Below are positions 1 through 64,000 of a stretch of 64,000 nt of DNA, piece after piece. Below the pieces are notes generated by a model, which saw only the letters and a program-made list of their open reading frames with translations, made no database searches and had not been told where the DNA came from. This DNA comes from Chryseolinea lacunae (lineage in GTDB: Bacteria > Bacteroidota > Bacteroidia > Cytophagales > Cyclobacteriaceae). Location: contig NZ_JAERRB010000005.1 of NCBI RefSeq assembly GCF_016735595.1, positions 62,001 through 126,000 on the forward strand, written 5' to 3'. Each line of letters opens with the position of its first letter. The stretch's first letter is position 1. The position numbers and the translations under genes were made by a program.

Positions 1-325
1 ATTTCACCCGGAGCTTGTGGCGCACGAAGGCGACCTCATTGCACAAAATCACTGGACGGGTAGCGGCTTTGCCAACACCGACCTGGACTTCCTCCTGCGA
101 AAACATGGCATCGACCACGTGGTGCTGGCAGGCATGCGCGCAAACACCTGTATCGATTCCACCGCGCGCTTTGCCGTTGAGCTGGGCTATCACGTCACGC
201 TCATCAAAGACGGCGTGGCGGCGTTCAATTGGGAAGAGATCAAAGCGACGGTCGAAACAAATTTCCCAAACTACGGTCACGCGGTTTTGTCGACCGAAGA
301 ATTTGTCAACGCCATAACGCTGTAA
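1..325 (+). CDS. Isochorismatase-family cysteine hydrolase, 5' end missing
   Basis: The window opens inside this gene; it reads open from base 2 and about 107 C-terminal residues remain to the stop at 323-325. The segment MRANTCIDST carries the Cys expected as nucleophile in isochorismatase-like hydrolases, followed by the usual helix (ARFAVELGY) and the strand-turn VTLIKDGVAAF. Members of this family are about 180-220 residues and hydrolyse isochorismate, nicotinamide or related amides; the substrate cannot be read from this half. The next gene starts three bases after the stop, so the two are probably co-transcribed. Family assignment is fairly sure, function is not. Confidence 0.75.
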   Translation, partial: FHPELVAHEGDLIAQNHWTGSGFANTDLDFLLRKHGIDHVVLAGMRANTCIDSTARFAVELGYHVTLIKDGVAAFNWEEIKATVETNFPNYGHAVLSTEEFVNAITL

Positions 326-328
326 GCC

Positions 329-859
329 ATGCAAGAAATCACCAGTCAATCCGTGACGGCGCTCGTTCATGCGCCGTTCGAAAAAATAAACCTGACCGAA
401 TGGTTGTTCACGTTGAGAGACCACGAATATCAGGCCTGCTCCGCAGCACACCTCGGTTGTGGCACGTCCGTCTCGCCCGAAGGCAAACGCATGTCGCTGA
501 ATGTGGAACTGATTGGCGGCACCCTGCTTGTGCAACATTATGTGGAAGACATCTCGCTGTCCGATCATTGCCGCGTCAACTCCATCTCCGATTCCATTTC
601 GGCAGCCGGAAACACAACCTTGGGGATCACGTGGGAACTAAAGATCAGAAAGGTTAATGACGACTCCTGCGAGTTGACAAATCGTGTGGTTGTGAATTTC
701 ACAGACGCATTTCTCACACTGCTTCAACACGCCAACATCACCGACCTGGAACCGGTGAAACTCCGGATGGCCGAAAACGTGAAGGCTCACAACCACGAAG
801 AAACACCACGCTTCGCTTCCGACATAGAGAAAAAAGCATTGGCCGGTGTGTGGAGTTGA
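329..859 (+). CDS. Hypothetical protein, possible START/SRPBCC-like fold
   Basis: A 176-residue soluble protein with no signal peptide or membrane segment, starting three bases after the isochorismatase-family gene and so likely in the same operon. I do not recognise a firm family. The alternation of strands (MSLNVELIGGTLLVQHYVEDI, then WELKIRKVNDDSCELTNRVVV) followed by a C-terminal helical stretch with a HNHEE segment is loosely like polyketide-cyclase/START-type proteins that bind small hydrophobic ligands in a beta-sheet groove. That is a guess from secondary structure pattern only. Codon use resembles its neighbours, and the reading frame is fully open, so it is very likely a real gene. 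Confidence 0.6.
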   Translation: MQEITSQSVTALVHAPFEKINLTEWLFTLRDHEYQACSAAHLGCGTSVSPEGKRMSLNVELIGGTLLVQHYVEDISLSDHCRVNSISDSISAAGNTTLGITWELKIRKVNDDSCELTNRVVVNFTDAFLTLLQHANITDLEPVKLRMAENVKAHNHEETPRFASDIEKKALAGVWS

Positions 860-883
860 TGTGGCGGCCCGGCACGCAGGTCG

Positions 884-2293
884 TTAAGATTTTTTGAAGA
901 TGGTTTCTTTTTCGATGCCCAGCTTTTTGATTCTGGAATTGAGGGTCGACGAGTTCATGCCCAGCATTTCGGCGGCACCGCCTTTGCCAAAAATTTTGCC
1001 TTCCGATTTTCGCAGCACGGCAATGATGTGATCGCGCTCGTTCTCAAGCATGGTTTTCACCTGCTGTTTGTCGCCACCCGACGTCGGGTTCATTCCGGGG
1101 AGGAATACTTCCCTGATCTTTTTTCCCTCGGTGAGCAGAATGGAACGCTCCATGGTGTGGGCCAGCTCACGCACATTTCCGGGCCACGCATAGTTTATGA
1201 GTTCGGTGGTGAGGTCGTGCGCCAGCGGCTCGATAAGCTTGCCGTTCTTTGCCGAATAATATTCAATGAAGTGTTGCACCAGCAGGGGAATATCTTCGCG
1301 TCGTTCACGCAAGGGTGGCAACAGGAGCGGAAACACGTTGAGCCGGTAATAGAAGTCCATCCTGAACCGGCCTTCGGCGACCTCGCGTTCCAGGTTTCGG
1401 TTGGTGGCGGCCACGATGCGCACATCCACTTTAATGGTATCGGTGCTGCCGATGCGGTCTATTTCTTTCTCCTGCAACACGCGCAACAATTTCACCTGCA
1501 CTTCCAGGGGTATTTCGCCAATTTCGTCCAGGAAAATTGTTCCGCCGTGGGCTTGTTCAAATTTGCCGATGCGTCGTTCGGTGGCGCCGGTAAACGAGCC
1601 CTTCTCATGGCCAAACAGCACCGACTCCACCAGGTTGGCGGGCAACGCAGCGCAGTTCACTTTAATCAACGGCTTCGCCCGGCGCGGCGACAGTTCGTGT
1701 ATGCATTCGGCGATGCGCTCCTTGCCGGTGCCGCTTTCGCCCAACACCAGCACAGATGTGTCGGTGGGTGCCACAATGCGCAGGTTGTTCAACACCGTCT
1801 GGAGCCTGGGGCTTTTGCCGATGATGCCATAAAAGTTTCCGGGCCGTGGTATTCCTTCGCTGGGTTCGGTTGGGCGCAACGGGTTTTCGGTGTTGCGCAT
1901 CATGGCTTCAAGGCTGTGCTGGTGGAGATACCACGCAATTTCCAACATCACCAGCACATCGGTTTCCCGAAAGGGTTTCACCAGAAATCCATAGGGCCGC
2001 GTGGCCTTTGCCGACTCCAGGGTTTCGCGGTTGGAGTTTGCCGAGAGATACACAAATGCAATGTTGCGTTCATTCAACTTCACGGCCAGGTCGATGCCCG
2101 TCAATGGGCCGCGCAGAAAGATGTCGAGCAACACCAGATCTGGTTTTTCAGACGCGACAATTTCAAGGGCGATGGGCACCGACCGCGCGATGCTGCACAC
2201 GGAATAGCCGGCGCGTTCCAGAATCATCTGCAGGTTGTTGGCCTCTACAAACTGGTCTTCAACAATCAGGATTTTCTTGCTCTCGGTGTGCAT
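884..2293 (-). CDS. Sigma-54-dependent response regulator (NtrC type)
   Basis: A 469-residue activator with three parts: a receiver domain (residues 5-118; acidic pair E12/D13, phospho-acceptor D57, conserved K106), an AAA+ sigma-54 interaction domain (about 154-385; Walker A GESGTGKE at 186-192, Walker B IFLDEIGE near 253-260), and a C-terminal Fis-type helix-turn-helix (about 420-465). The sigma-54 contacting loop reads GSFTGA at 232-237 instead of the usual GAFTGA. Such proteins, when phosphorylated, hydrolyse ATP to open promoters held by sigma-54 RNA polymerase. No partner histidine kinase lies beside it, so the input signal is unknown. The start at 2293 is the first ATG and fits the beginning of the receiver domain. 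Confidence 0.92.
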   Translation of the reverse strand: MHTESKKILIVEDQFVEANNLQMILERAGYSVCSIARSVPIALEIVASEKPDLVLLDIFLRGPLTGIDLAVKLNERNIAFVYLSANSNRETLESAKATRPYGFLVKPFRETDVLVMLEIAWYLHQHSLEAMMRNTENPLRPTEPSEGIPRPGNFYGIIGKSPRLQTVLNNLRIVAPTDTSVLVLGESGTGKERIAECIHELSPRRAKPLIKVNCAALPANLVESVLFGHEKGSFTGATERRIGKFEQAHGGTIFLDEIGEIPLEVQVKLLRVLQEKEIDRIGSTDTIKVDVRIVAATNRNLEREVAEGRFRMDFYYRLNVFPLLLPPLRERREDIPLLVQHFIEYYSAKNGKLIEPLAHDLTTELINYAWPGNVRELAHTMERSILLTEGKKIREVFLPGMNPTSGGDKQQVKTMLENERDHIIAVLRKSEGKIFGKGGAAEMLGMNSSTLNSRIKKLGIEKETIFKKS

Positions 2294-2392
2294 AGCGCTT
2301 GGGGATGCCAGATAGGCGCGCGGGGTTCATGCCGCGGCAAAGTAAAAATACAAAAGTAAAAGATTCATCGCCCATCCCAGGTCCGCGGTTTG

Positions 2393-3184
2393 TCAAAACT
2401 TTGTTTTCTCTCCCGCCCTCAGAAACGTCACGCGATCGCGGGTGGTCAGGTTTCGTTTCAGAATGTTCATGAGGTCGCTTTCCTTTTCCTTGAAGTGCGT
2501 CCAACCCTTTTGGTGTATGGGAACAACCCGTCGCGGATTGAGCACGTCAACCGATTTCAGCAGGTCGCGGCTGTCCATGGTATATTGGCCAAACCCGGTG
2601 AGGTAGCGAAACTGCACGGCGCCCACGTGAAAAATGCCGATGTCGATTTTGGGAAAGTGTTTGGCCACGTCGCCAATGCCACCAAAATAAACCGTGTCGC
2701 CAGAGATATAGACAACGCCGTTTTGCTGGCCCTCGAATTCGATAACAAACCCGATCACCTTGCCCGACAAAAATTCAGGAATCCACCACGGGTGATGTTG
2801 GGCCGGGGTGGCCGTTATTTTCAGGTTTGGCACTTTGGGCGTATCTATCGCAATGCTCTCCCAGTCGTCAAGCCCGATGGTGCCGGGCATGGCGCGGCGG
2901 GCGGCTTTTGTGGAGATCACGGTCTGCACCGTTGAGGTCAGCTTTTTTCCGTTGTTGTCGAAGTTGTCTTTGTGTTGATGATGGCTGAGCAGAACAAGGT
3001 CGATGCCGTCGAGGTCGCCTTCGTTCCACACGGGGTCGCTGGTCTTTCGCGAGAAGGTGCCGTAGCCGTGGTAGTAAATTTTTCCGGCGCGGTCGAGCGT
3101 CGGGTCCGTCAGAATTTTGTAGCCGTTAATTTCCAGTAGCATGCAGGCCGTGTCGATGTGCGTGAGGGTGATGTCTGGTTTCAT
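2393..3184 (-). CDS. UlaG-like metallo-beta-lactamase-fold hydrolase
   Basis: A 263-residue protein of the metallo-beta-lactamase fold without signal peptide. The metal motif is seen as HHQHKDN (residues 68-74), that is H69-x-H71-x-D73 followed by Asn where the family usually has His; further metal-site candidates are the H-H pair near residue 125, D in GDTVYF and the final His in IHQKGW. Proteins of this group act on lactones, phosphodiesters or other small esters; no substrate is evident. Its ATG overlaps the stop of the upstream AraC gene by four bases, so the two are translationally coupled and the regulator probably governs the enzyme. Confidence 0.82.
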   Translation of the reverse strand: MKPDITLTHIDTACMLLEINGYKILTDPTLDRAGKIYYHGYGTFSRKTSDPVWNEGDLDGIDLVLLSHHQHKDNFDNNGKKLTSTVQTVISTKAARRAMPGTIGLDDWESIAIDTPKVPNLKITATPAQHHPWWIPEFLSGKVIGFVIEFEGQQNGVVYISGDTVYFGGIGDVAKHFPKIDIGIFHVGAVQFRYLTGFGQYTMDSRDLLKSVDVLNPRRVVPIHQKGWTHFKEKESDLMNILKRNLTTRDRVTFLRAGEKTKF

Positions 3185-4146
3185 GTTGCACCGTGATTTT
3201 TCTGGAGGGAGGAAAGCTGCGTGTCGTGGTTCACGGACGACACGAACGCATGGGGCGAGCCCTTTTTGAAACGCGTGAAATTCACACCCGAGAAGTTTTT
3301 AAAAAACTTGCTGAAATGCGATGCGTCGTTGAAGCCGAGGTCGTAGGCGATCTGTTTCATGCTGTGGTTGGATTGGGCTGCGCGGCGTTTGGCTTCCGTC
3401 ACCACATACTGGTGAATCCAGTGGCTCGCCGTGAGGCCCGACACACGTTTCACCACCTGGTTGAGATAGCTTGGCGTAACACACAACTCGCACGCATAAA
3501 ATGAAACCGTTTTCTCGTTTGTGAAATGTTCGCCCACCAGCCGTGCAAACGAATTCATGAGTTCCACATTTCGCGAATATACATTCTGCGTCGACAGCAC
3601 ACCTTCCTTGCGCGACAGATACAGCAGGAAGAGCTTGAACAAGCCGGCCAGAATTTCGACCCGGAGCGAAAAGAAATGTAGAAACTCCTTTCTCATCTTA
3701 TACAAGATATCATTTATTTCCGGCTGATTCTCATCGTCTACCTGATAGAGCAGCGGACTGTTCCGGTCGCAGCCGTTGGCCGACAACAACATGAAACTCA
3801 ATTCAAATCCCGACCAGCGGAAATATTCGGCCGAAAGCGAAATGTAAAATCCTTCGAGGTCCTTGGTGAGACTCAACGTGCCCAGTTGCCCGATGGTGAG
3901 AATGCACACCGAGCCTTTCTCCATGGCAAACTCCCCAACGTCGGTGGTGAGCCGGGCCGTTCCGTGGGTAATGTAAAAGATCTCGTAACGATTCAATTGC
4001 CCCGTGAGGGTGAGGTCGGCAAACTTTCGTTCGCGCAGGTTCTTTAAGGTTTCAATTTCAAACTGACAGGTCAGGGATTGTTCGGAGGTGGTGGCACAAC
4101 GTTCGTCCGTTCCTGGCGACATTGCATGTGGGGGTTCATGTTGCAT
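3181..4146 (-). CDS. AraC-family transcriptional regulator
   Basis: A 321-residue regulator. The N-terminal two thirds form a ligand-sensing region with a cupin-like start (strands around FEIETLKNL and YEIFYITHGTARL); the last 100 residues hold two helix-turn-helix motifs typical of AraC (TPSYLNQVVKRVSGL and MKQIAYDLGFNDASHFSKFFK). It is the first gene of a two-gene minus-strand unit, overlapping the MBL-fold hydrolase by four bases, and is divergent from the P-type ATPase with about 200 bases between them. It probably controls its downstream partner in response to a small molecule; the ATPase is a possible second target. Confidence 0.9.
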   Translation of the reverse strand: MQHEPPHAMSPGTDERCATTSEQSLTCQFEIETLKNLRERKFADLTLTGQLNRYEIFYITHGTARLTTDVGEFAMEKGSVCILTIGQLGTLSLTKDLEGFYISLSAEYFRWSGFELSFMLLSANGCDRNSPLLYQVDDENQPEINDILYKMRKEFLHFFSLRVEILAGLFKLFLLYLSRKEGVLSTQNVYSRNVELMNSFARLVGEHFTNEKTVSFYACELCVTPSYLNQVVKRVSGLTASHWIHQYVVTEAKRRAAQSNHSMKQIAYDLGFNDASHFSKFFKNFSGVNFTRFKKGSPHAFVSSVNHDTQLSSLQKNHGAT

Positions 4147-4256
4147 AGGTCTAGGGTTGGGTTTGTGTGAATATCCCCGCTATGTCAAACGCTGTGCCTG
4201 AGTTTCAAATCGTTGGTGACCAATATCTTAACCAAATGGAGCAGCGCAGAATTTGT

Positions 4257-4265
4257 TATCTTTCG
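4257..4265 (+). promoter_or_regulatory. Candidate -7 element for the P-type ATPase gene
   Basis: TATCTTTCG fits the Bacteroidota -7 consensus TAnnTTTG except at the last position. It lies 78 bases before the ATPase ATG, in the divergent gap. No clean TTTG -33 box is seen at the expected distance. The following bases contain an inverted repeat (CTTTCG and CGAAAG, eight bases apart) that could be an operator or leader hairpin. Confidence 0.3.
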
Positions 4266-4342
4266 CAAATTGACGAAAGGCATTAGCGAAATATCACAAA
4301 TACACCGCGTCATTTTCTCGCACCGTAAACGCTTGCACCTGA

Positions 4343-6901
4343 ATGTCATTCAACCAAAAAGCTATCGAACCAGTAGTTATGTCGGCCAATAATTTCAACA
4401 TCCAAGGTCTGTCGGCCAACCAAGTCCAGGAAGCCCGCGCCCGGCATGGCTACAACCGTTTGACGTTTGAGAAGGAGAATGGATTTTTGGATGCACTGAA
4501 AAGCCTCGCCAAAGAGCCGATGGTGATCCTGTTGCTGGCGGCCTCGTCTATCTACTTTGCGAGTGGCGCCGTGGGCGATGGCATTTTTCTGGCGTCTGCC
4601 ATCGTGCTGGTGTCGGCCATTTCGCTTTATCAGGATTCGCGAAGCCGCAACGCCTTGGCCAAGTTGAAAGACTTCACACAGCCGTTGTGCAAAGTGATTC
4701 GCGACGGACAAACCCTCGAGATCAAAGGCGAAGAACTGGTGGTGGGCGATAGCCTTGTGGTGGACGAAGGAACGCTGATCGCGGCCGATGGCATCATCGT
4801 GCACTCCAATGATTTTTCGGTTAACGAGTCCATCCTCACCGGCGAATCGCTGGCGGTATACAAAGATAAAACCAAAGACGATCCTTTTGTCTACAGCGGC
4901 ACCACCGTGGCCAGCGGCCTGGCCATTGCTACGATCACGGCCATCGGCACCAACACTAAACTAGGACGCATCGGAAAAAGTCTGGAGAGCATTGCCGAAG
5001 AAAAGACACCGCTCGAATTGCAGATCAACAATTTCGTAAAAAAAATGGTGATTGTCGGCGTGGTGGTTTTTCTCATCGTGTGGAGCATCAACTTCCTCCA
5101 TTCCAGAAACGTGCTCGACAGCTTGCTGAAGGCGTTGACGCTGGCCATGAGCATTCTGCCCGAAGAAATTCCCGTGGCCTTCACCACCTTTATGGCGCTG
5201 GGTGCCTGGCGGCTCATGAAGATGGGCATTGTGGTGAAGCAGATGAAGACCGTTGAAACCTTGGGGAGTGCCACCGTGATTTGCACAGACAAAACGGGAA
5301 CCATTACCGAAAACAAAATGAGCCTCGCGAAACTGTTCGTGATGGCCTCACAGAAAATCACCGCCGCAGAAGATGCAGCAACAGACCTCGAAAAACAACT
5401 CGTGCGCACAGCCATGTGGGCCAGCGAACCGATTCCCTTCGACCCCATGGAAAAAGCATTGCACGAAGCCTATGCACGACTGTTTCCGGTTGACGAACGT
5501 CCGCACTACACGATGGTGCATGAATATCCACTGAGTGGCAAACCACCCATGATGACACACCTCTTCGAAAACCGCGAGGGTCAACGCATCCTCGCCACCA
5601 AAGGAGCACCCGAAGCCATCGCCAATGTTTCAGGCCTCACACCGGCCGAACTGCAACAGGTCGACAACGCCATTGCGATGCTCACAGCCGACGGCTATCG
5701 CGTGCTAGCCGTGGGTGAGGCTCCGTTTGCCGGAAACAATTATCCCGCCACCCAACAGGAATTCAAATTCAATTTCAAAGGCATGGTGGCGTTCTATGAT
5801 CCGCCCAAGAAAAATATCGGCGCCGTACTACAGGATTTTTACGCTGCCGGCATCCAGGTGAAAATTGTGACGGGCGACAACACTGCAACCACCACCGCCA
5901 TTGCACGGCAGGTCAACTTTAGCGGCTCTGAAAAAAGCATCACTGGTGAAGACCTCATGAAACTGTCGGACACCGCGCTGCGCGAAAAAGTTTCGGACAC
6001 GTTCATCTTCACACGCATGTTTCCGGAAGCAAAACTGAAGATCATCAACGCCCTGAAAGCCCAACACGAAATTGTGGCCATGACCGGCGATGGCGTGAAC
6101 GACGGCCCCGCGCTGAAGGCCGCCCACATCGGCATTGCCATGGGCAAGAAAGGAACCGAGATCGCCAAACAATCGGCCTCACTCATCCTGGTGAACGACG
6201 ACCTGTCGAAAATGGTCGATGCCGTGGCTATGGGCAGAAAAATATACACCAACCTCAAGAAAGCCATTCAGTATATCATTTCCATTCACATCCCCATTGT
6301 GCTCACCGTGTTTATGCCGCTGGTGCTGGGGTGGATATATCCCAACATCTTTTCGCCGGTGCACATCATCTTCCTGGAATTGATTATGGGGCCGACGTGT
6401 TCCATCATTTACGAAAACGAGCCGATGGAGAAGAACACCATGGTTCAGAAACCAAGGCCGTTCACCAGCTCGTTCTTCAACGGACGTGAACTGGGCACCA
6501 GCATCGTGCAAGGGCTCGTAATCACCCTGGGCACACTCCTCACCTATCGCTATGCTGTGGCACAGGGATGGAGCGAGGCGGTTACACGCTCCATGGTATT
6601 TTCGGCGCTGATCGCCGCCAACATTTTTCTCACGCTGGTGAACCGTTCTTTCTATTATTCAATCCTCACCACCATCCGCTACAAGAATAATCTTGTGATG
6701 CTCATCATCGGCATCACGCTGGCTATCACCACTCTGTTGCTCTACGTGAAGCCGTTAGCTGTCTTCTTTAACTTTGACGCGCTGAATGTCCTGCAACTGG
6801 GTTGGAGCATCGGCGCAGGGTTCGTTTCGGTGATCTGGTATGAGCTTGTGAAATGGCGGGGGCGCAGAAATCAGCGCGGGGCGCTGCATAGGGACAGATA
6901 A
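4343..6901 (+). CDS. Cation-translocating P-type ATPase (P2 type)
   Basis: An 852-residue integral membrane pump. It has an N-terminal cation-ATPase helix region (residues 10-60), the actuator motif LTGES, a PEEIPV membrane motif where calcium pumps have PEGLP, the phosphorylation motif CTDKTGT with acceptor D316, and the hinge motif TGDGVND. About eight to ten hydrophobic segments are present, with four to six after the hinge as in P2-type pumps. These enzymes use ATP to export calcium, magnesium or other cations across the inner membrane. The changed membrane motif leaves the ion uncertain. The 3' end meets a convergent BON-domain gene. An internal ATG 36 bases downstream (4379) is an alternative start. 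Confidence 0.9.
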   Translation: MSFNQKAIEPVVMSANNFNIQGLSANQVQEARARHGYNRLTFEKENGFLDALKSLAKEPMVILLLAASSIYFASGAVGDGIFLASAIVLVSAISLYQDSRSRNALAKLKDFTQPLCKVIRDGQTLEIKGEELVVGDSLVVDEGTLIAADGIIVHSNDFSVNESILTGESLAVYKDKTKDDPFVYSGTTVASGLAIATITAIGTNTKLGRIGKSLESIAEEKTPLELQINNFVKKMVIVGVVVFLIVWSINFLHSRNVLDSLLKALTLAMSILPEEIPVAFTTFMALGAWRLMKMGIVVKQMKTVETLGSATVICTDKTGTITENKMSLAKLFVMASQKITAAEDAATDLEKQLVRTAMWASEPIPFDPMEKALHEAYARLFPVDERPHYTMVHEYPLSGKPPMMTHLFENREGQRILATKGAPEAIANVSGLTPAELQQVDNAIAMLTADGYRVLAVGEAPFAGNNYPATQQEFKFNFKGMVAFYDPPKKNIGAVLQDFYAAGIQVKIVTGDNTATTTAIARQVNFSGSEKSITGEDLMKLSDTALREKVSDTFIFTRMFPEAKLKIINALKAQHEIVAMTGDGVNDGPALKAAHIGIAMGKKGTEIAKQSASLILVNDDLSKMVDAVAMGRKIYTNLKKAIQYIISIHIPIVLTVFMPLVLGWIYPNIFSPVHIIFLELIMGPTCSIIYENEPMEKNTMVQKPRPFTSSFFNGRELGTSIVQGLVITLGTLLTYRYAVAQGWSEAVTRSMVFSALIAANIFLTLVNRSFYYSILTTIRYKNNLVMLIIGITLAITTLLLYVKPLAVFFNFDALNVLQLGWSIGAGFVSVIWYELVKWRGRRNQRGALHRDR

Positions 6902-6963
6902 CGATCAACGCGTGCGACCCTCGTGTTTCCCAAAAAACGAGTTTATAAAAACGATTTCACTTC

Positions 6964-7641
6964 CTACAAGGCAACCCAGGAGTAGTCGTGTTCGACCGAC
7001 AATTTATTTTCAACGGACTCGACACCGGGCGCTTGCCACGCTATCTTGCTTGCCGCATCGCGTTCGTACCACGAGGTAACGATGCCACCGAGGGTAACGC
7101 GTGTGCCCGTGACGTTGACGTTGATGTTTTCTGCGTTAATGGACCAATGGCGCTTCAGGGCATTTTCTATTTCCACGGCTTCCACCGCGGCTTTCGATTC
7201 GGACTTTATGGTGATGTTCATCGAAATTCCTTTCACGCCCGTAAGGCCAGTCACGGCATGCTCTGCAGCCACGCGTTGGTAGTGCCAGGGCAGTTCGCCG
7301 GTGAGCGTGATCCAGCCATCTTCTACCTTCAGCGTCACATGGCCTTGCGGAACTTGCCCGTTCCACTTCAGAGCATTCATCATGACGCGCGTAAGCTCGG
7401 CGTCGGTCACCTTTTTTTCATTTCCAAACGCAACATCAATCCGATCAACGACGGCTTTCACGCCGGTGATATTCTTAACAGCCAGTTCCGCTTCTGTCTT
7501 TTTAGAATAGCTATCAACAATGCCACTCAGCGTGACGATGCCGTCTTTGACCGATACATCAATCTGGGTGGCGTGCAACAGCGGCTCCCAAACCAATGCC
7601 GTTTGAATATCTTTCTGCAATTGTTCGTTTGTCTTTGTCAT
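6964..7641 (-). CDS. Triple BON-domain protein (OsmY-like)
   Basis: A 225-residue protein made of three BON domains (about residues 5-70, 77-147 and 150-220), each with the pattern of a helix, a strand containing V-x-V-x-x-G-x-V-x-L-x-G, and a following helix. No obvious signal peptide is present, unlike OsmY of enteric bacteria, so the cellular place is uncertain. BON domains bind phospholipids and appear in proteins that protect cells during osmotic or envelope stress. The gene is convergent with the P-type ATPase (62 bases between stops) and stands alone in its direction, with the receiver-protein gene upstream. Confidence 0.88.
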   Translation of the reverse strand: MTKTNEQLQKDIQTALVWEPLLHATQIDVSVKDGIVTLSGIVDSYSKKTEAELAVKNITGVKAVVDRIDVAFGNEKKVTDAELTRVMMNALKWNGQVPQGHVTLKVEDGWITLTGELPWHYQRVAAEHAVTGLTGVKGISMNITIKSESKAAVEAVEIENALKRHWSINAENINVNVTGTRVTLGGIVTSWYERDAASKIAWQAPGVESVENKLSVEHDYSWVAL

Positions 7642-7716
7642 TTCGTTATTGGTGCTCGTCGACTGTTATGCAAAGTGGCGACATCCGTTATTTTAGTATA
7701 ATAAAGCAGCATCAGC

Positions 7717-8103
7717 CTATCCCGCCACTTGCAGCGTCTGCCGCAGTGCATTGCGAAAGGTTTCCAGACTGCTTGTCTTTTCAATGAATGCCACCGCGCC
7801 AAGCCCACGCACCTGCTCGCGATGCGCCACAGACGACGACAGCATGATGACCGGAACACCATTGATGGCCGGGTCCTTGGCAATCTCCGACAAACACTCA
7901 ATGCCATTCATCACCGGCATATTAATGTCCATGAAGATCACGCTGGGAAGTGTCAATGCGCGCTGAAGTCTTTCAATGGCTTGTCTTCCGTTGTGAACCA
8001 CATCAAACAAAATCGTATCCTTGATGTCGGTCAGGGCATCGATAAATAATTCCTGATCATCGCGATCATCCTCCACAAGCAGAATGGTTTTCAGAGATTT
8101 CAT
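7717..8103 (-). CDS. Single-domain response regulator (CheY/Rcp1-like)
   Basis: A 128-residue stand-alone receiver domain. It starts MKSLKTILLVEDD; an upstream in-frame ATG at 8220 would add 39 residues that do not look like protein, so 8103 is chosen. Acidic pocket E11-D12-D13, phospho-acceptor D59 (FMDINMP) and K109 are all present. No output domain follows, so it works by protein contact, as in phosphorelays or as receiver for bacteriophytochrome-like kinases. No histidine kinase is next to it. Confidence 0.9.
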   Translation of the reverse strand: MKSLKTILLVEDDRDDQELFIDALTDIKDTILFDVVHNGRQAIERLQRALTLPSVIFMDINMPVMNGIECLSEIAKDPAINGVPVIMLSSSVAHREQVRGLGAVAFIEKTSSLETFRNALRQTLQVAG

Positions 8104-8216
8104 ATTGGGATAGGTTAAATAAGATTTACCAAAAACTCCTAGACGACTAAGGATCTCCCGACAATTACAAAGAAATGCTGACAAAGCAACGGTGCAGCGC
8201 GAATGGGCTAGACCCC

Positions 8217-8408
8217 TCAAACGCGAGTGCTATCCTGAAATGTGACGGCCGACCTCAACTCGCGTTCAAAATACACGAGCTCTTTTCGTCGACCACCTTC
8301 CTGGGTCTTGCAATAGTACAGTCCGTCTTCGCAACGCATAATGATCAGTTTGTTTGTGGGACGCGTTCTCTCGATAACAATCTCGCCTTCCCGAAATTTA
8401 GTTTCCAT
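8217..8408 (-). CDS. Small conserved-looking protein
   Basis: A 63-residue acidic/basic soluble protein. The core (GEIVIERTRP, then LYYCKTQEGGRRKELVYFERELR) reads like a small beta-barrel, and I recall similar short proteins in other Cytophagales, where they are of unknown function. The start with GEIV resembles the opening strand of small SH3-like barrels. It sits 114 bases upstream of the receiver gene on the same strand and might share its transcript. Confidence 0.6.
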   Translation of the reverse strand: METKFREGEIVIERTRPTNKLIIMRCEDGLYYCKTQEGGRRKELVYFERELRSAVTFQDSTRV

Positions 8409-8459
8409 ATCCTTGCGATTTAAAGTTCACTGTCAGGTCAGGCGGCTACCGGAAAATCA

Positions 8460-8486
8460 AAGGACGGGATTTTGATTCCCGTCCTT
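8460..8486. terminator. Perfect 10-bp hairpin between small gene and porin
   Basis: AAGGACGGGA and TCCCGTCCTT pair perfectly around a seven-base loop. On the minus strand it lies 164 bases downstream of the porin stop and is followed by TTGATTTTCC, a weak T-run, so termination is possible but not certain. Confidence 0.45.
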
Positions 8487-8650
8487 CAAATCAAACAACT
8501 ATATATACACTGAGCACTGGGGATTGCGTTTTTTTACGGCGCTGAATTGCCTATACAAAGATGACTATATCGACCTTTGAATCATTATACGGCTAAAAGA
8601 GATTCTTATATAAGTCACAGGTACACGATCACCACAATCGACACCAATCG

Positions 8651-9973
8651 TCAGAATCCAATGGACGCCTGAATGATGTAACCGTTAAACTTTCCACCGG
8701 CGCGGATGTCGGTATCGGCAAAGTCGCTGTATTGCTGTTGGGTATATTCCGCTTTCAGCATGATGTTCCGCGTAATAAACCATCCGGCCGATGCTGCCAC
8801 GCGGTGTATCGTGATGTCGGAGCCATAGCGCGGAGGCGTGGCCGTCACGGAGTTATACCTTCCGCCGATCCAGAAATTTTCGCGGTGGCGGGGGAAGCGA
8901 TAAATCAGGTCGATGGCATATTGTTTTGCCGTGCGCCGGGTTCGTTCGGTGATGATTCTGCCACGCGCCATCTCGTAGGTGGCCAGCATTTCAAGCCCAT
9001 GGTATTTCAGAAACGGATTGATCATGAAGGTGGTGACCTGTTGACTGAACTGCGGATTGTAGCGTCCCGAAAAGGCATTATCGCCCACGGTGGCCTGCGT
9101 GTTCTCCATCACGTACACATAGTGCGAGCCGGTTCGATCGCCGAAGAACAACGTGTTGCTTGCTGTGCTTTTCACTGCATAGAAGGAACCCGTGAGCCTG
9201 AAACGGAATGCAGAGGTCAGTTGCTTGTCGAACCCCAATTTGCCGTGAAACGCCGGCGCATAGGTGTTCAATTTCTGTGTGGCCGAATCGATCTTCGCAG
9301 ATTTCACGACGGTTGGATTAAGCTCGCCGTTGGTGATGCCGAGCATAACCATCAGGCCGTTGGGGTGATGATAGTATACCTCCCCGCCAATTTCGGTGGC
9401 AAACTCGTCCATGATATAGTTTTCGACAAAGGGATTATATATGGCATTGCCTCCGTCGGTGCGGCGATAGTGCTGGTCGCCATAGTCCAGCTCATAGTCG
9501 CCGATCTTGATGGTGATGTTCTTCATGATGTTGTCGATCACCGCGCTGTGAAAGAAAAGCAATTTGTCGAATTGAATGTAGCCACCCTTCACCCACGTTT
9601 CTTCGTGATGGCGCGACGATAAATACAACGTCAGGTTCATGCGAATGCCATCCGCGAGTTGCGCATCAACATTCAGGTTTGCCATGGCGCGGTTAAAGCC
9701 GTTGGTCAACCCCATGAGCTGGTTTGTATTCACGCCATCCACCACAACCGGCGTGGCCGTATTGGAATGACGAAGGCCCTGAAAGTCTTGCGTGAAATTG
9801 CCACCGATTCTCACTTTCATATCGGTAAACTGCGTGGTGTCGTGTTTGGTGGTTTCAAAAACATGAAGTCCGTCCTGGCTGTTGGGCCGGAAATATTGTA
9901 TGGCCGGTTGTCCGCTGGCCACACCGGCAACGAGTGAAAGAAATGAAATGGTGATGCTCTTGATGCTGTTCAT
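8651..9973 (-). CDS. Outer-membrane beta-barrel (porin-like) protein
   Basis: A 440-residue secreted protein. The start MNSIKSITISFLSLVAGVASGQ gives a clear signal peptide; an ATG at 10030 overlaps the YceI stop by four bases but would put 19 odd residues before the signal. The mature part is a run of amphipathic strands with many aromatic girdle residues (for example NITIKIGDYELDYGDQHYRR) and ends in F (IQASIGF), typical of an outer-membrane barrel. It recalls phosphate-selective porin O/P-type proteins of Bacteroidota but the substrate is unknown. It follows the YceI gene, 53 bases apart, likely one operon. Confidence 0.75.
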   Translation of the reverse strand: MNSIKSITISFLSLVAGVASGQPAIQYFRPNSQDGLHVFETTKHDTTQFTDMKVRIGGNFTQDFQGLRHSNTATPVVVDGVNTNQLMGLTNGFNRAMANLNVDAQLADGIRMNLTLYLSSRHHEETWVKGGYIQFDKLLFFHSAVIDNIMKNITIKIGDYELDYGDQHYRRTDGGNAIYNPFVENYIMDEFATEIGGEVYYHHPNGLMVMLGITNGELNPTVVKSAKIDSATQKLNTYAPAFHGKLGFDKQLTSAFRFRLTGSFYAVKSTASNTLFFGDRTGSHYVYVMENTQATVGDNAFSGRYNPQFSQQVTTFMINPFLKYHGLEMLATYEMARGRIITERTRRTAKQYAIDLIYRFPRHRENFWIGGRYNSVTATPPRYGSDITIHRVAASAGWFITRNIMLKAEYTQQQYSDFADTDIRAGGKFNGYIIQASIGF

Positions 9974-10026
9974 GGGGCTAATGCGGTGGGATTTAGAAAT
10001 GGAGAATGCGGGATGCGCGATGGCGT

Positions 10027-10617
10027 TCACTTCGTATACACCACCGTGAAATCAAGCGTAATATCGTCGCCGGTTCGCATGGCACCCAGCATAAAGGATG
10101 GAGGTTTAACGTTGTAGTCGGTCATCTTCAACTGATCGGACCCCGAGCAGGTGATCGTGGCATCGGCGTTCACAACACAAAAAACATCCATAGCCACTTT
10201 GTTGGTCACGCCCGCGATTTCCAGATTGCCGGTGGTGACAACATGATAGGTATGGTCTTTTTCAGGCGATACTTTTGCCGAGATGAGCGTATAGGATATG
10301 TTTTTAAACTGGTCCGTCTTCAGCGCTTTGTAAGCATTCCGATCCAACGCTTTTTCGTCGCTTGTCAGGCTCAGCACATCCAGCTTCATCGTCAGCGAAT
10401 GAATGCCATCAATTTGATTTTGATGACCCGGTGCAAAACTGAATTGCGCCGATCCCGTGAGTGTCTTCGTGTTCATAGACCACTTGTGAAGGGTGGACGT
10501 GCCTGACAATTTCATATCGAGTTCTTTCGAATCGCGAATGGTGTAAACAGTCTGCGCCTTCACCACCGTAAGCGTTGCGGCAACACAAACAAGGCCTAAA
10601 ATAAATCTGGAGTACAT
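10027..10617 (-). CDS. YceI-family periplasmic lipid-binding protein
   Basis: A 196-residue protein starting MYSRFILGLVCVAATLTVVKAQ, a signal peptide; an ATG 18 bases upstream is less likely. The mature part fits the YceI lipocalin-like barrel, with the typical opening (YTIRDSKELDMKLSGTSTLHKW) and the late NVKPPSFMLGAMRTGDDITLDF segment before a final strand. YceI proteins bind polyisoprenoid or other long lipids in the periplasm. It is the promoter-proximal gene of a unit with the porin-like protein, which suggests a joint envelope role. Confidence 0.85.
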   Translation of the reverse strand: MYSRFILGLVCVAATLTVVKAQTVYTIRDSKELDMKLSGTSTLHKWSMNTKTLTGSAQFSFAPGHQNQIDGIHSLTMKLDVLSLTSDEKALDRNAYKALKTDQFKNISYTLISAKVSPEKDHTYHVVTTGNLEIAGVTNKVAMDVFCVVNADATITCSGSDQLKMTDYNVKPPSFMLGAMRTGDDITLDFTVVYTK

Positions 10618-10747
10618 GTGATTCCCGTTAAACAAGGGAACGTAAATGTGCGGCTAACGGGGCCAATCCTGTTATGCAATAAAATCGAATAGTTACATGA
10701 TTCACGCTTCGGAAACAAAAAACTGAGCCGCTACAACACGCTGCCGC

Positions 10748-10781
10748 AAAAAAAAGGAGAGCTGTTGAAATTCAACAGCTC
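10748..10781 (-). terminator. Intrinsic terminator without an obvious gene in front
   Basis: Read on the minus strand: an 11-bp perfect stem (GAGCTGTTGAA with TTCAACAGCTC, one unpaired base) followed by TCC and eight T. It lies about 250 bases beyond the OmpA-gene terminator, so it should end a separate transcript. Confidence 0.75.
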
Positions 10782-10990
10782 GGGGCTCCCAACATATACA
10801 GATATCTCTATGAAGATGTCCACAAATTCGAGGACAGAATGATCTATGCTCAGTGTAGGCAGTATCCTAAAGATGGGTGTTGGCCATTTTCCATTTCTTA
10901 CATCCATGCTCAAAACATTTACATTTTTCACACATTTCAAAAACGACGATGTTTTCAAAAAGATAACCACGTTTCGAAACATGACACCAG
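10782..10990 (-). ncRNA. Candidate small RNA between two terminators
   Basis: About 210 bases on the minus strand lie between the OmpA-gene terminator and a second strong terminator. No convincing protein is encoded: the one open frame runs through the terminator stem. Local pairing is possible between GGCCAACA and TGTTGGGAGCC, which would close a long irregular stem. Length and a strong 3' terminator would suit a 6S-like or other regulatory RNA, but I cannot match it to a known family and the 5' end is not defined by a clear promoter. Confidence 0.35.
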
Positions 10991-10997
10991 ATGGGAC

Positions 10998-11033
10998 AAA
11001 AAAAGAGTGAATAACACCGTGTCATTCACTCTT
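10998..11033 (-). terminator. Intrinsic terminator of the OmpA-family gene
   Basis: On the minus strand, a perfect 10-bp stem (AAGAGTGAAT with ATTCACTCTT, 11-base loop) runs straight into seven T. It begins 33 bases after the stop of the OmpA-family gene. Confidence 0.88.
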
Positions 11034-11066
11034 GATCTTTAAAGGAAACTCTGTAACCCTATGAGA

Positions 11067-12566
11067 CTACTTTAAAATCAGCTCCAGCGCCACTCTTCTG
11101 TTTTGCGCTCTGCCTGCTGCGGTGGCGTTTGTTGTGATGGGTTGATCCTCGCCATAGCCGGTGGCTTCAATTCTGCTTTCGGAAACACCTTTGCGGGTAA
11201 GGTATGCTTTCACAGCGTCAACCCGGGCCTGCGACAATTTGAGATTGGCGGCATTGCTGCCATTGGCATCGGTGTGTCCACCCATTTTTAAATTGTAGTC
11301 CTTATATTCTTCCAGTATGCTCGTCACTTCGTCGAGCATAGGGAACGACGATGCCTTGAGTACGGCTTTGCCGGTTTCGAACGTGATGCCGCGCATGGCA
11401 AAGTTCAATCGCTTCTTCACTTCTTCTTTCACCACGGGACAACCGCTGTTTGCGGGGTCACCTTTCGACTGGGGACATTTGTCTAAAGCATCCGTCACGC
11501 CATCGCCATCGCTGTCGGCAGGGCAACCGGTTTCATCCACTTTAACACCCTTCTCAGTGTCGGGACATTTGTCTTCCGAATCCTGCACACCATCACTGTC
11601 GGTGTCGGCGCAGCCTTCAAAGATGTCGAGACCGGCAAGGTTGGGACATTTATCTTTCGCATCTTCAATGCCGTCGCCATCCGTGTCGGGACAACCGGCA
11701 AAACGAGTAACACCTGGCACATCGGGACATTTATCGTCAAGGTCCGCCACGCCATCCTTATCTTTGTCGGGGCATCCATCGAGCAACGTCGAGCCGGCCA
11801 ACATGGGGCACTTGTCGAGATAGTCGGCCACGCCATCGGTGTCAGTGTCTACCGGACATCCTTTCGAATCCACCTTGGCAGTAGAAGGGGTGTCGGGGCA
11901 TTTGTCTTTCTTGTCCGACACGCCATCTTTGTCAGTGTCGGCTGGTTTACGGAAATTAAAGATAAGTCCTGCGCTGTGTTGCAGGTACAAATCGTTGCCA
12001 CCGTTGTCAACACCATCCCACGCATCATAGAGCGGAGCGTTCAGCGTGTTGGCTACTTCAAGACCCACACGGTCGTTGAATTGAAACAAGATGCCGGCGC
12101 CCACGGCGAGGTTGCCTTTAAGTTCGCCATCGGAGATTTTGGCCGCACTCAAGTCATTAAATTGTTTGGAGTTGATATACGCTCCACCAATACCCGCCAC
12201 CAGAAATGGCGCAATGGCCGCGTCCTCCTTAAAAATATAGCCGTTATTAAACTTGTATTTCAACTTCAAATTCACGCCATAGATGTCCGCATCAAACCCC
12301 TCGGTCTTGAGATCGTTTTGATACCGCAGCTGGTTAAACGAAATCTTCTCCACCAAATTAAAAGAAGAATTCAAATACTGCTGAAACGACAGCGCACCAC
12401 CCACTTGTCTGTCTTTGAAACTATAGAAGTGATGCTTGTTGCCATTCAGATCGCCATCATACTCGGACATGGTGATGTGGAAGCCAATGGCCCCACTTTG
12501 TGCCCGCACTTGTTGCCATGTGATTAGACTGATCACACAACACATCAGAAATAATTTTTTAATCAT
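11067..12566 (-). CDS. OmpA-family protein with thrombospondin type 3 repeats
   Basis: A 499-residue outer-membrane protein. A signal peptide (MIKKLFLMCCVISLITWQQVRA) precedes an eight-stranded-barrel-like N-terminal half (about 25-205). Then follow six to seven calcium-binding TSP3-type repeats of the D-x-D-x-D-G-V-x-D form with paired Cys (about 213-375). The C-terminal 110 residues are an OmpA domain (GHTDANGSNAANLKLSQARVDAV, then GYGEDQP and NRRV) that binds peptidoglycan. Such proteins tether the outer membrane to the cell wall. The gene ends in a strong terminator; upstream lies a broken or frameshifted short reading frame. Confidence 0.93.
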   Translation of the reverse strand: MIKKLFLMCCVISLITWQQVRAQSGAIGFHITMSEYDGDLNGNKHHFYSFKDRQVGGALSFQQYLNSSFNLVEKISFNQLRYQNDLKTEGFDADIYGVNLKLKYKFNNGYIFKEDAAIAPFLVAGIGGAYINSKQFNDLSAAKISDGELKGNLAVGAGILFQFNDRVGLEVANTLNAPLYDAWDGVDNGGNDLYLQHSAGLIFNFRKPADTDKDGVSDKKDKCPDTPSTAKVDSKGCPVDTDTDGVADYLDKCPMLAGSTLLDGCPDKDKDGVADLDDKCPDVPGVTRFAGCPDTDGDGIEDAKDKCPNLAGLDIFEGCADTDSDGVQDSEDKCPDTEKGVKVDETGCPADSDGDGVTDALDKCPQSKGDPANSGCPVVKEEVKKRLNFAMRGITFETGKAVLKASSFPMLDEVTSILEEYKDYNLKMGGHTDANGSNAANLKLSQARVDAVKAYLTRKGVSESRIEATGYGEDQPITTNATAAGRAQNRRVALELILK

Positions 12567-12582
12567 ACATTTTCATTTTTAG

Positions 12583-12756
12583 TTATTCATTTTCAATACT
12601 TCGTGTTCTTCATCCACTACTTCAAACGCGCGCCGAAGTGCCTTATCTTTGAACTCTTGTACGTCAATGCTATCCGCATCGATTGTTTTTAAATACACTT
12701 CCAGCAGGACACTTTCAACTTCGGTCTGGCCTTCAGATGCAACGATGATCGATCAT
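12583..12756 (-). pseudogene. Frameshifted or start-less small reading frame
   Basis: On the minus strand, about 53 codons of protein-like sequence (TEVESVLLEVYLKTIDAD, then FKDKALRRAFEVVDEEHEVLK) end 17 bases before the OmpA-family ATG. The frame has no ATG or good alternative start near its head; an ATG at 12756 is one base out of frame and would stop after seven codons. It could be a decayed gene, a gene with a +1 shift, or chance. The acidic, helical composition argues against pure chance. Confidence 0.3.
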
Positions 12757-13340
12757 GTTACAAAGGTGGGGCTAGGGGCCGGAAGACACCTTACACAATG
12801 TGCTCATATTGTTACATGGGTCACACCTTCAGTCGCCGGTTTTTTTAATGTATTGACAACGAGTGTCCGTGGCACCATTCAATGAATGTGCGGGTGGCTT
12901 CTGCGTTGTTTGCAAACCCTCGGTTGCACTTGCCCGCGTTAGCTTCTCCATAAATTATGATCGTTGTTTACAAGGGTCTGAGAAAAACTATGCCGCTTTC
13001 CCCCTCCAACACACTTCGCGTGCATTTGAAATCGGCAGTGAACCGATGCGCAGCAACACACAATCACAAACCCCGCGATAGGGGCTGTAAAGATCGATTC
13101 CGAAGAAAACCCTTATCAAAATAAAATATCACATCAACACTACCGTGGCGGCGTTGAATGAAGACGTCACCACCAAAACGGGCATTAAAGTTCACGTTAT
13201 CGGAATTAATAGTCTCACGATCACACCGCTATATTTTCATGTTTGGAATGGCGCTTGTGGTTGTCGCAGCCTCTTCCCTGCCCTCACGTTGTCCATCTGG
13301 CAGCCAGGTATTATCTTTGACTAACGTCCGCGACTTCGCT
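12757..13340. other. Intergenic stretch without supported gene
   Basis: About 580 bases between the short frame and the AraC gene. Open frames on the plus strand here (starting 12649, 12863 and 13158) have no protein-like composition. No repeat, tRNA or clear terminator was found. Promoters for both divergent directions must lie within it. Confidence 0.5.
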
Positions 13341-14153
13341 ATGATCTCTATTCAAACGCACGCACCCCTGGCGCTTTCTCCGCTCATCAAATCGTTCTGG
13401 CGTCTTCAGGTGTCCGAACGATTGGGCCAGCCCTACGTGGAAGACATTCTGCCGGATGGTCATCCGGAAATTATCCTGCATGCAAACACATCGCCCGTGC
13501 GCAGGAAAAGCGGAAGCAAAACGTGGCAGGCGGACCCGGCGGCCTATTTTACCGGGCAATACACAAAAAGCTACACACAGGCCTTGCGCCCGGGCACGGT
13601 TCTCTATGGCGTCCGGTTTCATCCGCACACACAGGCTTTGTTCTACAACCTTCCGGACTTGTCAACAGATACGCTACTGCCCCTTGCTGATATTGATTCA
13701 ACCGACACGCTCGCAAGCTGCGTCCACGAAGATGCCGGAAAAACCTTTTCACGACTGGAGAAGATGTTTACAAAAAAAGCGGCGCGTGTAAAAAACAAAA
13801 CCGATGCTTTTCAATATGTTGATGCCGCCATCCGAAACATCATGATGCACAACGGAAATGTGAAAATCCAGCAGCTCGAAAAAATCACAGGCGTATCGTC
13901 GCGTCATCTTGAAAAGTCGTTTCAGAAATTTGTGGGGCTTCGGCCAAAACAATTTTGCAACGTGATCCGCTACAGCCACTTTATTTCCTTTCGCGAAAAA
14001 AACCCTCACATGACGTTGACGACCTGTGCACTCGAAACCGGATTTTATGATCAATCCCAACTCATCCACCTCTCGCAGCCTCTCAGCGGACAATCGCCAA
14101 AGGCCTACTTCAACACCCCGAACCACATCAATACATTTTTTCTGAAGCCCTGA
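13341..14153 (+). CDS. AraC-family transcriptional regulator
   Basis: A 270-residue regulator. I choose the ATG at 13341 (MISIQTHAPL) because the 61 codons that an upstream ATG would add do not resemble any domain. The N-terminal part (LIKSFWRLQVSE, ILPDGHPEIILH, GVRFHPHTQALFYN) matches the sensing region seen in Bacteroidota AraC proteins of the DUF6597 kind. The C-terminal part (about 165-265) has the two helix-turn-helix motifs, including VSSRHLEKSFQKFVGLRPKQF and a second helix near GFYDQSQLIHL. It precedes the acetyltransferase gene by 95 bases and may control it. Confidence 0.85.
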   Translation: MISIQTHAPLALSPLIKSFWRLQVSERLGQPYVEDILPDGHPEIILHANTSPVRRKSGSKTWQADPAAYFTGQYTKSYTQALRPGTVLYGVRFHPHTQALFYNLPDLSTDTLLPLADIDSTDTLASCVHEDAGKTFSRLEKMFTKKAARVKNKTDAFQYVDAAIRNIMMHNGNVKIQQLEKITGVSSRHLEKSFQKFVGLRPKQFCNVIRYSHFISFREKNPHMTLTTCALETGFYDQSQLIHLSQPLSGQSPKAYFNTPNHINTFFLKP

Positions 14154-14248
14154 CCGGCAGTTCGGATTTCGACAATTTTTCGACACCGCGTCGCTGTAGT
14201 TTTACAGTCGAACGATGAACAAAATTCAACATCAAACCCGAACAAACC

Positions 14249-14647
14249 ATGGAAATAGTGTATGCCACCAACCGTATGCCCACGCCCGCGCAGGTCATCG
14301 AACTCTACACGCAAGCCAATCTGCCACGGCCCACGCACGATGTCACACGGATGCAGCAAATGTTTGACAACTCAAACCTCGTTATCACGGCATGGCATGG
14401 AGATATGCTTGCAGGAGTTTGTCGTTGTGTCACCGATTGGGTGTGGTGTTGCTACTTGGCCGATCTCGCCGTCAGTCCTGTTCACAAAAAAAGTGGTATC
14501 GGCAAAAAAATGATCAGTCTCACAAAAGAACTTGTGGGTGAACAATCCATGATCCTGTTGCTGTCGGTTCCGGACGCGATGGAATATTATCCGAAAGTAG
14601 GATTCACAAAAGAAAACCGTGGCTTCATCCTGAACCGTACACAATAA
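14249..14647 (+). CDS. GNAT-family N-acetyltransferase
   Basis: A 132-residue single-domain GNAT protein. Visible are the strand-turn-strand VITAWHGDMLAGVCR, the acetyl-CoA strand LADLAVSPVHKKSGIGKKMI with the pyrophosphate-binding K-x-G-I-G-K turn, and the late helix before YYPKVGF. Many GNATs of this size modify small amines or antibiotics; the acceptor is unknown. The next gene starts ten bases downstream, so they form a small operon. Confidence 0.88.
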   Translation: MEIVYATNRMPTPAQVIELYTQANLPRPTHDVTRMQQMFDNSNLVITAWHGDMLAGVCRCVTDWVWCCYLADLAVSPVHKKSGIGKKMISLTKELVGEQSMILLLSVPDAMEYYPKVGFTKENRGFILNRTQ

Positions 14648-14656
14648 AAAACGAAT

Positions 14657-15220
14657 ATGCGAAAAATCATTCTGGACCTCGCCGTCTCACTCGACGGCTT
14701 CATTGAAGGACCACACGGCGAGACTGATTGGTGCGTCATGCCCGACGCGGCCGATCCCGGCACCGGATCGCCTTTCGACCGGTTCCTCTCGGGCATAGAC
14801 ACCATCTTCTATGGCCGCGTGAGCTACGACCTTTGGGGCCAGTATCAGCCCGACACCGGTGCTTCTGGTGAAGCGTTAAAACTTTGGAAGGGCGTGCACA
14901 GCAAAAGCAAGTACGTGTTCACGAACACGCCAACACCCGATAGCGACAAGGCAACCTACATCACATCAAACATCGCCGAGTCTGTTCAGGCCATAAAGAA
15001 TAAACCCGGCAAAGATATCTGGCTTTACGGTGGCGCGAGCCTCATCACCACGTTCATCAATCTCGGCCTCATCGACACCTATCAGCTTGCCGTGCATCCC
15101 GTTCTGCTGGTCAGTGGCAAGCCGCTCTTTGCCAACGTCAAAACCAGAGTAGGCTTAACCTTAAACCATGTTGTGTCATCCAAGTCGGGTGTGATCCTGT
15201 TGCAGTATGATGCGCGATAG
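14657..15220 (+). CDS. Dihydrofolate-reductase-family (RibD C-terminal-like) protein
   Basis: A 187-residue soluble protein of the DHFR/RibD fold. The start RKIILDLAVSLDGFIEG, the middle FYGRVSYDLWG and the strand DIWLYGGASLITTFINLGLIDTYQL with VHPVLLVSGKPLF are hallmarks of the YyaP/YwjB-type group, which are NADPH-dependent reductases of unknown substrate. It is the last gene of the plus-strand run and is convergent with the first sulfatase (38 bases). Confidence 0.9.
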   Translation: MRKIILDLAVSLDGFIEGPHGETDWCVMPDAADPGTGSPFDRFLSGIDTIFYGRVSYDLWGQYQPDTGASGEALKLWKGVHSKSKYVFTNTPTPDSDKATYITSNIAESVQAIKNKPGKDIWLYGGASLITTFINLGLIDTYQLAVHPVLLVSGKPLFANVKTRVGLTLNHVVSSKSGVILLQYDAR

Positions 15221-15258
15221 AAACCGGAATCGCTTCGCGGTGTGCCCTGCGCGTCGCG

Positions 15259-16863
15259 CTATTTCTGTCCCGGAATCGTCATGGGTTGTGTTGGCTTGAT
15301 CTTGTCGTAGGGAACAACATCGGTACGCTCGGCCCATTGGAAATAATCTTTGGAAAGCTCGTCTACCACCAATGGGAATTTCGCGGCCACGTCGGTTGTC
15401 TCGCCGCGATCGGTGTCGAGGTCATACAGCTCCCAGGTAAAGCTGGGATAGGTCGACACGATCTTCCATTTTCCTTTTCGCACGGCGCGGTTGCCGGCCC
15501 GTTCCCAGAATAAAGGCTCACCCCGAACCACCTCTTGCGTTTGTCCGCGAAGCACAGGCAACAGGCTCTTGCCCACCAACGGATGTGGCGTGATCTTTTG
15601 CGCGCTCACATATTTTGCACCGGCCAGGTCGTAGAAGGTCGGCGCAATGTCTATCAGGTGCCCTGTGCCTTTCACAATGGCACCGCCCTTAATCTCCTTG
15701 GGAAACCACGCGATGAACGGGCTGCTGATGCCGCCTTCGTGCATGTTGTTTTTATATTGACGAAACGGTGTGTTTGACAGGTAGGCCCAGTTTTGTTCCT
15801 GGTAGTCGTAGCTGCCCGGCGTTCCCACGGGTCCCGAGTTGCGCGAAGGCTTGCGTGCGTTGCCCGCATAACCACCCTGTGCACCGTTGTCGGAGATGAA
15901 GATGATGAGTGTGTTGTCGTCTTTCTTCAGTTGCTTCAGGGTGCTCAGCAAGCGGCCAATGCTTTGATCCACACGGTCAAGCATGGCGGCATACACTTCC
16001 ATCTTCGCCTTCCAGTATTGTTTTTGATCAAACGTCAGATAATCCCAACGGGGCACTTCCGGATCGTGGGTGGCCACGCGTTGACCTGCTGGCAAAATGC
16101 CAAGTTCTTTTTGGCGGGCAATGCGTTGCTGGCGCAGCGAGTCCCAGCCAATGTCATACACGCCTTTGTATTTGGCAATGTCTTCGGGCAACGCCTGCAA
16201 CGGCCAATGGGGTGCGTTGAATGCGAGGTAGAGAAAGAAGGGCTTGGTGGTTTTGCTTTGCTCTGTCAAAAACTCCAGCGCGTTGTCGGTGATCTTGTCG
16301 GTGAGATATTCACCGGGCTTAAGCTTTTCTTTCTTATTGTTTTTCACAAGTACCACGGGCGCTGCTTTTCCATATTCACCAATGTCAAAGAAATCGCTGG
16401 CTCCGGGAATGAAACCATAGAAGCGGTCGAAGCCGCGTTGGTTGGGCCAGGCCAGGCTGTCTTTGCCAAGATGCGACTTGCCCGACATCAATGTACTATA
16501 ACCATTCTGACGAAGCACTTCTGCCAACGTAAGCGACTCTTTGTTCAGATAGCCCTGATAGGCCGGCAACCCGAGGTTCACATCAAAGTAGCCCATGCCT
16601 GCGCGGTGTGGATATTGGCCCGTGAGCAACGACGCGCGCGTAGGCGCACAAATGGAGTTGTTATAAAATTCGCGAAAGCGTGTGCCTTCGGCGGCAAGCT
16701 TGTCGAGGTTGGGTGTTTTGATTTCCGAACCATACGAACCGATGTCCGAATAGCCCATGTCATCGACCATGATCAGGATGATGTTGGGTTTGGTTGCTTT
16801 TTGTGCAAAGGTGGCTGCACAAAAAAATGTGACCGCGAAAATTGTGATGACGAAATGTTTCAT
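15259..16863 (-). CDS. Arylsulfatase (sulfatase A of the locus)
   Basis: A 534-residue secreted sulfatase. The ATG at 16863 starts a signal peptide (MKHFVITIFAVTFFCAATFAQ). The activation motif C72-A-P-T-R76 marks the Cys that must be converted to formylglycine; D34/D35 and the late SDNGAQ segment supply calcium ligands. The length and the ending (WELYDLDTDRGETTDVA) fit arylsulfatases that hydrolyse sulfate esters in the periplasm or at the surface. It is the last gene of the shorter minus-strand unit after the PstS-like gene. It is closest in the window to sulfatase E, sharing the DMGYSDIGSYGSEI opening in near-identical form. Confidence 0.93.
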   Translation of the reverse strand: MKHFVITIFAVTFFCAATFAQKATKPNIILIMVDDMGYSDIGSYGSEIKTPNLDKLAAEGTRFREFYNNSICAPTRASLLTGQYPHRAGMGYFDVNLGLPAYQGYLNKESLTLAEVLRQNGYSTLMSGKSHLGKDSLAWPNQRGFDRFYGFIPGASDFFDIGEYGKAAPVVLVKNNKKEKLKPGEYLTDKITDNALEFLTEQSKTTKPFFLYLAFNAPHWPLQALPEDIAKYKGVYDIGWDSLRQQRIARQKELGILPAGQRVATHDPEVPRWDYLTFDQKQYWKAKMEVYAAMLDRVDQSIGRLLSTLKQLKKDDNTLIIFISDNGAQGGYAGNARKPSRNSGPVGTPGSYDYQEQNWAYLSNTPFRQYKNNMHEGGISSPFIAWFPKEIKGGAIVKGTGHLIDIAPTFYDLAGAKYVSAQKITPHPLVGKSLLPVLRGQTQEVVRGEPLFWERAGNRAVRKGKWKIVSTYPSFTWELYDLDTDRGETTDVAAKFPLVVDELSKDYFQWAERTDVVPYDKIKPTQPMTIPGQK

Positions 16864-16993
16864 ATGCAAGAAGATGTGGCTATGGGAGAAGATACGCAAT
16901 ATCCCGCACACCACCGAAGCCAATGCTGCCATCGACAGTTCAGGGCGATAAGGATCAAAGAAGCGATGCTATTCGTTTAACAAAATTTTAAGA

Positions 16994-17989
16994 TTACGGT
17001 TGAGCCGGTGCTTTTCTGGCAGACCGCGTTTTCATTAACGCGTCGGCACCCTCGCACGACGAAACCGAAATGGCTTTGAAGGTGGCCGCGGCAATGGTGC
17101 GTTGCTCCTGCAGAACCTTTTCGTTTAGGGTCAGAAAGCCTGATGCGTGGTTAAAGGTCTGGCCTTTTGTTAACACCCAGTTCAGAAAAATTCCGGCCGC
17201 TGTGTTGGGCGATGTTTTGTTGAACAACACGTTCACGCGTTCGTCCACAAACTTTGCGTTGTTGGTTTTTTCGACATAGCCAATCACGTTGTCGAGTGTG
17301 GCATAGACTTGTTCGTCTTTGTCCACCTTGCCGTTCTCGTTCAAGTCGAGGGGAATCACGGCGAGGCCGTCCACTACTTTGCGGGTTTTCACATCGTAGA
17401 TAAAACCCAGGTTGTTAAACGACACGCCGTTGGGGTCGTTCTTCACCGCGCTGGCCAGATCCTGATCGTCGCCTTTCACCCCTGTGCCCTGAATGGCCTT
17501 GGGGTCGTTGCCAAAATGTGCGGCAAATGTTTTCGCAGCACAGGCAGGTTTGTCGCGTGTGTATACGGTGATGGGCGACGGCGCCTGTGTTGACGCAAAG
17601 AAATTTGGAGGCGTTGGCGAGAAGTACAACGACTTAAAATCGCTTTCACTAAACCCACGCGCCTGCCATTGCGCCAGGTCGGCACGCTTGCTGTTGGCCA
17701 CGGGCAACTGCACATAACGTGTGATGGCCACACCCCTGCGGTTGTTTTCCAGGTCCTTGCTTGTCAACGCATAGGCGGCGATGGTAAAGTCAATGCTGTC
17801 GGCCGGAGCGTTGGGCGCGATAGACACGTTTATCTGCGGGTATTCCTTTTTGAATTCCTCGATCCATTTGTTCACCAATGGATACGCGAGGCGTGTGCCA
17901 CGAATCTTCACGATGCCGCTTTCGGTCGACTGGGCAACCGCCAGCGACGCGCTCGCCAGGAGCAAGAGGAAGGCTATTGTTTTTTTCAT
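16994..17989 (-). CDS. Orphan PstS-like anion-binding protein
   Basis: A 331-residue secreted protein with a signal peptide (MKKTIAFLLLLASASLAVAQ). It has the type II periplasmic binding fold pattern of phosphate-binding PstS (KIRGTRLAYPLVNKWIEEFKK, then AITRYVQLPVANS, and ITVYTRDKPACAAKTFAAHFG). The window holds no ABC ATPase or permease to go with it. Residues 215-226 form a textbook EF-hand loop (D-x-N-x-N-G-x-V-D-x-x-E), unusual for this family. It lies between a TonB receptor and a sulfatase, so sulfate capture is an attractive guess, by analogy with the phosphate proteins. Confidence 0.75.
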   Translation of the reverse strand: MKKTIAFLLLLASASLAVAQSTESGIVKIRGTRLAYPLVNKWIEEFKKEYPQINVSIAPNAPADSIDFTIAAYALTSKDLENNRRGVAITRYVQLPVANSKRADLAQWQARGFSESDFKSLYFSPTPPNFFASTQAPSPITVYTRDKPACAAKTFAAHFGNDPKAIQGTGVKGDDQDLASAVKNDPNGVSFNNLGFIYDVKTRKVVDGLAVIPLDLNENGKVDKDEQVYATLDNVIGYVEKTNNAKFVDERVNVLFNKTSPNTAAGIFLNWVLTKGQTFNHASGFLTLNEKVLQEQRTIAAATFKAISVSSCEGADALMKTRSARKAPAQP

Positions 17990-18021
17990 GATGGTATTGG
18001 TGTTATTATTTTTATGCGTTG

Positions 18022-20481
18022 TTAAAATTCCTTTTCACCGAATTCGCTTTCCGTGAACTTCAGCTTCTTTCCGATCTTGTTCAGCTGAAAACCGAAGTTG
18101 ATGCGAAAAACATCCACCTCCTGAGTATAGTCGGTGGAACTATAAAAATCCGCGCCGCGCGTGGTGATGCGTTGTGCGTTCGAACCGAACACGCCGAGGT
18201 CTATGTTCTGCCATTGCAGGCTAAGCGAGCCCTGCCCTTTCAGAATTGTTTTTTTTACCGTGGCCGTGGGAATCACAAACCTGGAATCCACGCCCTGCGC
18301 CGTCACCGTTTCGGAGGTATAGTTCAGCGTCCACTGCAAGGTTAGGGTGGGCGATAACCGGAACGTGGTGTTGGCATTGATGGAATAGTTCACACTGCTG
18401 GTGTTCACGTCGGCATTGAACACGGTGCCCTGAATGTTGTAGGTATACACATTGCCGCCGGCAAACAGCGACCACCATGCCGTCAGCTTCAGGTCCGCGC
18501 CGGCCTCCAATCCAAACGCGTGCGCGTTGCCCGCGTTGGTGTAGGTGCGCAGCAAAATGGTGTCGTTATAGAGCGTGTTCACGCGGTTGATCACATGCTG
18601 CGTGTTTCGATAATACACATTGGCAAACACCGAGCCCTTGTTAAAATCCTTCACGCCACCCAACTCCACCACGTCGATATATTCCGGCAGCAAGTTCGGA
18701 TCGCCAATCTCGATGGTCTCCGAATGCCGGCGCGCCGGAAAAGGATTCATCATGTTGGATGTGGTGTGCGCAATGCGACGACTGTAACCGGCCTTTAGCT
18801 TGTAGCCACGGTTGAGCGTGTAGAGCACGTTGGCGCTGGGAAATAAATTCAGCCGCTTAAACACATAGGGATCGGCTACGCTCTTGTCGGTGAGCACGCG
18901 ATTCACCTCTTCCAATCTCAGGCCGGCGGTGTAGGACAACTTTCCAACCTCGTTCGAAAACTGGCTATAGAGCGAATGGATGTTCCGCGTGAGGCGGATG
19001 GTGCTGCTCAGGTCGTCGCGCACAAACCAGGTGTCGTTTTGCAAATCGCGCTGGCTATACACGAAGTCACCTTTATGCAGCAGGTAGCGGTATTGATAGC
19101 CCGCTTCAAATTTTCCTTTTTTTCCAACCGGCAGTGCATAGTCTGCTTTGAGGCGTGCGCCGTTCAGCGGATTGTTTTCCTGCATGTCGGCTTCGTTATA
19201 CACATGCGCGTGCTGCTCGGGGTTCACGTCACGGTTGTGGGTCGGGCCACCTAAAATTGTTTTCTCATACAAACCCGACACAGCCAGTGTGGCGCCTTTG
19301 GGAAACGTGTGTGTATAGTCAAGATTGGTCACCACAAAATCGCCTTTGCGTTCGCGCAGGTTTTCGTTGAAGTAGTCCAGCGCATCAATGGGTGCACCAG
19401 TGGTCTCGTCAACACGTTTTTGTTGGTAAAGGATGTTTGCTTTTCTGAACTGCGATTTTTTGCCCGCATAAAATCCCGCTTCAACCAGGTTGTTCTTGTC
19501 GGCCTGATAACTCACCACGCCTTTCACGCCATAGGAATAGGAATGATAGCTTCTTTCACCGACAGAAGGAAAGTCGGTATACACATTGTCGACATACGAC
19601 TTCGCTGTGCCGTCGCGATAGCCAGCAATGTCGTCGCGTTTATAGTTGGCACTGAGGGAAGCGTTCCATTTTTGTTTTTTATAGTTGGCCGTGATATCGC
19701 CACCAAAACGGATCGGTCGCTTTTCGTTGCCATAATCTTGAACGCTAGGCAAGCCGCCTTGTGCGTTTGCCAGAATGTAGTAGCCGTCGGTAGCGCCTTT
19801 TTTTGTGGTGATGTTAATGATGCCCGCTTTGCCATCGGGATCATATTTAGACGACGGCGTGGTGATGATCTCCACACTCTCCAGCGTGTTGGCCGGCAGT
19901 TGATTCAACACCACCAGCGGGTCGGCCTGCATGGCCTTGCCGTCGAGCATCACAATAAAACCCGTTGTGCCGCGCATGGCAACATCGCCTTCGCTGTTCA
20001 CGGTGAGCGACGGCAGATTACGCAGCACGTCCACCGCGTTGCCTCCCTGACTCGCCTGAAACTGCGACGCTGTGTACACCTGCTTGTCGATCTGATGATA
20101 AGCTCCCATTTTTTCGGCGCGCACTTCAATCTCGTCCAGCAACGCCCTGTTAGCCTGCAACACAATGACGCCAGCGTCCACGTGTTGTCCTTTGGTGAGC
20201 GTGATGCCCGACACGTGCTTTTCTTCGTATCCCAGAAATTGCACCTTCAGATAATACGTCCCTACCTTCACATCCTTCAGCACAAAACTTCCTTTGCTGT
20301 CGGTTAGCGCGCCCGTGGCAAGTGTGCTGTCGCTGCGATAGAGCGACACCGTAGAAAACTCCAGCGGCTGCTGTGCTGCATGTTCAAGCACAGTGCCTCC
20401 AACCGACGCCGTCTGGCCCCACGCGAAGTGCGCGGCCAGCGTGCCGATTAGAACTAATACATATATCTTCAGCGCATGCAT
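18022..20481 (-). CDS. TonB-dependent receptor with carboxypeptidase-like N-domain
   Basis: An 819-residue outer-membrane receptor. It has a signal peptide ending near AHFAWGQ, a carboxypeptidase-regulatory-like beta domain (about 25-105, SVGGTVLEHAAQQPLEF), a plug domain (about 120-230, with VDVLRNLPSLTVNSEGDVAMRG and YDPDGKAGIINITTKKG) and a long barrel. It belongs to the barrel group without a SusD partner. It sits 12 bases after sulfatase B and 32 before the PstS-like gene, so it is very likely co-expressed and imports a sulfated compound or the product of desulfation. Confidence 0.92.
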   Translation of the reverse strand: MHALKIYVLVLIGTLAAHFAWGQTASVGGTVLEHAAQQPLEFSTVSLYRSDSTLATGALTDSKGSFVLKDVKVGTYYLKVQFLGYEEKHVSGITLTKGQHVDAGVIVLQANRALLDEIEVRAEKMGAYHQIDKQVYTASQFQASQGGNAVDVLRNLPSLTVNSEGDVAMRGTTGFIVMLDGKAMQADPLVVLNQLPANTLESVEIITTPSSKYDPDGKAGIINITTKKGATDGYYILANAQGGLPSVQDYGNEKRPIRFGGDITANYKKQKWNASLSANYKRDDIAGYRDGTAKSYVDNVYTDFPSVGERSYHSYSYGVKGVVSYQADKNNLVEAGFYAGKKSQFRKANILYQQKRVDETTGAPIDALDYFNENLRERKGDFVVTNLDYTHTFPKGATLAVSGLYEKTILGGPTHNRDVNPEQHAHVYNEADMQENNPLNGARLKADYALPVGKKGKFEAGYQYRYLLHKGDFVYSQRDLQNDTWFVRDDLSSTIRLTRNIHSLYSQFSNEVGKLSYTAGLRLEEVNRVLTDKSVADPYVFKRLNLFPSANVLYTLNRGYKLKAGYSRRIAHTTSNMMNPFPARRHSETIEIGDPNLLPEYIDVVELGGVKDFNKGSVFANVYYRNTQHVINRVNTLYNDTILLRTYTNAGNAHAFGLEAGADLKLTAWWSLFAGGNVYTYNIQGTVFNADVNTSSVNYSINANTTFRLSPTLTLQWTLNYTSETVTAQGVDSRFVIPTATVKKTILKGQGSLSLQWQNIDLGVFGSNAQRITTRGADFYSSTDYTQEVDVFRINFGFQLNKIGKKLKFTESEFGEKEF

Positions 20482-20493
20482 GCTGGTTCTTCT

Positions 20494-21957
20494 TTAGTTT
20501 CCTTTAAAATTATAGGCCGCCGCTTTGGCTTTCAGTTGCTTCACAATGTCGGGATGTTCGTGGGCCACGTCGCGTTGTTCGGCGGGATCGGTTTCCAGGT
20601 CAAAGAGCAATCCTGCGGCCGCGGGGACTCCGGTTTTTATTCCGGGAAATTGTGTTGCATTAGGTTGCTCGAACGGCGCGAGTATCGTCACCCCATCGGG
20701 CAGCCGTGGATCGATCCATGAAGCGTCAGAAGGCAACTGTGCCGACTCGGGCGACAACACGTGAAGTTTCCATTTGCCACTGCGCACCGTCTGAAGTTTG
20801 TCGTTATAGAAAGAGAACAACGCATCGTGTGGCGTCTTGCCGTTTGACACGAACAACGAAAAAATGTCGCGACCATCCAGCACCAGGTCTTTCGGAACAG
20901 CGAGGCCAACTACTTTGGCCAACGTTGGAAAAACATCAATCACGCCGGCAGGTTCTTTGCTCACCTGCCCGGGTTGTATACGACCCTTCCACCGGATGAG
21001 AAACGGAACGCGAATGCCTCCCTCCCAGTTTTGCGATTTGATGCCGCGAAGCCCGCCCGTGTTTCCTCCAAACCAGGGACCGTTGTCGGAGAGAAAAATC
21101 ACGATGGTGTTTTCTTCCAGCCCGGTGTCTGCCAGTTTCTTCAGCACCTCTCCCACCGACCAGTCCAGCTCACGCATCGCGTCGGCATAGATGTCGCCTT
21201 TGGTTTGGGGCGTGTAGAATTCTTCCGACGGTGTCAACGGTTTGTGCGGCATCGCGTGGGGCAGATACAGAAAGAACGGTTTGTCTTTATGTTGCTCGAT
21301 GTAGCGAACAGCTTCCTGCGTGTAGCGTTTGGTGAGCGTGGTCTGCACCACAGGATATTCAACAACCTTGTCGTTCTCCATCAGCAACACCGGGCGCATG
21401 TCGTTGGAATAGGGAATGCCATAATATTCATCAAAGCCATGACGTGTCGGAAAAAACTGGGGCTTGTGTCCCAGGTGCCATTTGCCAATGATCTTGGTGG
21501 CATAGCCCGATGTTTTGAATAACTCGCTTAACAACAACTGGCTATCGGCAATGCCAAGATCGTCGCCTCCGCGAAAGGTTTGAAAACTGTTGTTTACTTT
21601 TTCGGGATTCGGATTCAGAATGAGGCCGTGCCGCAGGGGGTAACGCCCGGTGAGCAACGACGCGCGTGTTGGCGCGCAATAGGGCGTGGGCGTGTAGAAG
21701 TGTGTGAGTCTCGCCCCCTCGGTGGCCAGCCGGTCAATGTTGGGCGTTTGCCAGCCGGGCTGTCCAAAAGAAGACAAGTCGCCATAGCCCAGATCGTCGG
21801 CGAGAATGAGAACGACATTGGGTGGACGTTGTGCGGCGGACTGGCTTCGGCCTTCCATCACCGCTGAACCCCACAACGCGACCACGAGAAAAAGGACTAC
21901 ACCATGCTTCGATACGAAGCGCGCCACACGTTCCACTACAAAAGAAAATCCCACCAT
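20494..21957 (-). CDS. Arylsulfatase (sulfatase B of the locus)
   Basis: A 487-residue sulfatase. The ATG at 21957 is preferred because it opens a long N-terminal hydrophobic segment (VVLFLVVALWGSAV) serving as signal or anchor; the first ATG at 22014 adds 19 residues. Activation motif C94-A-P-T-R98 and LADDLGYGD metal residues are intact, as are SDNGPWF and the central KIIGKWHLGH active-site helix. It is the first gene of the shorter transcription unit and lies 73 bases downstream of the shared 25-bp element. Confidence 0.92.
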   Translation of the reverse strand: MVGFSFVVERVARFVSKHGVVLFLVVALWGSAVMEGRSQSAAQRPPNVVLILADDLGYGDLSSFGQPGWQTPNIDRLATEGARLTHFYTPTPYCAPTRASLLTGRYPLRHGLILNPNPEKVNNSFQTFRGGDDLGIADSQLLLSELFKTSGYATKIIGKWHLGHKPQFFPTRHGFDEYYGIPYSNDMRPVLLMENDKVVEYPVVQTTLTKRYTQEAVRYIEQHKDKPFFLYLPHAMPHKPLTPSEEFYTPQTKGDIYADAMRELDWSVGEVLKKLADTGLEENTIVIFLSDNGPWFGGNTGGLRGIKSQNWEGGIRVPFLIRWKGRIQPGQVSKEPAGVIDVFPTLAKVVGLAVPKDLVLDGRDIFSLFVSNGKTPHDALFSFYNDKLQTVRSGKWKLHVLSPESAQLPSDASWIDPRLPDGVTILAPFEQPNATQFPGIKTGVPAAAGLLFDLETDPAEQRDVAHEHPDIVKQLKAKAAAYNFKGN

Positions 21958-22030
21958 GTCAGAAAGGTTAAAAGCATCGCCAACGGACTTCCTGGGGAAA
22001 TCCGGTTGAGACAATCGATTGGTGGGATCA

Positions 22031-22055
22031 ATTATCTACTTATTCTATAGACAAA
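22031..22055 (-). promoter_or_regulatory. Shared promoter/operator element, copy 1
   Basis: A 25-bp stretch that recurs at 38498-38522 with one mismatch. On the plus strand it contains TCTACTTATTC, then T or G, then ATAGACAAA; its ends TCTA and TAGA are inverted. Read on the minus strand it begins TTTGTCTA, so a TTTG -33 box is included. It is 73 bases before the sulfatase B ATG. A sulfur-responsive operator is inferred from context only. Confidence 0.65.
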
Positions 22056-22082
22056 ACTAAAAAGTCTTCACGGAATTCCGAA

Positions 22083-22111
22083 GGCCCGGAGCAATAAACA
22101 TGCTCCGGGCC
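22083..22111. terminator. Strong hairpin between sulfatases C and B
   Basis: GGCCCGGAGC and GCTCCGGGCC pair perfectly over a nine-base loop, eight bases after the stop of sulfatase C. The plus-strand side has a T-run (CGGTTTTTATTT), while the minus-strand T-run (GACTTTTTAG) is 16-20 bases away. It probably ends the long minus-strand transcript. Confidence 0.65.
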
Positions 22112-22118
22112 ACGGTTT

Positions 22119-23522
22119 TTATTTCACACCCTTTCGCTGCTTCAGTTTTTGAATATGGCTGTCGTCGGCGGGCATGCGCTGCACCAGCGGCTTTGGGGTT
22201 TCTCCCAGCTTGGCCTTGGCTGCATCCAAAGCCTTTAGCAAGCCGGGCACCACGGCGCGCTGCGAGGCCAGCAGGTTTGTTTTCTCTTCCACGTCCGTTT
22301 TCAGGTTAAACAGCAGCGTGTCGTTTGGTGCATTGTCGGCGCTGGGTGGAAGGGTTGGGTTGGCCGCGGCCGGGAATTTGATTTTCCAGTCGCCTTTGCG
22401 GAAAGCTTCAACCTTGCCGTTGCTGTAGTAGATAAACTCATCGCCCTTGCGTTTCCCCTTGCCGGTGAGCACATCCGAAATGTCTTCGCCGTCAATCGGG
22501 TTCTTATACATATAGGAGGTTGCGCCGGAGAGTTTCACAAATGTTGGGAGGATGTCGAACATGAGGGTGAGTTCGCTGTTCACCGTGCCGGGCTTAATTT
22601 TGCCGGGCCACGAGAAAATAGCGGGCACACGCTGGCCGCCTTCAAAGGTTGTGCCCTTGCCGTTGCGCAGCGGCTTGGCCGATCCACCTTCAATGTCAAA
22701 CACAAGCCAGGGTCCGTTGTCGCTGGTGAACACCACCAGTGTGTTGTCTTCCACGCCTGCCGTTTGCAAAGCCTTCACCACCTGGCCCACACTCCAGTCG
22801 ATCTCTTCAATCACATCGCCATACAGACCTTGTTTCGATTTGCCTTCAAACTCCGGTGATGCATAGAGCGGCACGTGTGGCATGGAATGCGCGAGGTAGA
22901 GAAAGAACGGTTTGTCTTTGTGCTTCTGAATAAACTTCACCGATTCGTCGGTATACACTTTCGTGGTATAGTGCTGATCCACGGCAAAGTTCTCCACTTC
23001 ATTTCCGCGGAGATACACCACACCCTGCATGTCGTTGCTGTAAGGAATTCCAAAGTATTCATCAAAGCCCTGCTGCAACGGAAGATACTGACGGTGATGC
23101 CCCAGGTGCCACTTACCCACAATGCCTGTGTCATAGCCCTGCTCCTTCAACGCGTCGGCAATGGTTGTCTCCTGAGGCGAAAGCCCTGTGAAGCTCTCCG
23201 GAAAAAACACGTGATCAATGCCCAGTCTTCTGGGATAACGCCCCGTGAGCAAACCGGCGCGCGTAGGACTGCAAACCGGCGAGGGCGAATAGAACGACGT
23301 GAACTTCATCCCTCCCGCGGCAAGCTTGTCGATGTTGGGCGTGCGGATGGTTGTGGCGCCAAACGGACCCGTGTCGGCATACCCCATATCGTCGCAAAGG
23401 ATAAAAACAAAGTTCGGCTTGCCTGCCTTCTTGCTTTGGGCGCTGCTTTCGGTTGAGGCGATCAGGAAAGGTGCCAGCGCCAGGCACGTGATCGTTTTGA
23501 TTCTAGTTCTATATGCTTTCAT
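22119..23522 (-). CDS. Arylsulfatase (sulfatase C of the locus)
   Basis: A 467-residue secreted sulfatase with signal peptide (MKAYRTRIKTITCLALAPFLIAS). Activation motif C84-S-P-T-R88, metal residues in LCDDMGYAD, KWHLGHH and SDNGPWL are all present. It resembles sulfatase B in length and in segments such as FDEYFGIPYSNDMQG, suggesting an old duplication. It is the last gene of the long minus-strand unit and is followed by a strong hairpin. Confidence 0.93.
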   Translation of the reverse strand: MKAYRTRIKTITCLALAPFLIASTESSAQSKKAGKPNFVFILCDDMGYADTGPFGATTIRTPNIDKLAAGGMKFTSFYSPSPVCSPTRAGLLTGRYPRRLGIDHVFFPESFTGLSPQETTIADALKEQGYDTGIVGKWHLGHHRQYLPLQQGFDEYFGIPYSNDMQGVVYLRGNEVENFAVDQHYTTKVYTDESVKFIQKHKDKPFFLYLAHSMPHVPLYASPEFEGKSKQGLYGDVIEEIDWSVGQVVKALQTAGVEDNTLVVFTSDNGPWLVFDIEGGSAKPLRNGKGTTFEGGQRVPAIFSWPGKIKPGTVNSELTLMFDILPTFVKLSGATSYMYKNPIDGEDISDVLTGKGKRKGDEFIYYSNGKVEAFRKGDWKIKFPAAANPTLPPSADNAPNDTLLFNLKTDVEEKTNLLASQRAVVPGLLKALDAAKAKLGETPKPLVQRMPADDSHIQKLKQRKGVK

Positions 23523-23548
23523 CTTATCTTGAATGTACGGTGGAATAG

Positions 23549-25198
23549 CTACAATGTGAAACGGTCTTCTTTGTCGTCAAATTCATTCACAAAAAATCCG
23601 CTGCTGGGCCAGCGTGGCGACACCAATGTTTTCTCCCAGGCCGAAAGGGCTTCTTCCAGTTCTTTCACTTTTTCAGGATGTGTTGCCGCGAGGTTGTTGC
23701 GTTCGTTTTTGTCGATCGACAGATCATACAACACCAGGATGTTGTCTTTCTCGTTTCGCACAAGTTTCCAGTCGCCTTTGCGAACAGCTTTGTTAAAGCC
23801 GGCGCGCCAGAACAATGTGGCATGCGGCAACGTGGTGTCGGCTTTGGTGAGATACGGAATCAGGTTCACCCCGTCATAGCCGCGATCGGTTGGCAACTGC
23901 GATCCCGAAACGGCGGCGGCCGTGGCAAAAATATCAAGCGATATCACCGGGCTGTTAAACACCGTGCCCGCAGGCACGTGTCCTTTCCACTTCACCACAA
24001 AGGGAACGTTGAGGCCACCTTCATACAACGACAGCTTTCCACCTTTCAGGGGTGCGTTGTCGGTGGCGCCGGTATAGGTTGCTCCACCGTTGTCGCTGAT
24101 GAAGAAGATTAGCGTATTATCTTCCTGTCCCACGGCTTTCACCTTCTGCACTATGGCGCCAATGGCGTTGTCCAGGTTTTCGATCATGGCCGCATACACG
24201 GCTTGTTTCCGGGTGAGACCTTTGGCTTCAAGTTTTTCAACATCATGCTTGGGCGCCTGGAACGGTGTGTGCGGCGCGTTGAAGGGAACGTAGAGAAAAA
24301 ACGGTTTATCTTTTTTCTGCTCGATAAAATCAACGGCCTCGTGTGCAAGTTTGTACGTGAGATATTCTTTCTCGTCCAGAATTTCGTTTCCTCTGCGAAT
24401 GAGCGAACCGCCCTGGCGGCCATGATCCCACACGTGCGAGTCCATGATGCCCTTCGCGCGCACGTTCACAAAATCGCGATCGGTGGTGTCGGCATACCAC
24501 GAGAACGCTTCGTAAAATCCGTAGTGATAGTCGAAGCCCCGGTTCAGTGGTTGAAACGGTGTGTTGGCACCGAGGTGCCACTTGCCAATGATGCCCGTGG
24601 CATAGCCGTTCTTTCGAAGCAGGTCGGCAAGCGTGATCTCCTGCAATGGCAACCCTTGCTGTGCAATGCTTTCAAGCGTGGGCACTTTGGTGTGCTTCAC
24701 AAATTCAAGCTGCTGCCGGTCAATGAACGTGTTGGCGAGAATCTGTTCCAGGTAGTTGCGCGCATACCGATTCACCGGTTGTGTTTCATGACCAAAGCGC
24801 TGCTGATAGCGACCGGTGAGCAAGCCCGCACGCGACGGGCTGCAGATCGCCGCCGTCACATATCCTTCGGTGAACGTGGCACCCTGCGCGGCAAGGCTGT
24901 CAATAAAAGGCGTCTTCACCGTCTTGTTTCCATAGAGCGGAATATCGGTTTTGCCGAGGTCGTCGGCCACCAGCACAATGATGTTAGGCTGACGCACCGT
25001 AGTGTCGCGAACAACAGATGCAGAAAGAAATGCCGTCTTTTGCTTTATACCTTCTTCATCGGGCGCGATGTCAAACTCGTGCGACGTGAACGGTTTTAAC
25101 AACACAAATAGCAGAATGCCCAGCGGCAAGGCGATGTATAAAAATAGGCGAAGCCATTTCGGCAGAAATGATTTTCGGTTTGTAGAGAGCGATGTCAT
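23549..25198 (-). CDS. Arylsulfatase with N-terminal membrane anchor (sulfatase D)
   Basis: A 549-residue sulfatase. Starting at the ATG at 25198 avoids overlap with the upstream gene. Residues 14-34 (KWLRLFLYIALPLGILLFVLL) form a hydrophobic segment without a clean cleavage site, so it may be an inner-membrane anchor, unlike the cleavable signals of its neighbours. The activation motif is C119-S-P-S-R123, the Ser form of the C-x-P-S/T-R rule. VADDLGK, KWHLGAN and SDNGGAT supply the active site. A long insert between residues 131 and 180 distinguishes it from the other sulfatases here. Confidence 0.9.
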   Translation of the reverse strand: MTSLSTNRKSFLPKWLRLFLYIALPLGILLFVLLKPFTSHEFDIAPDEEGIKQKTAFLSASVVRDTTVRQPNIIVLVADDLGKTDIPLYGNKTVKTPFIDSLAAQGATFTEGYVTAAICSPSRAGLLTGRYQQRFGHETQPVNRYARNYLEQILANTFIDRQQLEFVKHTKVPTLESIAQQGLPLQEITLADLLRKNGYATGIIGKWHLGANTPFQPLNRGFDYHYGFYEAFSWYADTTDRDFVNVRAKGIMDSHVWDHGRQGGSLIRRGNEILDEKEYLTYKLAHEAVDFIEQKKDKPFFLYVPFNAPHTPFQAPKHDVEKLEAKGLTRKQAVYAAMIENLDNAIGAIVQKVKAVGQEDNTLIFFISDNGGATYTGATDNAPLKGGKLSLYEGGLNVPFVVKWKGHVPAGTVFNSPVISLDIFATAAAVSGSQLPTDRGYDGVNLIPYLTKADTTLPHATLFWRAGFNKAVRKGDWKLVRNEKDNILVLYDLSIDKNERNNLAATHPEKVKELEEALSAWEKTLVSPRWPSSGFFVNEFDDKEDRFTL

Positions 25199-25218
25199 CG
25201 TGAAAGCGAGTAAGAGGT

Positions 25219-26856
25219 TTAAGGTTTTTGCAGTGTGGCCCACTCCACAACGCCAGCCCTAGCGGCCCATGCGTCGTAGAGCGCACTCAGCTCCTGAAGT
25301 TTTTCGGGATGTTGAGATGCCAGGTTGTGCAGTTCGGTGCGGTCGTCTTTCACGTTATAGAGCTCCCAACGGTTCTCCGGGAAAAACGAAACAATCTTCC
25401 AGTCGCCCTTGCGCACCGCGCGATTGCCCTGATGTTCCCAGTAGAGCACTTCGTGGCCGGCATAGGGCTTGCCGTCGAACGCGGCCTTCAGCGAAAGTCC
25501 TTCCTGGCGAATAAGCGGGTTGCCTTTGAATTCGGCTGGATACACCGCGCCGGCAAGGTCGAGCAACGTTGGTTGAATGTCGATCACGTGCGCGGGGGTG
25601 TGCTGAAACGTGTTGGGTTGAACTTTGCCCGGCGCATACACAATGAACGGCGTGCTCACACCACCCTCATGTTCCCAATGCTTGAACGACCGGAACGGCG
25701 TGTTGCTCACATTGGCCCAGTTGTATTCATACGACACATACGACTCCGGATTGTCGGCCGTGAGCGGCTTCACATACTCGGCCACTTCTTTGGTCTGCTT
25801 CCATAGCACGAAAGGATATTCGTGGCTGGCTCCGTTGTCGGAGAGAAAGATGACATAGGTATTTTTGTCAACACCAAGTTCCGTGAGCTTGTCGAGGATG
25901 CGGCCCACGTTGTAGTCGATGCGGTCCACCATGGCGGCAAACACGGCCATCTTCAAATCCCACGCTTCCTTTTCGGTTTGGCGAAGCTGATCCCACGCGG
26001 GCACAAGGGAGTCGCGCGGCGAAAGTTTCCATTCGGGTTTGATGATGCCCAGCGACAGCAGCTTCTGATAACGCTCGCTTCGCACCACATCCCATCCCTT
26101 CAGGTATTTGCCTCTGTATTTCGCGATGTCTTCTGTTCTCGCTTGCAACGGAAAGTGCGGGGCGTTGTAGGCGGTGAATAAAAAGAAAGGCTTGCCTTCG
26201 TTCTTTGTTTCATCCAGAAACGACAGCGCCTGGTTGGTGAACTCGTCGGTGAGATAAAAATCTGCAGGCTTTTTCTCTGTGGTGAATTGTTCCAGCTTGG
26301 TTCCATTCTTCACAAAAAAATCCACCTCGCGCAGCTTGTAGGGATGCGGATAAAATTGATGACTCGTGCCACCAATCAGCGCGAAGTATTTATCATAGCC
26401 GCGCGCACCGGGCCACTGTTCCGGCGTGTTGCCAACGTGCCACTTGCCCGACATCAGCGTGGTGTAGCCCGCGGTCTTCAGTCCTTCGGCAATGGTGATC
26501 ACGCGTTTGTTCAGGAAGCCCTGATAGTTAGGGTTGCCCAGATTGCCATTCATAAATCCCACACCGGCCTGATGTGGATACACGCCCGTTTGCAACGCGG
26601 CCCGCGTGGGGCAGCATCGCGATGTATTATAAAATTGGGTGAACCGAAGTCCGTTGGAGGCAATCCGGTCCAGGTTGGGCGTGGCGATCTCGGAACCATA
26701 GGCACCGATGTCGGAGAAACCCATGTCGTCCACCAGAATGAGAACGATGTTCGGTTTTGAAGATGCCTTTTTCTTTTTGTCTTTTGACGATTGCGCAAAG
26801 GCCGTTGTGGTCAACAAAAGCGATAGTGCAAGGGCAAGGATTTGGCGTGCGTTCAT
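25219..26856 (-). CDS. Arylsulfatase (sulfatase E of the locus)
   Basis: A 545-residue secreted sulfatase; the ATG at 26856 begins a signal peptide (MNARQILALALSLLLTTTAFAQ), while an upstream ATG would overlap the NTF2-like gene. The activation motif is C81-C-P-T-R85, with a second Cys at the variable position. VDDMGFSD, KWHVGN and SDNGASH are intact. A Lys-rich run (KDKKKK) directly follows the signal. It is nearest to sulfatase A by length and sequence, and the two may act on similar aryl or alkyl sulfates. Confidence 0.92.
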   Translation of the reverse strand: MNARQILALALSLLLTTTAFAQSSKDKKKKASSKPNIVLILVDDMGFSDIGAYGSEIATPNLDRIASNGLRFTQFYNTSRCCPTRAALQTGVYPHQAGVGFMNGNLGNPNYQGFLNKRVITIAEGLKTAGYTTLMSGKWHVGNTPEQWPGARGYDKYFALIGGTSHQFYPHPYKLREVDFFVKNGTKLEQFTTEKKPADFYLTDEFTNQALSFLDETKNEGKPFFLFTAYNAPHFPLQARTEDIAKYRGKYLKGWDVVRSERYQKLLSLGIIKPEWKLSPRDSLVPAWDQLRQTEKEAWDLKMAVFAAMVDRIDYNVGRILDKLTELGVDKNTYVIFLSDNGASHEYPFVLWKQTKEVAEYVKPLTADNPESYVSYEYNWANVSNTPFRSFKHWEHEGGVSTPFIVYAPGKVQPNTFQHTPAHVIDIQPTLLDLAGAVYPAEFKGNPLIRQEGLSLKAAFDGKPYAGHEVLYWEHQGNRAVRKGDWKIVSFFPENRWELYNVKDDRTELHNLASQHPEKLQELSALYDAWAARAGVVEWATLQKP

Positions 26857-26893
26857 AGCGTAAAAAAATTTCGTTGCGGGGTTTGTTGAATAT

Positions 26894-27367
26894 CTATTCG
26901 GCATAGCTCGACCGGAGCTTCACACCCCACCGTCCATTTTCTTTTGTCAACACATAAAGTGACTCATACTCGCCCAGCTTTGTGCCGTCGGCTTTGAAGC
27001 GGCTGAAGCGCGTGTCCACATGCACCTTGGTGTCGCTTGCCTGCACAATGTTCCGATGATCCCACCGGCTGTGATGCCATCCCGCTTTTTGCAGGGGCAC
27101 AAACACACTGGCCGAGTCGCGCAGCCCCGCCTTATCCAACACCGACATGCTGCCACTGGCCAGGCGATAGTGTGGAAACTGATAGGTGGCTTCCCACGCG
27201 GTCAGATTTTTGGCGTTGAAGGTGTTCATGTAGTCGTCGAGCACTTTCAGCACTTCGGCTTTTGTCTTGGCATCGATGTCGTGTGCGCCACGTTGATTGC
27301 CGTTCTGCGCATAGCTGGTGGAAGCGATGCTGATCAATAGCAGCATCGCCCAAATTGTTATTTTCAT
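26894..27367 (-). CDS. Secreted NTF2-like (SnoaL/DUF4440-type) protein
   Basis: A 157-residue protein with a signal peptide (MKITIWAMLLLISIASTSYAQ). The mature part fits the NTF2-like cone: a first helix (VLKVLDDYMNTFNAKNLTAWEATY), then strands ending in EYESLYVLTKENGRWGVKLRS. Such domains bind or turn over small molecules, or serve as scaffolds. Being wedged between sulfatases F and E (22 and 37 bases away) implies a role in the same process, perhaps binding an aromatic or lipid product. No catalytic residues can be assigned. Confidence 0.8.
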   Translation of the reverse strand: MKITIWAMLLLISIASTSYAQNGNQRGAHDIDAKTKAEVLKVLDDYMNTFNAKNLTAWEATYQFPHYRLASGSMSVLDKAGLRDSASVFVPLQKAGWHHSRWDHRNIVQASDTKVHVDTRFSRFKADGTKLGEYESLYVLTKENGRWGVKLRSSYAE

Positions 27368-27389
27368 GGTGGTTTAGAATAAATTTTGT

Positions 27390-29684
27390 TTAGCGCGACC
27401 CGGTAAGGGCAGCATCCTGTTTTTTTAATTCGATGGTTACTTTATTCAGCGTTCCCGTAAAAGCAAAAGGAACTTTGTAGGTGTCAGACACGGGCGTGAG
27501 ATCGTCGAAGCCCAGGTTCAGCCCTTCGTGACCAAAGATGCTGGTGCTGGTTTTGTCGATGCGCGCCTCACCCACTTTTGCGCCGTTGATGAAGAGTGTT
27601 CCCGTGCCACCCGCCGCTTTGCCGCCGTCATATTTAAAATCAAACTTCAATGCCGCTTTGCCGGGCGCGATCGCGTGGGCCGACGATGTGACATAGAATT
27701 TTTTCCAGCCTACGTTATAAATGAAATTCAATTTCTGATCCTGCACATAAAAGCTTGTTCCGTTGTCGCGGCCACCCGTCGAGAACAACACGCCTTCGGC
27801 ACCGGCCGCCGGAATCTCCACATCGGCCGTGAGCGTGAACGATTTGTTGCGCAGATCGGGCGCAGCCAATTCAACAATGGTAGACACACCCGGGTAGAGC
27901 ACAATCAGGTCTTTTCCGTCAAAAATGGTGGGGCCAATAATCGGTGTTGACAAATCCTTTAATGGATACACATTAAACTTGTAGGCCTGCTCGTCAAACA
28001 CCGCCTGCAACTCCTTCAGTTTTTCGGGATGCTTCGCCGCCAGGTTTGTTCGTTCGTTAAAATCTTCGTTGAGGTTATACAGCTCCCACACGTCTTTGTT
28101 AAAATCATCGCCGTCCTTGTGAAGCGCGCCAGCCTTCCAGCCATCTTTGTAGATGGAGCGGGAGCCTTTCACTTCATAGTGCTGAATCGTATGCTTCGAA
28201 ACCGCCGTGGCGTTGTCGATGCTATAGGCCAGGCTGGTGCCTTCGATGGATTCTTGCTTGTAGCCGTTGATCGACGCGGGCACTTGCGCATGAATCAAGT
28301 CAAGCGTTGTAGGCAACACGTCAATCACGTGACCGTATTGCGGACGAATGCCGCCTTCGTCTTTAATGCCTTTCGGATAAAAAACGATGAGCGGGTTGTG
28401 TGTGCCGCCTTCGGTGTTGGCGTCTTGCTTCCAATAGCGGAACGGTGTGTTGGCGGCCATGGCCCAGCCCAGCGGATAGTTGGGTTTGGAAAATTCGGTT
28501 CCAATAAGATCGATGTTCTCGATGTTCTTCTGCAAGATCTGATCTTCGCTCAACGCGGGGCCATAGTTGTTCACAACACCCACAAACGTTCCTTCCTTGC
28601 TCGCGCCGTTGTCGCCAACCGAAACAAAGATGAGTGTGTTGTCGAGCTGACCGGTTTTTTTCAGGTGTTTCACAATCCGGCCAATCTCATAGTCGGTTTG
28701 CGTGAGGAAGCCTGCATACACTTCCATGAAGCGGGCATACAATTTTTTCTCGTTGGCCGGAAGCGTGTTCCAGTCTTTGATACCGGGGTTGCGCGGGGGC
28801 AACACGGTGTTCCTGGGCACCACACCCAGTTTGATTTGGCGGGCCAGCACTTCTTCGCGGTATTTGTCCCAGCCGCCATCAAACTTTCCTTTGTAGCGAT
28901 CCGACCATTCTTTGGCCACCTGGTGCGGCGCATGTCCTGCGCCCGTTGCCAGATAGAGAAAGAAAGGTTTCTCGGGTGCTGCCGATTGTTGTTCGGAGAT
29001 ATATCCAATCGCCTTATCAGCGAGCAGCGTGTTGAAATGTTTTCCCTGCGTGTCTTCATGACTGCGACGCGTGTCTTCCCATATTTGCGGATGCCACTGA
29101 TCGGAGCTTCCGCGATAGGGATAGCCATAGAAATGTTCGAACCCGCGACCCGTAGGCCAACGGTTAAACGGACCCGCCGCCGTGAGGTCGGCCAGGGGTG
29201 TGATGTGCCATTTGCCCAGCGCGTAGGTGTTGTAGCCATTCTCTTTCAGGATCTCTGCCACCGTGGCTTTTTCAAAGGGCATGCGTGCATCATAGCCCGG
29301 TGTGCCCACGGCGTTTTCCGGAAACAAACCCATGTGCACCGAGTGCGAATTGCGTCCCGTGAGCAGGGCTGCACGTGTGGGTGCGCAAATGGCGGTGGTG
29401 TGAAAGTTGGTGTAGCGCAGGCCTTGGTTGGCCAGGCTATCAAGGGTTGGTGTGTCGATCAGTCCGCCAAACGAACTCACGGCACCATAGCCCACATCGT
29501 CGAGCAAGATCCAAACCACGTTGGGTGCACCCACGGGAGCTTTCTTTTTCTCAGGCCACCACTGTTGTGTTTCGCCAAGCGTTTTTCCAATCTTGCCCTT
29601 GTAGGCTTGCTGCGGATCCTGTTGCGCATTCATCAGCGAAGTGCAGGCCGTGATCAGCAGCGCGGTGGATATACTTTTTTTCAT
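27390..29684 (-). CDS. Large arylsulfatase with C-terminal beta-sandwich (sulfatase F)
   Basis: A 764-residue secreted sulfatase; the ATG at 29684 starts a signal peptide (MKKSISTALLITACTSLMNAQ), while 55 further upstream codons of the longest frame look non-coding. The activation motif is C100-A-P-T-R104. VWILLDDVGYG and KWHITP mark the active site, and GDNGASK the later metal ligands. After about residue 620 an extra beta-rich domain follows (GVLFSTGGRDNGTSFYVQ), as in large Pseudomonas-type arylsulfatases, here probably closing over the substrate. It pairs with sulfatase G, which lacks this domain. Confidence 0.92.
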   Translation of the reverse strand: MKKSISTALLITACTSLMNAQQDPQQAYKGKIGKTLGETQQWWPEKKKAPVGAPNVVWILLDDVGYGAVSSFGGLIDTPTLDSLANQGLRYTNFHTTAICAPTRAALLTGRNSHSVHMGLFPENAVGTPGYDARMPFEKATVAEILKENGYNTYALGKWHITPLADLTAAGPFNRWPTGRGFEHFYGYPYRGSSDQWHPQIWEDTRRSHEDTQGKHFNTLLADKAIGYISEQQSAAPEKPFFLYLATGAGHAPHQVAKEWSDRYKGKFDGGWDKYREEVLARQIKLGVVPRNTVLPPRNPGIKDWNTLPANEKKLYARFMEVYAGFLTQTDYEIGRIVKHLKKTGQLDNTLIFVSVGDNGASKEGTFVGVVNNYGPALSEDQILQKNIENIDLIGTEFSKPNYPLGWAMAANTPFRYWKQDANTEGGTHNPLIVFYPKGIKDEGGIRPQYGHVIDVLPTTLDLIHAQVPASINGYKQESIEGTSLAYSIDNATAVSKHTIQHYEVKGSRSIYKDGWKAGALHKDGDDFNKDVWELYNLNEDFNERTNLAAKHPEKLKELQAVFDEQAYKFNVYPLKDLSTPIIGPTIFDGKDLIVLYPGVSTIVELAAPDLRNKSFTLTADVEIPAAGAEGVLFSTGGRDNGTSFYVQDQKLNFIYNVGWKKFYVTSSAHAIAPGKAALKFDFKYDGGKAAGGTGTLFINGAKVGEARIDKTSTSIFGHEGLNLGFDDLTPVSDTYKVPFAFTGTLNKVTIELKKQDAALTGSR

Positions 29685-29725
29685 AGCGGTATTTTTTTTA
29701 GGAAGCTGATAAAAACAGCAAGAGG

Positions 29726-29743
29726 TGTCACCCTGCGGTGACA
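29726..29743. promoter_or_regulatory. Intercistronic hairpin between sulfatases G and F
   Basis: TGTCACC and GGTGACA pair perfectly around CTGC. On the minus strand it is followed by TCTTGCTGTTTTT, so it could act as a weak terminator, processing site or mRNA-stabilising stem that sets the relative amount of the two enzymes. Confidence 0.4.
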
Positions 29744-29772
29744 ACCTTTGCTGAAAGGGATCAAACGTTTCG

Positions 29773-31677
29773 TTATTTCGACGACGGTGTCGTGGCGGGC
29801 TTCGGTGTCGGCGGCGGCTGAAGCTTGTAGCGCGTGGCCGCATGCTCAATGTCGATCAGCGGATAGATGTTGTATTTGGCCGCTTCGGCATCAAACAAAT
29901 CCTTCAGCTCCTTCAACTTCTCCGGATGTTTCTTTGCCAGATCTTTCAATTCATTAAAATCTTCGTTGAGATTATACAGCTCCCACACCTCTGTGTCGGG
30001 ATTGTTCTCGATGGCAGGCTTGGGTTCGCCGGCATAGGTGAACAACTCCAATGAATTGGGATGGTGTGCTGCCGCGGCTTTCCAACCGTCTTTGTAGATC
30101 GCGCGGTTGCCAAAGATGCAATAGTATTGTTGCGTGTGGCGCGATGCGGCGTCCTTGTCGTTGAGCGAGAAGGCAAGGCTGGTGCCGTGCAACGGATCTT
30201 GTTTGTAGCCACGAATCGTTTCGGGTTGTTTGGTGCCCGTCAACTCCAATGCGGTGGGATAGAGATCGATGAGGTGTGTGTATTGATTGCGGATGCCTCC
30301 TTTTTCTTTAATGCCTTTGGGATAATACACAATCAACGGATTGTGTGTGGCGCCCTCGGCGTTGGCATCGCTCTTCCAGAAGCGGAACGGGGTGTTGGTG
30401 GCTTGCGCCCAGCCCAGTGGATAGTTGGCCACGCTGGCCACATCTTTGCCCCCGATCTTGTCGTATTCGCTCAGCATAAATTTCCGGTAGTCTTCGCGTG
30501 TCACGGCATCTGCGCCAAAGCGAATCGATTTTGTGGTCACGCCATATTCAAGACCTTCCTTGCTGCCTCCGTTGTCGCCAATCATTACAAACACAGCCGT
30601 GTTTTCCAACTGGCCCGATGTTTTGAGGTGTTTCAGGAAGCGGCCAATCTCATGATCGGTTTCTTCGAGGAAGCCTGCATACACTTCCATGAAACGGGCA
30701 TACAGTCTTTTTTCTTCAGCGGGCAAATCTTTCCACGCTTTCAGATACGAATCGCGTGCGGGCAGTTGAGCATTGGCCGGAATAACGCCCAGCTTCTTCT
30801 GGTTGGCGATCACCTTCTCGCGATACACATCCCATCCTTCATCAAACTGTCCTTTGTATTTGTCGGACCACACTTTGTCTACCTGGTGCGGAGCATGTCC
30901 TGCGCCGGTGGCATAGTAGAGAAAGAAAGGTTTGTCGGGGTTCACCGCTTTCTGGCGACTCACATAGCTGATGGCTTTGTCGGCCAGCAGTTCGTTGAGG
31001 TGGCGGCCATCGGGTTTGATGTGCTGGTTGTCTTCCACCAGGTCGGGTTTGTATTGATCGGTTGCCCCGCCAAGAAAACCATAGTTGTGATCAAATCCTT
31101 TTCCGGAAGGCCAGCGCACAAAGGGGCCGAGGTCGGTTGCTTCATCATCGGGAGTTAAATGCCACTTGCCCAGTTGATAGGTGCTGTAGCCGCTCTCGCG
31201 CAACGTTTCGGCAATGGTGCCTTTCTCGGGAAGAATGTGCCCGTTGTAGCCGGGATAGTCGGCCGAAAGATAGAAGTGCGGAAACAAGCCCATGCCTACC
31301 GAATGGTGATTGCGTCCCGTGAGCAACGCCGAACGTGTGGGCGAGCATATGCCTGCGGTGTGAAAGTTGGTGTAGCGCAGGCCTTGATTGGCCAGTGAAT
31401 CCAGGTTGGGTGTGCGAATAAGTCCGCCAAATGCGCTGGTGGCACCAAAGCCCACGTCGTCGAGTATGATCCACACAATGTTGGGCGAACCGGGTTTGGC
31501 TTTTGTCACATAGTCTACTTTGTAGGGCTGCGAATCCTTGGCCGACTTGCTCACCTTTCCTTTCCAGGTCTGGTCGGTTTGCTGACCATGCGCCGAGGGC
31601 AGATAGACTGCCGCCGATAAAAACGCCACCGACAATACACGGAGCGTTTTCTCAACAGGGGTTTGTAAAATTTTCAT
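29773..31677 (-). CDS. Arylsulfatase lacking the C-terminal sandwich (sulfatase G)
   Basis: A 634-residue secreted sulfatase with signal peptide (MKILQTPVEKTLRVLSVAFLSAAVYLPSAHGQ). The activation motif is C111-S-P-T-R115; VWIILDDVGFG and KWHLTP are intact. It is a close relative of sulfatase F through the catalytic part (shared TNFHT, SDANAEGATHNPLIVYYPKGIK-like segments), but after residue 600 it ends in a Pro/Thr-rich tail (PPPTPKPATTPSSK) instead of the beta-sandwich. It begins 36 bases after the desaturase-like gene. Confidence 0.92.
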   Translation of the reverse strand: MKILQTPVEKTLRVLSVAFLSAAVYLPSAHGQQTDQTWKGKVSKSAKDSQPYKVDYVTKAKPGSPNIVWIILDDVGFGATSAFGGLIRTPNLDSLANQGLRYTNFHTAGICSPTRSALLTGRNHHSVGMGLFPHFYLSADYPGYNGHILPEKGTIAETLRESGYSTYQLGKWHLTPDDEATDLGPFVRWPSGKGFDHNYGFLGGATDQYKPDLVEDNQHIKPDGRHLNELLADKAISYVSRQKAVNPDKPFFLYYATGAGHAPHQVDKVWSDKYKGQFDEGWDVYREKVIANQKKLGVIPANAQLPARDSYLKAWKDLPAEEKRLYARFMEVYAGFLEETDHEIGRFLKHLKTSGQLENTAVFVMIGDNGGSKEGLEYGVTTKSIRFGADAVTREDYRKFMLSEYDKIGGKDVASVANYPLGWAQATNTPFRFWKSDANAEGATHNPLIVYYPKGIKEKGGIRNQYTHLIDLYPTALELTGTKQPETIRGYKQDPLHGTSLAFSLNDKDAASRHTQQYYCIFGNRAIYKDGWKAAAAHHPNSLELFTYAGEPKPAIENNPDTEVWELYNLNEDFNELKDLAKKHPEKLKELKDLFDAEAAKYNIYPLIDIEHAATRYKLQPPPTPKPATTPSSK

Positions 31678-31713
31678 TGGGGTTGGTTGATTTTGTGTTA
31701 AAGGTTGTGAGCG

Positions 31714-32652
31714 TTAGGTCAGTTTCAATTTCGAAGGCACAGCAACATCGGTAGTGGTTTCTTCTTTTGCCACGGGGGTCAGCACTTCGTCTTCCTGCAC
31801 CATGGGGCCGTTGGCAGACAATTCGCTTCCCACTTTCTTAGATTTCAGAATGGGCCACATAAACTGCGCATACCATTCCTCCTGCTGGTAGTGTTTAATG
31901 CCATACGATGCAGGATACTGGCGCGTGATGATGCCTGTGCCAAAGATCATGTCCCACAGGAAAAACATGTTTCCAAAATTTCCTTTGTAGTGACCAACGC
32001 CATCGTCGTTGCTGTCGGCATGGTGCGCGTGATGCGTGGCCGGTGTGGAAATGGTGCGCTCCAAAACCCAGGCGATGGGATGCAGCCACTTGTTGTCATA
32101 AAAAGGTTTGTCCCACGGAATGCTGGAGTGGGCCAGCGTGGTGATGATCGACTTTATGCCCCGCACAAACAAGGCGGGATAGCCCAGGCCGAGATAGACA
32201 AGTGCCGTGGTGAGATAGGTCTGCGAAAAGAAAATAGTATAGATAATATTCTGACGGCTCGCCATGGCCATGCCCATGTAGGGCGCCGAATGATGGGTGC
32301 GGTGAAAGCGCCACAAAAACGGAACCTCGTGGTGCAGGCGATGATACCAATATTGCGTGAGGTCGTCGGCAATGCACAGAATGAGGAAGCCCCAAAAGAA
32401 GGGCACCCAGGTGAACGCATCTTTGAAGCCCGGCAAAAGAAACGGCAGAAACTTCAAACCGAAGTAGGCCACCAGCGGCCGCACCACGATGCGCGGAACA
32501 ACATAACACACCAGGTCGAGTATGCGCTCGTTGGTGTTCCAGTTTTTTTTGTACAAGCCGAACGAAAATTCGACTATGCCAATGATGAGCATCAGCACGG
32601 GCAATCCCCACGTGTTGAGATTTTGAAAGATGGCTTCGATGAATTTTATCAT
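31714..32652 (-). CDS. Sterol desaturase / fatty acid hydroxylase-superfamily enzyme
   Basis: A 312-residue integral membrane protein with four or so hydrophobic segments. It carries the di-iron histidine clusters of the superfamily: HRLHH at 104-108, HRTHH at 117-121, a His at 175 and HHAHH at 207-211. Such enzymes insert oxygen or a double bond into lipids or sterols using O2. It is embedded in the sulfatase operon, preceded by two tiny membrane proteins. The link to sulfatases is not known to me; oxidation of a lipid or alkyl chain in sulfolipid metabolism is a speculation. Confidence 0.88.
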   Translation of the reverse strand: MIKFIEAIFQNLNTWGLPVLMLIIGIVEFSFGLYKKNWNTNERILDLVCYVVPRIVVRPLVAYFGLKFLPFLLPGFKDAFTWVPFFWGFLILCIADDLTQYWYHRLHHEVPFLWRFHRTHHSAPYMGMAMASRQNIIYTIFFSQTYLTTALVYLGLGYPALFVRGIKSIITTLAHSSIPWDKPFYDNKWLHPIAWVLERTISTPATHHAHHADSNDDGVGHYKGNFGNMFFLWDMIFGTGIITRQYPASYGIKHYQQEEWYAQFMWPILKSKKVGSELSANGPMVQEDEVLTPVAKEETTTDVAVPSKLKLT

Positions 32653-32676
32653 AGCAATGGTATTAAGGGTTGGGCA

Positions 32677-32841
32677 TTAGGGTTTCGAAACTTGCGCAGC
32701 CGGCACCGACTTCTTTTCCCACGGACGTTGACCGGTGATGTAGAAGGTGGCCAGCATAAGCAGAATGGGTAAGGCATAGATGAAAAGGCTCAACAGAACA
32801 TTTCTGAATATCCGGTTGGCAATGTGCGGTTCCATTTTCAT
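32677..32841 (-). CDS. Small membrane protein in the desaturase unit
   Basis: A 54-residue protein starting MKMEPHIANRIF at 32841; a longer version from 32892 overlaps the upstream gene and looks non-coding. One long hydrophobic helix (VLLSLFIYALPILLMLATFYI) is followed by a short charged tail. It lies seven bases after another tiny membrane protein and 24 bases before the desaturase, so an accessory or assembly role for that enzyme is plausible. Confidence 0.65.
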   Translation of the reverse strand: MKMEPHIANRIFRNVLLSLFIYALPILLMLATFYITGQRPWEKKSVPAAQVSKP

Positions 32842-32848
32842 CGCGGCG

Positions 32849-32974
32849 CTAGTTTTGGGTGAGCACGGTTTGCAGCAGCCAAAGGCCACCAAACAGAATC
32901 AGAAACGGGACAAGCGTTACCAGTATTCCCACCAGTATTTTCTTTCCCAGAAGTCGTGTGTCGGATAGTGTCAT
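32849..32974 (-). CDS. Tiny membrane protein (41 residues)
   Basis: ATG at 32974, stop at 32849-32851. The product begins MTLSDTRLLGKK and has one strongly hydrophobic helix (ILVGILVTLVPFLILFGG) before LLQTVLTQN. The tight spacing to the next small gene and the clear membrane helix support a real gene, but I know no family for it. Confidence 0.6.
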   Translation of the reverse strand: MTLSDTRLLGKKILVGILVTLVPFLILFGGLWLLQTVLTQN

Positions 32975-32997
32975 AACTTTTTCGGTTTAGGGGTTCA

Positions 32998-33066
32998 GAA
33001 AAAAAGATTAAGTTCCTGCTCACTCCATCCACCACGAGGAGGAGCAGGATGTCATGTTGCCATGAC
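32998..33066 (-). terminator. Double hairpin with T-run after SusD (attenuator)
   Basis: On the minus strand, GTCATG-GCAA-CATGAC (33051-33066) is followed by a stem of TCCTGCTC (33042-33049) with GAGCAGGA (33014-33021), then ACTTAATC and seven T. It lies 47 bases after the SusD stop, and would lower transcription of the genes behind it relative to SusC/SusD. Confidence 0.6.
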
Positions 33067-33113
33067 CTTAATCTATATCGCGCAACGCCTCACGGACGCT
33101 GCTTATGTTTTTA

Positions 33114-34727
33114 TCAATAGCCCGGGTTTTGATGTCCCTGCAGCTTTGCGTTCAATTCAATTTCCTGTTGAGGAATAGGATGCAGTCTGTGTTTGTCTTG
33201 CACGTTTGGCTTACCCACCGCTTTCAGTGTGCTCACAAAAATGGAATTGCCACTGGCATCCTTCTGCCGCACCAGGTCAAACCAGCGCTGGTATTCAAAC
33301 ACCAGCTCAAGACGGCGGTCCACATAGAGCGAGTCGCGGAACTGATCGCGTGTGAGGCCTTCGGTCAGGTCGTCGAGGCCGGCGCGATTTCTCACCGCGT
33401 TCAACGATTTATAAGCTTTTGCCGTGGGGCCGTTCAATTCGTTTTCGGCTTCGGCATGGATGAGCAACAACTCTGCGTAGCGTATGATGGCCACGTTGGC
33501 TGCCGACTCGCTGGTGAACGATGTGGTATTCGGGTCCCAGGCTTTGTTGAAGTAGGGAATAGAATCGACCTTATGCCCAGCGATGGTCGGGTCGTTCAGG
33601 CCACCAAATTTCTTTCCGGTAGTGGGGCTTTTGAAGTTGGTCACAAACGTCACATCACGGCGTTTGTCTTTGCTGGTGTAAAGTTTGAACACGCTGAAGA
33701 ACTTGTCTTTGCCCCCGGGCTTTGTAGCGTCATCAACGGTGTAGAACCAAATCTGATCGGCATAGGTGCCGGCCAATCCGGGAACCTGTGTGCGGATGGA
33801 GCGGGCATTCTGGTTGTTGCCTTGCGTAAGGTAGCTGGAGCTTGACCCGCTCTTGAACTGCGCCGAGAAAATGTGTTCGGAGTTATTTTTGAAAGCCGGC
33901 AAAAACACTTTACTGTAGTCCGATTGCAGCGCATAGTTGAACGTTCCGGTTCCGCCGTCGGCAGGCGACAACGCTTTCTCTGCGGTGATCACCGCGTCTT
34001 CATAGTGTGCTGTCGCGTTCAGGGGAAGCGACGCTTTGGTGAGATACACTTTTGCCAGCAACGAAATGGCTGCACCTTTGGTGGCACGACCAACGTCGGG
34101 CGCCGAATATGAATTCGGCAACGCATCGGCGGCCTCTTTCAGGTCTTGCTCAATCTGCGAATAAACCTGAGCCGAAGGGGTGCGCTCCGCCGCAAAGTCT
34201 GTGGCGGCCACACCGGTCTGCACTTTTGTGATCAACGGCACGTCGCCATACAAACGCACGAGATTAAAATACCACAACGCACGAAGAAACTTGGCCTCAC
34301 CAATCAGACGGCCTTTCAATGCCGCGCCGATATTGATGCCGGGTATTTTTTCAAGGGCCAGGTTCGCCTTCGCCACGGCCGCGTAGTGCTGTTGCCACAA
34401 TTCATACACGCGAAGGTTCGACGACGTGTGCAACAGGTTGGCCATAGAACGAACGTCGGGGTTTGTTGCACCGGGGCCAGGAAACTCATCATCACACTCA
34501 AAATTCAATCCGGTGTTGAAGAGCGTGTTGTAGGGCGTTTGCACCGTGCTGCCGCCTTGATTCAGCAGGAAGTAGACCGCATTCACGGCGTTCACAGCAT
34601 CGGCTTCTGTGTTATAGAAATTATCGGTAGCAATAAATCCTTTCGGATCTTCCTCCAGAAACTTATCGCAGGAAATCAGGATGGTTGCTGCGAAGCCAAG
34701 TAGAATTATATATCGTAATGATTTCAT
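33114..34727 (-). CDS. SusD/RagB-family surface lipoprotein
   Basis: A 537-residue lipoprotein. The signal (MKSLRYIILLGFAATILISC) ends with the lipidated Cys at 20, followed by DKFLEEDPKG, the usual SusD start. Helical TPR-like segments and the C-terminal RLHPIPQQEIELN motif are typical. SusD proteins cap the SusC barrel on the cell surface and hand it ligand. It follows SusC by 35 bases. Glycan ligands are usual for the family, but here no glycoside hydrolase is nearby, so a sulfated compound is more likely. Confidence 0.96.
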   Translation of the reverse strand: MKSLRYIILLGFAATILISCDKFLEEDPKGFIATDNFYNTEADAVNAVNAVYFLLNQGGSTVQTPYNTLFNTGLNFECDDEFPGPGATNPDVRSMANLLHTSSNLRVYELWQQHYAAVAKANLALEKIPGINIGAALKGRLIGEAKFLRALWYFNLVRLYGDVPLITKVQTGVAATDFAAERTPSAQVYSQIEQDLKEAADALPNSYSAPDVGRATKGAAISLLAKVYLTKASLPLNATAHYEDAVITAEKALSPADGGTGTFNYALQSDYSKVFLPAFKNNSEHIFSAQFKSGSSSSYLTQGNNQNARSIRTQVPGLAGTYADQIWFYTVDDATKPGGKDKFFSVFKLYTSKDKRRDVTFVTNFKSPTTGKKFGGLNDPTIAGHKVDSIPYFNKAWDPNTTSFTSESAANVAIIRYAELLLIHAEAENELNGPTAKAYKSLNAVRNRAGLDDLTEGLTRDQFRDSLYVDRRLELVFEYQRWFDLVRQKDASGNSIFVSTLKAVGKPNVQDKHRLHPIPQQEIELNAKLQGHQNPGY

Positions 34728-34762
34728 AAAAATCGTTGTTTGTAATGTGACTAAAAGCTGTG

Positions 34763-37700
34763 TTAGAAGGTAAGACTGATGCCGCCGAGAATGGTCTTGT
34801 AGTTGGGATACACACCATTGTCGATGCCGCGGTAAATAAGCGACTGCCCGTTGAAGCTTGCTTCGGGATCATAGCCGGTATAGTCGGTCCACGTCGCGAT
34901 GTTCTGCGCAGAGCCATAAATTCTCAGCTTTTGAATTCTGATGCGCGATGTCCACGTAGACGGCAGCGTGTAGCCCACCGTCAAATTCTTTAACCGCACA
35001 TACGACGCGCTCTCGATGAAACGATCCGAGATAGTCACCGCCGGATCCTGGTAAGCTTCCTTCACATCGGTGTTTGTGTTGGTGGCCGAATAGCGATTCA
35101 GCATTTCGCGCGAACCGTTATAGTAGCCCGTGCCCAGCTCAAGCGTTGCACGGTTGTTGTTATACAACTTTCCGCCCACGTTGGCCTGGAAGAACACGGT
35201 GAGATCGAAATCACCAAACGATGTCTTGTAGCTCACGCTGTTGGTAAACCCGAGGTTCACACCGGGTTGATTTTTGATCAGCACGCGGTCGTAGGTTTGT
35301 GTGATCACGCCATCGGGCACACCGTTGGGACCACTGATGTCTTTGTATTTCTGTCCGCCTGCGCTTTTGTTTGCCTGCGGTGTCAGGGCTGTGGTGCCGG
35401 CTTCCTCCGGCTGTATGATGCCATCCGTTTGGTACACATAGAACGATCCTACGGGAGCGCCCACCTGCAACACCGACGGAAGCGAAATATTCGGAACAAT
35501 GCGTTGCACGCCTTCGCCAAGACTCACAATCTTGTTGGTGTTCTTCGAGAAAACAAGAATGGAATTCCAGTTTATCTTTCGCGTCACAATGTTTTGTGTA
35601 TTCACAGCCACTTCCACACCCTTGTTCTCAACTTCACCAATGTTCTGGTAAATGGAAGATCCCTGGCTCGGGTTCAACACCGGGTCGTAGAACGACAGGC
35701 CCGATGTGCCCGGAACAGTAGCATTCAACAACAGGTCCGTAGTCTTCTTGCTATACACATCCAACACAACATTCACGCGGTTGTTAAACAATCCCACATC
35801 CACACCGCCGTTCACCTGGAACGTCTTCTCCCAACCCAGGCCAGGATTGTTCACGGTGTTTGGCGCATACCCCTGAACGGTGGTGTTGGAAAAATTATAA
35901 CGGTAAGGCGAAATCTGTCCGATCGATGAGTACGGCGAAATGCCCTGGTTACCCGTAGTACCCACACTAACGCGCAGTTTCAAAAAGCTGATCTGTCGCA
36001 CATCTTTGAGAAAATCTTCTTCATTCACATTCCATCCCAACGCTGCCGAAGGAAAATAGCCCCACTTGTTTCCGGCACCAAAGCGCGACGAACCATCGGC
36101 ACGCAACGTAGCCGTGAGCAGATACTTGCTGTTGTATACATAATTCACACGTCCCAGAAACGAAGCCAGCTGCCAGTCGATAGACGACGACGAGGGCGTG
36201 CGTGCACCCGTTCCATTCTGCAGCGCGTTGTAGGTCAGATCGTCGAACGCAAACGTGGCGGCCGAAGCAATTTCACCTTGCGTTTTCGAGGCCTGCGCCG
36301 TGAAGCCCACCACCGCGTTGATGTTGTGTTTGTCGTTTATCTCTGTGGTGTAGCTCAGCGTGTTTTCATTCAGCCAGCTGGTGGTAAAAAGCGAACCCAC
36401 GGTGGCAATACCACCCGTGCCCACACCACCCGAAGGGTTTCCTTCATACGTGCTGTTGGGCAGGTAGCGGTTCTGGCGGTTATAAATAACGTCTGCACCG
36501 AGCAGCACCTTCAGCGAAAGTCCTTCAATCAGTTTATACTCTCCCGCCACGTTGGTGAGGAAGCGCGACGTGCGCGTTTCGTTGATTTGATTCAACAGCG
36601 AGTTGATGGGATTCTGCAAAGGCGAATCGGTCGATGTGTTCTTCACAAAATTGCCCAGCGTGTCATACACCGGAATGGCCGGCGACGTCAGCAACAGGTT
36701 GGGCACAATGGCGTTGGGCGCAACCTTTCCAACCGTCTGCGACGCGGTGGTGTAGGACGTGAGTTTGAACTTGTCGTTAAATTCGTGATCGATGTTGAAG
36801 CGGATGGAGTAGCGCTTGAACCCGGTGTTTTTCAGAATACCGTCCTGTGCAAAATAGTTTCCCGACACCGCCAGCGCCGTGCGGTCGGAGCCTGTGAAGA
36901 CGGAAAGGTTATGACTTTGGATGGGCCCTTGTTGAAAGGCTTCCTTCTGCCAGTCGGTGCCCACACCGGTGGTGTCGTATCTAAAATTTCCGGCAGCCGG
37001 CAATGTCGCCGCTTTTCCGTTGGGCGTGTTGCGATAAGCTTCCTTGCGCAACGCCCACCACTCCGCGCCGTTCAGCACGGGCACAGTGCGGATCACATCC
37101 TGAACACCATAGTAGCCATCATACTGCACCGAGCCGCGATCGTGTTTCGATCCTTTTTTGGTGGTGATCATAATCACACCATTGGCACCACGCGATCCAT
37201 AGATGGCGGTGGCCGAAGCATCTTTCAACACATCGATGTCGGCAATGTCGTTGGGGCTGAGCGACGAAAGCGGGTTCAGCTTGGGGCCGTCCACCACGCC
37301 GGCATCGGCAATGCCATAGTCGTTGTTCACGGGAAAACCGTCAATAACATAGAGCGGGTCTGAAGCGGCTGTGATGGAGTTGTTGCCGCGAATCTGAACG
37401 CTCACACCACCGCCCGGCTGACCCGACGTTTGCGTGACGGTGACACCTGCCGTGGCACCCTGCAATAAGCGCTCGGGCGAAGCCACAGGTTGCGTCTTCA
37501 GTTCCACCGGCACCGACGCCACAGAACCGGTAATGTCTTTGCGTTTCAATTCGCCATAGCCCACCACCACAACTTCTTCCAGCACGTTGTCGATCTTCAG
37601 CACCACCTCAAGCGGTTCCTCGGGCAATTCAAAAATATCGACGTCCTGTGATTTATAGCCCACCAGGTTTATGGTGATGGTGAACGGAAACTGTTTTGAT

Positions 37701-37885
37701 GTCACAAGCGAAAATGCGCCATCGGCATCGGCCAGGGCGGCCACCGATGTACCTTTCACAAAAACAGACGAGCCGGGCAACGTGCCGCCGTCCTCATCTT
37801 TCACAAGTCCTTTGATGGTTTGCTGGGCCAACACCGACCCGAGCGATAGCAACACAAACGCAGTCGCCAGTAAAATTCTTTTCAT
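34763..37885 (-). CDS. SusC/RagA-family TonB-linked outer-membrane transporter
   Basis: A 1040-residue receptor. It has a signal peptide (MKRILLATAFVLLSLGSVLAQ), a carboxypeptidase-like N-domain (about 22-95), the SusC signature VVVGYGELKRKDITGSVASV, a plug (about 120-240, with IRGNNSITAASDPLYVIDG and ATAIYGSRGANGVIMITTKKG) and a 22-strand barrel ending in ISLTF. Together with SusD it forms the import pore of the locus, powered by TonB. It begins 24 bases after a small secreted-protein gene and is under the leader with the Cys-rich peptide. Confidence 0.96.
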   Translation of the reverse strand: MKRILLATAFVLLSLGSVLAQQTIKGLVKDEDGGTLPGSSVFVKGTSVAALADADGAFSLVTSKQFPFTITINLVGYKSQDVDIFELPEEPLEVVLKIDNVLEEVVVVGYGELKRKDITGSVASVPVELKTQPVASPERLLQGATAGVTVTQTSGQPGGGVSVQIRGNNSITAASDPLYVIDGFPVNNDYGIADAGVVDGPKLNPLSSLSPNDIADIDVLKDASATAIYGSRGANGVIMITTKKGSKHDRGSVQYDGYYGVQDVIRTVPVLNGAEWWALRKEAYRNTPNGKAATLPAAGNFRYDTTGVGTDWQKEAFQQGPIQSHNLSVFTGSDRTALAVSGNYFAQDGILKNTGFKRYSIRFNIDHEFNDKFKLTSYTTASQTVGKVAPNAIVPNLLLTSPAIPVYDTLGNFVKNTSTDSPLQNPINSLLNQINETRTSRFLTNVAGEYKLIEGLSLKVLLGADVIYNRQNRYLPNSTYEGNPSGGVGTGGIATVGSLFTTSWLNENTLSYTTEINDKHNINAVVGFTAQASKTQGEIASAATFAFDDLTYNALQNGTGARTPSSSSIDWQLASFLGRVNYVYNSKYLLTATLRADGSSRFGAGNKWGYFPSAALGWNVNEEDFLKDVRQISFLKLRVSVGTTGNQGISPYSSIGQISPYRYNFSNTTVQGYAPNTVNNPGLGWEKTFQVNGGVDVGLFNNRVNVVLDVYSKKTTDLLLNATVPGTSGLSFYDPVLNPSQGSSIYQNIGEVENKGVEVAVNTQNIVTRKINWNSILVFSKNTNKIVSLGEGVQRIVPNISLPSVLQVGAPVGSFYVYQTDGIIQPEEAGTTALTPQANKSAGGQKYKDISGPNGVPDGVITQTYDRVLIKNQPGVNLGFTNSVSYKTSFGDFDLTVFFQANVGGKLYNNNRATLELGTGYYNGSREMLNRYSATNTNTDVKEAYQDPAVTISDRFIESASYVRLKNLTVGYTLPSTWTSRIRIQKLRIYGSAQNIATWTDYTGYDPEASFNGQSLIYRGIDNGVYPNYKTILGGISLTF

Positions 37886-37909
37886 AAAAATGTAGTTAGG
37901 AATATGTAG

Positions 37910-38083
37910 TTAGGGTTGTTTAAAAATACCAGGAGTGTGCCCCACCATAGTGTCATGAGACAACGCGCGCGCCAGGCGCGAAGAAGTGTGTGCTTTTTTC
38001 GCTAAAGGTTTCTTCTGCGCAAACGACGCCGTGGTCAGCAGCAACAGGAAATAGAGGATCAGCACAGAAAGTACAGCTTTCAT
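37910..38083 (-). CDS. Small secreted protein preceding SusC
   Basis: ATG at 38083, stop at 37910-37912: 57 residues. The first 22 (MKAVLSVLILYFLLLLTTASFA) are a strong signal peptide with an A-x-A-like cleavage site before QKKPLAKK. The mature peptide of about 35 residues is basic and contains SRLARALSHDTMVGHTP. Its position, 24 bases before SusC and as first structural gene of the long unit, suggests it works with the transporter, but no family is known to me. Confidence 0.6.
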   Translation of the reverse strand: MKAVLSVLILYFLLLLTTASFAQKKPLAKKAHTSSRLARALSHDTMVGHTPGIFKQP

Positions 38084-38127
38084 AGCGGTGATGAGTTTAT
38101 TAAGTGTGTTTATAGAATGGAGGCCAC

Positions 38128-38186
38128 GGAATGCACCAAATGCTCACAAAAAATCCCACCAGAATTTTCAGGAGACTGGTGCATCC
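38128..38186 (-). promoter_or_regulatory. Candidate attenuator: competing hairpins after the Cys-peptide
   Basis: On the minus strand, CACCAG (38176-38181) can pair with CTGGTG (38157-38162), followed by GG-A and six T: a modest intrinsic terminator. The same bases, as GGATGCACCA (38177-38186), can pair instead with TGGTGCATTCC (38128-38138). Mutually exclusive stems between a Cys-rich leader peptide and the structural genes are the layout of transcription attenuation. Stability was judged by eye only. Confidence 0.45.
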
Positions 38187-38269
38187 GGAAACCATATTGG
38201 AAAATCAGTTTGCAAGTCGCGCATGGAGCATGCACGCTGGGGTATATGGGACTATACCGCAGTTAACCA

Positions 38270-38356
38270 CTAGCAACAACAACCGTTACGGCCTACGCCC
38301 GATGCTTTTTGTGGTACAATTGGATGTGTGCTGAGAAACGCCTTTTGAGTTTTCAT
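38270..38356 (-). CDS. Leader peptide ending in three cysteines
   Basis: ATG at 38356, stop TAG at 38270-38272: 28 residues, MKTQKAFLSTH...GVGRNGCCC. The last three codons before the stop are TGT TGT TGC. It has no signal or membrane helix. It lies 142 bases after the shared 25-bp element and 187 bases before the first structural gene, in a leader that otherwise has no gene. Poly-Cys upstream frames are known in mycobacteria, where ribosome stalling at low cysteine controls sulfur genes; the same use here is inferred. Confidence 0.6.
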   Translation of the reverse strand: MKTQKAFLSTHPIVPQKASGVGRNGCCC

Positions 38357-38497
38357 CGCATGGTGATTTTATAGGTCCCAAAAATTTGTCAACCAGGGTG
38401 TTCGGCCATTGTCTTGGTGGGGGACGTTATGCCAGAAGATCGTCGAGTTCCTGCTCTCTCCCTTCTTTTCTCTATAAAATCAATATGGTGGCTATTG

Positions 38498-38522
38498 ATT
38501 ATCTACTTATTCGATAGACAAA
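38498..38522 (-). promoter_or_regulatory. Shared promoter/operator element, copy 2
   Basis: Twenty-four of 25 bases match the copy at 22031-22055. On the minus strand it reads TTTGTCTATCGAATAAG, then TAGATAAT, with a TTTG -33-like box at its head and inverted TCTA/TAGA ends. It heads the long transcription unit with the leader peptide, SusC/SusD and five sulfatases. A repressor of the Rrf2 type is one possible binder. Confidence 0.65.
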
Positions 38523-38688
38523 GTAATTATTACTTTACATAGGAAGCAAGCGCTTCGTCAAAAAAAAATTTATACGGGCGGCAACATGCCTTTGCAATCG
38601 ATAATACCGTGTGGAATCGCGTCATGCGTATTGGTCTGCGTGGTGACTTGAACCTTAAAAACAACGTTTCTCCCGATCAGATCAACCG

Positions 38689-39444
38689 TCAGGGTGCCTG
38701 CTTCAAACGAACCAAATCCAGTTGCTGGCGGGCGTCGGCATCGTGCGGGTCAAGTTGCAACGTCTTCAAAAACTCCTGCGACGCGGCTTCTGTCTCGCCC
38801 CGCTCCTGCAGCAGCAGGCCCAGGTTGTAGTGTGCCCGAACATTGCCGGGTTCAAGAACGATGGCGCGTTGATATTGCTTCAGCGCCTCGTCTTTTCTGC
38901 CCGTGTCGTCAAGCAGGTTGCCAAGGTTAATGTGGGCTTGTGTTTCGTTGGGGTTCAGCCGAAGGGCTTCGTTCAGCGAGCGCTCGGCCTCAGCCTTCCG
39001 GCCAAGACTGGCGAGGTAGATGCCATAACTGGTAAGGATCGATGCCCGCGCGTGATCCTGCCCCGGGCCTTTTTGCATGTGCAACAAAAACTGAAAGTCA
39101 ACTTCGGCCAGGCCTTCCGGTGGTTTGCTTCCCCACACGGGATCTTGATAGATCATGTTCACCTTTGCGCCTAAACGTTTCACGTCAATGTCGAGTCGCC
39201 GCTCTTCCGAAAGTTCGAAGGCCCTGTTGAAGGCCTGCTCGGCCATGGCATAGTTTTGTTCCGTCACGAAGTCGTCGCCAATCTGCACATACTGCTGAAT
39301 GATGCGGCGCGACTCATAACGATCCCACTGGTCCTGGATAGACGGAATGAAAAACGCCAGCAGCATCACCGCAGCGCTTCCCAAACTCACCAGCAGCGGC
39401 CATATTCTTTTCCGGATCAGGCGTTTCATCGAATGCTTCATCAC
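38689..39444 (-). CDS. TPR-repeat membrane protein
   Basis: A 251-residue protein with an N-terminal membrane segment (WPLLVSLGSAAVMLLAFFI, about 14-33) and a periplasmic or cytoplasmic body made of tetratricopeptide repeats. At least four are visible, e.g. DFVTEQNYAMAEQAFNRAFEL and AHINLGNLLDDTGRKDEALKQY. TPRs hold protein partners. The ATG region overlaps the ABC exporter gene end by four bases (39441-39444), so it is made together with that exporter and likely assists it. Confidence 0.85.
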   Translation of the reverse strand: MMKHSMKRLIRKRIWPLLVSLGSAAVMLLAFFIPSIQDQWDRYESRRIIQQYVQIGDDFVTEQNYAMAEQAFNRAFELSEERRLDIDVKRLGAKVNMIYQDPVWGSKPPEGLAEVDFQFLLHMQKGPGQDHARASILTSYGIYLASLGRKAEAERSLNEALRLNPNETQAHINLGNLLDDTGRKDEALKQYQRAIVLEPGNVRAHYNLGLLLQERGETEAASQEFLKTLQLDPHDADARQQLDLVRLKQAP

Positions 39445-41456
39445 GATTGTGTTTCGTCGGCTTCCGTTCCGTCAGTGTCTTCGGCTTCCTCTTCGTCCGC
39501 ATCCTCGTCGTCGGCTTCCTCGGCATACGCAACATCGTCTGTTTCTTCGTCAGCTTCCTCCTGCGTGTTGTCTTCTTCTGTTCCTTCGGCCGCGCTGGCA
39601 AAGCTGGCAAACCAACCGCCTTTGGCAAGGAGTTCGGCCGGTGTGCCTTCCTCCATCACTTCGCCTGCCGACAGCACAATCACATGGTCGGCGTTGCGCA
39701 CCATCGAATAGCGGTGAGCAATCACAATCACCGTGCTCTCCGTTCGCAGGTCTTCAACCGTTTTTTGTATTTCGCCCTCTGTGGCATAATCAAGGTTGGC
39801 TGTTGCTTCATCCAGGATCAGGATGCGTGGGCGCGCCACCAGCACACGCGCAATCTGAATGCGCTGCCGCTCGCCCACCGACAAACCAATGCCGCCTTCG
39901 CCTACGCGCGTTTGCAACCCTTCCGGTAGACGCCGAAGCGTGTTCTCCATGCCCGCCGCCACGGCCGCCGCCATCACCTCGCTGCCGCTGGCCTCAGGGC
40001 GTTTGTAGCGAATGTTGTCGGCCAGTGTGCCTCTGAAGATGGCGCCGTCGGCCGCCACCATGCCAATCTGTTTCCGGATAGACGAAGGGCTTTGCGCACT
40101 CAGGTCCATACCGTCAATCGCGATGCTGCCAGCGCTGGGCTCATAAAGTTTCATCAGCAAATCCACCGTGGTGGTCTTGCCGGCACCGGAGCTGCCCACC
40201 AGCGCCGTTATTTTTCCCGGCTCAAGCGCAAAGGTGATGCCCTTCAGAATTTCACGCTCGGGAGTATATTGAAAATGAACGTCGTTAAATTCGATCCGCC
40301 CTTTCCCGATGGCCGCATCTGTCCCACTCTTTTCTTCCACCCCGTTGTCGAGCAACTTGAATGCACGCGAGATCGACGCGATGTTCTGTTGCAAATTCAC
40401 CCACAGGCTCGTGAGCGAATCGATGGGATAATACAGCCGGTCAAGATACGACACAAACATCACCACATCGCCGGGCGTTAGTTTGTGCTCGAGTGTGAGG
40501 TAGCCGCCGTAGCCCAACACCAGCGCCGACGAAATCTGCATCAACGTGTTTTGCCAGAACACATAGCGGTTGCTGAGGCGCGTGCGGTTAATATATTCGG
40601 TATAGGCTTCGCCCGAAACTTTTTTCAGGTTGTCGGCTTCGCGTTGTTCTGCTCCCGAAAGTTTCACCGTCTTGATGCCCGTGAGCGCATCCTGCATGCG
40701 CGCCGACACATCTTCCCAACGCTCATAGTAAGTAGACAACCCCGTTTCTAATCTATTGGCCGAGCGCCAGGCGATCCACAAATACACCGGAATCACGGCA
40801 ATGGCCAGCAACGTCAGCGTCACATTCTGCCAGAACATAATCACCAGAATGCCCACCAGACTAATCAGCTCCGGAAGAATCTCCTGCGAGAACCCCGTAA
40901 CAATGGCCGACACTTCCTCGCTCTGATTGATCTGCTTTGCCACCGCCGCACTCGATCGTTTGCTGAAGAACGTTAGCGGAAGGCGCAGCACATGCATGAA
41001 CGTGTTCTCGATGAACCGCTGCTCCACCAAACACGACAACTTCACGTTCAGGTTCTCTCCTACCAACGTCAGAATATAGCCTGCCACATTCACCATAAAA
41101 ATAAGACTCACAGCCCACAGCAACGTTTCGAGTGCCTGTTGGGGCGAGCGCTCGGCCACGTGGCCCGCATGGTGAGGCTCCTTCACTTTTCGCGCTGGCT
41201 TAGGGTGGCCCTGCGCGATGTGATCGGGCGGTGTGGTTTGGTTTGTGCTGCCGGCTTCGGCCCGCACATCTTCTTTCGCCTGCCGCACAAACAAACCACT
41301 CACGTCGTTAATGGCCTCGCGGTAGATCAACGGCTCCACCAGGTTGGCGCCTGTGCTCAGCAAGCCGATGCAGACAATGACTATGAACTGTTTTCTGTGC
41401 GGCAACACCATTTGAACCAGGTGGCTCCAGGCATTTCGCTTTGTGTGCTTCTCCAT
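39441..41456 (-). CDS. ABC exporter (fused membrane and ATPase domains) with acidic tail
   Basis: A 671-residue half-transporter: six membrane helices (about 15-330), then an ATPase domain (about 370-610) with Walker A GSSGAGKTT, signature LSVGERQR, Walker B ILILDEATANLD and switch His in AHR. The Q-loop position reads GMVAADGAIF, so the usual Gln is absent. The last 45 residues are almost all Glu, Asp, Thr and Ala, an unusual acidic tail that may bind cations or a partner. It is co-translated with the TPR protein. Substrate unknown. Confidence 0.88.
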   Translation of the reverse strand: MEKHTKRNAWSHLVQMVLPHRKQFIVIVCIGLLSTGANLVEPLIYREAINDVSGLFVRQAKEDVRAEAGSTNQTTPPDHIAQGHPKPARKVKEPHHAGHVAERSPQQALETLLWAVSLIFMVNVAGYILTLVGENLNVKLSCLVEQRFIENTFMHVLRLPLTFFSKRSSAAVAKQINQSEEVSAIVTGFSQEILPELISLVGILVIMFWQNVTLTLLAIAVIPVYLWIAWRSANRLETGLSTYYERWEDVSARMQDALTGIKTVKLSGAEQREADNLKKVSGEAYTEYINRTRLSNRYVFWQNTLMQISSALVLGYGGYLTLEHKLTPGDVVMFVSYLDRLYYPIDSLTSLWVNLQQNIASISRAFKLLDNGVEEKSGTDAAIGKGRIEFNDVHFQYTPEREILKGITFALEPGKITALVGSSGAGKTTTVDLLMKLYEPSAGSIAIDGMDLSAQSPSSIRKQIGMVAADGAIFRGTLADNIRYKRPEASGSEVMAAAVAAGMENTLRRLPEGLQTRVGEGGIGLSVGERQRIQIARVLVARPRILILDEATANLDYATEGEIQKTVEDLRTESTVIVIAHRYSMVRNADHVIVLSAGEVMEEGTPAELLAKGGWFASFASAAEGTEEDNTQEEADEETDDVAYAEEADDEDADEEEAEDTDGTEADETQS

Positions 41457-41551
41457 CGTTTTAAAAAACCAGTATATCGTTTTGAATCACAACCGCACCA
41501 CGCGCACCAACATCACACAGATTCATTCTTCTATTTACGTTTAATATTTTT

Positions 41552-42952
41552 CTACCGTCTGCCGCCATGCATGCCACCGCCATGAAAACCACCGCCTCCC
41601 ATGCTGTGCATGCCACCGCCGTGCATCGGTTGCCAGCCCATGCTGTGAAACGAGTTTGCGTTGTAGTGATTAAAACTGCCGGCGTTAAAATTATTTCCCG
41701 GCCGCGCACCCGACTGCACACTGTGGCCACGATTTGAACCACCCGTGCGCGGCGCGGTTGACTGGCTGTTGTAGCTGCCGCGACGATTGATGGCCGCATG
41801 CGATGCATTGTTTCGCGCACGACCCTCGCTGGTGTAGCGACCATGATTGATGCCACCAAAGTGATTGCGCGCTGCCGTGTTGAACCCCCGATAGACGTTC
41901 ACGTTTGTGATGTTGGCACGATGCACATTATAGTACGTGTTGTAATGTCTGTAGAGCAACGGATAGCGATGATAGCCAAAAGAGAAGAACCAGTTTGAAT
42001 AGGCAAACGAAGGCAACCCAAACACCGTGAGGCCACCGTTGGCACCATAGTAGAAGCCGGTGTTATAATAGAAAGGTGTGGGATACCACATCGGGCTCGA
42101 ATACCAATAGGGATAACCAAACCAATACGGATAAGGCGAACTTCCATAGTAGTTGTTGCTCACGGTGGCGGGACCGGCGTCGGGCTGATCATATTGTTTG
42201 GCAAATTCGTCGGCTGCACTTTTCATTTCTGCTTGCAGCTTCGGATCGTTCTCCACTTCTTTCTTGTAGGCATCGAGGTCTTTCGCGTTTTGGGCGGTCA
42301 GGTCGCTGTTCAGCGAATCGAGATATTGAATCACGCCGTTGGGGTCGCTCTTGTAAGACTCGCCCAGGCTCACCGTCAGGTCGATGTTGTCGGTCAGCAA
42401 CGACATCACATCCGGACTACCCACCACTTTTTTGAAGTCGCTTTGAAGTTGTGGGGTGTACTTCGCCGTTATTTTTTCCAGCGTCGCCTCCGACGTTTGG
42501 TAGATGGTGCTGATGCGGGCGAGGTCATCGAAATGATTTGTATAAACATCCACAATGGCTTGCTGCGATCCTTCGGGATAGTCCTTCACCAACTCCCGGG
42601 CGCGTGCGGCGTTATCCTTTCCCAATGCAACCAACTGTGTGTTCAGCTCCGGGAAGCGCGAAGCCTGATAAAATTTTTCCTGCTCGTCGCGCGGATAGGA
42701 AGCAATCAGATCCTGAAACGACTGGCTGGTGCGGGCTTGTGTGCGCTCCAGTTTCACCAGCGCCTGCGGATACTGCGACACGTTCAGAATCGCCGCGCGC
42801 ATGTCGGATGCGTAGGGCGCTATGGAAGCTACTATTTTGTTGTCGTCCTGCGAAAGGCTATCGATCAGCGCTTGTGCAAACGACACCTGCAACACTCCCA
42901 GCACGGCGGCCGTGAGCATCCAGGTTTTCAATTTCAATGCTGTGCTTTTCAT
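41552..42952 (-). CDS. Secreted DUF3300-like protein with Gly/His/Asn-rich tail
   Basis: A 466-residue secreted protein; the ATG at 42952 (or 42958) opens a signal peptide (LKTWMLTAAVLGVLQVSFAQ). The first half (about 25-270) is helical and regular in charge (for example IVASIAPYASDMRAAILNVSQYP). The middle is rich in Tyr, Trp and Pro (YGSSPYPYWFGYPYWYSSP), and the end is Asn/Gly/His-rich up to HGGGMHGGRR. This resembles proteins I know as DUF3300, of unknown function, that occur in cell envelopes. The His-rich end might bind metal. Confidence 0.65.
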   Translation of the reverse strand: MKSTALKLKTWMLTAAVLGVLQVSFAQALIDSLSQDDNKIVASIAPYASDMRAAILNVSQYPQALVKLERTQARTSQSFQDLIASYPRDEQEKFYQASRFPELNTQLVALGKDNAARARELVKDYPEGSQQAIVDVYTNHFDDLARISTIYQTSEATLEKITAKYTPQLQSDFKKVVGSPDVMSLLTDNIDLTVSLGESYKSDPNGVIQYLDSLNSDLTAQNAKDLDAYKKEVENDPKLQAEMKSAADEFAKQYDQPDAGPATVSNNYYGSSPYPYWFGYPYWYSSPMWYPTPFYYNTGFYYGANGGLTVFGLPSFAYSNWFFSFGYHRYPLLYRHYNTYYNVHRANITNVNVYRGFNTAARNHFGGINHGRYTSEGRARNNASHAAINRRGSYNSQSTAPRTGGSNRGHSVQSGARPGNNFNAGSFNHYNANSFHSMGWQPMHGGGMHSMGGGGFHGGGMHGGRR

Positions 42953-43167
42953 AAACATTAAGGGTTTGTTCGTCCCGTTGCCCCGGGCTTCCCGCCACGC
43001 GAACAGTCTGTCATCGCATAGGCAACTTGGCCTGGGGCAAACGCGCTGATTAGATGAAAACTGCTTACCAAGGTCACGTCGCAATGCTGAAGAAATATTT
43101 TTTCCTGTCGCAGTGACTTCCGGTGTACGTCTCCATCTATAGTGATTACAAAACTCACCGACACCCC

Positions 43168-43710
43168 ATGAGAAATTTCATCGTCACGTTAGCCTTCGCC
43201 ATTGCAGTGTCTCCAAATGCCGAAGCGCAGATTTCGCAGATCAAGATCAAAGCCCGCGAAGCCGAAATTCCCGCCGACATTGTGCAGTCGTTCCGAAAAG
43301 ACTATCGCGACACCAAAACTTCAGAATGGGCCATCATGCCCGCCGCGCTGGTGGGAGACGAATATGGCGTGACCGGCTACGACACCTCAAACGGTTCCCT
43401 GCCCACCGTCTATGAAGTGTCTTTTCACGGCAACCCCAAAGGCAAAGCCGTCTATGATCAGAATGGTATCCTGAAATATTCAAAAGAAACAATCTCCAAC
43501 ACATCCCTTCCCGCAGCCACCCGAAATGCGGTCGCCAAAAAATATCCGGACTTTGTTTTGATAAAAGACCAGGAAACCATTCGCCAGGGAAAATCACAAA
43601 TCATTCACTATCGCATCGTCATCGAAAAAGCAGTCGAGCGCCGCGTGCTGGCGGTGGACGCAGCCGGAAAAATACTGAGAGAGAACAAGCCGGTGTTGAA
43701 AAGTAAATAG
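43168..43710 (+). CDS. PepSY-like secreted protein (paralogue 1)
   Basis: A 180-residue protein starting MRNFIVTLAFAIAVSPNAEA, a signal peptide. The mature part contains two PepSY-like halves (VYEVSFHGNPKGKAVYDQNGILKYSKETI, then AVAKKYPDFVLIKDQETI), the arrangement of beta-lactamase-inhibitor-like PepSY proteins. Function unknown; such modules bind or sense periplasmic partners. A paralogue lies at 48115-48660. An earlier in-frame ATG at 43123 is unlikely because it would bury the signal. Confidence 0.75.
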   Translation: MRNFIVTLAFAIAVSPNAEAQISQIKIKAREAEIPADIVQSFRKDYRDTKTSEWAIMPAALVGDEYGVTGYDTSNGSLPTVYEVSFHGNPKGKAVYDQNGILKYSKETISNTSLPAATRNAVAKKYPDFVLIKDQETIRQGKSQIIHYRIVIEKAVERRVLAVDAAGKILRENKPVLKSK

Positions 43711-43767
43711 CAGAACGCAGGCTTCGTCTATCAGTCTTTGATATCTCGTATTTCCAGCGCGCCATTT

Positions 43768-44316
43768 CTACTTCCGAAAGAAACGTGTAATCGCATTAAA
43801 GATCCCCTGGTCCTGCGCAATAGTGTTAAAGAAAGAACCGGGAATATTATACAACGCCACCTGGTTCATCACCCGAATAAACAACTGTGCGCGATCATCC
43901 TGCGTGGTCACCAGCGCCGACAAATCGGCAGACGGTAGTATAATCACTTTGTGGCCCGCCTGAATGATGCCTTTCATCGCCTCGTTCGAAAGCAAGTCCG
44001 ACTGCAGCACCGTGGTGATGGTGGGATTCTCGCGTATGTAGGCCAGCAACGTTTCCGCAAAATTTCCCGTCACAAAGTTGCGCCGGGTTTTCACGGGCGA
44101 GAGGCGATGGGAAAGCAATTGAAAGTTTTTGATGTAGAATCCCTGCGCCTCGGCCAGCGCGTGATAGATGTCGGCCAGCGGTTCGTTGCCCGCCGGTGCC
44201 GTGGTGGCAAAGAGCACATGTTTTGCCCGGAGTCTTCGCGACAACTCGGCCGACCAGGCATAGCCCACTTTGAAATCGCGATCAAGTTGAAAGGGGTACA
44301 GAATGGTCACGCTCAT
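43768..44316 (-). CDS. Possible universal-stress-like protein
   Basis: A 182-residue soluble protein. The opening SVTILYPFQLDRDFKVGYAWSAELSRRL and the strand-helix alternation (KHVLFATT, TTVLQSDLLSNEAMKGII, HKVIILPSADLSALV) look like the alpha/beta layout of universal stress proteins, but the G-x2-G-x9-G(S/T) nucleotide motif is not seen. It stands between a convergent PepSY-like gene and the ECF sigma gene. Function remains unassigned. Confidence 0.5.
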   Translation of the reverse strand: MSVTILYPFQLDRDFKVGYAWSAELSRRLRAKHVLFATTAPAGNEPLADIYHALAEAQGFYIKNFQLLSHRLSPVKTRRNFVTGNFAETLLAYIRENPTITTVLQSDLLSNEAMKGIIQAGHKVIILPSADLSALVTTQDDRAQLFIRVMNQVALYNIPGSFFNTIAQDQGIFNAITRFFRK

Positions 44317-44374
44317 CCCAGGTTAGAGGCAATTCCCCGGCAGGGTCACACCGTTGTGTGTTCTATTTTTTCGC

Positions 44375-44980
44375 TCACACCAGTTGATTGTGCACATGGG
44401 CCAACGCCACGGCAAGACCCGCGTGCAGGGCAATGGCATAAAGATGGTTCAGTCTCTCCTTGGCGCGCTTCAGCCGCATCTTCACGGCACTGGCCGACAG
44501 GTGATACATGTGTTGCAAGGCTTCGATCGATTCGCCTTCGCTGTATTTGAGCAGCAGCAGTTTTTTCTCCGCTTCCGGCAAACTTTCAATCAGCGCCAGC
44601 ATAATTTTTTCCAACTCGGTTTGACTCAGGCTGTCGTCGCCGGCATCGTCCATGCCCAGGGCCTCGCCTTGTTTGGCGGTGAGGGGATGGATGTGTTGTT
44701 TGTTTTTCTTCCGCAGAAATTCCAGGCAATGACGGTGCACAATGATGTAGAGCCAGGTGGAAAAAGACGCGTCGCCGCGAAAGGTGTGCAGGCTGTTCAG
44801 GGCTTTGATGAGGGCTTCCTGCGCAAGGTCGAACGCATCGTCGTGATCTTTCACGATCGATACACATTTCTGAAACACCTTGTTGTAGTAGCGGCTGTAG
44901 AGTTCTCCAAACGCTTCGGCATCGCGTTTCACAACCCGCCCGATCAGGGCTTCGTCGGTCATGTTTTCAAAAGTTTTCAT
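44375..44980 (-). CDS. ECF-type RNA polymerase sigma factor
   Basis: A 201-residue sigma factor of the extracytoplasmic-function type. Region 2 (AFGELYSRYYNKVFQKCVSIVKDHDDAFDLAQEALIKAL) and region 4 (LPEAEKKLLLLKYSEGESIEALQHMYHLSASAVKMRLKRAKERL) are clear. No anti-sigma gene follows or precedes it, so it may be controlled at transcription or by an unlinked partner. It is a separate gene from the LuxR-type regulator upstream (159 bases). Confidence 0.92.
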   Translation of the reverse strand: MKTFENMTDEALIGRVVKRDAEAFGELYSRYYNKVFQKCVSIVKDHDDAFDLAQEALIKALNSLHTFRGDASFSTWLYIIVHRHCLEFLRKKNKQHIHPLTAKQGEALGMDDAGDDSLSQTELEKIMLALIESLPEAEKKLLLLKYSEGESIEALQHMYHLSASAVKMRLKRAKERLNHLYAIALHAGLAVALAHVHNQLV

Positions 44981-45139
44981 AGGGCTGCGTGTTGCTGTTG
45001 ATGGATCAAAATTGCATCAATCAACACACCTGTGTAAGCGTGAAAAACGGTATTTATCAAAAACGGCATTGTGCTTAGCGCCCAACCAATTCTCGCAGGG
45101 CGCTACGAGATTCTCGCAGCGGCAGCACTGCAATGTTTG

Positions 45140-45796
45140 CTAGATGAGGGCTTTTTCGATGGCATACTTCACCAGGCCGGCCGTGTTTTTCACTTGCAGC
45201 TTTTCCAGGATGTTGCGCCGGTGGGTGTCGACGGTGCGAATGCTGATGAAAAGTTTTTCGGCAATTTCGCCGTTCGAGCATTCCTGCGCGATCAATTGCA
45301 ACACCTGTATTTCGCGTTCGGAAAGTGGAATGTCTTTGTTGGGTCTGGCAGGGGTCTTACTTTTCAGGTTGGTGAGCGCTTTCAGCAACGAAGCCGACAC
45401 ACTGCTGCTGTAATAGCTATCGCCTTTTGCCACGGCGTGGATGGCCGCCACCAACTCGTCGCTGCCCGTGTTCTTCAGCAGGTAGCCGCTGGCACCCGCT
45501 TCAAGCATCTGAATGATGTGTTCCTGCTCTTCGTGCATGGTAAGCGCCAGCACGTGCACATCGGGATAACGTTGTTTCACCTTTTGTGTGGTCTCCGTGC
45601 CGCTGGCCTTTCCCATGTCTATGTCCATCAGAATCACGTCAGTCACGTTCTTCTCCAGAAACGCCATCACGTCGTTGCCGTCTTCGGCCTCGCCCACTAC
45701 GTCCACATCGGTCGCGCGTTGCAATATGCCCTGAAGACCCACGCGTATAATCTTGTGGTCGTCTGCAATCAATACTTTGATTTTGTCTGTCGTCAT
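45140..45796 (-). CDS. LuxR/NarL-family response regulator
   Basis: A 218-residue two-domain regulator: receiver (about 6-120; D12/D13 acidic pair, acceptor D58 in LMDIDMG) and C-terminal LuxR helix-turn-helix (about 150-212; LSEREIQVLQLIAQECSNGEIAEKLFISIRTVDTH). The ATG at 45796 (MTTDKIKVLIADDH) is preferred; a start at 45898 adds 34 unlikely residues. The CHASE3 kinase at 46588 is the nearest possible partner, although the DUF4136 gene lies between them. Confidence 0.92.
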   Translation of the reverse strand: MTTDKIKVLIADDHKIIRVGLQGILQRATDVDVVGEAEDGNDVMAFLEKNVTDVILMDIDMGKASGTETTQKVKQRYPDVHVLALTMHEEQEHIIQMLEAGASGYLLKNTGSDELVAAIHAVAKGDSYYSSSVSASLLKALTNLKSKTPARPNKDIPLSEREIQVLQLIAQECSNGEIAEKLFISIRTVDTHRRNILEKLQVKNTAGLVKYAIEKALI

Positions 45797-45998
45797 CACT
45801 TTCAGCTGAAACGTTTGCCCTTTCAATTTCTTGTTTAAGAACTGTGGGGCTATGCATGAAGTTACATCAAAGAACAAAAAAAATACATGAAAACCCAAGC
45901 AGGACCATCATCCTGTCCAAAACAAAATCATGAAAGGGGCGTGACCATGCAGCAGGGTTTACATCTCAAGTCTAAAACTTTTTAAAACCGATCAAACT

Positions 45999-46553
45999 AT
46001 GAAACGCAACGCAATACTTGCTCTGCTGCTGTTCTCGGCAATGGCATCACAGGCACAGGTTCATGTGGACTTCGACAAAAAAGTGGATTTTAAAAACTAC
46101 AAAACATTTCGCTTCGAGCCGGGAAAAGTGATCCGCAAGCTGGGCGTGCACGACACCGAAAGCACGTTCCTCAACCAATACATCGACGAGGCCGTCACAA
46201 AAGCACTGGTGGCCAAAGGACTTTCGCCCACCACCAACCATCCCGACCTGGTCATCACCTACCTGGCCGGCGCGCGCGAGAAACAACAGGTTCAGAACTA
46301 CATGACCAACCCGGGCTTCTATCCCTACTCCGGCTTCTATGGCATGGGCGGATGGTGGGGACCGGGCTGGAATAATTTCTGGGTCCGCAACTATGAAGAA
46401 GGCACCGTCATCCTCGACATCTATGATGCACACAAAACCGAACTCGTGTGGCGCGCCTATGCCGTTTCGTCTATCAATAATTTCAACGAGAAAAAGTTTG
46501 TGGAAAAACAGATCGGCAAATCGCTGAAACATTTTCCGCCCACAGCAAAATAG
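45999..46553 (+). CDS. DUF4136 secreted protein
   Basis: A 184-residue protein with signal peptide (MKRNAILALLLFSAMASQAQ). The body begins VHVDFDKKVDFKNYKTFRF and ends with VILDIYDAHKTELVWRAYAV and KQIGKSLKHFPP, the full pattern of DUF4136. A Gly/Tyr/Trp-rich loop (FYPYSGFYGMGGWWGPGWNNF) splits it, as is common in this family. The family is of unknown function and common in Bacteroidota envelopes. Confidence 0.88.
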   Translation: MKRNAILALLLFSAMASQAQVHVDFDKKVDFKNYKTFRFEPGKVIRKLGVHDTESTFLNQYIDEAVTKALVAKGLSPTTNHPDLVITYLAGAREKQQVQNYMTNPGFYPYSGFYGMGGWWGPGWNNFWVRNYEEGTVILDIYDAHKTELVWRAYAVSSINNFNEKKFVEKQIGKSLKHFPPTAK

Positions 46554-46587
46554 AAATCCGCAAAGAATGTAAAGACTGCGCGGCGCC

Positions 46588-48009
46588 TTAGTTCTTCTTA
46601 GGTGCCACGGTGGGCAAGGTTACTACAAACGTGGAGCCTTCGCCCACCACGCTGGTCACAGAGATCTGACCCTCCAGCAGCGAAACAAGTTCCTTCACAA
46701 TCGACAAGCCCAGCCCCGTTGAACCTTCGCCGGCGGTGGGCCGGTTGGTGAGCCGTTGAAATTTTTTGAAGAGGTTGGGCATCTCATCAACCGGAATGCC
46801 CAGCCCCTCGTCAATCACAGCAAAACTAACGGTGTCGTCGCGGAGCACCGTGTTCAGCTTCACTGTTTTTCCTATCGACGAAAACTTGAAGGCATTCGAG
46901 ATCAGGTTTTCAAGGATGCGCTGCAAAATGTCGGGGTCGGTGTGGATCGTTCCTTCGGCGGGCATCACCTCCCATTGCAGGCTCTTCTTTTCTGCCGCGT
47001 GGCTAAACTCCGTGTTCAGTTTGTTCAGCAGACTGGCCAGCTCCACCTTGGTTTTCCTGGGTTGCGACTGGCCCTGTTCAATGCGGTTGATGTCCAGTAA
47101 ATTCCGCACCAACTCCTGCATGGTTTTGCAGGCGTCTTCCATATAGTCCAGATATTGCAGATCGTTCTCCGAACGTTCGGTGTTTTCAAGACGCATCAGG
47201 GAAATGAGCCCCAGCACGCCGGCAATGGGAACTTTCAGATCGTGCGAGGCGATGCCCAGAAAATGATCTTTGGCCGTGTTGGCGTTCACCAGCTGCGTGG
47301 TGCGCACCTGCACCTTGTGTTCAAGGGTTTCGTTGGCCCGCTTGAGGTTCAACACTAGCGTGTTGATGTTGCGTTGTTTCAGGGCCAGCGTTACCAACGC
47401 CACGGCCGAGGTGAGCCCAATCAGCAGAAAGGCAAGAAACCTCACGTTGTCTTCCATGCGCGTGTTTGTTTCGAGCGTTTTGTTCTCGCGGTCCAGCAAG
47501 GTTTGTTCGCGGTGCACCAGGGCACGGATCAGCACGGTGAGTGTGTCCATATAGGCCTTGCCGGTTTTCTCGTGAATTCTGCGGGCCGCCGAATCTTTGC
47601 CAAACGTGTTGACCGCCGCCAGCGTGTTCTCCAGGTCGCGTCGTTTGTTTTGAAGGGCCGCAATAATTTTGTCTTCCAGCAAATAGGTTTGTTGCTCGTC
47701 GCCGTCGAGCAGTTTCTTGAGGCTGTCGGTTTGCATGGCCACCATGCCACGCGCTTCGTTGTAGGGTTCCAGAAAATCGCTGTCGCCCGTAATCACATAA
47801 CCGCGCTGCCCCGTCTCCATGTCTTTCAGCAGCGACAACAGTTGTGTTGACGACCCGATGGACTGATAGCGCCGGATGACGCGGTCCATCGATTGTTTTT
47901 TCTCTTGCGTATTGTTGTAGGTTATGACGGCGCTCACGATCACAAAAACGATCGACAACGCCAGGAGCACATACACACTGCCGCTCCTTACTTTCACGAT
48001 GGCATTCAT
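46588..48009 (-). CDS. Sensor histidine kinase with CHASE3 domain
   Basis: A 473-residue kinase starting MNAIVKVRSGSVYVLLAL (first ATG at 48030 adds seven residues). Two membrane helices (about 10-30 and 190-212) enclose a CHASE3 sensing domain with the typical MET-GQRGYVITG turn. Then follow HisKA with the phospho-acceptor in FLGIASHDLKVP and an HATPase domain (NLISNAFKFSS, GLGIP, GSTGLGLSIV). It may signal to the LuxR-type regulator 0.8 kb away. A terminator separates it from the upstream PepSY-like gene. Confidence 0.93.
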   Translation of the reverse strand: MNAIVKVRSGSVYVLLALSIVFVIVSAVITYNNTQEKKQSMDRVIRRYQSIGSSTQLLSLLKDMETGQRGYVITGDSDFLEPYNEARGMVAMQTDSLKKLLDGDEQQTYLLEDKIIAALQNKRRDLENTLAAVNTFGKDSAARRIHEKTGKAYMDTLTVLIRALVHREQTLLDRENKTLETNTRMEDNVRFLAFLLIGLTSAVALVTLALKQRNINTLVLNLKRANETLEHKVQVRTTQLVNANTAKDHFLGIASHDLKVPIAGVLGLISLMRLENTERSENDLQYLDYMEDACKTMQELVRNLLDINRIEQGQSQPRKTKVELASLLNKLNTEFSHAAEKKSLQWEVMPAEGTIHTDPDILQRILENLISNAFKFSSIGKTVKLNTVLRDDTVSFAVIDEGLGIPVDEMPNLFKKFQRLTNRPTAGEGSTGLGLSIVKELVSLLEGQISVTSVVGEGSTFVVTLPTVAPKKN

Positions 48010-48059
48010 ATCTCTTTCAAATAAACCCAAGGTAACACGGGCGCATAGGGATTACAAAC

Positions 48060-48092
48060 AAAAAAGTCTTTCCGAAACCGGAAAGACTTTTT
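48060..48092. terminator. Bidirectional intrinsic terminator
   Basis: AAAAAGTCTTTCCG and CGGAAAGACTTTTT are perfectly paired over a four-base loop, giving a T-run on either strand. It lies 23 bases after the stop of the minus-strand PepSY-like gene and before the histidine kinase start. Confidence 0.88.
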
Positions 48093-48114
48093 CAAATCGA
48101 TGGCCCCCTCTACC

Positions 48115-48660
48115 CTACGAATGTCTCAACGCATCTTTCGCCATCGTTCCATCGGGATTCACAAACAAATTTCGATGCTGCTTATTCTTGTGAATCTCCA
48201 CATGAAAAACTTCCCGCACGGCGCCCTGGTGCGTGGTGATCTTTTCGCGATCGTTCACAATGCTCCAGTCCGGATATTTTTGATGAATGGCTGCCGACAC
48301 TTCTTCCGGCAGGTCCGCCTTCTTCAACACCGTCTTCGACGACACCAGGTTTCCGTTCTTGTCGTAGACGGCTTTGTATTGTTCGCCGGCTTCCTTCATG
48401 TTCACCATATAAAAATCGGGCGTGGCACCGTTCAGATGATCGTCGAGGTTCACCGACCATCGCTCGCCATAGAGCTTTGCCGGCAGAATGTTGAGGTCTC
48501 CCACAATGGCCTTGGGAAAATCCTGTTTAATGGCCGTCATCACGGCGGTGGGTTCTTCGCCTTTCTTCACGCGGGTGAGCAGGAAGGTCTCGGTGTTGGA
48601 TTGTGCCTGTGCAGCCAGCCCGGCCGCCATGCACGCAAAAATGAGAATAAGGTTTTTCAT
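48115..48660 (-). CDS. PepSY-like secreted protein (paralogue 2)
   Basis: A 181-residue secreted protein; the ATG at 48660 gives a signal peptide (MKNLILIFACMAAGLAAQAQ). The PepSY-like part (FYMVNMKEAGEQYKAVYDKNGNLVSSKTVL, then IHQKYPDWSIVNDREKI) matches the pattern in the gene at 43168-43710, so the two are paralogues. The tail is basic and ends KDALRHS. A strong terminator follows. It is a stand-alone gene; function unknown. Confidence 0.75.
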   Translation of the reverse strand: MKNLILIFACMAAGLAAQAQSNTETFLLTRVKKGEEPTAVMTAIKQDFPKAIVGDLNILPAKLYGERWSVNLDDHLNGATPDFYMVNMKEAGEQYKAVYDKNGNLVSSKTVLKKADLPEEVSAAIHQKYPDWSIVNDREKITTHQGAVREVFHVEIHKNKQHRNLFVNPDGTMAKDALRHS

Positions 48661-49141
48661 GGCTGTGATTGTTTTTTGATTTCGCCCTTTTGATGAAAGG
48701 CCACGCAAAAGTCACATGGACCGCGAAATAATAAGCGGCCAGCACCGCTTTCCGGCATTTTGGCCTACGCAAGCCGTCGTTGACCTGCCGGCCATCAAAA
48801 AAATCACATGTCCATCAATAATATTTCAATAAGCCTGTCGTCTCTGGTTTCTGCACATCAGCAAGATCAAAACCACCCTCACAGCGTCTCAAGGCACTTT
48901 ATGGGCCGCAATCAGGGCAACCTTTCCCCACCTTCAACAGCACTTTGGGGCACCTCAGGGTGCGCGGTTCAATTAAAGACTGAAGTATCTCCTCCGAATT
49001 GACTACCTTGCGCGAAATCTGAACCGTATTATCTCTCTCCCTCCATTTTTTCGATAATCACTTGCAATTGCTTGCCGTTCGGGAAGTCGGGAAACTGACA
49101 CTTTTGACTCTAGTATTTTAGTATTCACCAAATCAATACAC
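48661..49141. other. 480-base gap upstream of the primary sigma gene
   Basis: No protein or RNA gene is supported here. The part nearest rpoD contains promoter-like pieces (GACTACCTTGCG at about 49000 and a repeated TAGTATT just before 49130). A long 5' region for rpoD is possible. Confidence 0.45.
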
Positions 49142-50005
49142 ATGCGACAACTAAAGATTAGTAAACAGATTACCAACCGCGAAAGCCAGTCCCTCGACAA
49201 GTATTTACAAGAAATAGGAAGGGTGGATTTGATTACTACTGAAGTTGAAGTAGAACTTGCCCGTCGCATCCGCGAAGGCGACGCCGTGGCCCTCGAAAAA
49301 CTCACCAAAGCCAACCTGCGCTTTGTGGTTTCTGTAGCCAAACAATATCAAAACTCCGGCCTCACCCTGGGCGACCTCATCAACGAAGGCAACCTGGGCC
49401 TCATCAAGGCGGCCAAACGTTTTGACGAAACACGCGGCTTCAAGTTCATCTCCTATGCCGTGTGGTGGATTCGTCAATCGATCATGCAAGCGTTGGCAGA
49501 GCAATCGCGCATTGTGCGTTTGCCCCTCAACCGCGTGAGCTCCCTCACCAAAATATCAAAGACTTTTTCTGACCTGGAACAAAAATTCCAACGCGAGCCT
49601 TCACCCGAAGAGCTGGCCGAAGTGATTGGCGTGACCACCCAGGACGTGATCGACAACCTGAAAGTATCGGGCCGCCACGTGTCTATGGACGCTCCCTTTG
49701 CTCAAGGCGAAGACAACAGTCTTCTCGATGTGCTCAGCGACGCCAACGAAGCCCGTCCCGATGCATTGCTCATGTCGCATTCGCTGGTAGAAGAAGTGCA
49801 ACGCGCTCTTTCAACACTTTCGGTGCGCGAAGCAGAAGTGCTGGGTCTGTATTTCGGTCTCAACAACACCGATCCCATGACCCTCGAAGAAATCGGCGAC
49901 AAATTCAACCTCACCCGCGAACGCGTCCGCCAGATCAAAGAGAAAGCAACACGCCGCCTGAAGCACACGTCTAAGAGCAAAGCCTTGAAATCGTATTTGG
50001 GCTAA
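49142..50005 (+). CDS. rpoD: Primary RNA polymerase sigma factor (Bacteroidota type)
   Basis: A 287-residue group-1 sigma factor. It starts [26 protein letters not shown] (region 1.2). Region 2 has [11 protein letters not shown] and [20 protein letters not shown]; region 3 reads [15 protein letters not shown]; region 4 ends [19 protein letters not shown]. It lacks the long N-terminal extension of enteric RpoD, which is the norm in Bacteroidota, whose primary sigma recognises TTTG and TAnnTTTG boxes. It directs most transcription in the cell and is a single-gene unit here. Confidence 0.96.
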
Positions 50006-50081
50006 GGCATTCAGCAAGACCACATCAATCGATTAGCGCAAGCGTCGATTTAAAATACACATCAACCGGGGGTTGGAAATA

Positions 50082-50582
50082 TCAAAGAGTTTTCTCTTGG
50101 GTATCTCCAACCCTCGCTGCATTTTTGAGCATCTGTATTCGCTTTGCCATGCGGATAACGTCCTGCCGGTATGCAGGCAGATTGAACGAGGTGGAAGAAT
50201 TGTCGTTCAGAATAATCTCAAAAACATGATTGTATGGCAAATTCAATAACTCCAGCAACACCTCTCCCTGGGAACCATATTCCTTCGCAAATTTCAGCGA
50301 TCTGATTTGACGAATCTTCAGGCGTTTTGCTTTTGTGAAAAAGGGAAGCAGGGATCTTTTTATGTCATAAAAGAATTCGTCATCAACCGCAAGGTCATGA
50401 ACCGGAAGCACATAGATAAAGATGGTGCAGAGCACGCCAAAGATAACCTTGCCTACTATCACATCAGAAGTGCCAGCCTGAAGCGCCGCGAGGGCGCCAT
50501 TGATCATCAACACCAACAAGGTCCGTTTGGACCACGTCCAGGGATTTCGAAAGTTATTGGTGCTTGTGAGGTGAGGTTTCAC
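50082..50582 (-). CDS. Small inner-membrane protein coupled to the Kelch gene
   Basis: A 166-residue protein. I choose a GTG start at 50582 because it overlaps the Kelch stop as GTGA, the classic coupling; the longest frame from 50702 runs inside the Kelch gene. Hydrophobic helices cover TLLVLMINGALAALQ and IVGKVIFGVLCTIFIYVLPV. A basic cytoplasmic part follows (FFTKAKRLKIRQIRSLKFAKEYG, then QDVIRMAKRIQMLKN). The layout looks like a small membrane protein with a PH-like soluble tail. No family recognised. Confidence 0.6.
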   Translation of the reverse strand: MKPHLTSTNNFRNPWTWSKRTLLVLMINGALAALQAGTSDVIVGKVIFGVLCTIFIYVLPVHDLAVDDEFFYDIKRSLLPFFTKAKRLKIRQIRSLKFAKEYGSQGEVLLELLNLPYNHVFEIILNDNSSTSFNLPAYRQDVIRMAKRIQMLKNAARVGDTQEKTL

Positions 50583-51508
50583 GGCACAAACACCCACACC
50601 TCTTTGCTTCTGTCGGGACACACCACAAAAGATCGTGTGTCGATGGTGAAGGTGGTGGGGCCATAGAAGTTTGCCGACGCGAAGTGTGTGTCGGTATACC
50701 ATTCGTTGGTTTGCAGATCGTATTTATAAAGCCGGGCACCGTTTTGCGAATCGTGAATGCCAACATGACCAGCGCTGAAATTGGCGAACTTGAAGGTTGT
50801 GCTGCCGGGCATCATGGGCAGGCTGGTTTTTTCTGTCCAACGGTTGGCGGCGGCATCGTATTCATACAAGTCGTTGGTTGTGCCTGTGGTGGTGATGCCC
50901 AGGCCCATAAAGCCTTTGTCGCCGATGTTAAAGGCAACGGTCATCACCCTGGCGTCGCCGGGAAAATCTGCTTTTCGCGTCCACGTGTTGGCTACGGGAT
51001 CGAACATCCAAAAGTCGTTCAGGATTTGAAAGGGAAACTCACTACTTGCGCCCGTGCCGAAATAGCCCTTGCCATTCGCCGCGAAGGCGGCAATTTCCGG
51101 TCGCGTATATTCCGAAAGCTTTGACTTGAACGTCCATGTATCGGCGGCCTCATCATACTCATAAATCGCACTGGAGGTAACCATCACATAGCCCTTCTTG
51201 CCGATGGTGAGCGCCACTTCTGCCGTGCCTTCGTAGGGAAAATCCTTTTTTTGCGTCCACGAATCGGCCGCAGGATCATACTCCCAAACCTCCTTGGACT
51301 GGTCGCTGGTTTGTGCCAACCCCACATAGGCTTTTCCATTCACCACAAACGAAACGTACTCGCTACCCGTCTTGCCCGGAAAATCGCCAAGCCTTTTCCA
51401 TTCGCCTTTCTTGTCTGGCGCAGGCAGGGGCGCGATGGCCTGATCAGATTGACAGCCCGCACTGATAACGGCGAGAACAACGACGCCAACCTTCAGGATG
51501 CTTCTCAT
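50579..51508 (-). CDS. Kelch-repeat lipoprotein
   Basis: A 309-residue lipoprotein with the lipidated Cys at 19 (VLAVISAGC). The rest is five to six Kelch blades of about 48 residues, each with the W-x-[RK]-K-x-D-F-P and Y-D-x-A-A-x-x-W-T pattern (for example EVWEYDPAADSWTQKKDFP). They fold into a beta-propeller that binds partners or ligands, here on the cell surface or in the periplasm. It is the first gene of a pair with the coupled membrane protein. Confidence 0.9.
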   Translation of the reverse strand: MRSILKVGVVVLAVISAGCQSDQAIAPLPAPDKKGEWKRLGDFPGKTGSEYVSFVVNGKAYVGLAQTSDQSKEVWEYDPAADSWTQKKDFPYEGTAEVALTIGKKGYVMVTSSAIYEYDEAADTWTFKSKLSEYTRPEIAAFAANGKGYFGTGASSEFPFQILNDFWMFDPVANTWTRKADFPGDARVMTVAFNIGDKGFMGLGITTTGTTNDLYEYDAAANRWTEKTSLPMMPGSTTFKFANFSAGHVGIHDSQNGARLYKYDLQTNEWYTDTHFASANFYGPTTFTIDTRSFVVCPDRSKEVWVFVP

Positions 51509-51631
51509 AACGTGGTCTTTTTTAATGAAGATAATGAATGGTTTTGAAAGTTGCCAAACACGTTGGCGCAGGTCATTCTTTTTCGCAAAATTGTAGCCCT
51601 CCGGTTCCCATAACCGCTACACGTCGCCGCC

Positions 51632-52099
51632 ATGAAAAACTTCGAAAAGTTTGCCATCGTCACATCGCTCTCCCTGTTCCTGCTCCGAACGTTCACAACC
51701 TATGGCTCCGACGGCGTGTTCTTTCTCACCATGACGGCGCTTGCCATCTTCTACCTGATCTTTGGTTTTTTCCTGGTGAACAACTTCACCTTCACCGGCA
51801 TCTTCAATCGCGCAGCCTACCAGTCCTTGTCAACGCTGCGCATCCTGGGTTCCGCCTGCGTTGGTTTTTTGCTGGGACCGCTGGTGCTGAGCACCATCTT
51901 TCTTTTCTTCAACTACAGTGGTGGCATGAATCTATACTTCATTGGTGTCGGCTCCACAACGCCACTGCTGGTGATCAGCGCTGTGAAATACGTTCTCACC
52001 AAAGATGTTTTTTATCGTGACAACATTTTCCGCTCCGCATTTTGGCTGGCATTCCCAACGGTGGTGCTGTTCATAACGAATCCTCCTGCTGCCTTCTGA
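51632..52099 (+). CDS. Four-helix membrane protein of unknown function
   Basis: A 155-residue integral membrane protein with about four hydrophobic helices (SLFLLRTF, FFLTMTALAIFYLIFGFFLV, ILGSACVGFLLGPLVLSTIFLFF, LVISAVKYVL and a last one at AFWLAFPTVVLFI). It is divergent from the Kelch gene with 123 bases between starts. I do not recognise a family; similar small proteins are common in Bacteroidota. Confidence 0.7.
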   Translation: MKNFEKFAIVTSLSLFLLRTFTTYGSDGVFFLTMTALAIFYLIFGFFLVNNFTFTGIFNRAAYQSLSTLRILGSACVGFLLGPLVLSTIFLFFNYSGGMNLYFIGVGSTTPLLVISAVKYVLTKDVFYRDNIFRSAFWLAFPTVVLFITNPPAAF

Positions 52100-52192
52100 A
52101 AACAATCCGTTGTCGTCCGTAGAAATGACGATGAGTGATAGCGTTGTTTGAATTTGTTATTTATTTTCGTTTGTCAACAAGCGCCGGACACT

Positions 52193-52399
52193 ATGAAAAC
52201 AATAAAAATCAAGCCGCTGTTTCTGTTAGTGCTTTGCACACTGGCTTCGTTCACTTCATTGATCATGATCGCGACGGGAAAAATTGGAAGCAAAGAAATG
52301 TGGCGGTTGATTGCGGGAGGCGTTGGCTTTGCCGGAATTTTGATGTTGTTGATTTGGGTGGCTTGGAATGTCGTTAGCGGTAGCCGAAGAAAATCATAG
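52193..52399 (+). CDS. Small two-helix membrane protein
   Basis: A 68-residue protein from the ATG at 52193 (MKTIKIKPLF); an ATG at 52148 lies in the promoter-like TTATTTATTTTCG stretch and is rejected. Two membrane helices (LFLLVLCTLASFTSLIMIA and LIAGGVGFAGILMLLIWVAWNVV) are joined by a short loop, and the tail is basic. Function unknown. Confidence 0.6.
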   Translation: MKTIKIKPLFLLVLCTLASFTSLIMIATGKIGSKEMWRLIAGGVGFAGILMLLIWVAWNVVSGSRRKS

Positions 52400-52461
52400 G
52401 TAGCTACGCATTCGCTTATTTTCTCAACGATCTGGGCAGATTCAACAACGTCCTTTCCTTC

Positions 52462-52707
52462 TCATCGTGCAGCACGGTTCACATAACCCCACACCCATTG
52501 CACCACTTTCAACACCACACCCACCAGCAGCACCATGCCGCCGCGACTCATGAGCGCGTTGGCCATGGCTTGTTCCTCATAGTAGCGCTTTGCTAATTCA
52601 GGCGGAGGGTCCTGGTAGGGAATGCCGGGGTCGGTTACAAGGCCGTACACAACAATGCACAGGCCCAGTGCCAGCACACCATTGGCAATCCATTTCAAAA
52701 CGCGCAT
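52462..52707 (-). CDS. Small two-helix membrane protein
   Basis: An 81-residue protein with one helix near the start (WIANGVLALGLCIVVYGLV) and one near the end (GGMVLLVGVVLKVVQWVWGYV), joined by a Pro-rich loop (GIPYQDPPPEL). It lies 36 bases after the lipoprotein gene on the same strand, probably in one transcript. No family recognised. Confidence 0.6.
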   Translation of the reverse strand: MRVLKWIANGVLALGLCIVVYGLVTDPGIPYQDPPPELAKRYYEEQAMANALMSRGGMVLLVGVVLKVVQWVWGYVNRAAR

Positions 52708-52743
52708 GCTGCCACGGCGTTAGCGGTGGACATCCGCGTCGTG

Positions 52744-53397
52744 TCACTTGAATGCTTTCTCATTCAGAAGCTCGATGGTTTCGGTGTGAAGCTGGTTGTT
52801 GGCAAAGCTCACGATCTCGCGTTTCCAGGTCATGTATTCGCCCACCCACTTGCTGCGCTTGGCGGGGTTGGTCTGGCGGTAGACGAGGGCCACATAGGTG
52901 GGCGCTTTCATTTTGAAGGTTGAATTGCGGCCGTTGTCGGACACGCGTTGCAGGGTGTCTTTGAGGAACACCGCGTTTTTGTTTTTCACATTGATCACGT
53001 CCACCAGTTGCACGTTGTTGAGAAAGGTGGTGTCGGAGGCGTAGTGGTCCGAAAGGGCCTTGATAAATTCGTAGTGGTCGGCCGGCGCGAAGCCGTCAAT
53101 GATGTGGGTACGGGTAAACTTGACGCGTGGCACGCTGAAGATGCCCACGGCAAACGTTTTGGGATAGTTCAGGCCGCTATCGACCTCGGTGGCCTTTTGG
53201 CTCAGCACGTCGAACTCGTTCAGGTCGCTCACCTCAAAAATATGACAGGGCACATGGCGGGCCTCATAGAGGCGGAAGCTCTCGCACAGGTCGGTTTTCT
53301 TTTTTCGTCCGCACGCCGCCAGGGCCAGGGCAAAAACCAGCACCAAAAACGTGCGAAACAGGCCAGCGCCCGGCAAAACATTCATTCTTCTCTTCAT
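52744..53397 (-). CDS. Lipoprotein of unknown function
   Basis: A 217-residue lipoprotein; from the ATG at 53397 the signal reads LVLVFALALAAC with lipid Cys at 29. The mature part is mixed alpha/beta (YEFIKALSDHYASDTTFLNNVQLVDVINVKNKNAVFLKDTLQRV) without a recognised domain. The first ATG at 53433 would give a longer, odd N-terminus. It is followed by a tiny membrane protein and might act on it. Confidence 0.65.
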   Translation of the reverse strand: MKRRMNVLPGAGLFRTFLVLVFALALAACGRKKKTDLCESFRLYEARHVPCHIFEVSDLNEFDVLSQKATEVDSGLNYPKTFAVGIFSVPRVKFTRTHIIDGFAPADHYEFIKALSDHYASDTTFLNNVQLVDVINVKNKNAVFLKDTLQRVSDNGRNSTFKMKAPTYVALVYRQTNPAKRSKWVGEYMTWKREIVSFANNQLHTETIELLNEKAFK

Positions 53398-53511
53398 GAT
53401 CATGTCGACATTCATCGTGCGCCCCGGCCACATCCCGCAGCCACTAGACGCACTCCCCGCAAAGGTAACAACGATTTTGGTATGGGGCCAGAGGTGGTGG
53501 GGGTAGCTTCC

Positions 53512-53670
53512 CTATTTTGCAGACAATTTCTTCGCCCGCACACCGCCCCGCCCTTTGCGATGGGGCCTAACATCTGCTCTGGCCATCACCACGAACATGT
53601 AGATACAATAGGCGATTGTGCCAATGCCAAAAACCAACATCGCTGTGGCCACTATCGATTCCAGATTCAT
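53512..53670 (-). CDS. Tiny coupled membrane protein (52 residues)
   Basis: ATG at 53670, stop at 53512-53514. It begins MNLESIVATAMLVFGIGTIAYCIYMFVVM, one membrane helix, and ends in a basic tail (PHRKGRGGVRAKK). Its ATG overlaps the TGA of the four-helix gene (53667-53669) as ATGA, strong evidence for translational coupling and hence a real gene. Confidence 0.65.
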   Translation of the reverse strand: MNLESIVATAMLVFGIGTIAYCIYMFVVMARADVRPHRKGRGGVRAKKLSAK

Positions 53671-54086
53671 AGCTTTTTCAGTTTAGTGTATACAAACAAA
53701 TATCTATTAGACAAATAGCTCAACACAATGCTGCCGCTAACGATCACATATAACGCCATATTAAAATAGGCACCCGTCTCGATGTTGCTGCCAATCACTG
53801 CCGCGCAAACACCCATCAAAAAAATGCCCGCCACCGACAACAAAATCAACGTCAATCTTTTCTCCGAGTTTCTTCTGCGCGCAACTCCCACCAAATTAAA
53901 ATTCGTCACAAAAAGCGCAAGCCCACTCGACGCAACATCCGAAGTTTTAATGAACGCACAACATGAAAAATCCTGTCTGTTCAATTCGATCAGCAAGGAA
54001 GCCAAAAACGGAAATGCTCCGAAAAGAACAACCCAGACAAACCATTTCAAATCTCTATCAACCCATTTCAATTTTCGCTTACTCAT
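53667..54086 (-). CDS. Four-helix membrane protein
   Basis: A 139-residue protein from the ATG at 54086 (MSKRKLKWVDRD); a start at 54110 adds eight residues. Hydrophobic segments WFVWVVLFGAFPFLASLL, LALFVTNFNLVGVA, LILLSVAGIFLMGVCAAVI and ALYVIVSGSIVLSYL span the membrane. It is the first gene of a coupled pair with the 52-residue protein. Function unknown. Confidence 0.65.
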   Translation of the reverse strand: MSKRKLKWVDRDLKWFVWVVLFGAFPFLASLLIELNRQDFSCCAFIKTSDVASSGLALFVTNFNLVGVARRRNSEKRLTLILLSVAGIFLMGVCAAVIGSNIETGAYFNMALYVIVSGSIVLSYLSNRYLFVYTKLKKL

Positions 54087-54159
54087 CACCGTAATTCTTT
54101 CCAACGACATTCAAAAAAAACAGCTTCCTCAGAGGGTAAACGATCAGACCTGACCAGGC

Positions 54160-54420
54160 GAGCAAGAAGCCTCCACTAAACTACACACATCTCACAACCC
54201 GCGCAAATCCCCAAAACAAATTTCCACACCAACAACATCGCCCCTCCTCACAAAAAAAACACAGCCACCATCACAACACCAACAAATCCACTTTCTCACT
54301 CAACGCTTATCCCATTTTCACAAACACATTCAGACAAAACACGACACTAAAAAAATGCTTCCAAAAATTTCCACCCAACCAAAAATATTTTCATAATTTT
54401 AATTACAACCGAAAAAAAAT
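54160..54420 (+). other. G-depleted, A/C-rich gap
   Basis: About 260 bases in which the plus strand has only around ten G but many C and A (for example AACACCAACAAATCCACTTTC). No gene is visible. It leads into a 54-codon gene at 54422. It could be an unstructured long leader, or the product of strand-biased mutation. Confidence 0.5.
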
Positions 54421-54421
54421 T

Positions 54422-54586
54422 ATGACTACCACCACCCAGAAAAAAGCAAAACAAAAAATCACCCTTCACAAAGACGATGTGATTGTAAAAAACATGAGAG
54501 ACTACAGCAACGATCCGTTCGTGTTAAAAAAAGCCAAAGCAGCCCAGGAATTTCTAACAAAACACGGACTGCCAAAGGGTTTCTGA
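54422..54586 (+). CDS. Small basic protein (54 residues)
   Basis: ATG at 54422, stop TGA at 54584-54586. The product (MTTTTQKKAKQKITLHKDDV, then DPFVLKKAKAAQEFLTKHGLPKGF) is basic, helical and without membrane segment. Short proteins ending like this, with an F-x-x-K-A-x-x-A-x-x-F-L-x-K pattern, look like small antitoxin- or DNA-associated proteins, but no toxin gene is adjacent. Codon use is A-rich, unlike its neighbours. Confidence 0.55.
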   Translation: MTTTTQKKAKQKITLHKDDVIVKNMRDYSNDPFVLKKAKAAQEFLTKHGLPKGF

Positions 54587-54648
54587 ATTCATCTTCCCGC
54601 GCTGCCGCGAAGACGCTCCACGTTGGCAAATTTGCATCCTCACACGCC

Positions 54649-54772
54649 GAGTTCCATAGAAGTTCCTATGAAAAGTCACACCCTCACGCACAGAGCTCCG
54701 TAGGTGCTCCCTGTCTATAGAAACAACATCCATTCACATAATCAAGCTCCGTAGGTGCTTCCTTTAGCAGAG
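54649..54772. repeat. Three copies of a short interspersed repeat
   Basis: Related units GAGTTCCATAGAAGTTCC (54649), GAGCTCCGTAGGTGCTCCCT (54693) and AAGCTCCGTAGGTGCTTCCT (54745), about 44-52 bases apart. Each is partly self-complementary (GCTCC/GGTGC). They recall intergenic repeats common in Bacteroidota genomes. Function unknown. Confidence 0.6.
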
Positions 54773-54911
54773 CTTCACGTCACCGACAACGCAACGCATT
54801 TTCAATCAGGCATTCTATAGAACAAACCAACTTCATCAACACACTCGCCACTTCAAGCCAGAAATTTAACAGTGTTGGGTCACGATAAAATAACCAACAA
54901 GAAATATCCAC

Positions 54912-54928
54912 AAATCCGTTATTTTCAA
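54912..54928 (+). promoter_or_regulatory. Promoter-like repeat, copy 1
   Basis: AAATCCGTTATTTTCAA contains a TATTTTC -7-like box about 30 bases before the ATG at 54957. The same 17 bases recur exactly at 56423-56439. Confidence 0.45.
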
Positions 54929-54956
54929 CCGGAATTTCAAAACCGACATTTCTTAA

Positions 54957-55115
54957 ATGAGAATCTATGCCTTCCTTGACGGAGACACATACGAGTTTAT
55001 CGAAAACGAAGACAACGAGGCATTTCTGAAAGGTGTTCGCAAAACCACATGGATCGATGTGTCCTCAACCGTTCTGTCGCTAAAGCACAGACAAACACCA
55101 CTACCCACACCGTGA
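54957..55115 (+). pseudogene. Truncated 5' duplicate of the next gene
   Basis: Fifty-two codons from ATG at 54957. Its first 30 residues (MRIYAFLDGDTYEFIENEDN...) match the start of the following protein (MRIYILPDGNRYEFIENDDD...), including FLKGVRK against FMKGVRK. After that it runs into unrelated residues and stops at TGA 55113-55115, which overlaps the GTG start of the full gene. It is a partial tandem copy of about 155 bases; whether it is still translated for coupling is unknown. Confidence 0.65.
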
Positions 55116-55672
55116 GAATCTACATCCTGCCGGACGGAAACAGATACGAGTTCATCGAAAACGACGACGACGTCGCGTTCATGAAAGGTGTCCGCAAGAA
55201 TTCCTGGTTCCATCGCTATCTGAGAATTCTAACGCCCGACAATGAGCCACTCGCAACTATCAAGCTTTCGCAAAAATCCTTCTATTACTTTTTTAGCAGA
55301 CCAGCCTATTCTGTAATATTCCATTCCGAAGACGAAAACATTATGCTCACACCCGGTGGCCTGTATGCCGGACACTGGCACTTTGAATGGAACAAAGATC
55401 AATACGATCTGTATTTTCAGAACTACAACGGTCCCAAGCGATCGCTCTACAAAAACGGCATCCAGGTGGCAAAGCTTGTGCAGGGGAAAACCCGCTTTGG
55501 TGACTTCAACTCCAGAGCCATTGTGGCCAACAACAACGAAAACAAAGTGATGCTCGTGTCCCTATGCGTCGCCTTCGATCTGCCCGACGGACATTCGCCA
55601 AACACGTTGGAAAAACAAGTGAAAGACTACGACGATCGATGGGCCCCGAATATGCCTAACCCAAACCTTTAA
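55112..55672 (+). CDS. Hypothetical beta-rich protein (LURP/Tubby-like guess)
   Basis: A 186-residue protein. I prefer the GTG at 55112 because it aligns with the ATG of the duplicated copy and overlaps its stop; an ATG at 55049 would add 21 residues read from the copy in another frame. The protein is rich in strands: LATIKLSQKSFYYFFS, SVIFHSEDENIML, LYAGHWHFEWNKDQYDLYFQ, KSLYKNGIQVAKLV-like. The pattern of repeated strand plus 'xxGxxVAKL' is loosely like Tubby/LURP phospholipid-binding barrels. No membrane segment until ENKVMLVSLCVAF near the end. Confidence 0.6.
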   Translation: MRIYILPDGNRYEFIENDDDVAFMKGVRKNSWFHRYLRILTPDNEPLATIKLSQKSFYYFFSRPAYSVIFHSEDENIMLTPGGLYAGHWHFEWNKDQYDLYFQNYNGPKRSLYKNGIQVAKLVQGKTRFGDFNSRAIVANNNENKVMLVSLCVAFDLPDGHSPNTLEKQVKDYDDRWAPNMPNPNL

Positions 55673-55683
55673 CGCACGCCAAA

Positions 55684-56397
55684 TCAACGGCCCAACCTCA
55701 CGGGGTCTACAAAATCTCTAAACGTGTTCGAATAGATCGGCGCCGGATGATAGTCTTCGAAGTCGTGGTGAAATTTCAGTCGGCACAATGTTTCCACGCC
55801 GCGGGTGTGCAGCAGCACTTTCGAGATGCAAATTTCTTGTGGGCCCAGCACGATGTCTTGCAACACGGCGCCACAAAAATCGAGGGCGGTTGGATCTTCG
55901 TCCAGCTCAACCCAGCGGCCGTCGGGGGCTTGGGCTTCGCGCGATGTCCAGCGGAGAATGTTGTGGTGGCCCACCTGGATAGACGAGTCGGAGTGGTTGG
56001 TGACAATGAGGGGAAACGCTTTCTGATAGGCATGTGGCGGCACGTCCAGCACACGCCAGGCCAGGGTCATGGTGGTGTCGATGGCGAGGGTCAGGTTTTT
56101 GGGCGTGAAGCGTGTCCAGCGAAGGCCGTCGGGCGAAAGGTCGGACGTGGTGCAGTGGGTGGGCGAAACAATGCCGCGGGGCAGCTTGATGGTGTCGGCT
56201 TGCGGGCCCGCATAGTAGACGGGCAGAAAGAACGTGATTTGCGTGGAGTCGACCTTGAGCACGCCACCCGTCAGGGCCATGGAATCGATGAGCGTGAGCC
56301 TGCCGTTAGACTGAACATTGACCTCGTGTGTGGTGTGCGTGCACGATGCCAGGACGACGAGGAGCGCAAGGGCCAGAAATTTCACGGTGGTGGTCAC
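55684..56397 (-). CDS. Lipoprotein of unknown function
   Basis: A 237-residue lipoprotein with Cys 19 as lipid site (LALALLVVLASC). The mature part is strand-rich (GRLTLIDSMALTGGVLKVDSTQITFFLPVYYAG) with an Ig-like feel (LAWRVLDVPPHAYQKAFPLIVTNHSDSSIQV). No family recognised. It is convergent with the preceding plus-strand gene (11 bases). Confidence 0.65.
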   Translation of the reverse strand: MTTTVKFLALALLVVLASCTHTTHEVNVQSNGRLTLIDSMALTGGVLKVDSTQITFFLPVYYAGPQADTIKLPRGIVSPTHCTTSDLSPDGLRWTRFTPKNLTLAIDTTMTLAWRVLDVPPHAYQKAFPLIVTNHSDSSIQVGHHNILRWTSREAQAPDGRWVELDEDPTALDFCGAVLQDIVLGPQEICISKVLLHTRGVETLCRLKFHHDFEDYHPAPIYSNTFRDFVDPVRLGR

Positions 56398-56422
56398 GAT
56401 TATTTCCCATAAGAATCTTTAT

Positions 56423-56439
56423 AAATCCGTTATTTTCAA
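56423..56439 (+). repeat. Promoter-like repeat, copy 2, without a downstream gene
   Basis: Exact match of 17 bases to 54912-54928, and the flank is also similar (GAAATTTCA against GGAATTTCA). No plus-strand gene follows, so it may be a relic of a lost copy of the duplicated gene or a mobile promoter-like repeat. Confidence 0.45.
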
Positions 56440-56525
56440 AGCGAAATTTCAGGAATTATCGGTTCTAACAGCCACACTACCTTAATTCTCCAATTCAGAG
56501 TCTGCGCCGATTCGTATTCTACTCT

Positions 56526-57077
56526 TCATTTTGCACTCCGCAGCTTTGCTTCAATTTCCATTTGCGTTTTGATATCCCACGTAAAGTGGTTCATTAAGAT
56601 ATGACCGACCACCTCATCACCCTTCGCCAGTGTCAGGGTGTTATAGCTCGTTGTCATGCCGTCTGACAGATTATCTTTGTAGAAGGAAAGGTCTTTATAC
56701 TTATGAACTTTTGTGAATTCCCATCCACTGGTCGTCTTGGTTTTGAGGGTTAGTTCTTTTAACGCATCGTTAAACTTAAGCCCCACAACAATTTCCCTTT
56801 TCCCGTAATACGATCTAAGCCAGATCAATTCCACCACAACAAGGATGACAACAACAACGATGAATACGACCACGGAAGTAGCACTCATATAGGATAGCCC
56901 TTCTATAATTCTATCCAGTTTTGTTCTTCTGGCTCTGCCCTCATGATACACTATGGAATAGACCAACACAACAAGCCAGAATGCTAACACGGGATGTAGC
57001 AGCGCTAACCTTAGATAAAGCTTACTTACACGGGAAGAAAAATCCTGATCTGTTGAAACAAATTCCGTTATCATCAT
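56526..57077 (-). CDS. Two-helix membrane protein
   Basis: A 183-residue protein from the Met pair at 57077/57074 (MMITEFVSTDQDF); the longest frame starts at 57170 but its first 31 residues look random. Two membrane helices (LALLHPVLAFWLVVLVYSIVY and SVVVFIVVVVILVVVELIWL) are followed by a soluble beta part (IVVGLKFNDALKELTLKTKT, then VVGHILMNHFTWDI). The tail resembles PH-like domains attached to membranes. Function unknown. Confidence 0.6.
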   Translation of the reverse strand: MMITEFVSTDQDFSSRVSKLYLRLALLHPVLAFWLVVLVYSIVYHEGRARRTKLDRIIEGLSYMSATSVVVFIVVVVILVVVELIWLRSYYGKREIVVGLKFNDALKELTLKTKTTSGWEFTKVHKYKDLSFYKDNLSDGMTTSYNTLTLAKGDEVVGHILMNHFTWDIKTQMEIEAKLRSAK

Positions 57078-57267
57078 TCTGCCAACGCTGTTGGAAACCC
57101 TATTCGTCTCCAAAAATAGTTGTTCCCTCAACAACCACAAACAACAAATCCCAAGCCCAAAGCCCGCCACAAAAAAATTGCAGCAGCACTCCAGACTCAG
57201 GATTCATTGCTCAACGCCGCACGCCCTGAATGCTAAAGACTCAAGACTAACGACGCAAGACCAACCA

Positions 57268-57888
57268 TCACGCCACTACGCGGGTCACCTCGTCAGAGAA
57301 AACCAGGGTTGGGTTGGAGCCTACGGCCGCTACGCGGAACGCATACTCTTTGGCCACCGTGAGATTAGAGATGATGATGGTGCGCGCCGTAGCGGCCTGG
57401 GTTTGCCACACGGAACCGGCCGTGACCGGGGCCTCGACATACTGAAACACGTAGCTGTCGGCACCTGTAATTTTGTTGACACTAAGACGAATGGAACCTT
57501 TGTTGGGACCGGCTTCAAATTTAGCAATGACCGGCTTACCCAGAATGCCCACGGGCGTGCTGGGTTTGCGAATGTTGAACCCTGAGTTGAGCGCAACCGT
57601 CGCATTGTTGTTACAATTCATTTCCACAAAGGTGGCAAGCTGACGCAACAACATTTCAAGTGCTTGTCGCTTTTCGGCTTTGCCTGAAGTTTTTCCTTTC
57701 GTCCCGCCCAGGGCCTCGCCCAGCGCAGTGATGTAGACCTGTAGTGCAGCCTCTATGTCGGCAAGCGCCGGTTTAGGGGTTGCGAAATCAGCATTGCCCG
57801 TCATTCCGCTAAGAACGTTTTGGGTGAATGCTACCAGCTCAGTGTCTGTTAGACGCGTGAAGCTGCTGAGTACTCTAACGATTGTCAT
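57268..57888 (-). CDS. Protein with fibronectin III-like C-terminal half
   Basis: A 206-residue protein, no signal. The N-terminal half (about 1-90) is helical, with FTQNVLSGMTGNADFATPKPALADIEAALQVYITAL. The C-terminal half (about 115-206) has strands with the Y-x-F-Q-Y-V and N-L-T-V-A-K-E-Y-A-F-R-V-A-A-V-G pattern of fibronectin III domains. I recall similar proteins as a recurrent Bacteroidota type whose role is unknown. It is transcribed away from the repeat region to its right. Confidence 0.75.
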   Translation of the reverse strand: MTIVRVLSSFTRLTDTELVAFTQNVLSGMTGNADFATPKPALADIEAALQVYITALGEALGGTKGKTSGKAEKRQALEMLLRQLATFVEMNCNNNATVALNSGFNIRKPSTPVGILGKPVIAKFEAGPNKGSIRLSVNKITGADSYVFQYVEAPVTAGSVWQTQAATARTIIISNLTVAKEYAFRVAAVGSNPTLVFSDEVTRVVA

Positions 57889-58150
57889 AATGTTAAAAAT
57901 TTATTTTTCCACACCCCTGGCAACCGTCGTGCCCGGAATGCCAGTCTTTTGTGGACAAGCTTGCCAGGCCACGTAATGAAATGTTTAGAAAAACAAAAAG
58001 ACGATGTAAACACCGTTGATACCATTCGATGTTGCAACATTGCATTGCCCGGGCCGTGCAACACCTGAACCTGCATGGGCCTGGGCCGTGTGCCTGCGCC
58101 GTTTTGTGTATTGTAAAATGTGTTTGAAGGGCGATGAAAAAAAACTACCG

Positions 58151-58531
58151 ACGCAAAAAACACTTTTGTTTTTGTTGCAAACACAAGTTGTTTTGGCCTG
58201 GACCTAACCAGGTTTGTTCCAAAAGCATTTGCCTTTGCTCCATTGTTAAGTTGATATGAAACAAAAGCAAATGCGTTTGCGCCATATCAACTTGTGTTTA
58301 GTCCCAAAAAAAATTCTTATCGCTCAAACCAACTTGCGTTTGAAGCAGATCAACTTAGCAATGCCCCAAAAGCAATTGCTTTTGCTCCAGACACAACTAG
58401 ATATGGAGCAAACACAATTGCTTTTGCCCGTAAGAAAATTTGCAACGCCTCATCCGCATTTTGAAACGCACCTTTTCAATTTGAAAATGGCCCATATCAA
58501 CTTGCGTCGGCTTCGAAAGAACTTGAAAACC
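58151..58531 (+). repeat. Degenerate 21-bp periodic repeat (heptad-coding)
   Basis: Thirteen consecutive 21-base units lie exactly in register from 58259 to 58531, with more, partly shifted, copies from 58151. In the plus frame each unit gives a seven-residue pattern x-Q-x-[QN]-L-x-[LM] (AQTNLRL, KQINLAM, PQKQLLL, LQTQLDM, EQTQLLL). Many units contain the near-palindrome CAAAAGCAATTGCTTTTG. It may be a repeat of DNA function or a coding repeat that would form a coiled or amphipathic structure. Confidence 0.7.
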
Positions 58532-58681
58532 ATGTATTGTTTCCTATCAAGATTGCAGAATATCACCCCCTTGCACCCCCGACAACAGGGATGCTTGCAC
58601 GCTGATTTTGATGAACGACAACGTGAAAAACAGCCGCGAGCCGACGAAATATCGTTGGCCCGACGAAATATCGTTGGCTGA
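58256..58681 (+). CDS. Possible heptad-repeat protein
   Basis: A 141-codon frame from ATG 58256 through the 13 heptads and then 50 less regular codons to 58681. The frame stays open through all units, and hydrophobic residues hold at positions 5 and 7 of each heptad, as for an amphipathic helix. There is no obvious ribosome site and the end runs into a tandem palindrome, so coding is uncertain. Confidence 0.3.
   Translation: MKQKQMRLRHINLCLVPKKILIAQTNLRLKQINLAMPQKQLLLLQTQLDMEQTQLLLPVRKFATPHPHFETHLFNLKMAHINLRRLRKNLKTMYCFLSRLQNITPLHPRQQGCLHADFDERQREKQPRADEISLARRNIVG
58642..58679. repeat. 19-bp palindromic unit repeated twice
   Basis: CGACGAAATATCGTTGGC followed by C or T, twice head to tail. 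Each unit contains the inverted repeat ACGA-AATA-TCGT. About 160 bases before the PAS protein gene; a dimeric regulator site is plausible. Confidence 0.55.
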
Positions 58682-58839
58682 GGCCCGAGTTCTGGCACGA
58701 CACACCCCCACTTCAACGCTACAAACACAACGGCACCGGTGCCCTGGCACACCAAAACCGTTGAGATTTTCGGGTTTATTTGATACCTTATTTCAACAAA
58801 ACGCCCACCTCCACATTCATTGCCCAAGCCCCCCTGCCA

Positions 58840-59454
58840 ATGGAACTAAACAAAGACCTGGTCTACGACAAACTTTTCAAGGTCGCCCCCGTGTGCATAG
58901 ACATTGTTGATCTGCAAACGCGCCAGCTGGTGCAAACCAGCGCGTGGGTGGTGAACCACATCGGCTACACCGAAGAAGAGTTTATTGCGCTCAGCAAAAA
59001 TCTATTCGAAGGCATTGTGCACAAAGACGACCGCCAAACGCAACTGCAGACCTACGAGAGCCTGATGAACAACCCCACCGACCTGTTCAAAGAATGCGTG
59101 ATTCGCTTCCGCAAAAAAGACGGCGACTACCTGCACGTGCAAATTCGCCTGTCGGTGCTTGAAGTAGACGAAACCAACAAACCCAAAAGCAGCCTCAACA
59201 CCATCACCGACATTTCCGAACTGATAGACCTCCGCCACCGCCTCAACGCCGAACTGCGCAAGATGGACATCATCTCTTTCAAGAACAGCCATGAGCTGCG
59301 CGGGCCGGTGGCTACTATTTTAGGGTTGATCCAACTCATTGATCACGATGGATTGCATGGCGAGTTTTCGATGAATATTATTGATGCGTTGCGGCAGACA
59401 GTGAAAAAACTTGACGAGGTGATTGGAGAAATCAACCGCCACTCCAACGTTTAG
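58840..59454 (+). CDS. PAS-HisKA protein without an ATPase domain
   Basis: A 204-residue cytosolic protein from the ATG at 58840 (MELNKDLVYDK). A PAS domain (about 8-120; VAPVCIDIVDLQTRQLVQTSAWVVNHIGYTEEEF) is followed by a PAC-like strand (CVIRFRKKDGDYLHVQIRL) and a HisKA-type helix hairpin with SHELRGPVATILGLIQLI, where the His is the usual phospho-acceptor. The ATP-binding half is missing and no second gene supplies it. It may be phosphorylated by another kinase or act as a dimerising sensor. Confidence 0.8.
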   Translation: MELNKDLVYDKLFKVAPVCIDIVDLQTRQLVQTSAWVVNHIGYTEEEFIALSKNLFEGIVHKDDRQTQLQTYESLMNNPTDLFKECVIRFRKKDGDYLHVQIRLSVLEVDETNKPKSSLNTITDISELIDLRHRLNAELRKMDIISFKNSHELRGPVATILGLIQLIDHDGLHGEFSMNIIDALRQTVKKLDEVIGEINRHSNV

Positions 59455-59555
59455 CACTTTCACCATGGCCTCTCTCACCCGACGTTGCATGCCACTTTCG
59501 GAAACCTGTTGTCTATATTTGACATATCTAAAAATGTTAACACTCCATCCATAGC

Positions 59556-60746
59556 ATGAAAATTCTCTTCTTTAGCATATGCCTTGCCAGCACAATAGCG
59601 CACAACGTTGTTGCCCAGACCAACCGTTCTGCTGCTGACCAGCAACATGAGAAAAAGAAAAACCATGGCAACGAATTTCCCAACTTCGACCGCTCCCTTC
59701 CACTGGAAGATCGCGTAGACACCACGGCCAATGTGAGCTTTGGCGATTTTGATGGCGATGGCCATCTCGACTTGCTGCTGGTGAAAGGAAGACATTGGCC
59801 CATTGTTGATCGCGTTCTGCTGGGCGATGGCAAAGGCGGCATCCGAAAGGCCCATGATCTCGGCAAGGTGGCCGACCGCTCCTACACCGGCGGCGTGGCC
59901 GACTTTAACGAAGACGGTTTTCCCGACATTGCCATTAGCAACGACGACCCCGACCGAAAACTGATTTATGTGAACGACGGCAAAGGCAACTTCAACGTCG
60001 CCTCCGAATTCGGGCGGCCTGAATGGCCAACACGAAACTTGTCGATTGCCGACGTCAACGGCGACCATCGGCCCGACCTCATCCTGGCCAACCGCGGCAA
60101 CCGGCAAAACACGTCGAACTATGTTTGCCTCAACAACGGCAAAGGTCAGTTCGATGCCCCCTGCATGGCCTTCGCCCCCTACCCCGCCACCACCATCTAT
60201 GCCACCGACATGAACAACGATGGCCTTATAGACCTCCTTGTGCCCCACCGCGACGGCGGCCAGAGCTATGCATACCTCGGCAACGCCGACCACACATTTG
60301 CCGACACCCATCGCATTCCCTTCGGCCCACCCAACGCCACCATCCGCCAGGCCGCCGCCGCCGACTTCAATGGCGATGGCCTGCCCGACATTGTGACGAT
60401 CGACGAAAAGAAAGGTGTTAATCTCTATCTCGGCCAAAACAACAAAACCTTTTCCGAAGGCATCTCCCTTGCCAACGCCACCACAGTTCCCTATGCCCTG
60501 ACCCTGGCACACCTGAACAACGACAAAAAAATGGACATCATTGTAGGCCACGTAGAAGCACCCTCCACGGTGTTTTTTAATGATGGCACAGGTCGCTTCA
60601 AATCAATTTCGTTTGGCGACGCGAAGGGCACGGTCTATGGTTTTGCCGTTGGCGATTTTGATGAAGATGGTGCGGTTGATATTGCCGCAGGAAGATCGGA
60701 GGCTACGAATGTTTTGTATTTCGGGAGTGGAAAATTGAAAAATTAA
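59556..60746 (+). CDS. FG-GAP/VCBS repeat secreted protein
   Basis: A 396-residue protein with signal peptide (MKILFFSICLASTIAHNVVAQ). The rest is a seven-blade propeller of FG-GAP/VCBS repeats, recognised by calcium-binding D-x-D-x-D-G-x-x-D-L loops, for example DFDGDGHLDLLLVKG, DFNEDGFPDIAIS and DFNGDGLPDIVT. Such proteins bind sugars, integrin-like partners or calcium at the surface. It is the last gene before the AT-rich segment. Confidence 0.9.
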   Translation: MKILFFSICLASTIAHNVVAQTNRSAADQQHEKKKNHGNEFPNFDRSLPLEDRVDTTANVSFGDFDGDGHLDLLLVKGRHWPIVDRVLLGDGKGGIRKAHDLGKVADRSYTGGVADFNEDGFPDIAISNDDPDRKLIYVNDGKGNFNVASEFGRPEWPTRNLSIADVNGDHRPDLILANRGNRQNTSNYVCLNNGKGQFDAPCMAFAPYPATTIYATDMNNDGLIDLLVPHRDGGQSYAYLGNADHTFADTHRIPFGPPNATIRQAAAADFNGDGLPDIVTIDEKKGVNLYLGQNNKTFSEGISLANATTVPYALTLAHLNNDKKMDIIVGHVEAPSTVFFNDGTGRFKSISFGDAKGTVYGFAVGDFDEDGAVDIAAGRSEATNVLYFGSGKLKN

Positions 60747-61125
60747 AAAAAATTAAAAGCACACCATCTCCAATGTGACCTACCATCTTCTAGTGAAATG
60801 CTGCCAACTTCTGTCCGAAATATTCCGTCTGCTGCAATTATTCATGTTTTTGAGTCTACATGGACATAAGCTTGCGTCGCATCAATTCAAACTTAAGGTC
60901 CTGATTCTTGATTTTGCAAAAGCTATCGTTATATTAGTATAACCATTCCATGGAATGAAAGCGCTCTGCTAATCGTTCGGCCCACTTGGATGATGGACAA
61001 AGTTCTTTATTGAACACAGTAAAAAATCCAGTTCTACATAATCAGATTCCAGCAAGTTTGGCTAGTCGGTTCAGTGTTTTTTAATGTCAACCATTCAAAT
61101 TTTTTCTCACTTGTAGCTAGAAGCC
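60747..61125. other. AT-rich gap at the composition border
   Basis: About 380 bases with no supported gene. Composition drops from GC-rich to AT-rich within this gap, and it holds no tRNA, integrase or repeat. It should contain the kinase promoter. Confidence 0.5.
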
Positions 61126-61917
61126 ATGAGTCCGCATCAACTTAGTCGTGAATTTATTAAGCACTTCAAAATCACAAGTTTTTTTCAAAGCCCGAAACGC
61201 GGCGGACAAAAATTTGTATACTTTCCTGTAATCGCCGGAAATAAGCTGGTTCTAAAGTTATTCCCTGGAGGTCTTGACGAAAGATTCACTAGGGAAATGA
61301 ATGTGTATAAAACGTTCGAGCACCTCACGGGAATACCGAAGATAATAAAGACGGTGGAATTTAAGGGTGAACTAGTACTGTTTGAAGAATTCATCGAAGG
61401 TGATACTCTATCTGATATCACAAATGTTTACATAGGCAATTGCCCTCTGATCTGCCAACTCATGACGGACTTGGTTATCACCATGAAACCGATTTGGGAA
61501 GCACACTATGTACATCGTGATTTTAAGCCGCAAAATATAATTATCGCTCAAGATGGCACACCAACAATAATAGACTTTGGCATTGTCAGAAATTTAGAAG
61601 ACCCCACAATAACTGCTGCCGGCTGGCAACCAAAGAGCTGGATGTTTGGGGCTCCTGAGCAATTCGCAGGCGACAAAGACAAAATCTCATATCGCACCGA
61701 CTTTTTTAGCCTAGGCGTTATAGCATACTTTTTATTCCACAACAGACTGCCTTTTGGAAATAACGAGCACCAGGTCAGCCAGAAATTTAAAAAAAATGAC
61801 GAAAAATTCATAACCGACTTAGGATTCACCCTTCGTCAATTCTGTGAAGAGACGATGAAATTCAGCCCCTCAGAAAGACCCAGAAAAATAGATGATATCC
61901 TGAACCTAATCTTATGA
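61126..61917 (+). CDS. Serine/threonine protein kinase
   Basis: A 263-residue soluble kinase covering just the catalytic domain. The glycine-rich loop is degenerate (SPKRGGQKFVYF). Present are the ATP-anchoring K44 (LVLKLF), the catalytic loop HRDFKPQN (130-137; D132, K134, N137), the DFG motif (D150), the APE motif in FGAPEQF and D192 in the F helix. It should be active. It is coupled by a four-base overlap (61914-61917) to the next gene and faces a phosphatase pair. Confidence 0.92.
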   Translation: MSPHQLSREFIKHFKITSFFQSPKRGGQKFVYFPVIAGNKLVLKLFPGGLDERFTREMNVYKTFEHLTGIPKIIKTVEFKGELVLFEEFIEGDTLSDITNVYIGNCPLICQLMTDLVITMKPIWEAHYVHRDFKPQNIIIAQDGTPTIIDFGIVRNLEDPTITAAGWQPKSWMFGAPEQFAGDKDKISYRTDFFSLGVIAYFLFHNRLPFGNNEHQVSQKFKKNDEKFITDLGFTLRQFCEETMKFSPSERPRKIDDILNLIL

Positions 61918-63092
61918 AAACACTACACTTAATAGGTCACATGCATAAATGGAATTTAGATAGTCACTTTAAAAACGGCGTTGGAGATGGGTTCATCTTT
62001 TGTGCCTACAGCTTCCCTTATGGCTACTTTGATCATGAAACTATGAATGACTACCCCATGAACGAAGTTCTTGCCAAGTCAATGATCGACCTTCAATACT
62101 ATGGCAAAAAAGAGTCAGGTAACATTAACAAGGGAAAACTCAGTACCTATCCGTTCCATCCAGCTGCAAACCCGGACTCCGAACAACAAACAGAAGTGTA
62201 TATTGAAAATGCCATAAGGGCTGGCATAAGATATCAGATTTCCATTGGCCTTAATAATATCGTTATTCCAAACTTCTATGAAAACGATGACTTGGACAAA
62301 CTCATAATCGTCATAAAAAATATCAACAGCTGGCTGGTCTCAAATAAGGTAGACGGAAAGAAATACTATATGACTATCCCGATAGCCAATCACACCGTTA
62401 TTGATGCATCCAAAATGGACAAACTTCTATACTCCTTAACCGACATTGATATTCAATATGATGGATACTACATCGTCTGTGAAGCCCGACCAGAACATCG
62501 ACAAAAAATATCGACAGATTTCAAATACCTGAATAATCTCTCTCGCTTTCTCTCTGTCCTTAAGAAACAAAAATTTGAGACGATTTACTCCTATGCCAAC
62601 TGGGATGTCCTTATTTTTTTAGCCGTCACCAACATAGACTTCATAACAATTGCTTCTTACGAAAATCTTCGAAATTTCTCAATACGAAGATTTCTAATAA
62701 ACGAAGATGGCGGCCCATCAAAGGGATGGTACTTTTCTGAAAAAATATTAAATTTCATCAAAGCTCAATTAATTGATTTAGTCAGAAGTCAGGGCGGATT
62801 AAAAGTTATAAAAAATGAAAAAAACATTTTTTCCGATTCATGTCTCGAGGAATATTATGCATGGAGCAACCAGAAACCCGACGTTCATAAGAACTACCTC
62901 CTATCAATAGATAGACTTCTTAAAAAAGTCGCATCAATAGCAGACTTAAATGAAAGAAAAAAATATGTTCTTTCTTTAATAGAGGACGCCATTCACGCCT
63001 ATCGAAAATTAGAGGAAAAGAAAATTTTTCTCACAGATGAGAGCAAAAATTATCACCTCGAGACTTGGAAATCATTTCTTCTTACCAAGTAA
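61914..63092 (+). CDS. Unknown protein, perhaps TIM-barrel-like
   Basis: A 392-residue soluble protein, coupled to the kinase by an ATGA overlap. The first two thirds show regular strands (TLHLIGHMHKW, GFIFCAYSFP, NIVIPNFY, KYYMTIPIA, GYYIVCEARP, DFITIASYENLRNF), suggesting a beta/alpha barrel similar in feel to tRNA-guanine transglycosylase-type proteins, without a matching catalytic motif I can be sure of. The last 80 residues are helical. Its 3' end overlaps the convergent nuclease-like gene by 21 bases. Confidence 0.6.
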   Translation: MKTLHLIGHMHKWNLDSHFKNGVGDGFIFCAYSFPYGYFDHETMNDYPMNEVLAKSMIDLQYYGKKESGNINKGKLSTYPFHPAANPDSEQQTEVYIENAIRAGIRYQISIGLNNIVIPNFYENDDLDKLIIVIKNINSWLVSNKVDGKKYYMTIPIANHTVIDASKMDKLLYSLTDIDIQYDGYYIVCEARPEHRQKISTDFKYLNNLSRFLSVLKKQKFETIYSYANWDVLIFLAVTNIDFITIASYENLRNFSIRRFLINEDGGPSKGWYFSEKILNFIKAQLIDLVRSQGGLKVIKNEKNIFSDSCLEEYYAWSNQKPDVHKNYLLSIDRLLKKVASIADLNERKKYVLSLIEDAIHAYRKLEEKKIFLTDESKNYHLETWKSFLLTK

Positions 63093-63734
63093 ACTCAATT
63101 TTACTTGCTCACTAAGAAGAATGCTCATGCTTTCATTAATAGGTCTCTCTATTTTAGGCTTAAAGTGCACAGTTAACAGCCCATCGAGATCGATTACTGC
63201 CAGGCCGACATTCATTTTTTTGAAATGACTGAGATTTTTCACAGCAGGTAGGGAATATTTACTATCAAGCACCACGAACGCCTGTGATGCAAACCACCTA
63301 TATCGAAACGCTTGATTCAATGCTCTCTTCCAATCTTTTAGCTTCGCTTCAACGGCCACGCTCTTTGAGATCACATGGGAATACGAGCGCTTTGCTCTAA
63401 ATAATTCATCCTTGCTATCAATATAACCATTCATTTGTAGTTTGTGCAATGATCTCCTGACCTGAAGTTGATTTGCTTTTGTCTTCTCAATGATGTTCAA
63501 AAATGAAGCTTTTTTACTATCAGAAATTACCTTATATATCAGAATATCAAAATGACCCAATTCGTCCTTCACAAATGCAGCTTTGTTAACCTGAGAGATT
63601 ACCAAGTCAGCAATACCAAACCCCAAATCGACCTCCTCCAAAATTTGCGTTTTTGATTTCTCTAAATTCCAGCAACAAATTTCCTTATAGTTAACCCTAA
63701 GTTTTTTCACCAATTGTTTTTCTGTCGCAAACAT
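63072..63734 (-). CDS. PD-(D/E)XK nuclease-like protein with internal winged helix
   Basis: A 220-residue protein. A nuclease-like fold is suggested by D43 in IADLVI, by E129-x-K131 in SVAVEAKLKDW, and by the following helix with Q141 (LNQAFRYRWFASQAFVVLD), the usual PD-(D/E)XK layout. Between them lies a winged-helix segment (about 64-108; ILIYKVISDSKKASFLNIIEKTKANQLQVRRSLHKLQMNGYI). Such proteins bind or cut DNA. It is six bases after the PP2C gene and ends overlapping the convergent unknown gene. Confidence 0.65.
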   Translation of the reverse strand: MFATEKQLVKKLRVNYKEICCWNLEKSKTQILEEVDLGFGIADLVISQVNKAAFVKDELGHFDILIYKVISDSKKASFLNIIEKTKANQLQVRRSLHKLQMNGYIDSKDELFRAKRSYSHVISKSVAVEAKLKDWKRALNQAFRYRWFASQAFVVLDSKYSLPAVKNLSHFKKMNVGLAVIDLDGLLTVHFKPKIERPINESMSILLSEQVKLSLLGKKK

Positions 63735-63740
63735 TTTTCT

Positions 63741-64000
63741 CTATTTAATCACCAACAGTGTAGCATCATCAAGATTATTACCTTTGATCATTTTCCTCAA
63801 ATTCTCCCTTATTGTCGACGGCCTCTTCTTATTCAAAACATTAAAAAAAAGTAATTTATTCTTCTCCATCAATGAATAAAATCCATCCGTGCACAAGGCC
63901 AAGAATCCCCGCTCTAGCCTGAATCTTTTCTGTTCAAAATCCCCATGACCTAGTTCTGCCATTCCCAAACATTTATTTAGCACATTTGAATCAGACACCT
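63741..64000 (-). CDS. PP2C-family serine/threonine phosphatase, cut by the window end
   Basis: Only the C-terminal 85 or so residues are in the window. The metal-site motif LCTDGFYSLM and the final NNLDDATLLVIK are hallmarks of PP2C-type phosphatases, in which both Asp residues bind manganese or magnesium. It is in one unit with the nuclease-like protein (six bases). A phosphatase beside a kinase implies control by reversible phosphorylation. Confidence 0.82.
   Translation of the reverse strand, partial: VSDSNVLNKCLGMAELGHGDFEQKRFRLERGFLALCTDGFYSLMEKNKLLFFNVLNKKRPSTIRENLRKMIKGNNLDDATLLVIK

Follow-up and report, generated by a model that had tools for sequence, protein, structure and literature searches.

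A cysteine-terminated leader peptide before a SusCD/sulfatase operon of Chryseolinea lacunae, a likely member of a Bacteroidia element combining a SAM aptamer with a poly-Cys leader

A short frame ending in a run of Cys codons lies ahead of the SusCD/sulfatase operon in the window, i.e. the whole 64,000-nucleotide stretch of Chryseolinea lacunae DNA analysed here. It is likely to be one member, with a degenerate aptamer, of an element of the Bacteroidia in which a poly-Cys leader usually follows a SAM-I aptamer; the function of this element is inferred, with no data on SAM binding. In our main reading, to which we give a probability of approximately 0.75, the leader is a cysteine-sensing attenuator that is SAM-gated where the aptamer is intact. 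Cys sensing, ribosome stalling, gating and termination are inferences, there being no expression data; the frame, its anatomy, conservation, spacing, gene association and frame specificity are shown.

The original prediction, made from the sequence alone, described a 28-codon frame ending in a Cys run before SusC, SusD and five sulfatases, which held (Table 1). The three Cys residues of the peptide are encoded by codons 26–28. The predicted 415-base leader was not confirmed, since 384 bases separate the stop of the peptide from the start of SusC, and 471 bases its start from that of SusC. The claim that the frame sits alone held only in part, as a second frame of 57 aa lies between the leader and SusC. 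By eye, its first approximately 23 residues resemble the start of the gene located between leader and SusC in two related loci (L073 and L074), and it is apparently a remnant of that gene. The full-length L073 protein also shares 35% identity with a homologue encoded at window positions 17989–16997. The operon further contains a fatty-acid-hydroxylase-family gene and a small gene scoring as NTF2-like.

Table 1. Features of the leader region and of the downstream genes in the window
Feature	Position	Strand	Basis or remark
Operator-like site GTCTATCGAATAAGTAGA	38502..38519	minus	pattern GTCTATNGANTNNNTAGA
Dyad AATCAATA-GCCACCA-TATTGATT	38478..38500	minus	sequence; similar in related leaders; overlaps P1 start
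Degenerate SAM-I (RF00162) aptamer	38366..38480	minus	21.4 bits, E 0.008 in 141-base search
P1 3' strand CTATAAAATC	38365..38374	minus	sequence, fold, base profile upstream of 59 other leaders
Leader peptide MKTQKAFLSTHPIVPQKASGVGRNGCCC-stop	38356..38270	minus	ATG ... TAG, 28 codons
Conserved hairpin CGGATGCACC...GGTGCATTCCG, candidate expression platform	38127..38187	minus	6 leaders aligned
57-aa frame, apparent remnant of gene full-length in L073/L074	37910..38083	minus	N-termini compared by eye
SusC/RagA TonB-linked outer membrane protein	37885-34763	minus	TIGR04056, 832 bits
SusD-family lipoprotein	34727-33114	minus	PF07980
Fatty-acid-hydroxylase-family gene		minus	between SusD and sulfatases
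Five sulfatases (31677-29773, 29849-27390, 26904-25219, 25243-23549, 23522-22119)	31677-22119	minus	PF00884 in all five
Small NTF2-like-scoring gene			among the five sulfatases
Second operator-like site, before sulfatase 22014-20494	22035..22052	minus	pattern GTCTATNGANTNNNTAGA; no leader peptide seen
Sixth sulfatase	22014-20494	minus	behind second operator-like site
Seventh sulfatase	16932-15259	minus	

The Cys ending alone is weak evidence against chance: GGNTGYTGYTGYTRR occurs 10 times in the genome versus 17 for its reversed control, and TGYTGYTGYTRA 83 times versus 48. The case for the peptide therefore rests on position and conservation, through which it is real well beyond chance, its translation itself being inferred. 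The 28-aa peptide had no match in Pfam (E up to 0.001) or NCBIfam (E up to 1). A literal search for RNGCCC-stop in 98 genomes of the family returned only the window and one other genome, the second match being rejected as chance; it overlaps, in another frame, a coding sequence that is MauE/DoxX-like by eye.

Position and conservation were assessed through related leaders. A DNA search of six genomes of the genus identified the leader region, with 84% identity, before the orthologous SusC genes of two genomes, G098 (congeneric with the window genome by its kinship label) and G099, and also detected it elsewhere. At 9 of the 10 places chosen from this search (L073–L081), a short frame at the corresponding position ends in CCC to CCCCC directly before the stop; the tenth, at window positions 22055–22013, has only the operator region in common and no Cys leader. 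The genes behind the nine leaders encode PBP-like proteins, PhyH-family proteins and sulfatases, with a PBP-like protein followed by an FGE-sulfatase-domain protein in L075. The PBP-like label is weak, as the window homologue narrowly misses the PF12849 cut-off and Pfam gave no match for the L075 copy.

A search of titled genomes returned 46 SusC loci, to which a strict rule was applied (at least 3 Cys, including CC, in the last 10 residues). The 11 loci with at least 56% SusC identity, which include Chryseolinea, Ohtaekwangia, Dyadobacter, Chitinophaga and Olivibacter among others, have a Cys-rich leader ending in 8 cases, one of which (L289) is the same locus as L074. Lack of Cys conservation in related leaders, which would have refuted the original prediction, was thus not observed. 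Among the other three, L286 ends in HCCCQTKCSQPGC and narrowly fails the rule, and L284 and L288 have no such leader, another coding frame lying directly upstream of SusC. No comparable leader was found at the remaining 35 loci (<40% identity), the isolated frames of L293, L294, L304 and L323 being apparently chance occurrences. At several of these distant loci little sequence is available before SusC (L292, L311 and L322 end within 140 nt), so absence of a leader there is uninformative. Over all 46 loci, 14 frames satisfied the rule on the forward strand versus 4 on the reverse strand. In two Dyadobacter loci (L285 and L290) there is a second Cys-ending frame approximately 3.9 kb upstream of SusC (...FPEPCCCC and ...LPEPCCCS), possibly the leader of a neighbouring operon.

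The aptamer in the window fails the RF00162 cut-off of 44.4 bits and was not reported when an 821-base stretch was searched; Rfam at gathering scores gave no match in the window, and an sroD match was rejected (19.1 bits versus a cut-off of 50). It retains P1 and P2 and is altered in P3 and P4, with CTATAAAATC pairing with GATTTTATAG at 38481–38472 and ending 8 nt before the leader ATG. Some relatives carry the whole aptamer: RF00162 scores 55.8–71.0 bits in the six paralogous loci L076–L081 and 74.8 bits in both L283, the ortholog from Ohtaekwangia, and L282, which closely resembles it. The close orthologs L074 and L073 score 30.1 and 26.6 bits, below the cut-off. No SAM-I match was found in L075, nor any SAM match (E up to 1) in front of the Cys leaders of L285, L287 and L324; in L291 a SAM match lies on the opposite strand. 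Unlike in the usual SAM-I arrangement, the nearest downstream start is that of the leader peptide.

A survey of 205 fetched Bacteroidia SAM-I aptamers (RF00162; the searches gave many more, and the best-scoring loci were fetched) showed a poly-Cys leader behind 63, with at least one leader in 46 of the 137 genomes. Dinucleotide shuffles of the first 165 loci gave approximately 0.5 expected leaders versus 46 observed. The leader was present at 42 of 67 aptamers labelled metY and at none of 88 labelled metH (Fisher p 1e-20, relatedness uncorrected), at all those of PhyH (3/3) and sulfatase (3/3) genes, and at 15 of 27 others; it was absent from the 10 cystathionine-synthase-like, 5 metX-like and 2 metE/metF aptamers. 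The predicted tie of the target genes to sulfur therefore held (metY 42/67 and sulfatase/PhyH 6/6 versus metH 0/88). The element is most often seen at metY, the window leader being one case of it. By kinship, metY aptamers with a leader numbered 6/6 in the genus, 22/41 in the rest of the family, 10/15 in the rest of the order and 4/5 in the rest of the class; 25 of the 67 lack a Cys ending by the rule used. Beyond the class Bacteroidia the leader was found at 0 of 27 aptamers, though 22 of these are metY; they are part of 29 taken from a phylum search as best-scoring rows, many from one family.

Several features of the sample should be considered. Twelve order-level rows (L230–L241) were hand-picked from multi-aptamer genomes and may inflate the class of others. 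Each gene label was assigned from a single tblastn reference, and in 11 rows (7 metH, 4 metY) the match begins more than 500 nt away, so that the first gene may differ. Two class rows below the cut-off and three duplicates (L163, L175 and L342) were omitted, and the window, L073, L074 and L075 are outside the 205. Loci L076–L081, first found by DNA similarity, also turned up in the complete set of 22 aptamers scoring above the cut-off in the six genomes of the genus; this set has the leader at metY 6/6, metH 0/6 and others 9/10.

Two further groups of leaders were observed. Very short ones (18–22 aa; MKNIQNLSFLSQTCCCCC) precede an unnamed protein of approximately 157–182 aa in Chryseolinea relatives (L086, L087 and L090), and a 16-aa leader (MLKTTYYSTCGRMCCY in L236) lies behind a SAM-I aptamer in L236 and L237, followed by a gene that is cysteine-desulfurase-like by eye.

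The gene association bears on an alternative in which the nascent peptide, rich in Cys, serves as a metal ligand or redox sensor and does not report the charging of Cys-tRNA. A copper-responsive uORF, reportedly with a Cys motif, has been published (PMC9426467). For the present leaders this explanation appears unlikely, as they go with sulfur genes (comparison identified metY and sulfatases, and inspection by eye suggested CysH-, sulfite-reductase- and cysteine-desulfurase-like genes) and the feature common to the peptides is a terminal run, not a spaced motif.

The leaders have a characteristic position and composition. Their start lies 7–13 nt after the aptamer in 55 of the 63 cases (searched from -10 to +60), and the window start, at +9, has the modal spacing. 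Without any selection for Cys, an ATG frame of 10–80 codons starts at +5 to +15 at 58 of the 67 metY aptamers and at 5 of the 88 metH aptamers. The last Cys adjoins the stop in 40 of the 63 leaders, and 53 hold at least 4 Cys in their last ten residues, versus three in the window. Over the final ten codons of the leaders in the metY set, Cys occurs 244 times in frame versus 53 and 10 times in the other two frames. It could be argued that TGT repeats are conserved as an RNA or DNA element, with the peptide as a by-product, and in some metY leaders the repeats can indeed pair with GCAACA segments. We regard this as very unlikely, because i) the frame preference is strong, ii) the Cys codons are mixed (217 TGT, 115 TGC) and all three stops are used, iii) many of the runs are interrupted by Met, Ala, Arg or Pro, which breaks the repeat yet preserves the Cys content, and iv) pairing of the Cys codons to downstream RNA is barely above that of shuffles (mean z -0.6).

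Upstream of 59 leaders, positions -14 to -12 are A in 75–86%, and the stretch from -17 to -11 consists nearly entirely of A or T, with little C or G. The P1 3' strand falls on this A/T-rich region; given the spacing of the start from the aptamer, P1 overlaps the ribosome-binding region of the leader. Initiation in the Bacteroidota favours such A-rich RNA, and SAM stabilises P1. With the P1 3' strand on the A-rich initiation region, SAM should therefore hide the leader start. P1 has 2.4 extra pairs at leader loci and 0.6 at metH; since metY loci without a leader have P1 equally long (2.0), P1 length alone is no proof.

How transcription would be ended is less clear. No consistent intrinsic terminator was found, the best hairpin-plus-U-tract averaging -10.8 versus -8.2 kcal/mol in shuffled sequences (45 of 46 leaders), and the folding of the leader set relative to shuffles (z -1.2) is weaker than that of metH leaders (z -1.8); the pairing of Cys codons to downstream RNA, little above that of shuffles, likewise counts against the attenuator reading. 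C outnumbers G after the stop in 59 of 63 poly-Cys leaders versus 28 of the 62 metH leaders measured among the 88 (p 1e-9). This bias, together with the lack of a consistent U-tract hairpin, favours a Rho-type step. A less likely alternative is that the Cys leader influences how the next gene is translated, by coupling or by exposing its start, and that transcription is not terminated early. For this speak the lack of a consistent U-tract terminator and the hairpin conserved between leader and operon in six aligned SusC-type leaders (Table 1); against it, coupling would have to span a long distance, the leader stop being separated by 384 nt from SusC in the window and by 121–156 nt from metY in most metY leaders inspected (227 in L103), and the C-over-G bias fits Rho. 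The window stretch of this hairpin folds with z -2.5, and the six leaders contain two paired changes (A-U to G-C and G-C to A-U); as both are common to the near-identical L282 and L283, they represent one lineage. A downstream structural platform for SusC-type leaders is thus still conceivable. Between leader and metY, a nested hairpin (GACCCUGCC...GGCA...GGUUACGGCUA) is conserved in five loci of the genus (L082, L083, L085, L089 and L091); Rfam searches of L083, L085 and L091 yielded nothing credible for it, and no further credible Rfam families were found in eight metY-locus stretches.

The attenuation logic of the original prediction is supported in its core, as the Cys codons are found again in leaders of both orthologs and paralogs, and also before sulfur genes. 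It was incomplete in that the SAM-I aptamer had been overlooked; no terminator/antiterminator pair has been shown, and an effect of cysteine on expression remains an inference. In the attenuator model that we prefer, scarcity of charged Cys-tRNA would stall the ribosome on the terminal Cys codons, relieving attenuation so that transcription continues into the SusCD/sulfatase operon. With plentiful cysteine the ribosome would complete the peptide and depart, and the C-rich RNA beyond the stop, being untranslated, would allow transcription to end early, perhaps via Rho. High SAM, acting through the aptamer directly before the peptide, whose P1 covers the A/T-rich ribosome-binding region, would hide the leader start and also turn the operon off. 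Both no translation and complete translation of the leader would thus mean off and a stall at the Cys codons on, an intact aptamer with a Cys peptide approximating a SAM/Cys NOR gate. Since the window aptamer is degenerate, cysteine is probably the main remaining input there.

The operator-like pattern GTCTATNGANTNNNTAGA has 5 matches in the 7.9-Mb genome versus 0 for its reversed control; four copies are at sulfur-scavenging operons and the fifth is inside a gene named by eye as ABC-F-like. A looser pattern, GTCTAY...RTAGA, occurs within 120 bases before all six sulfatase/PhyH aptamers and before 3 of the 27 others. Among aptamers with enough sequence, it was found before 0 of 66 metY, 0 of 88 metH, and 0 of 17 cystathionine-synthase-like, metX-like, metE and metF. 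An Rrf2-family gene lies directly upstream of the leader in L079, making this family a possible candidate for the regulator of the site, a lead from one gene position only.

The window copy might also be a relic whose leader controls nothing, as could be argued from its aptamer score of 21.4 bits, the neighbouring gene cut to 57 aa (38083–37910) and the presence of only three Cys. This seems unlikely, since P1, the +9 spacing, the Cys ending, the operator and the downstream helix are all kept, and the leaders without a SAM match in front of them (L285, L287 and L324; E up to 1) retain the Cys ending.

Parts of this arrangement resemble known systems. The polycysteine leaderless short ORFs of mycobacteria, reported as cysteine-responsive attenuators (Canestrari et al. 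2020, cited in PMC13236596), are likewise short poly-Cys frames, whereas the present frames start behind a conserved RNA-like element and a P1 strand, occur in another phylum and have SusCD/sulfatase genes and metY as targets. Candidate Cys leader peptides of actinobacterial cys and cbs operons, with Cys runs near the stop, have no conserved terminator, and their authors suggest Rho (PMC1262725). The present leaders are similar in having a Cys run near the stop and no consistent terminator, but differ in phylum and genes, and no SAM aptamer appears in the relevant parts of that paper. For the uORFC-8-2 motif before cysS in Rhodobacterales, ribosome-mediated attenuation was proposed from the Cys codons of a uORF (PMC8632094); its tandem Cys codons are usually at 14–15, with a U-run terminator and cysS downstream. 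The window leader, with Cys at 26–28 ending the peptide, SusC downstream and no consistent terminator, does not meet the criteria for that motif. The B12 riboswitches and uORFs of M. tuberculosis also place a riboswitch-controlled translated leader before a gene, with termination-reinitiation named as a route, but the relevant parts of the paper do not present the uORF as sensing an amino acid (PMC11260477). A SAM-II riboswitch that controls metA from a distance (PMC9373788) is related in logic, and leader peptides and riboswitches in Bacteroidetes have been mentioned in general terms (PMC9723704, PMC7366714). We found no description of a SAM riboswitch combined with a leader peptide of this Cys type in the open-access literature searched, subscription papers and preprints being outside its scope, and the combined element has seemingly not been described so far.

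A bolder reading, which as a joint claim we hold to be a little more doubtful than probable, is that i) the element is a natural two-input gate in which a SAM-I riboswitch regulates translation of a cysteine-sensing leader, ii) it turns sulfur-supply operons of many Bacteroidia on only at low SAM and low cysteine, iii) gate and operator were carried onto sulfatase/SusCD scavenging loci, and iv) the aptamer was lost there or perhaps changed its ligand while the Cys peptide was kept. A changed ligand is conceivable because SAM-I variants that bind spermidine instead exist (PMC10853860).

If the reading is true, a single leader in Bacteroidota would respond to two sulfur signals, its riboswitch controlling an attenuator peptide, and the bacterium could switch on its sulfur supply when SAM and cysteine signals are both low. 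An aptamer with a terminal Cys run would then be a simple sequence marker for sulfur-supply genes, and it would be suggested that the SusCD/sulfatase locus of the window serves sulfur supply, not only carbon.
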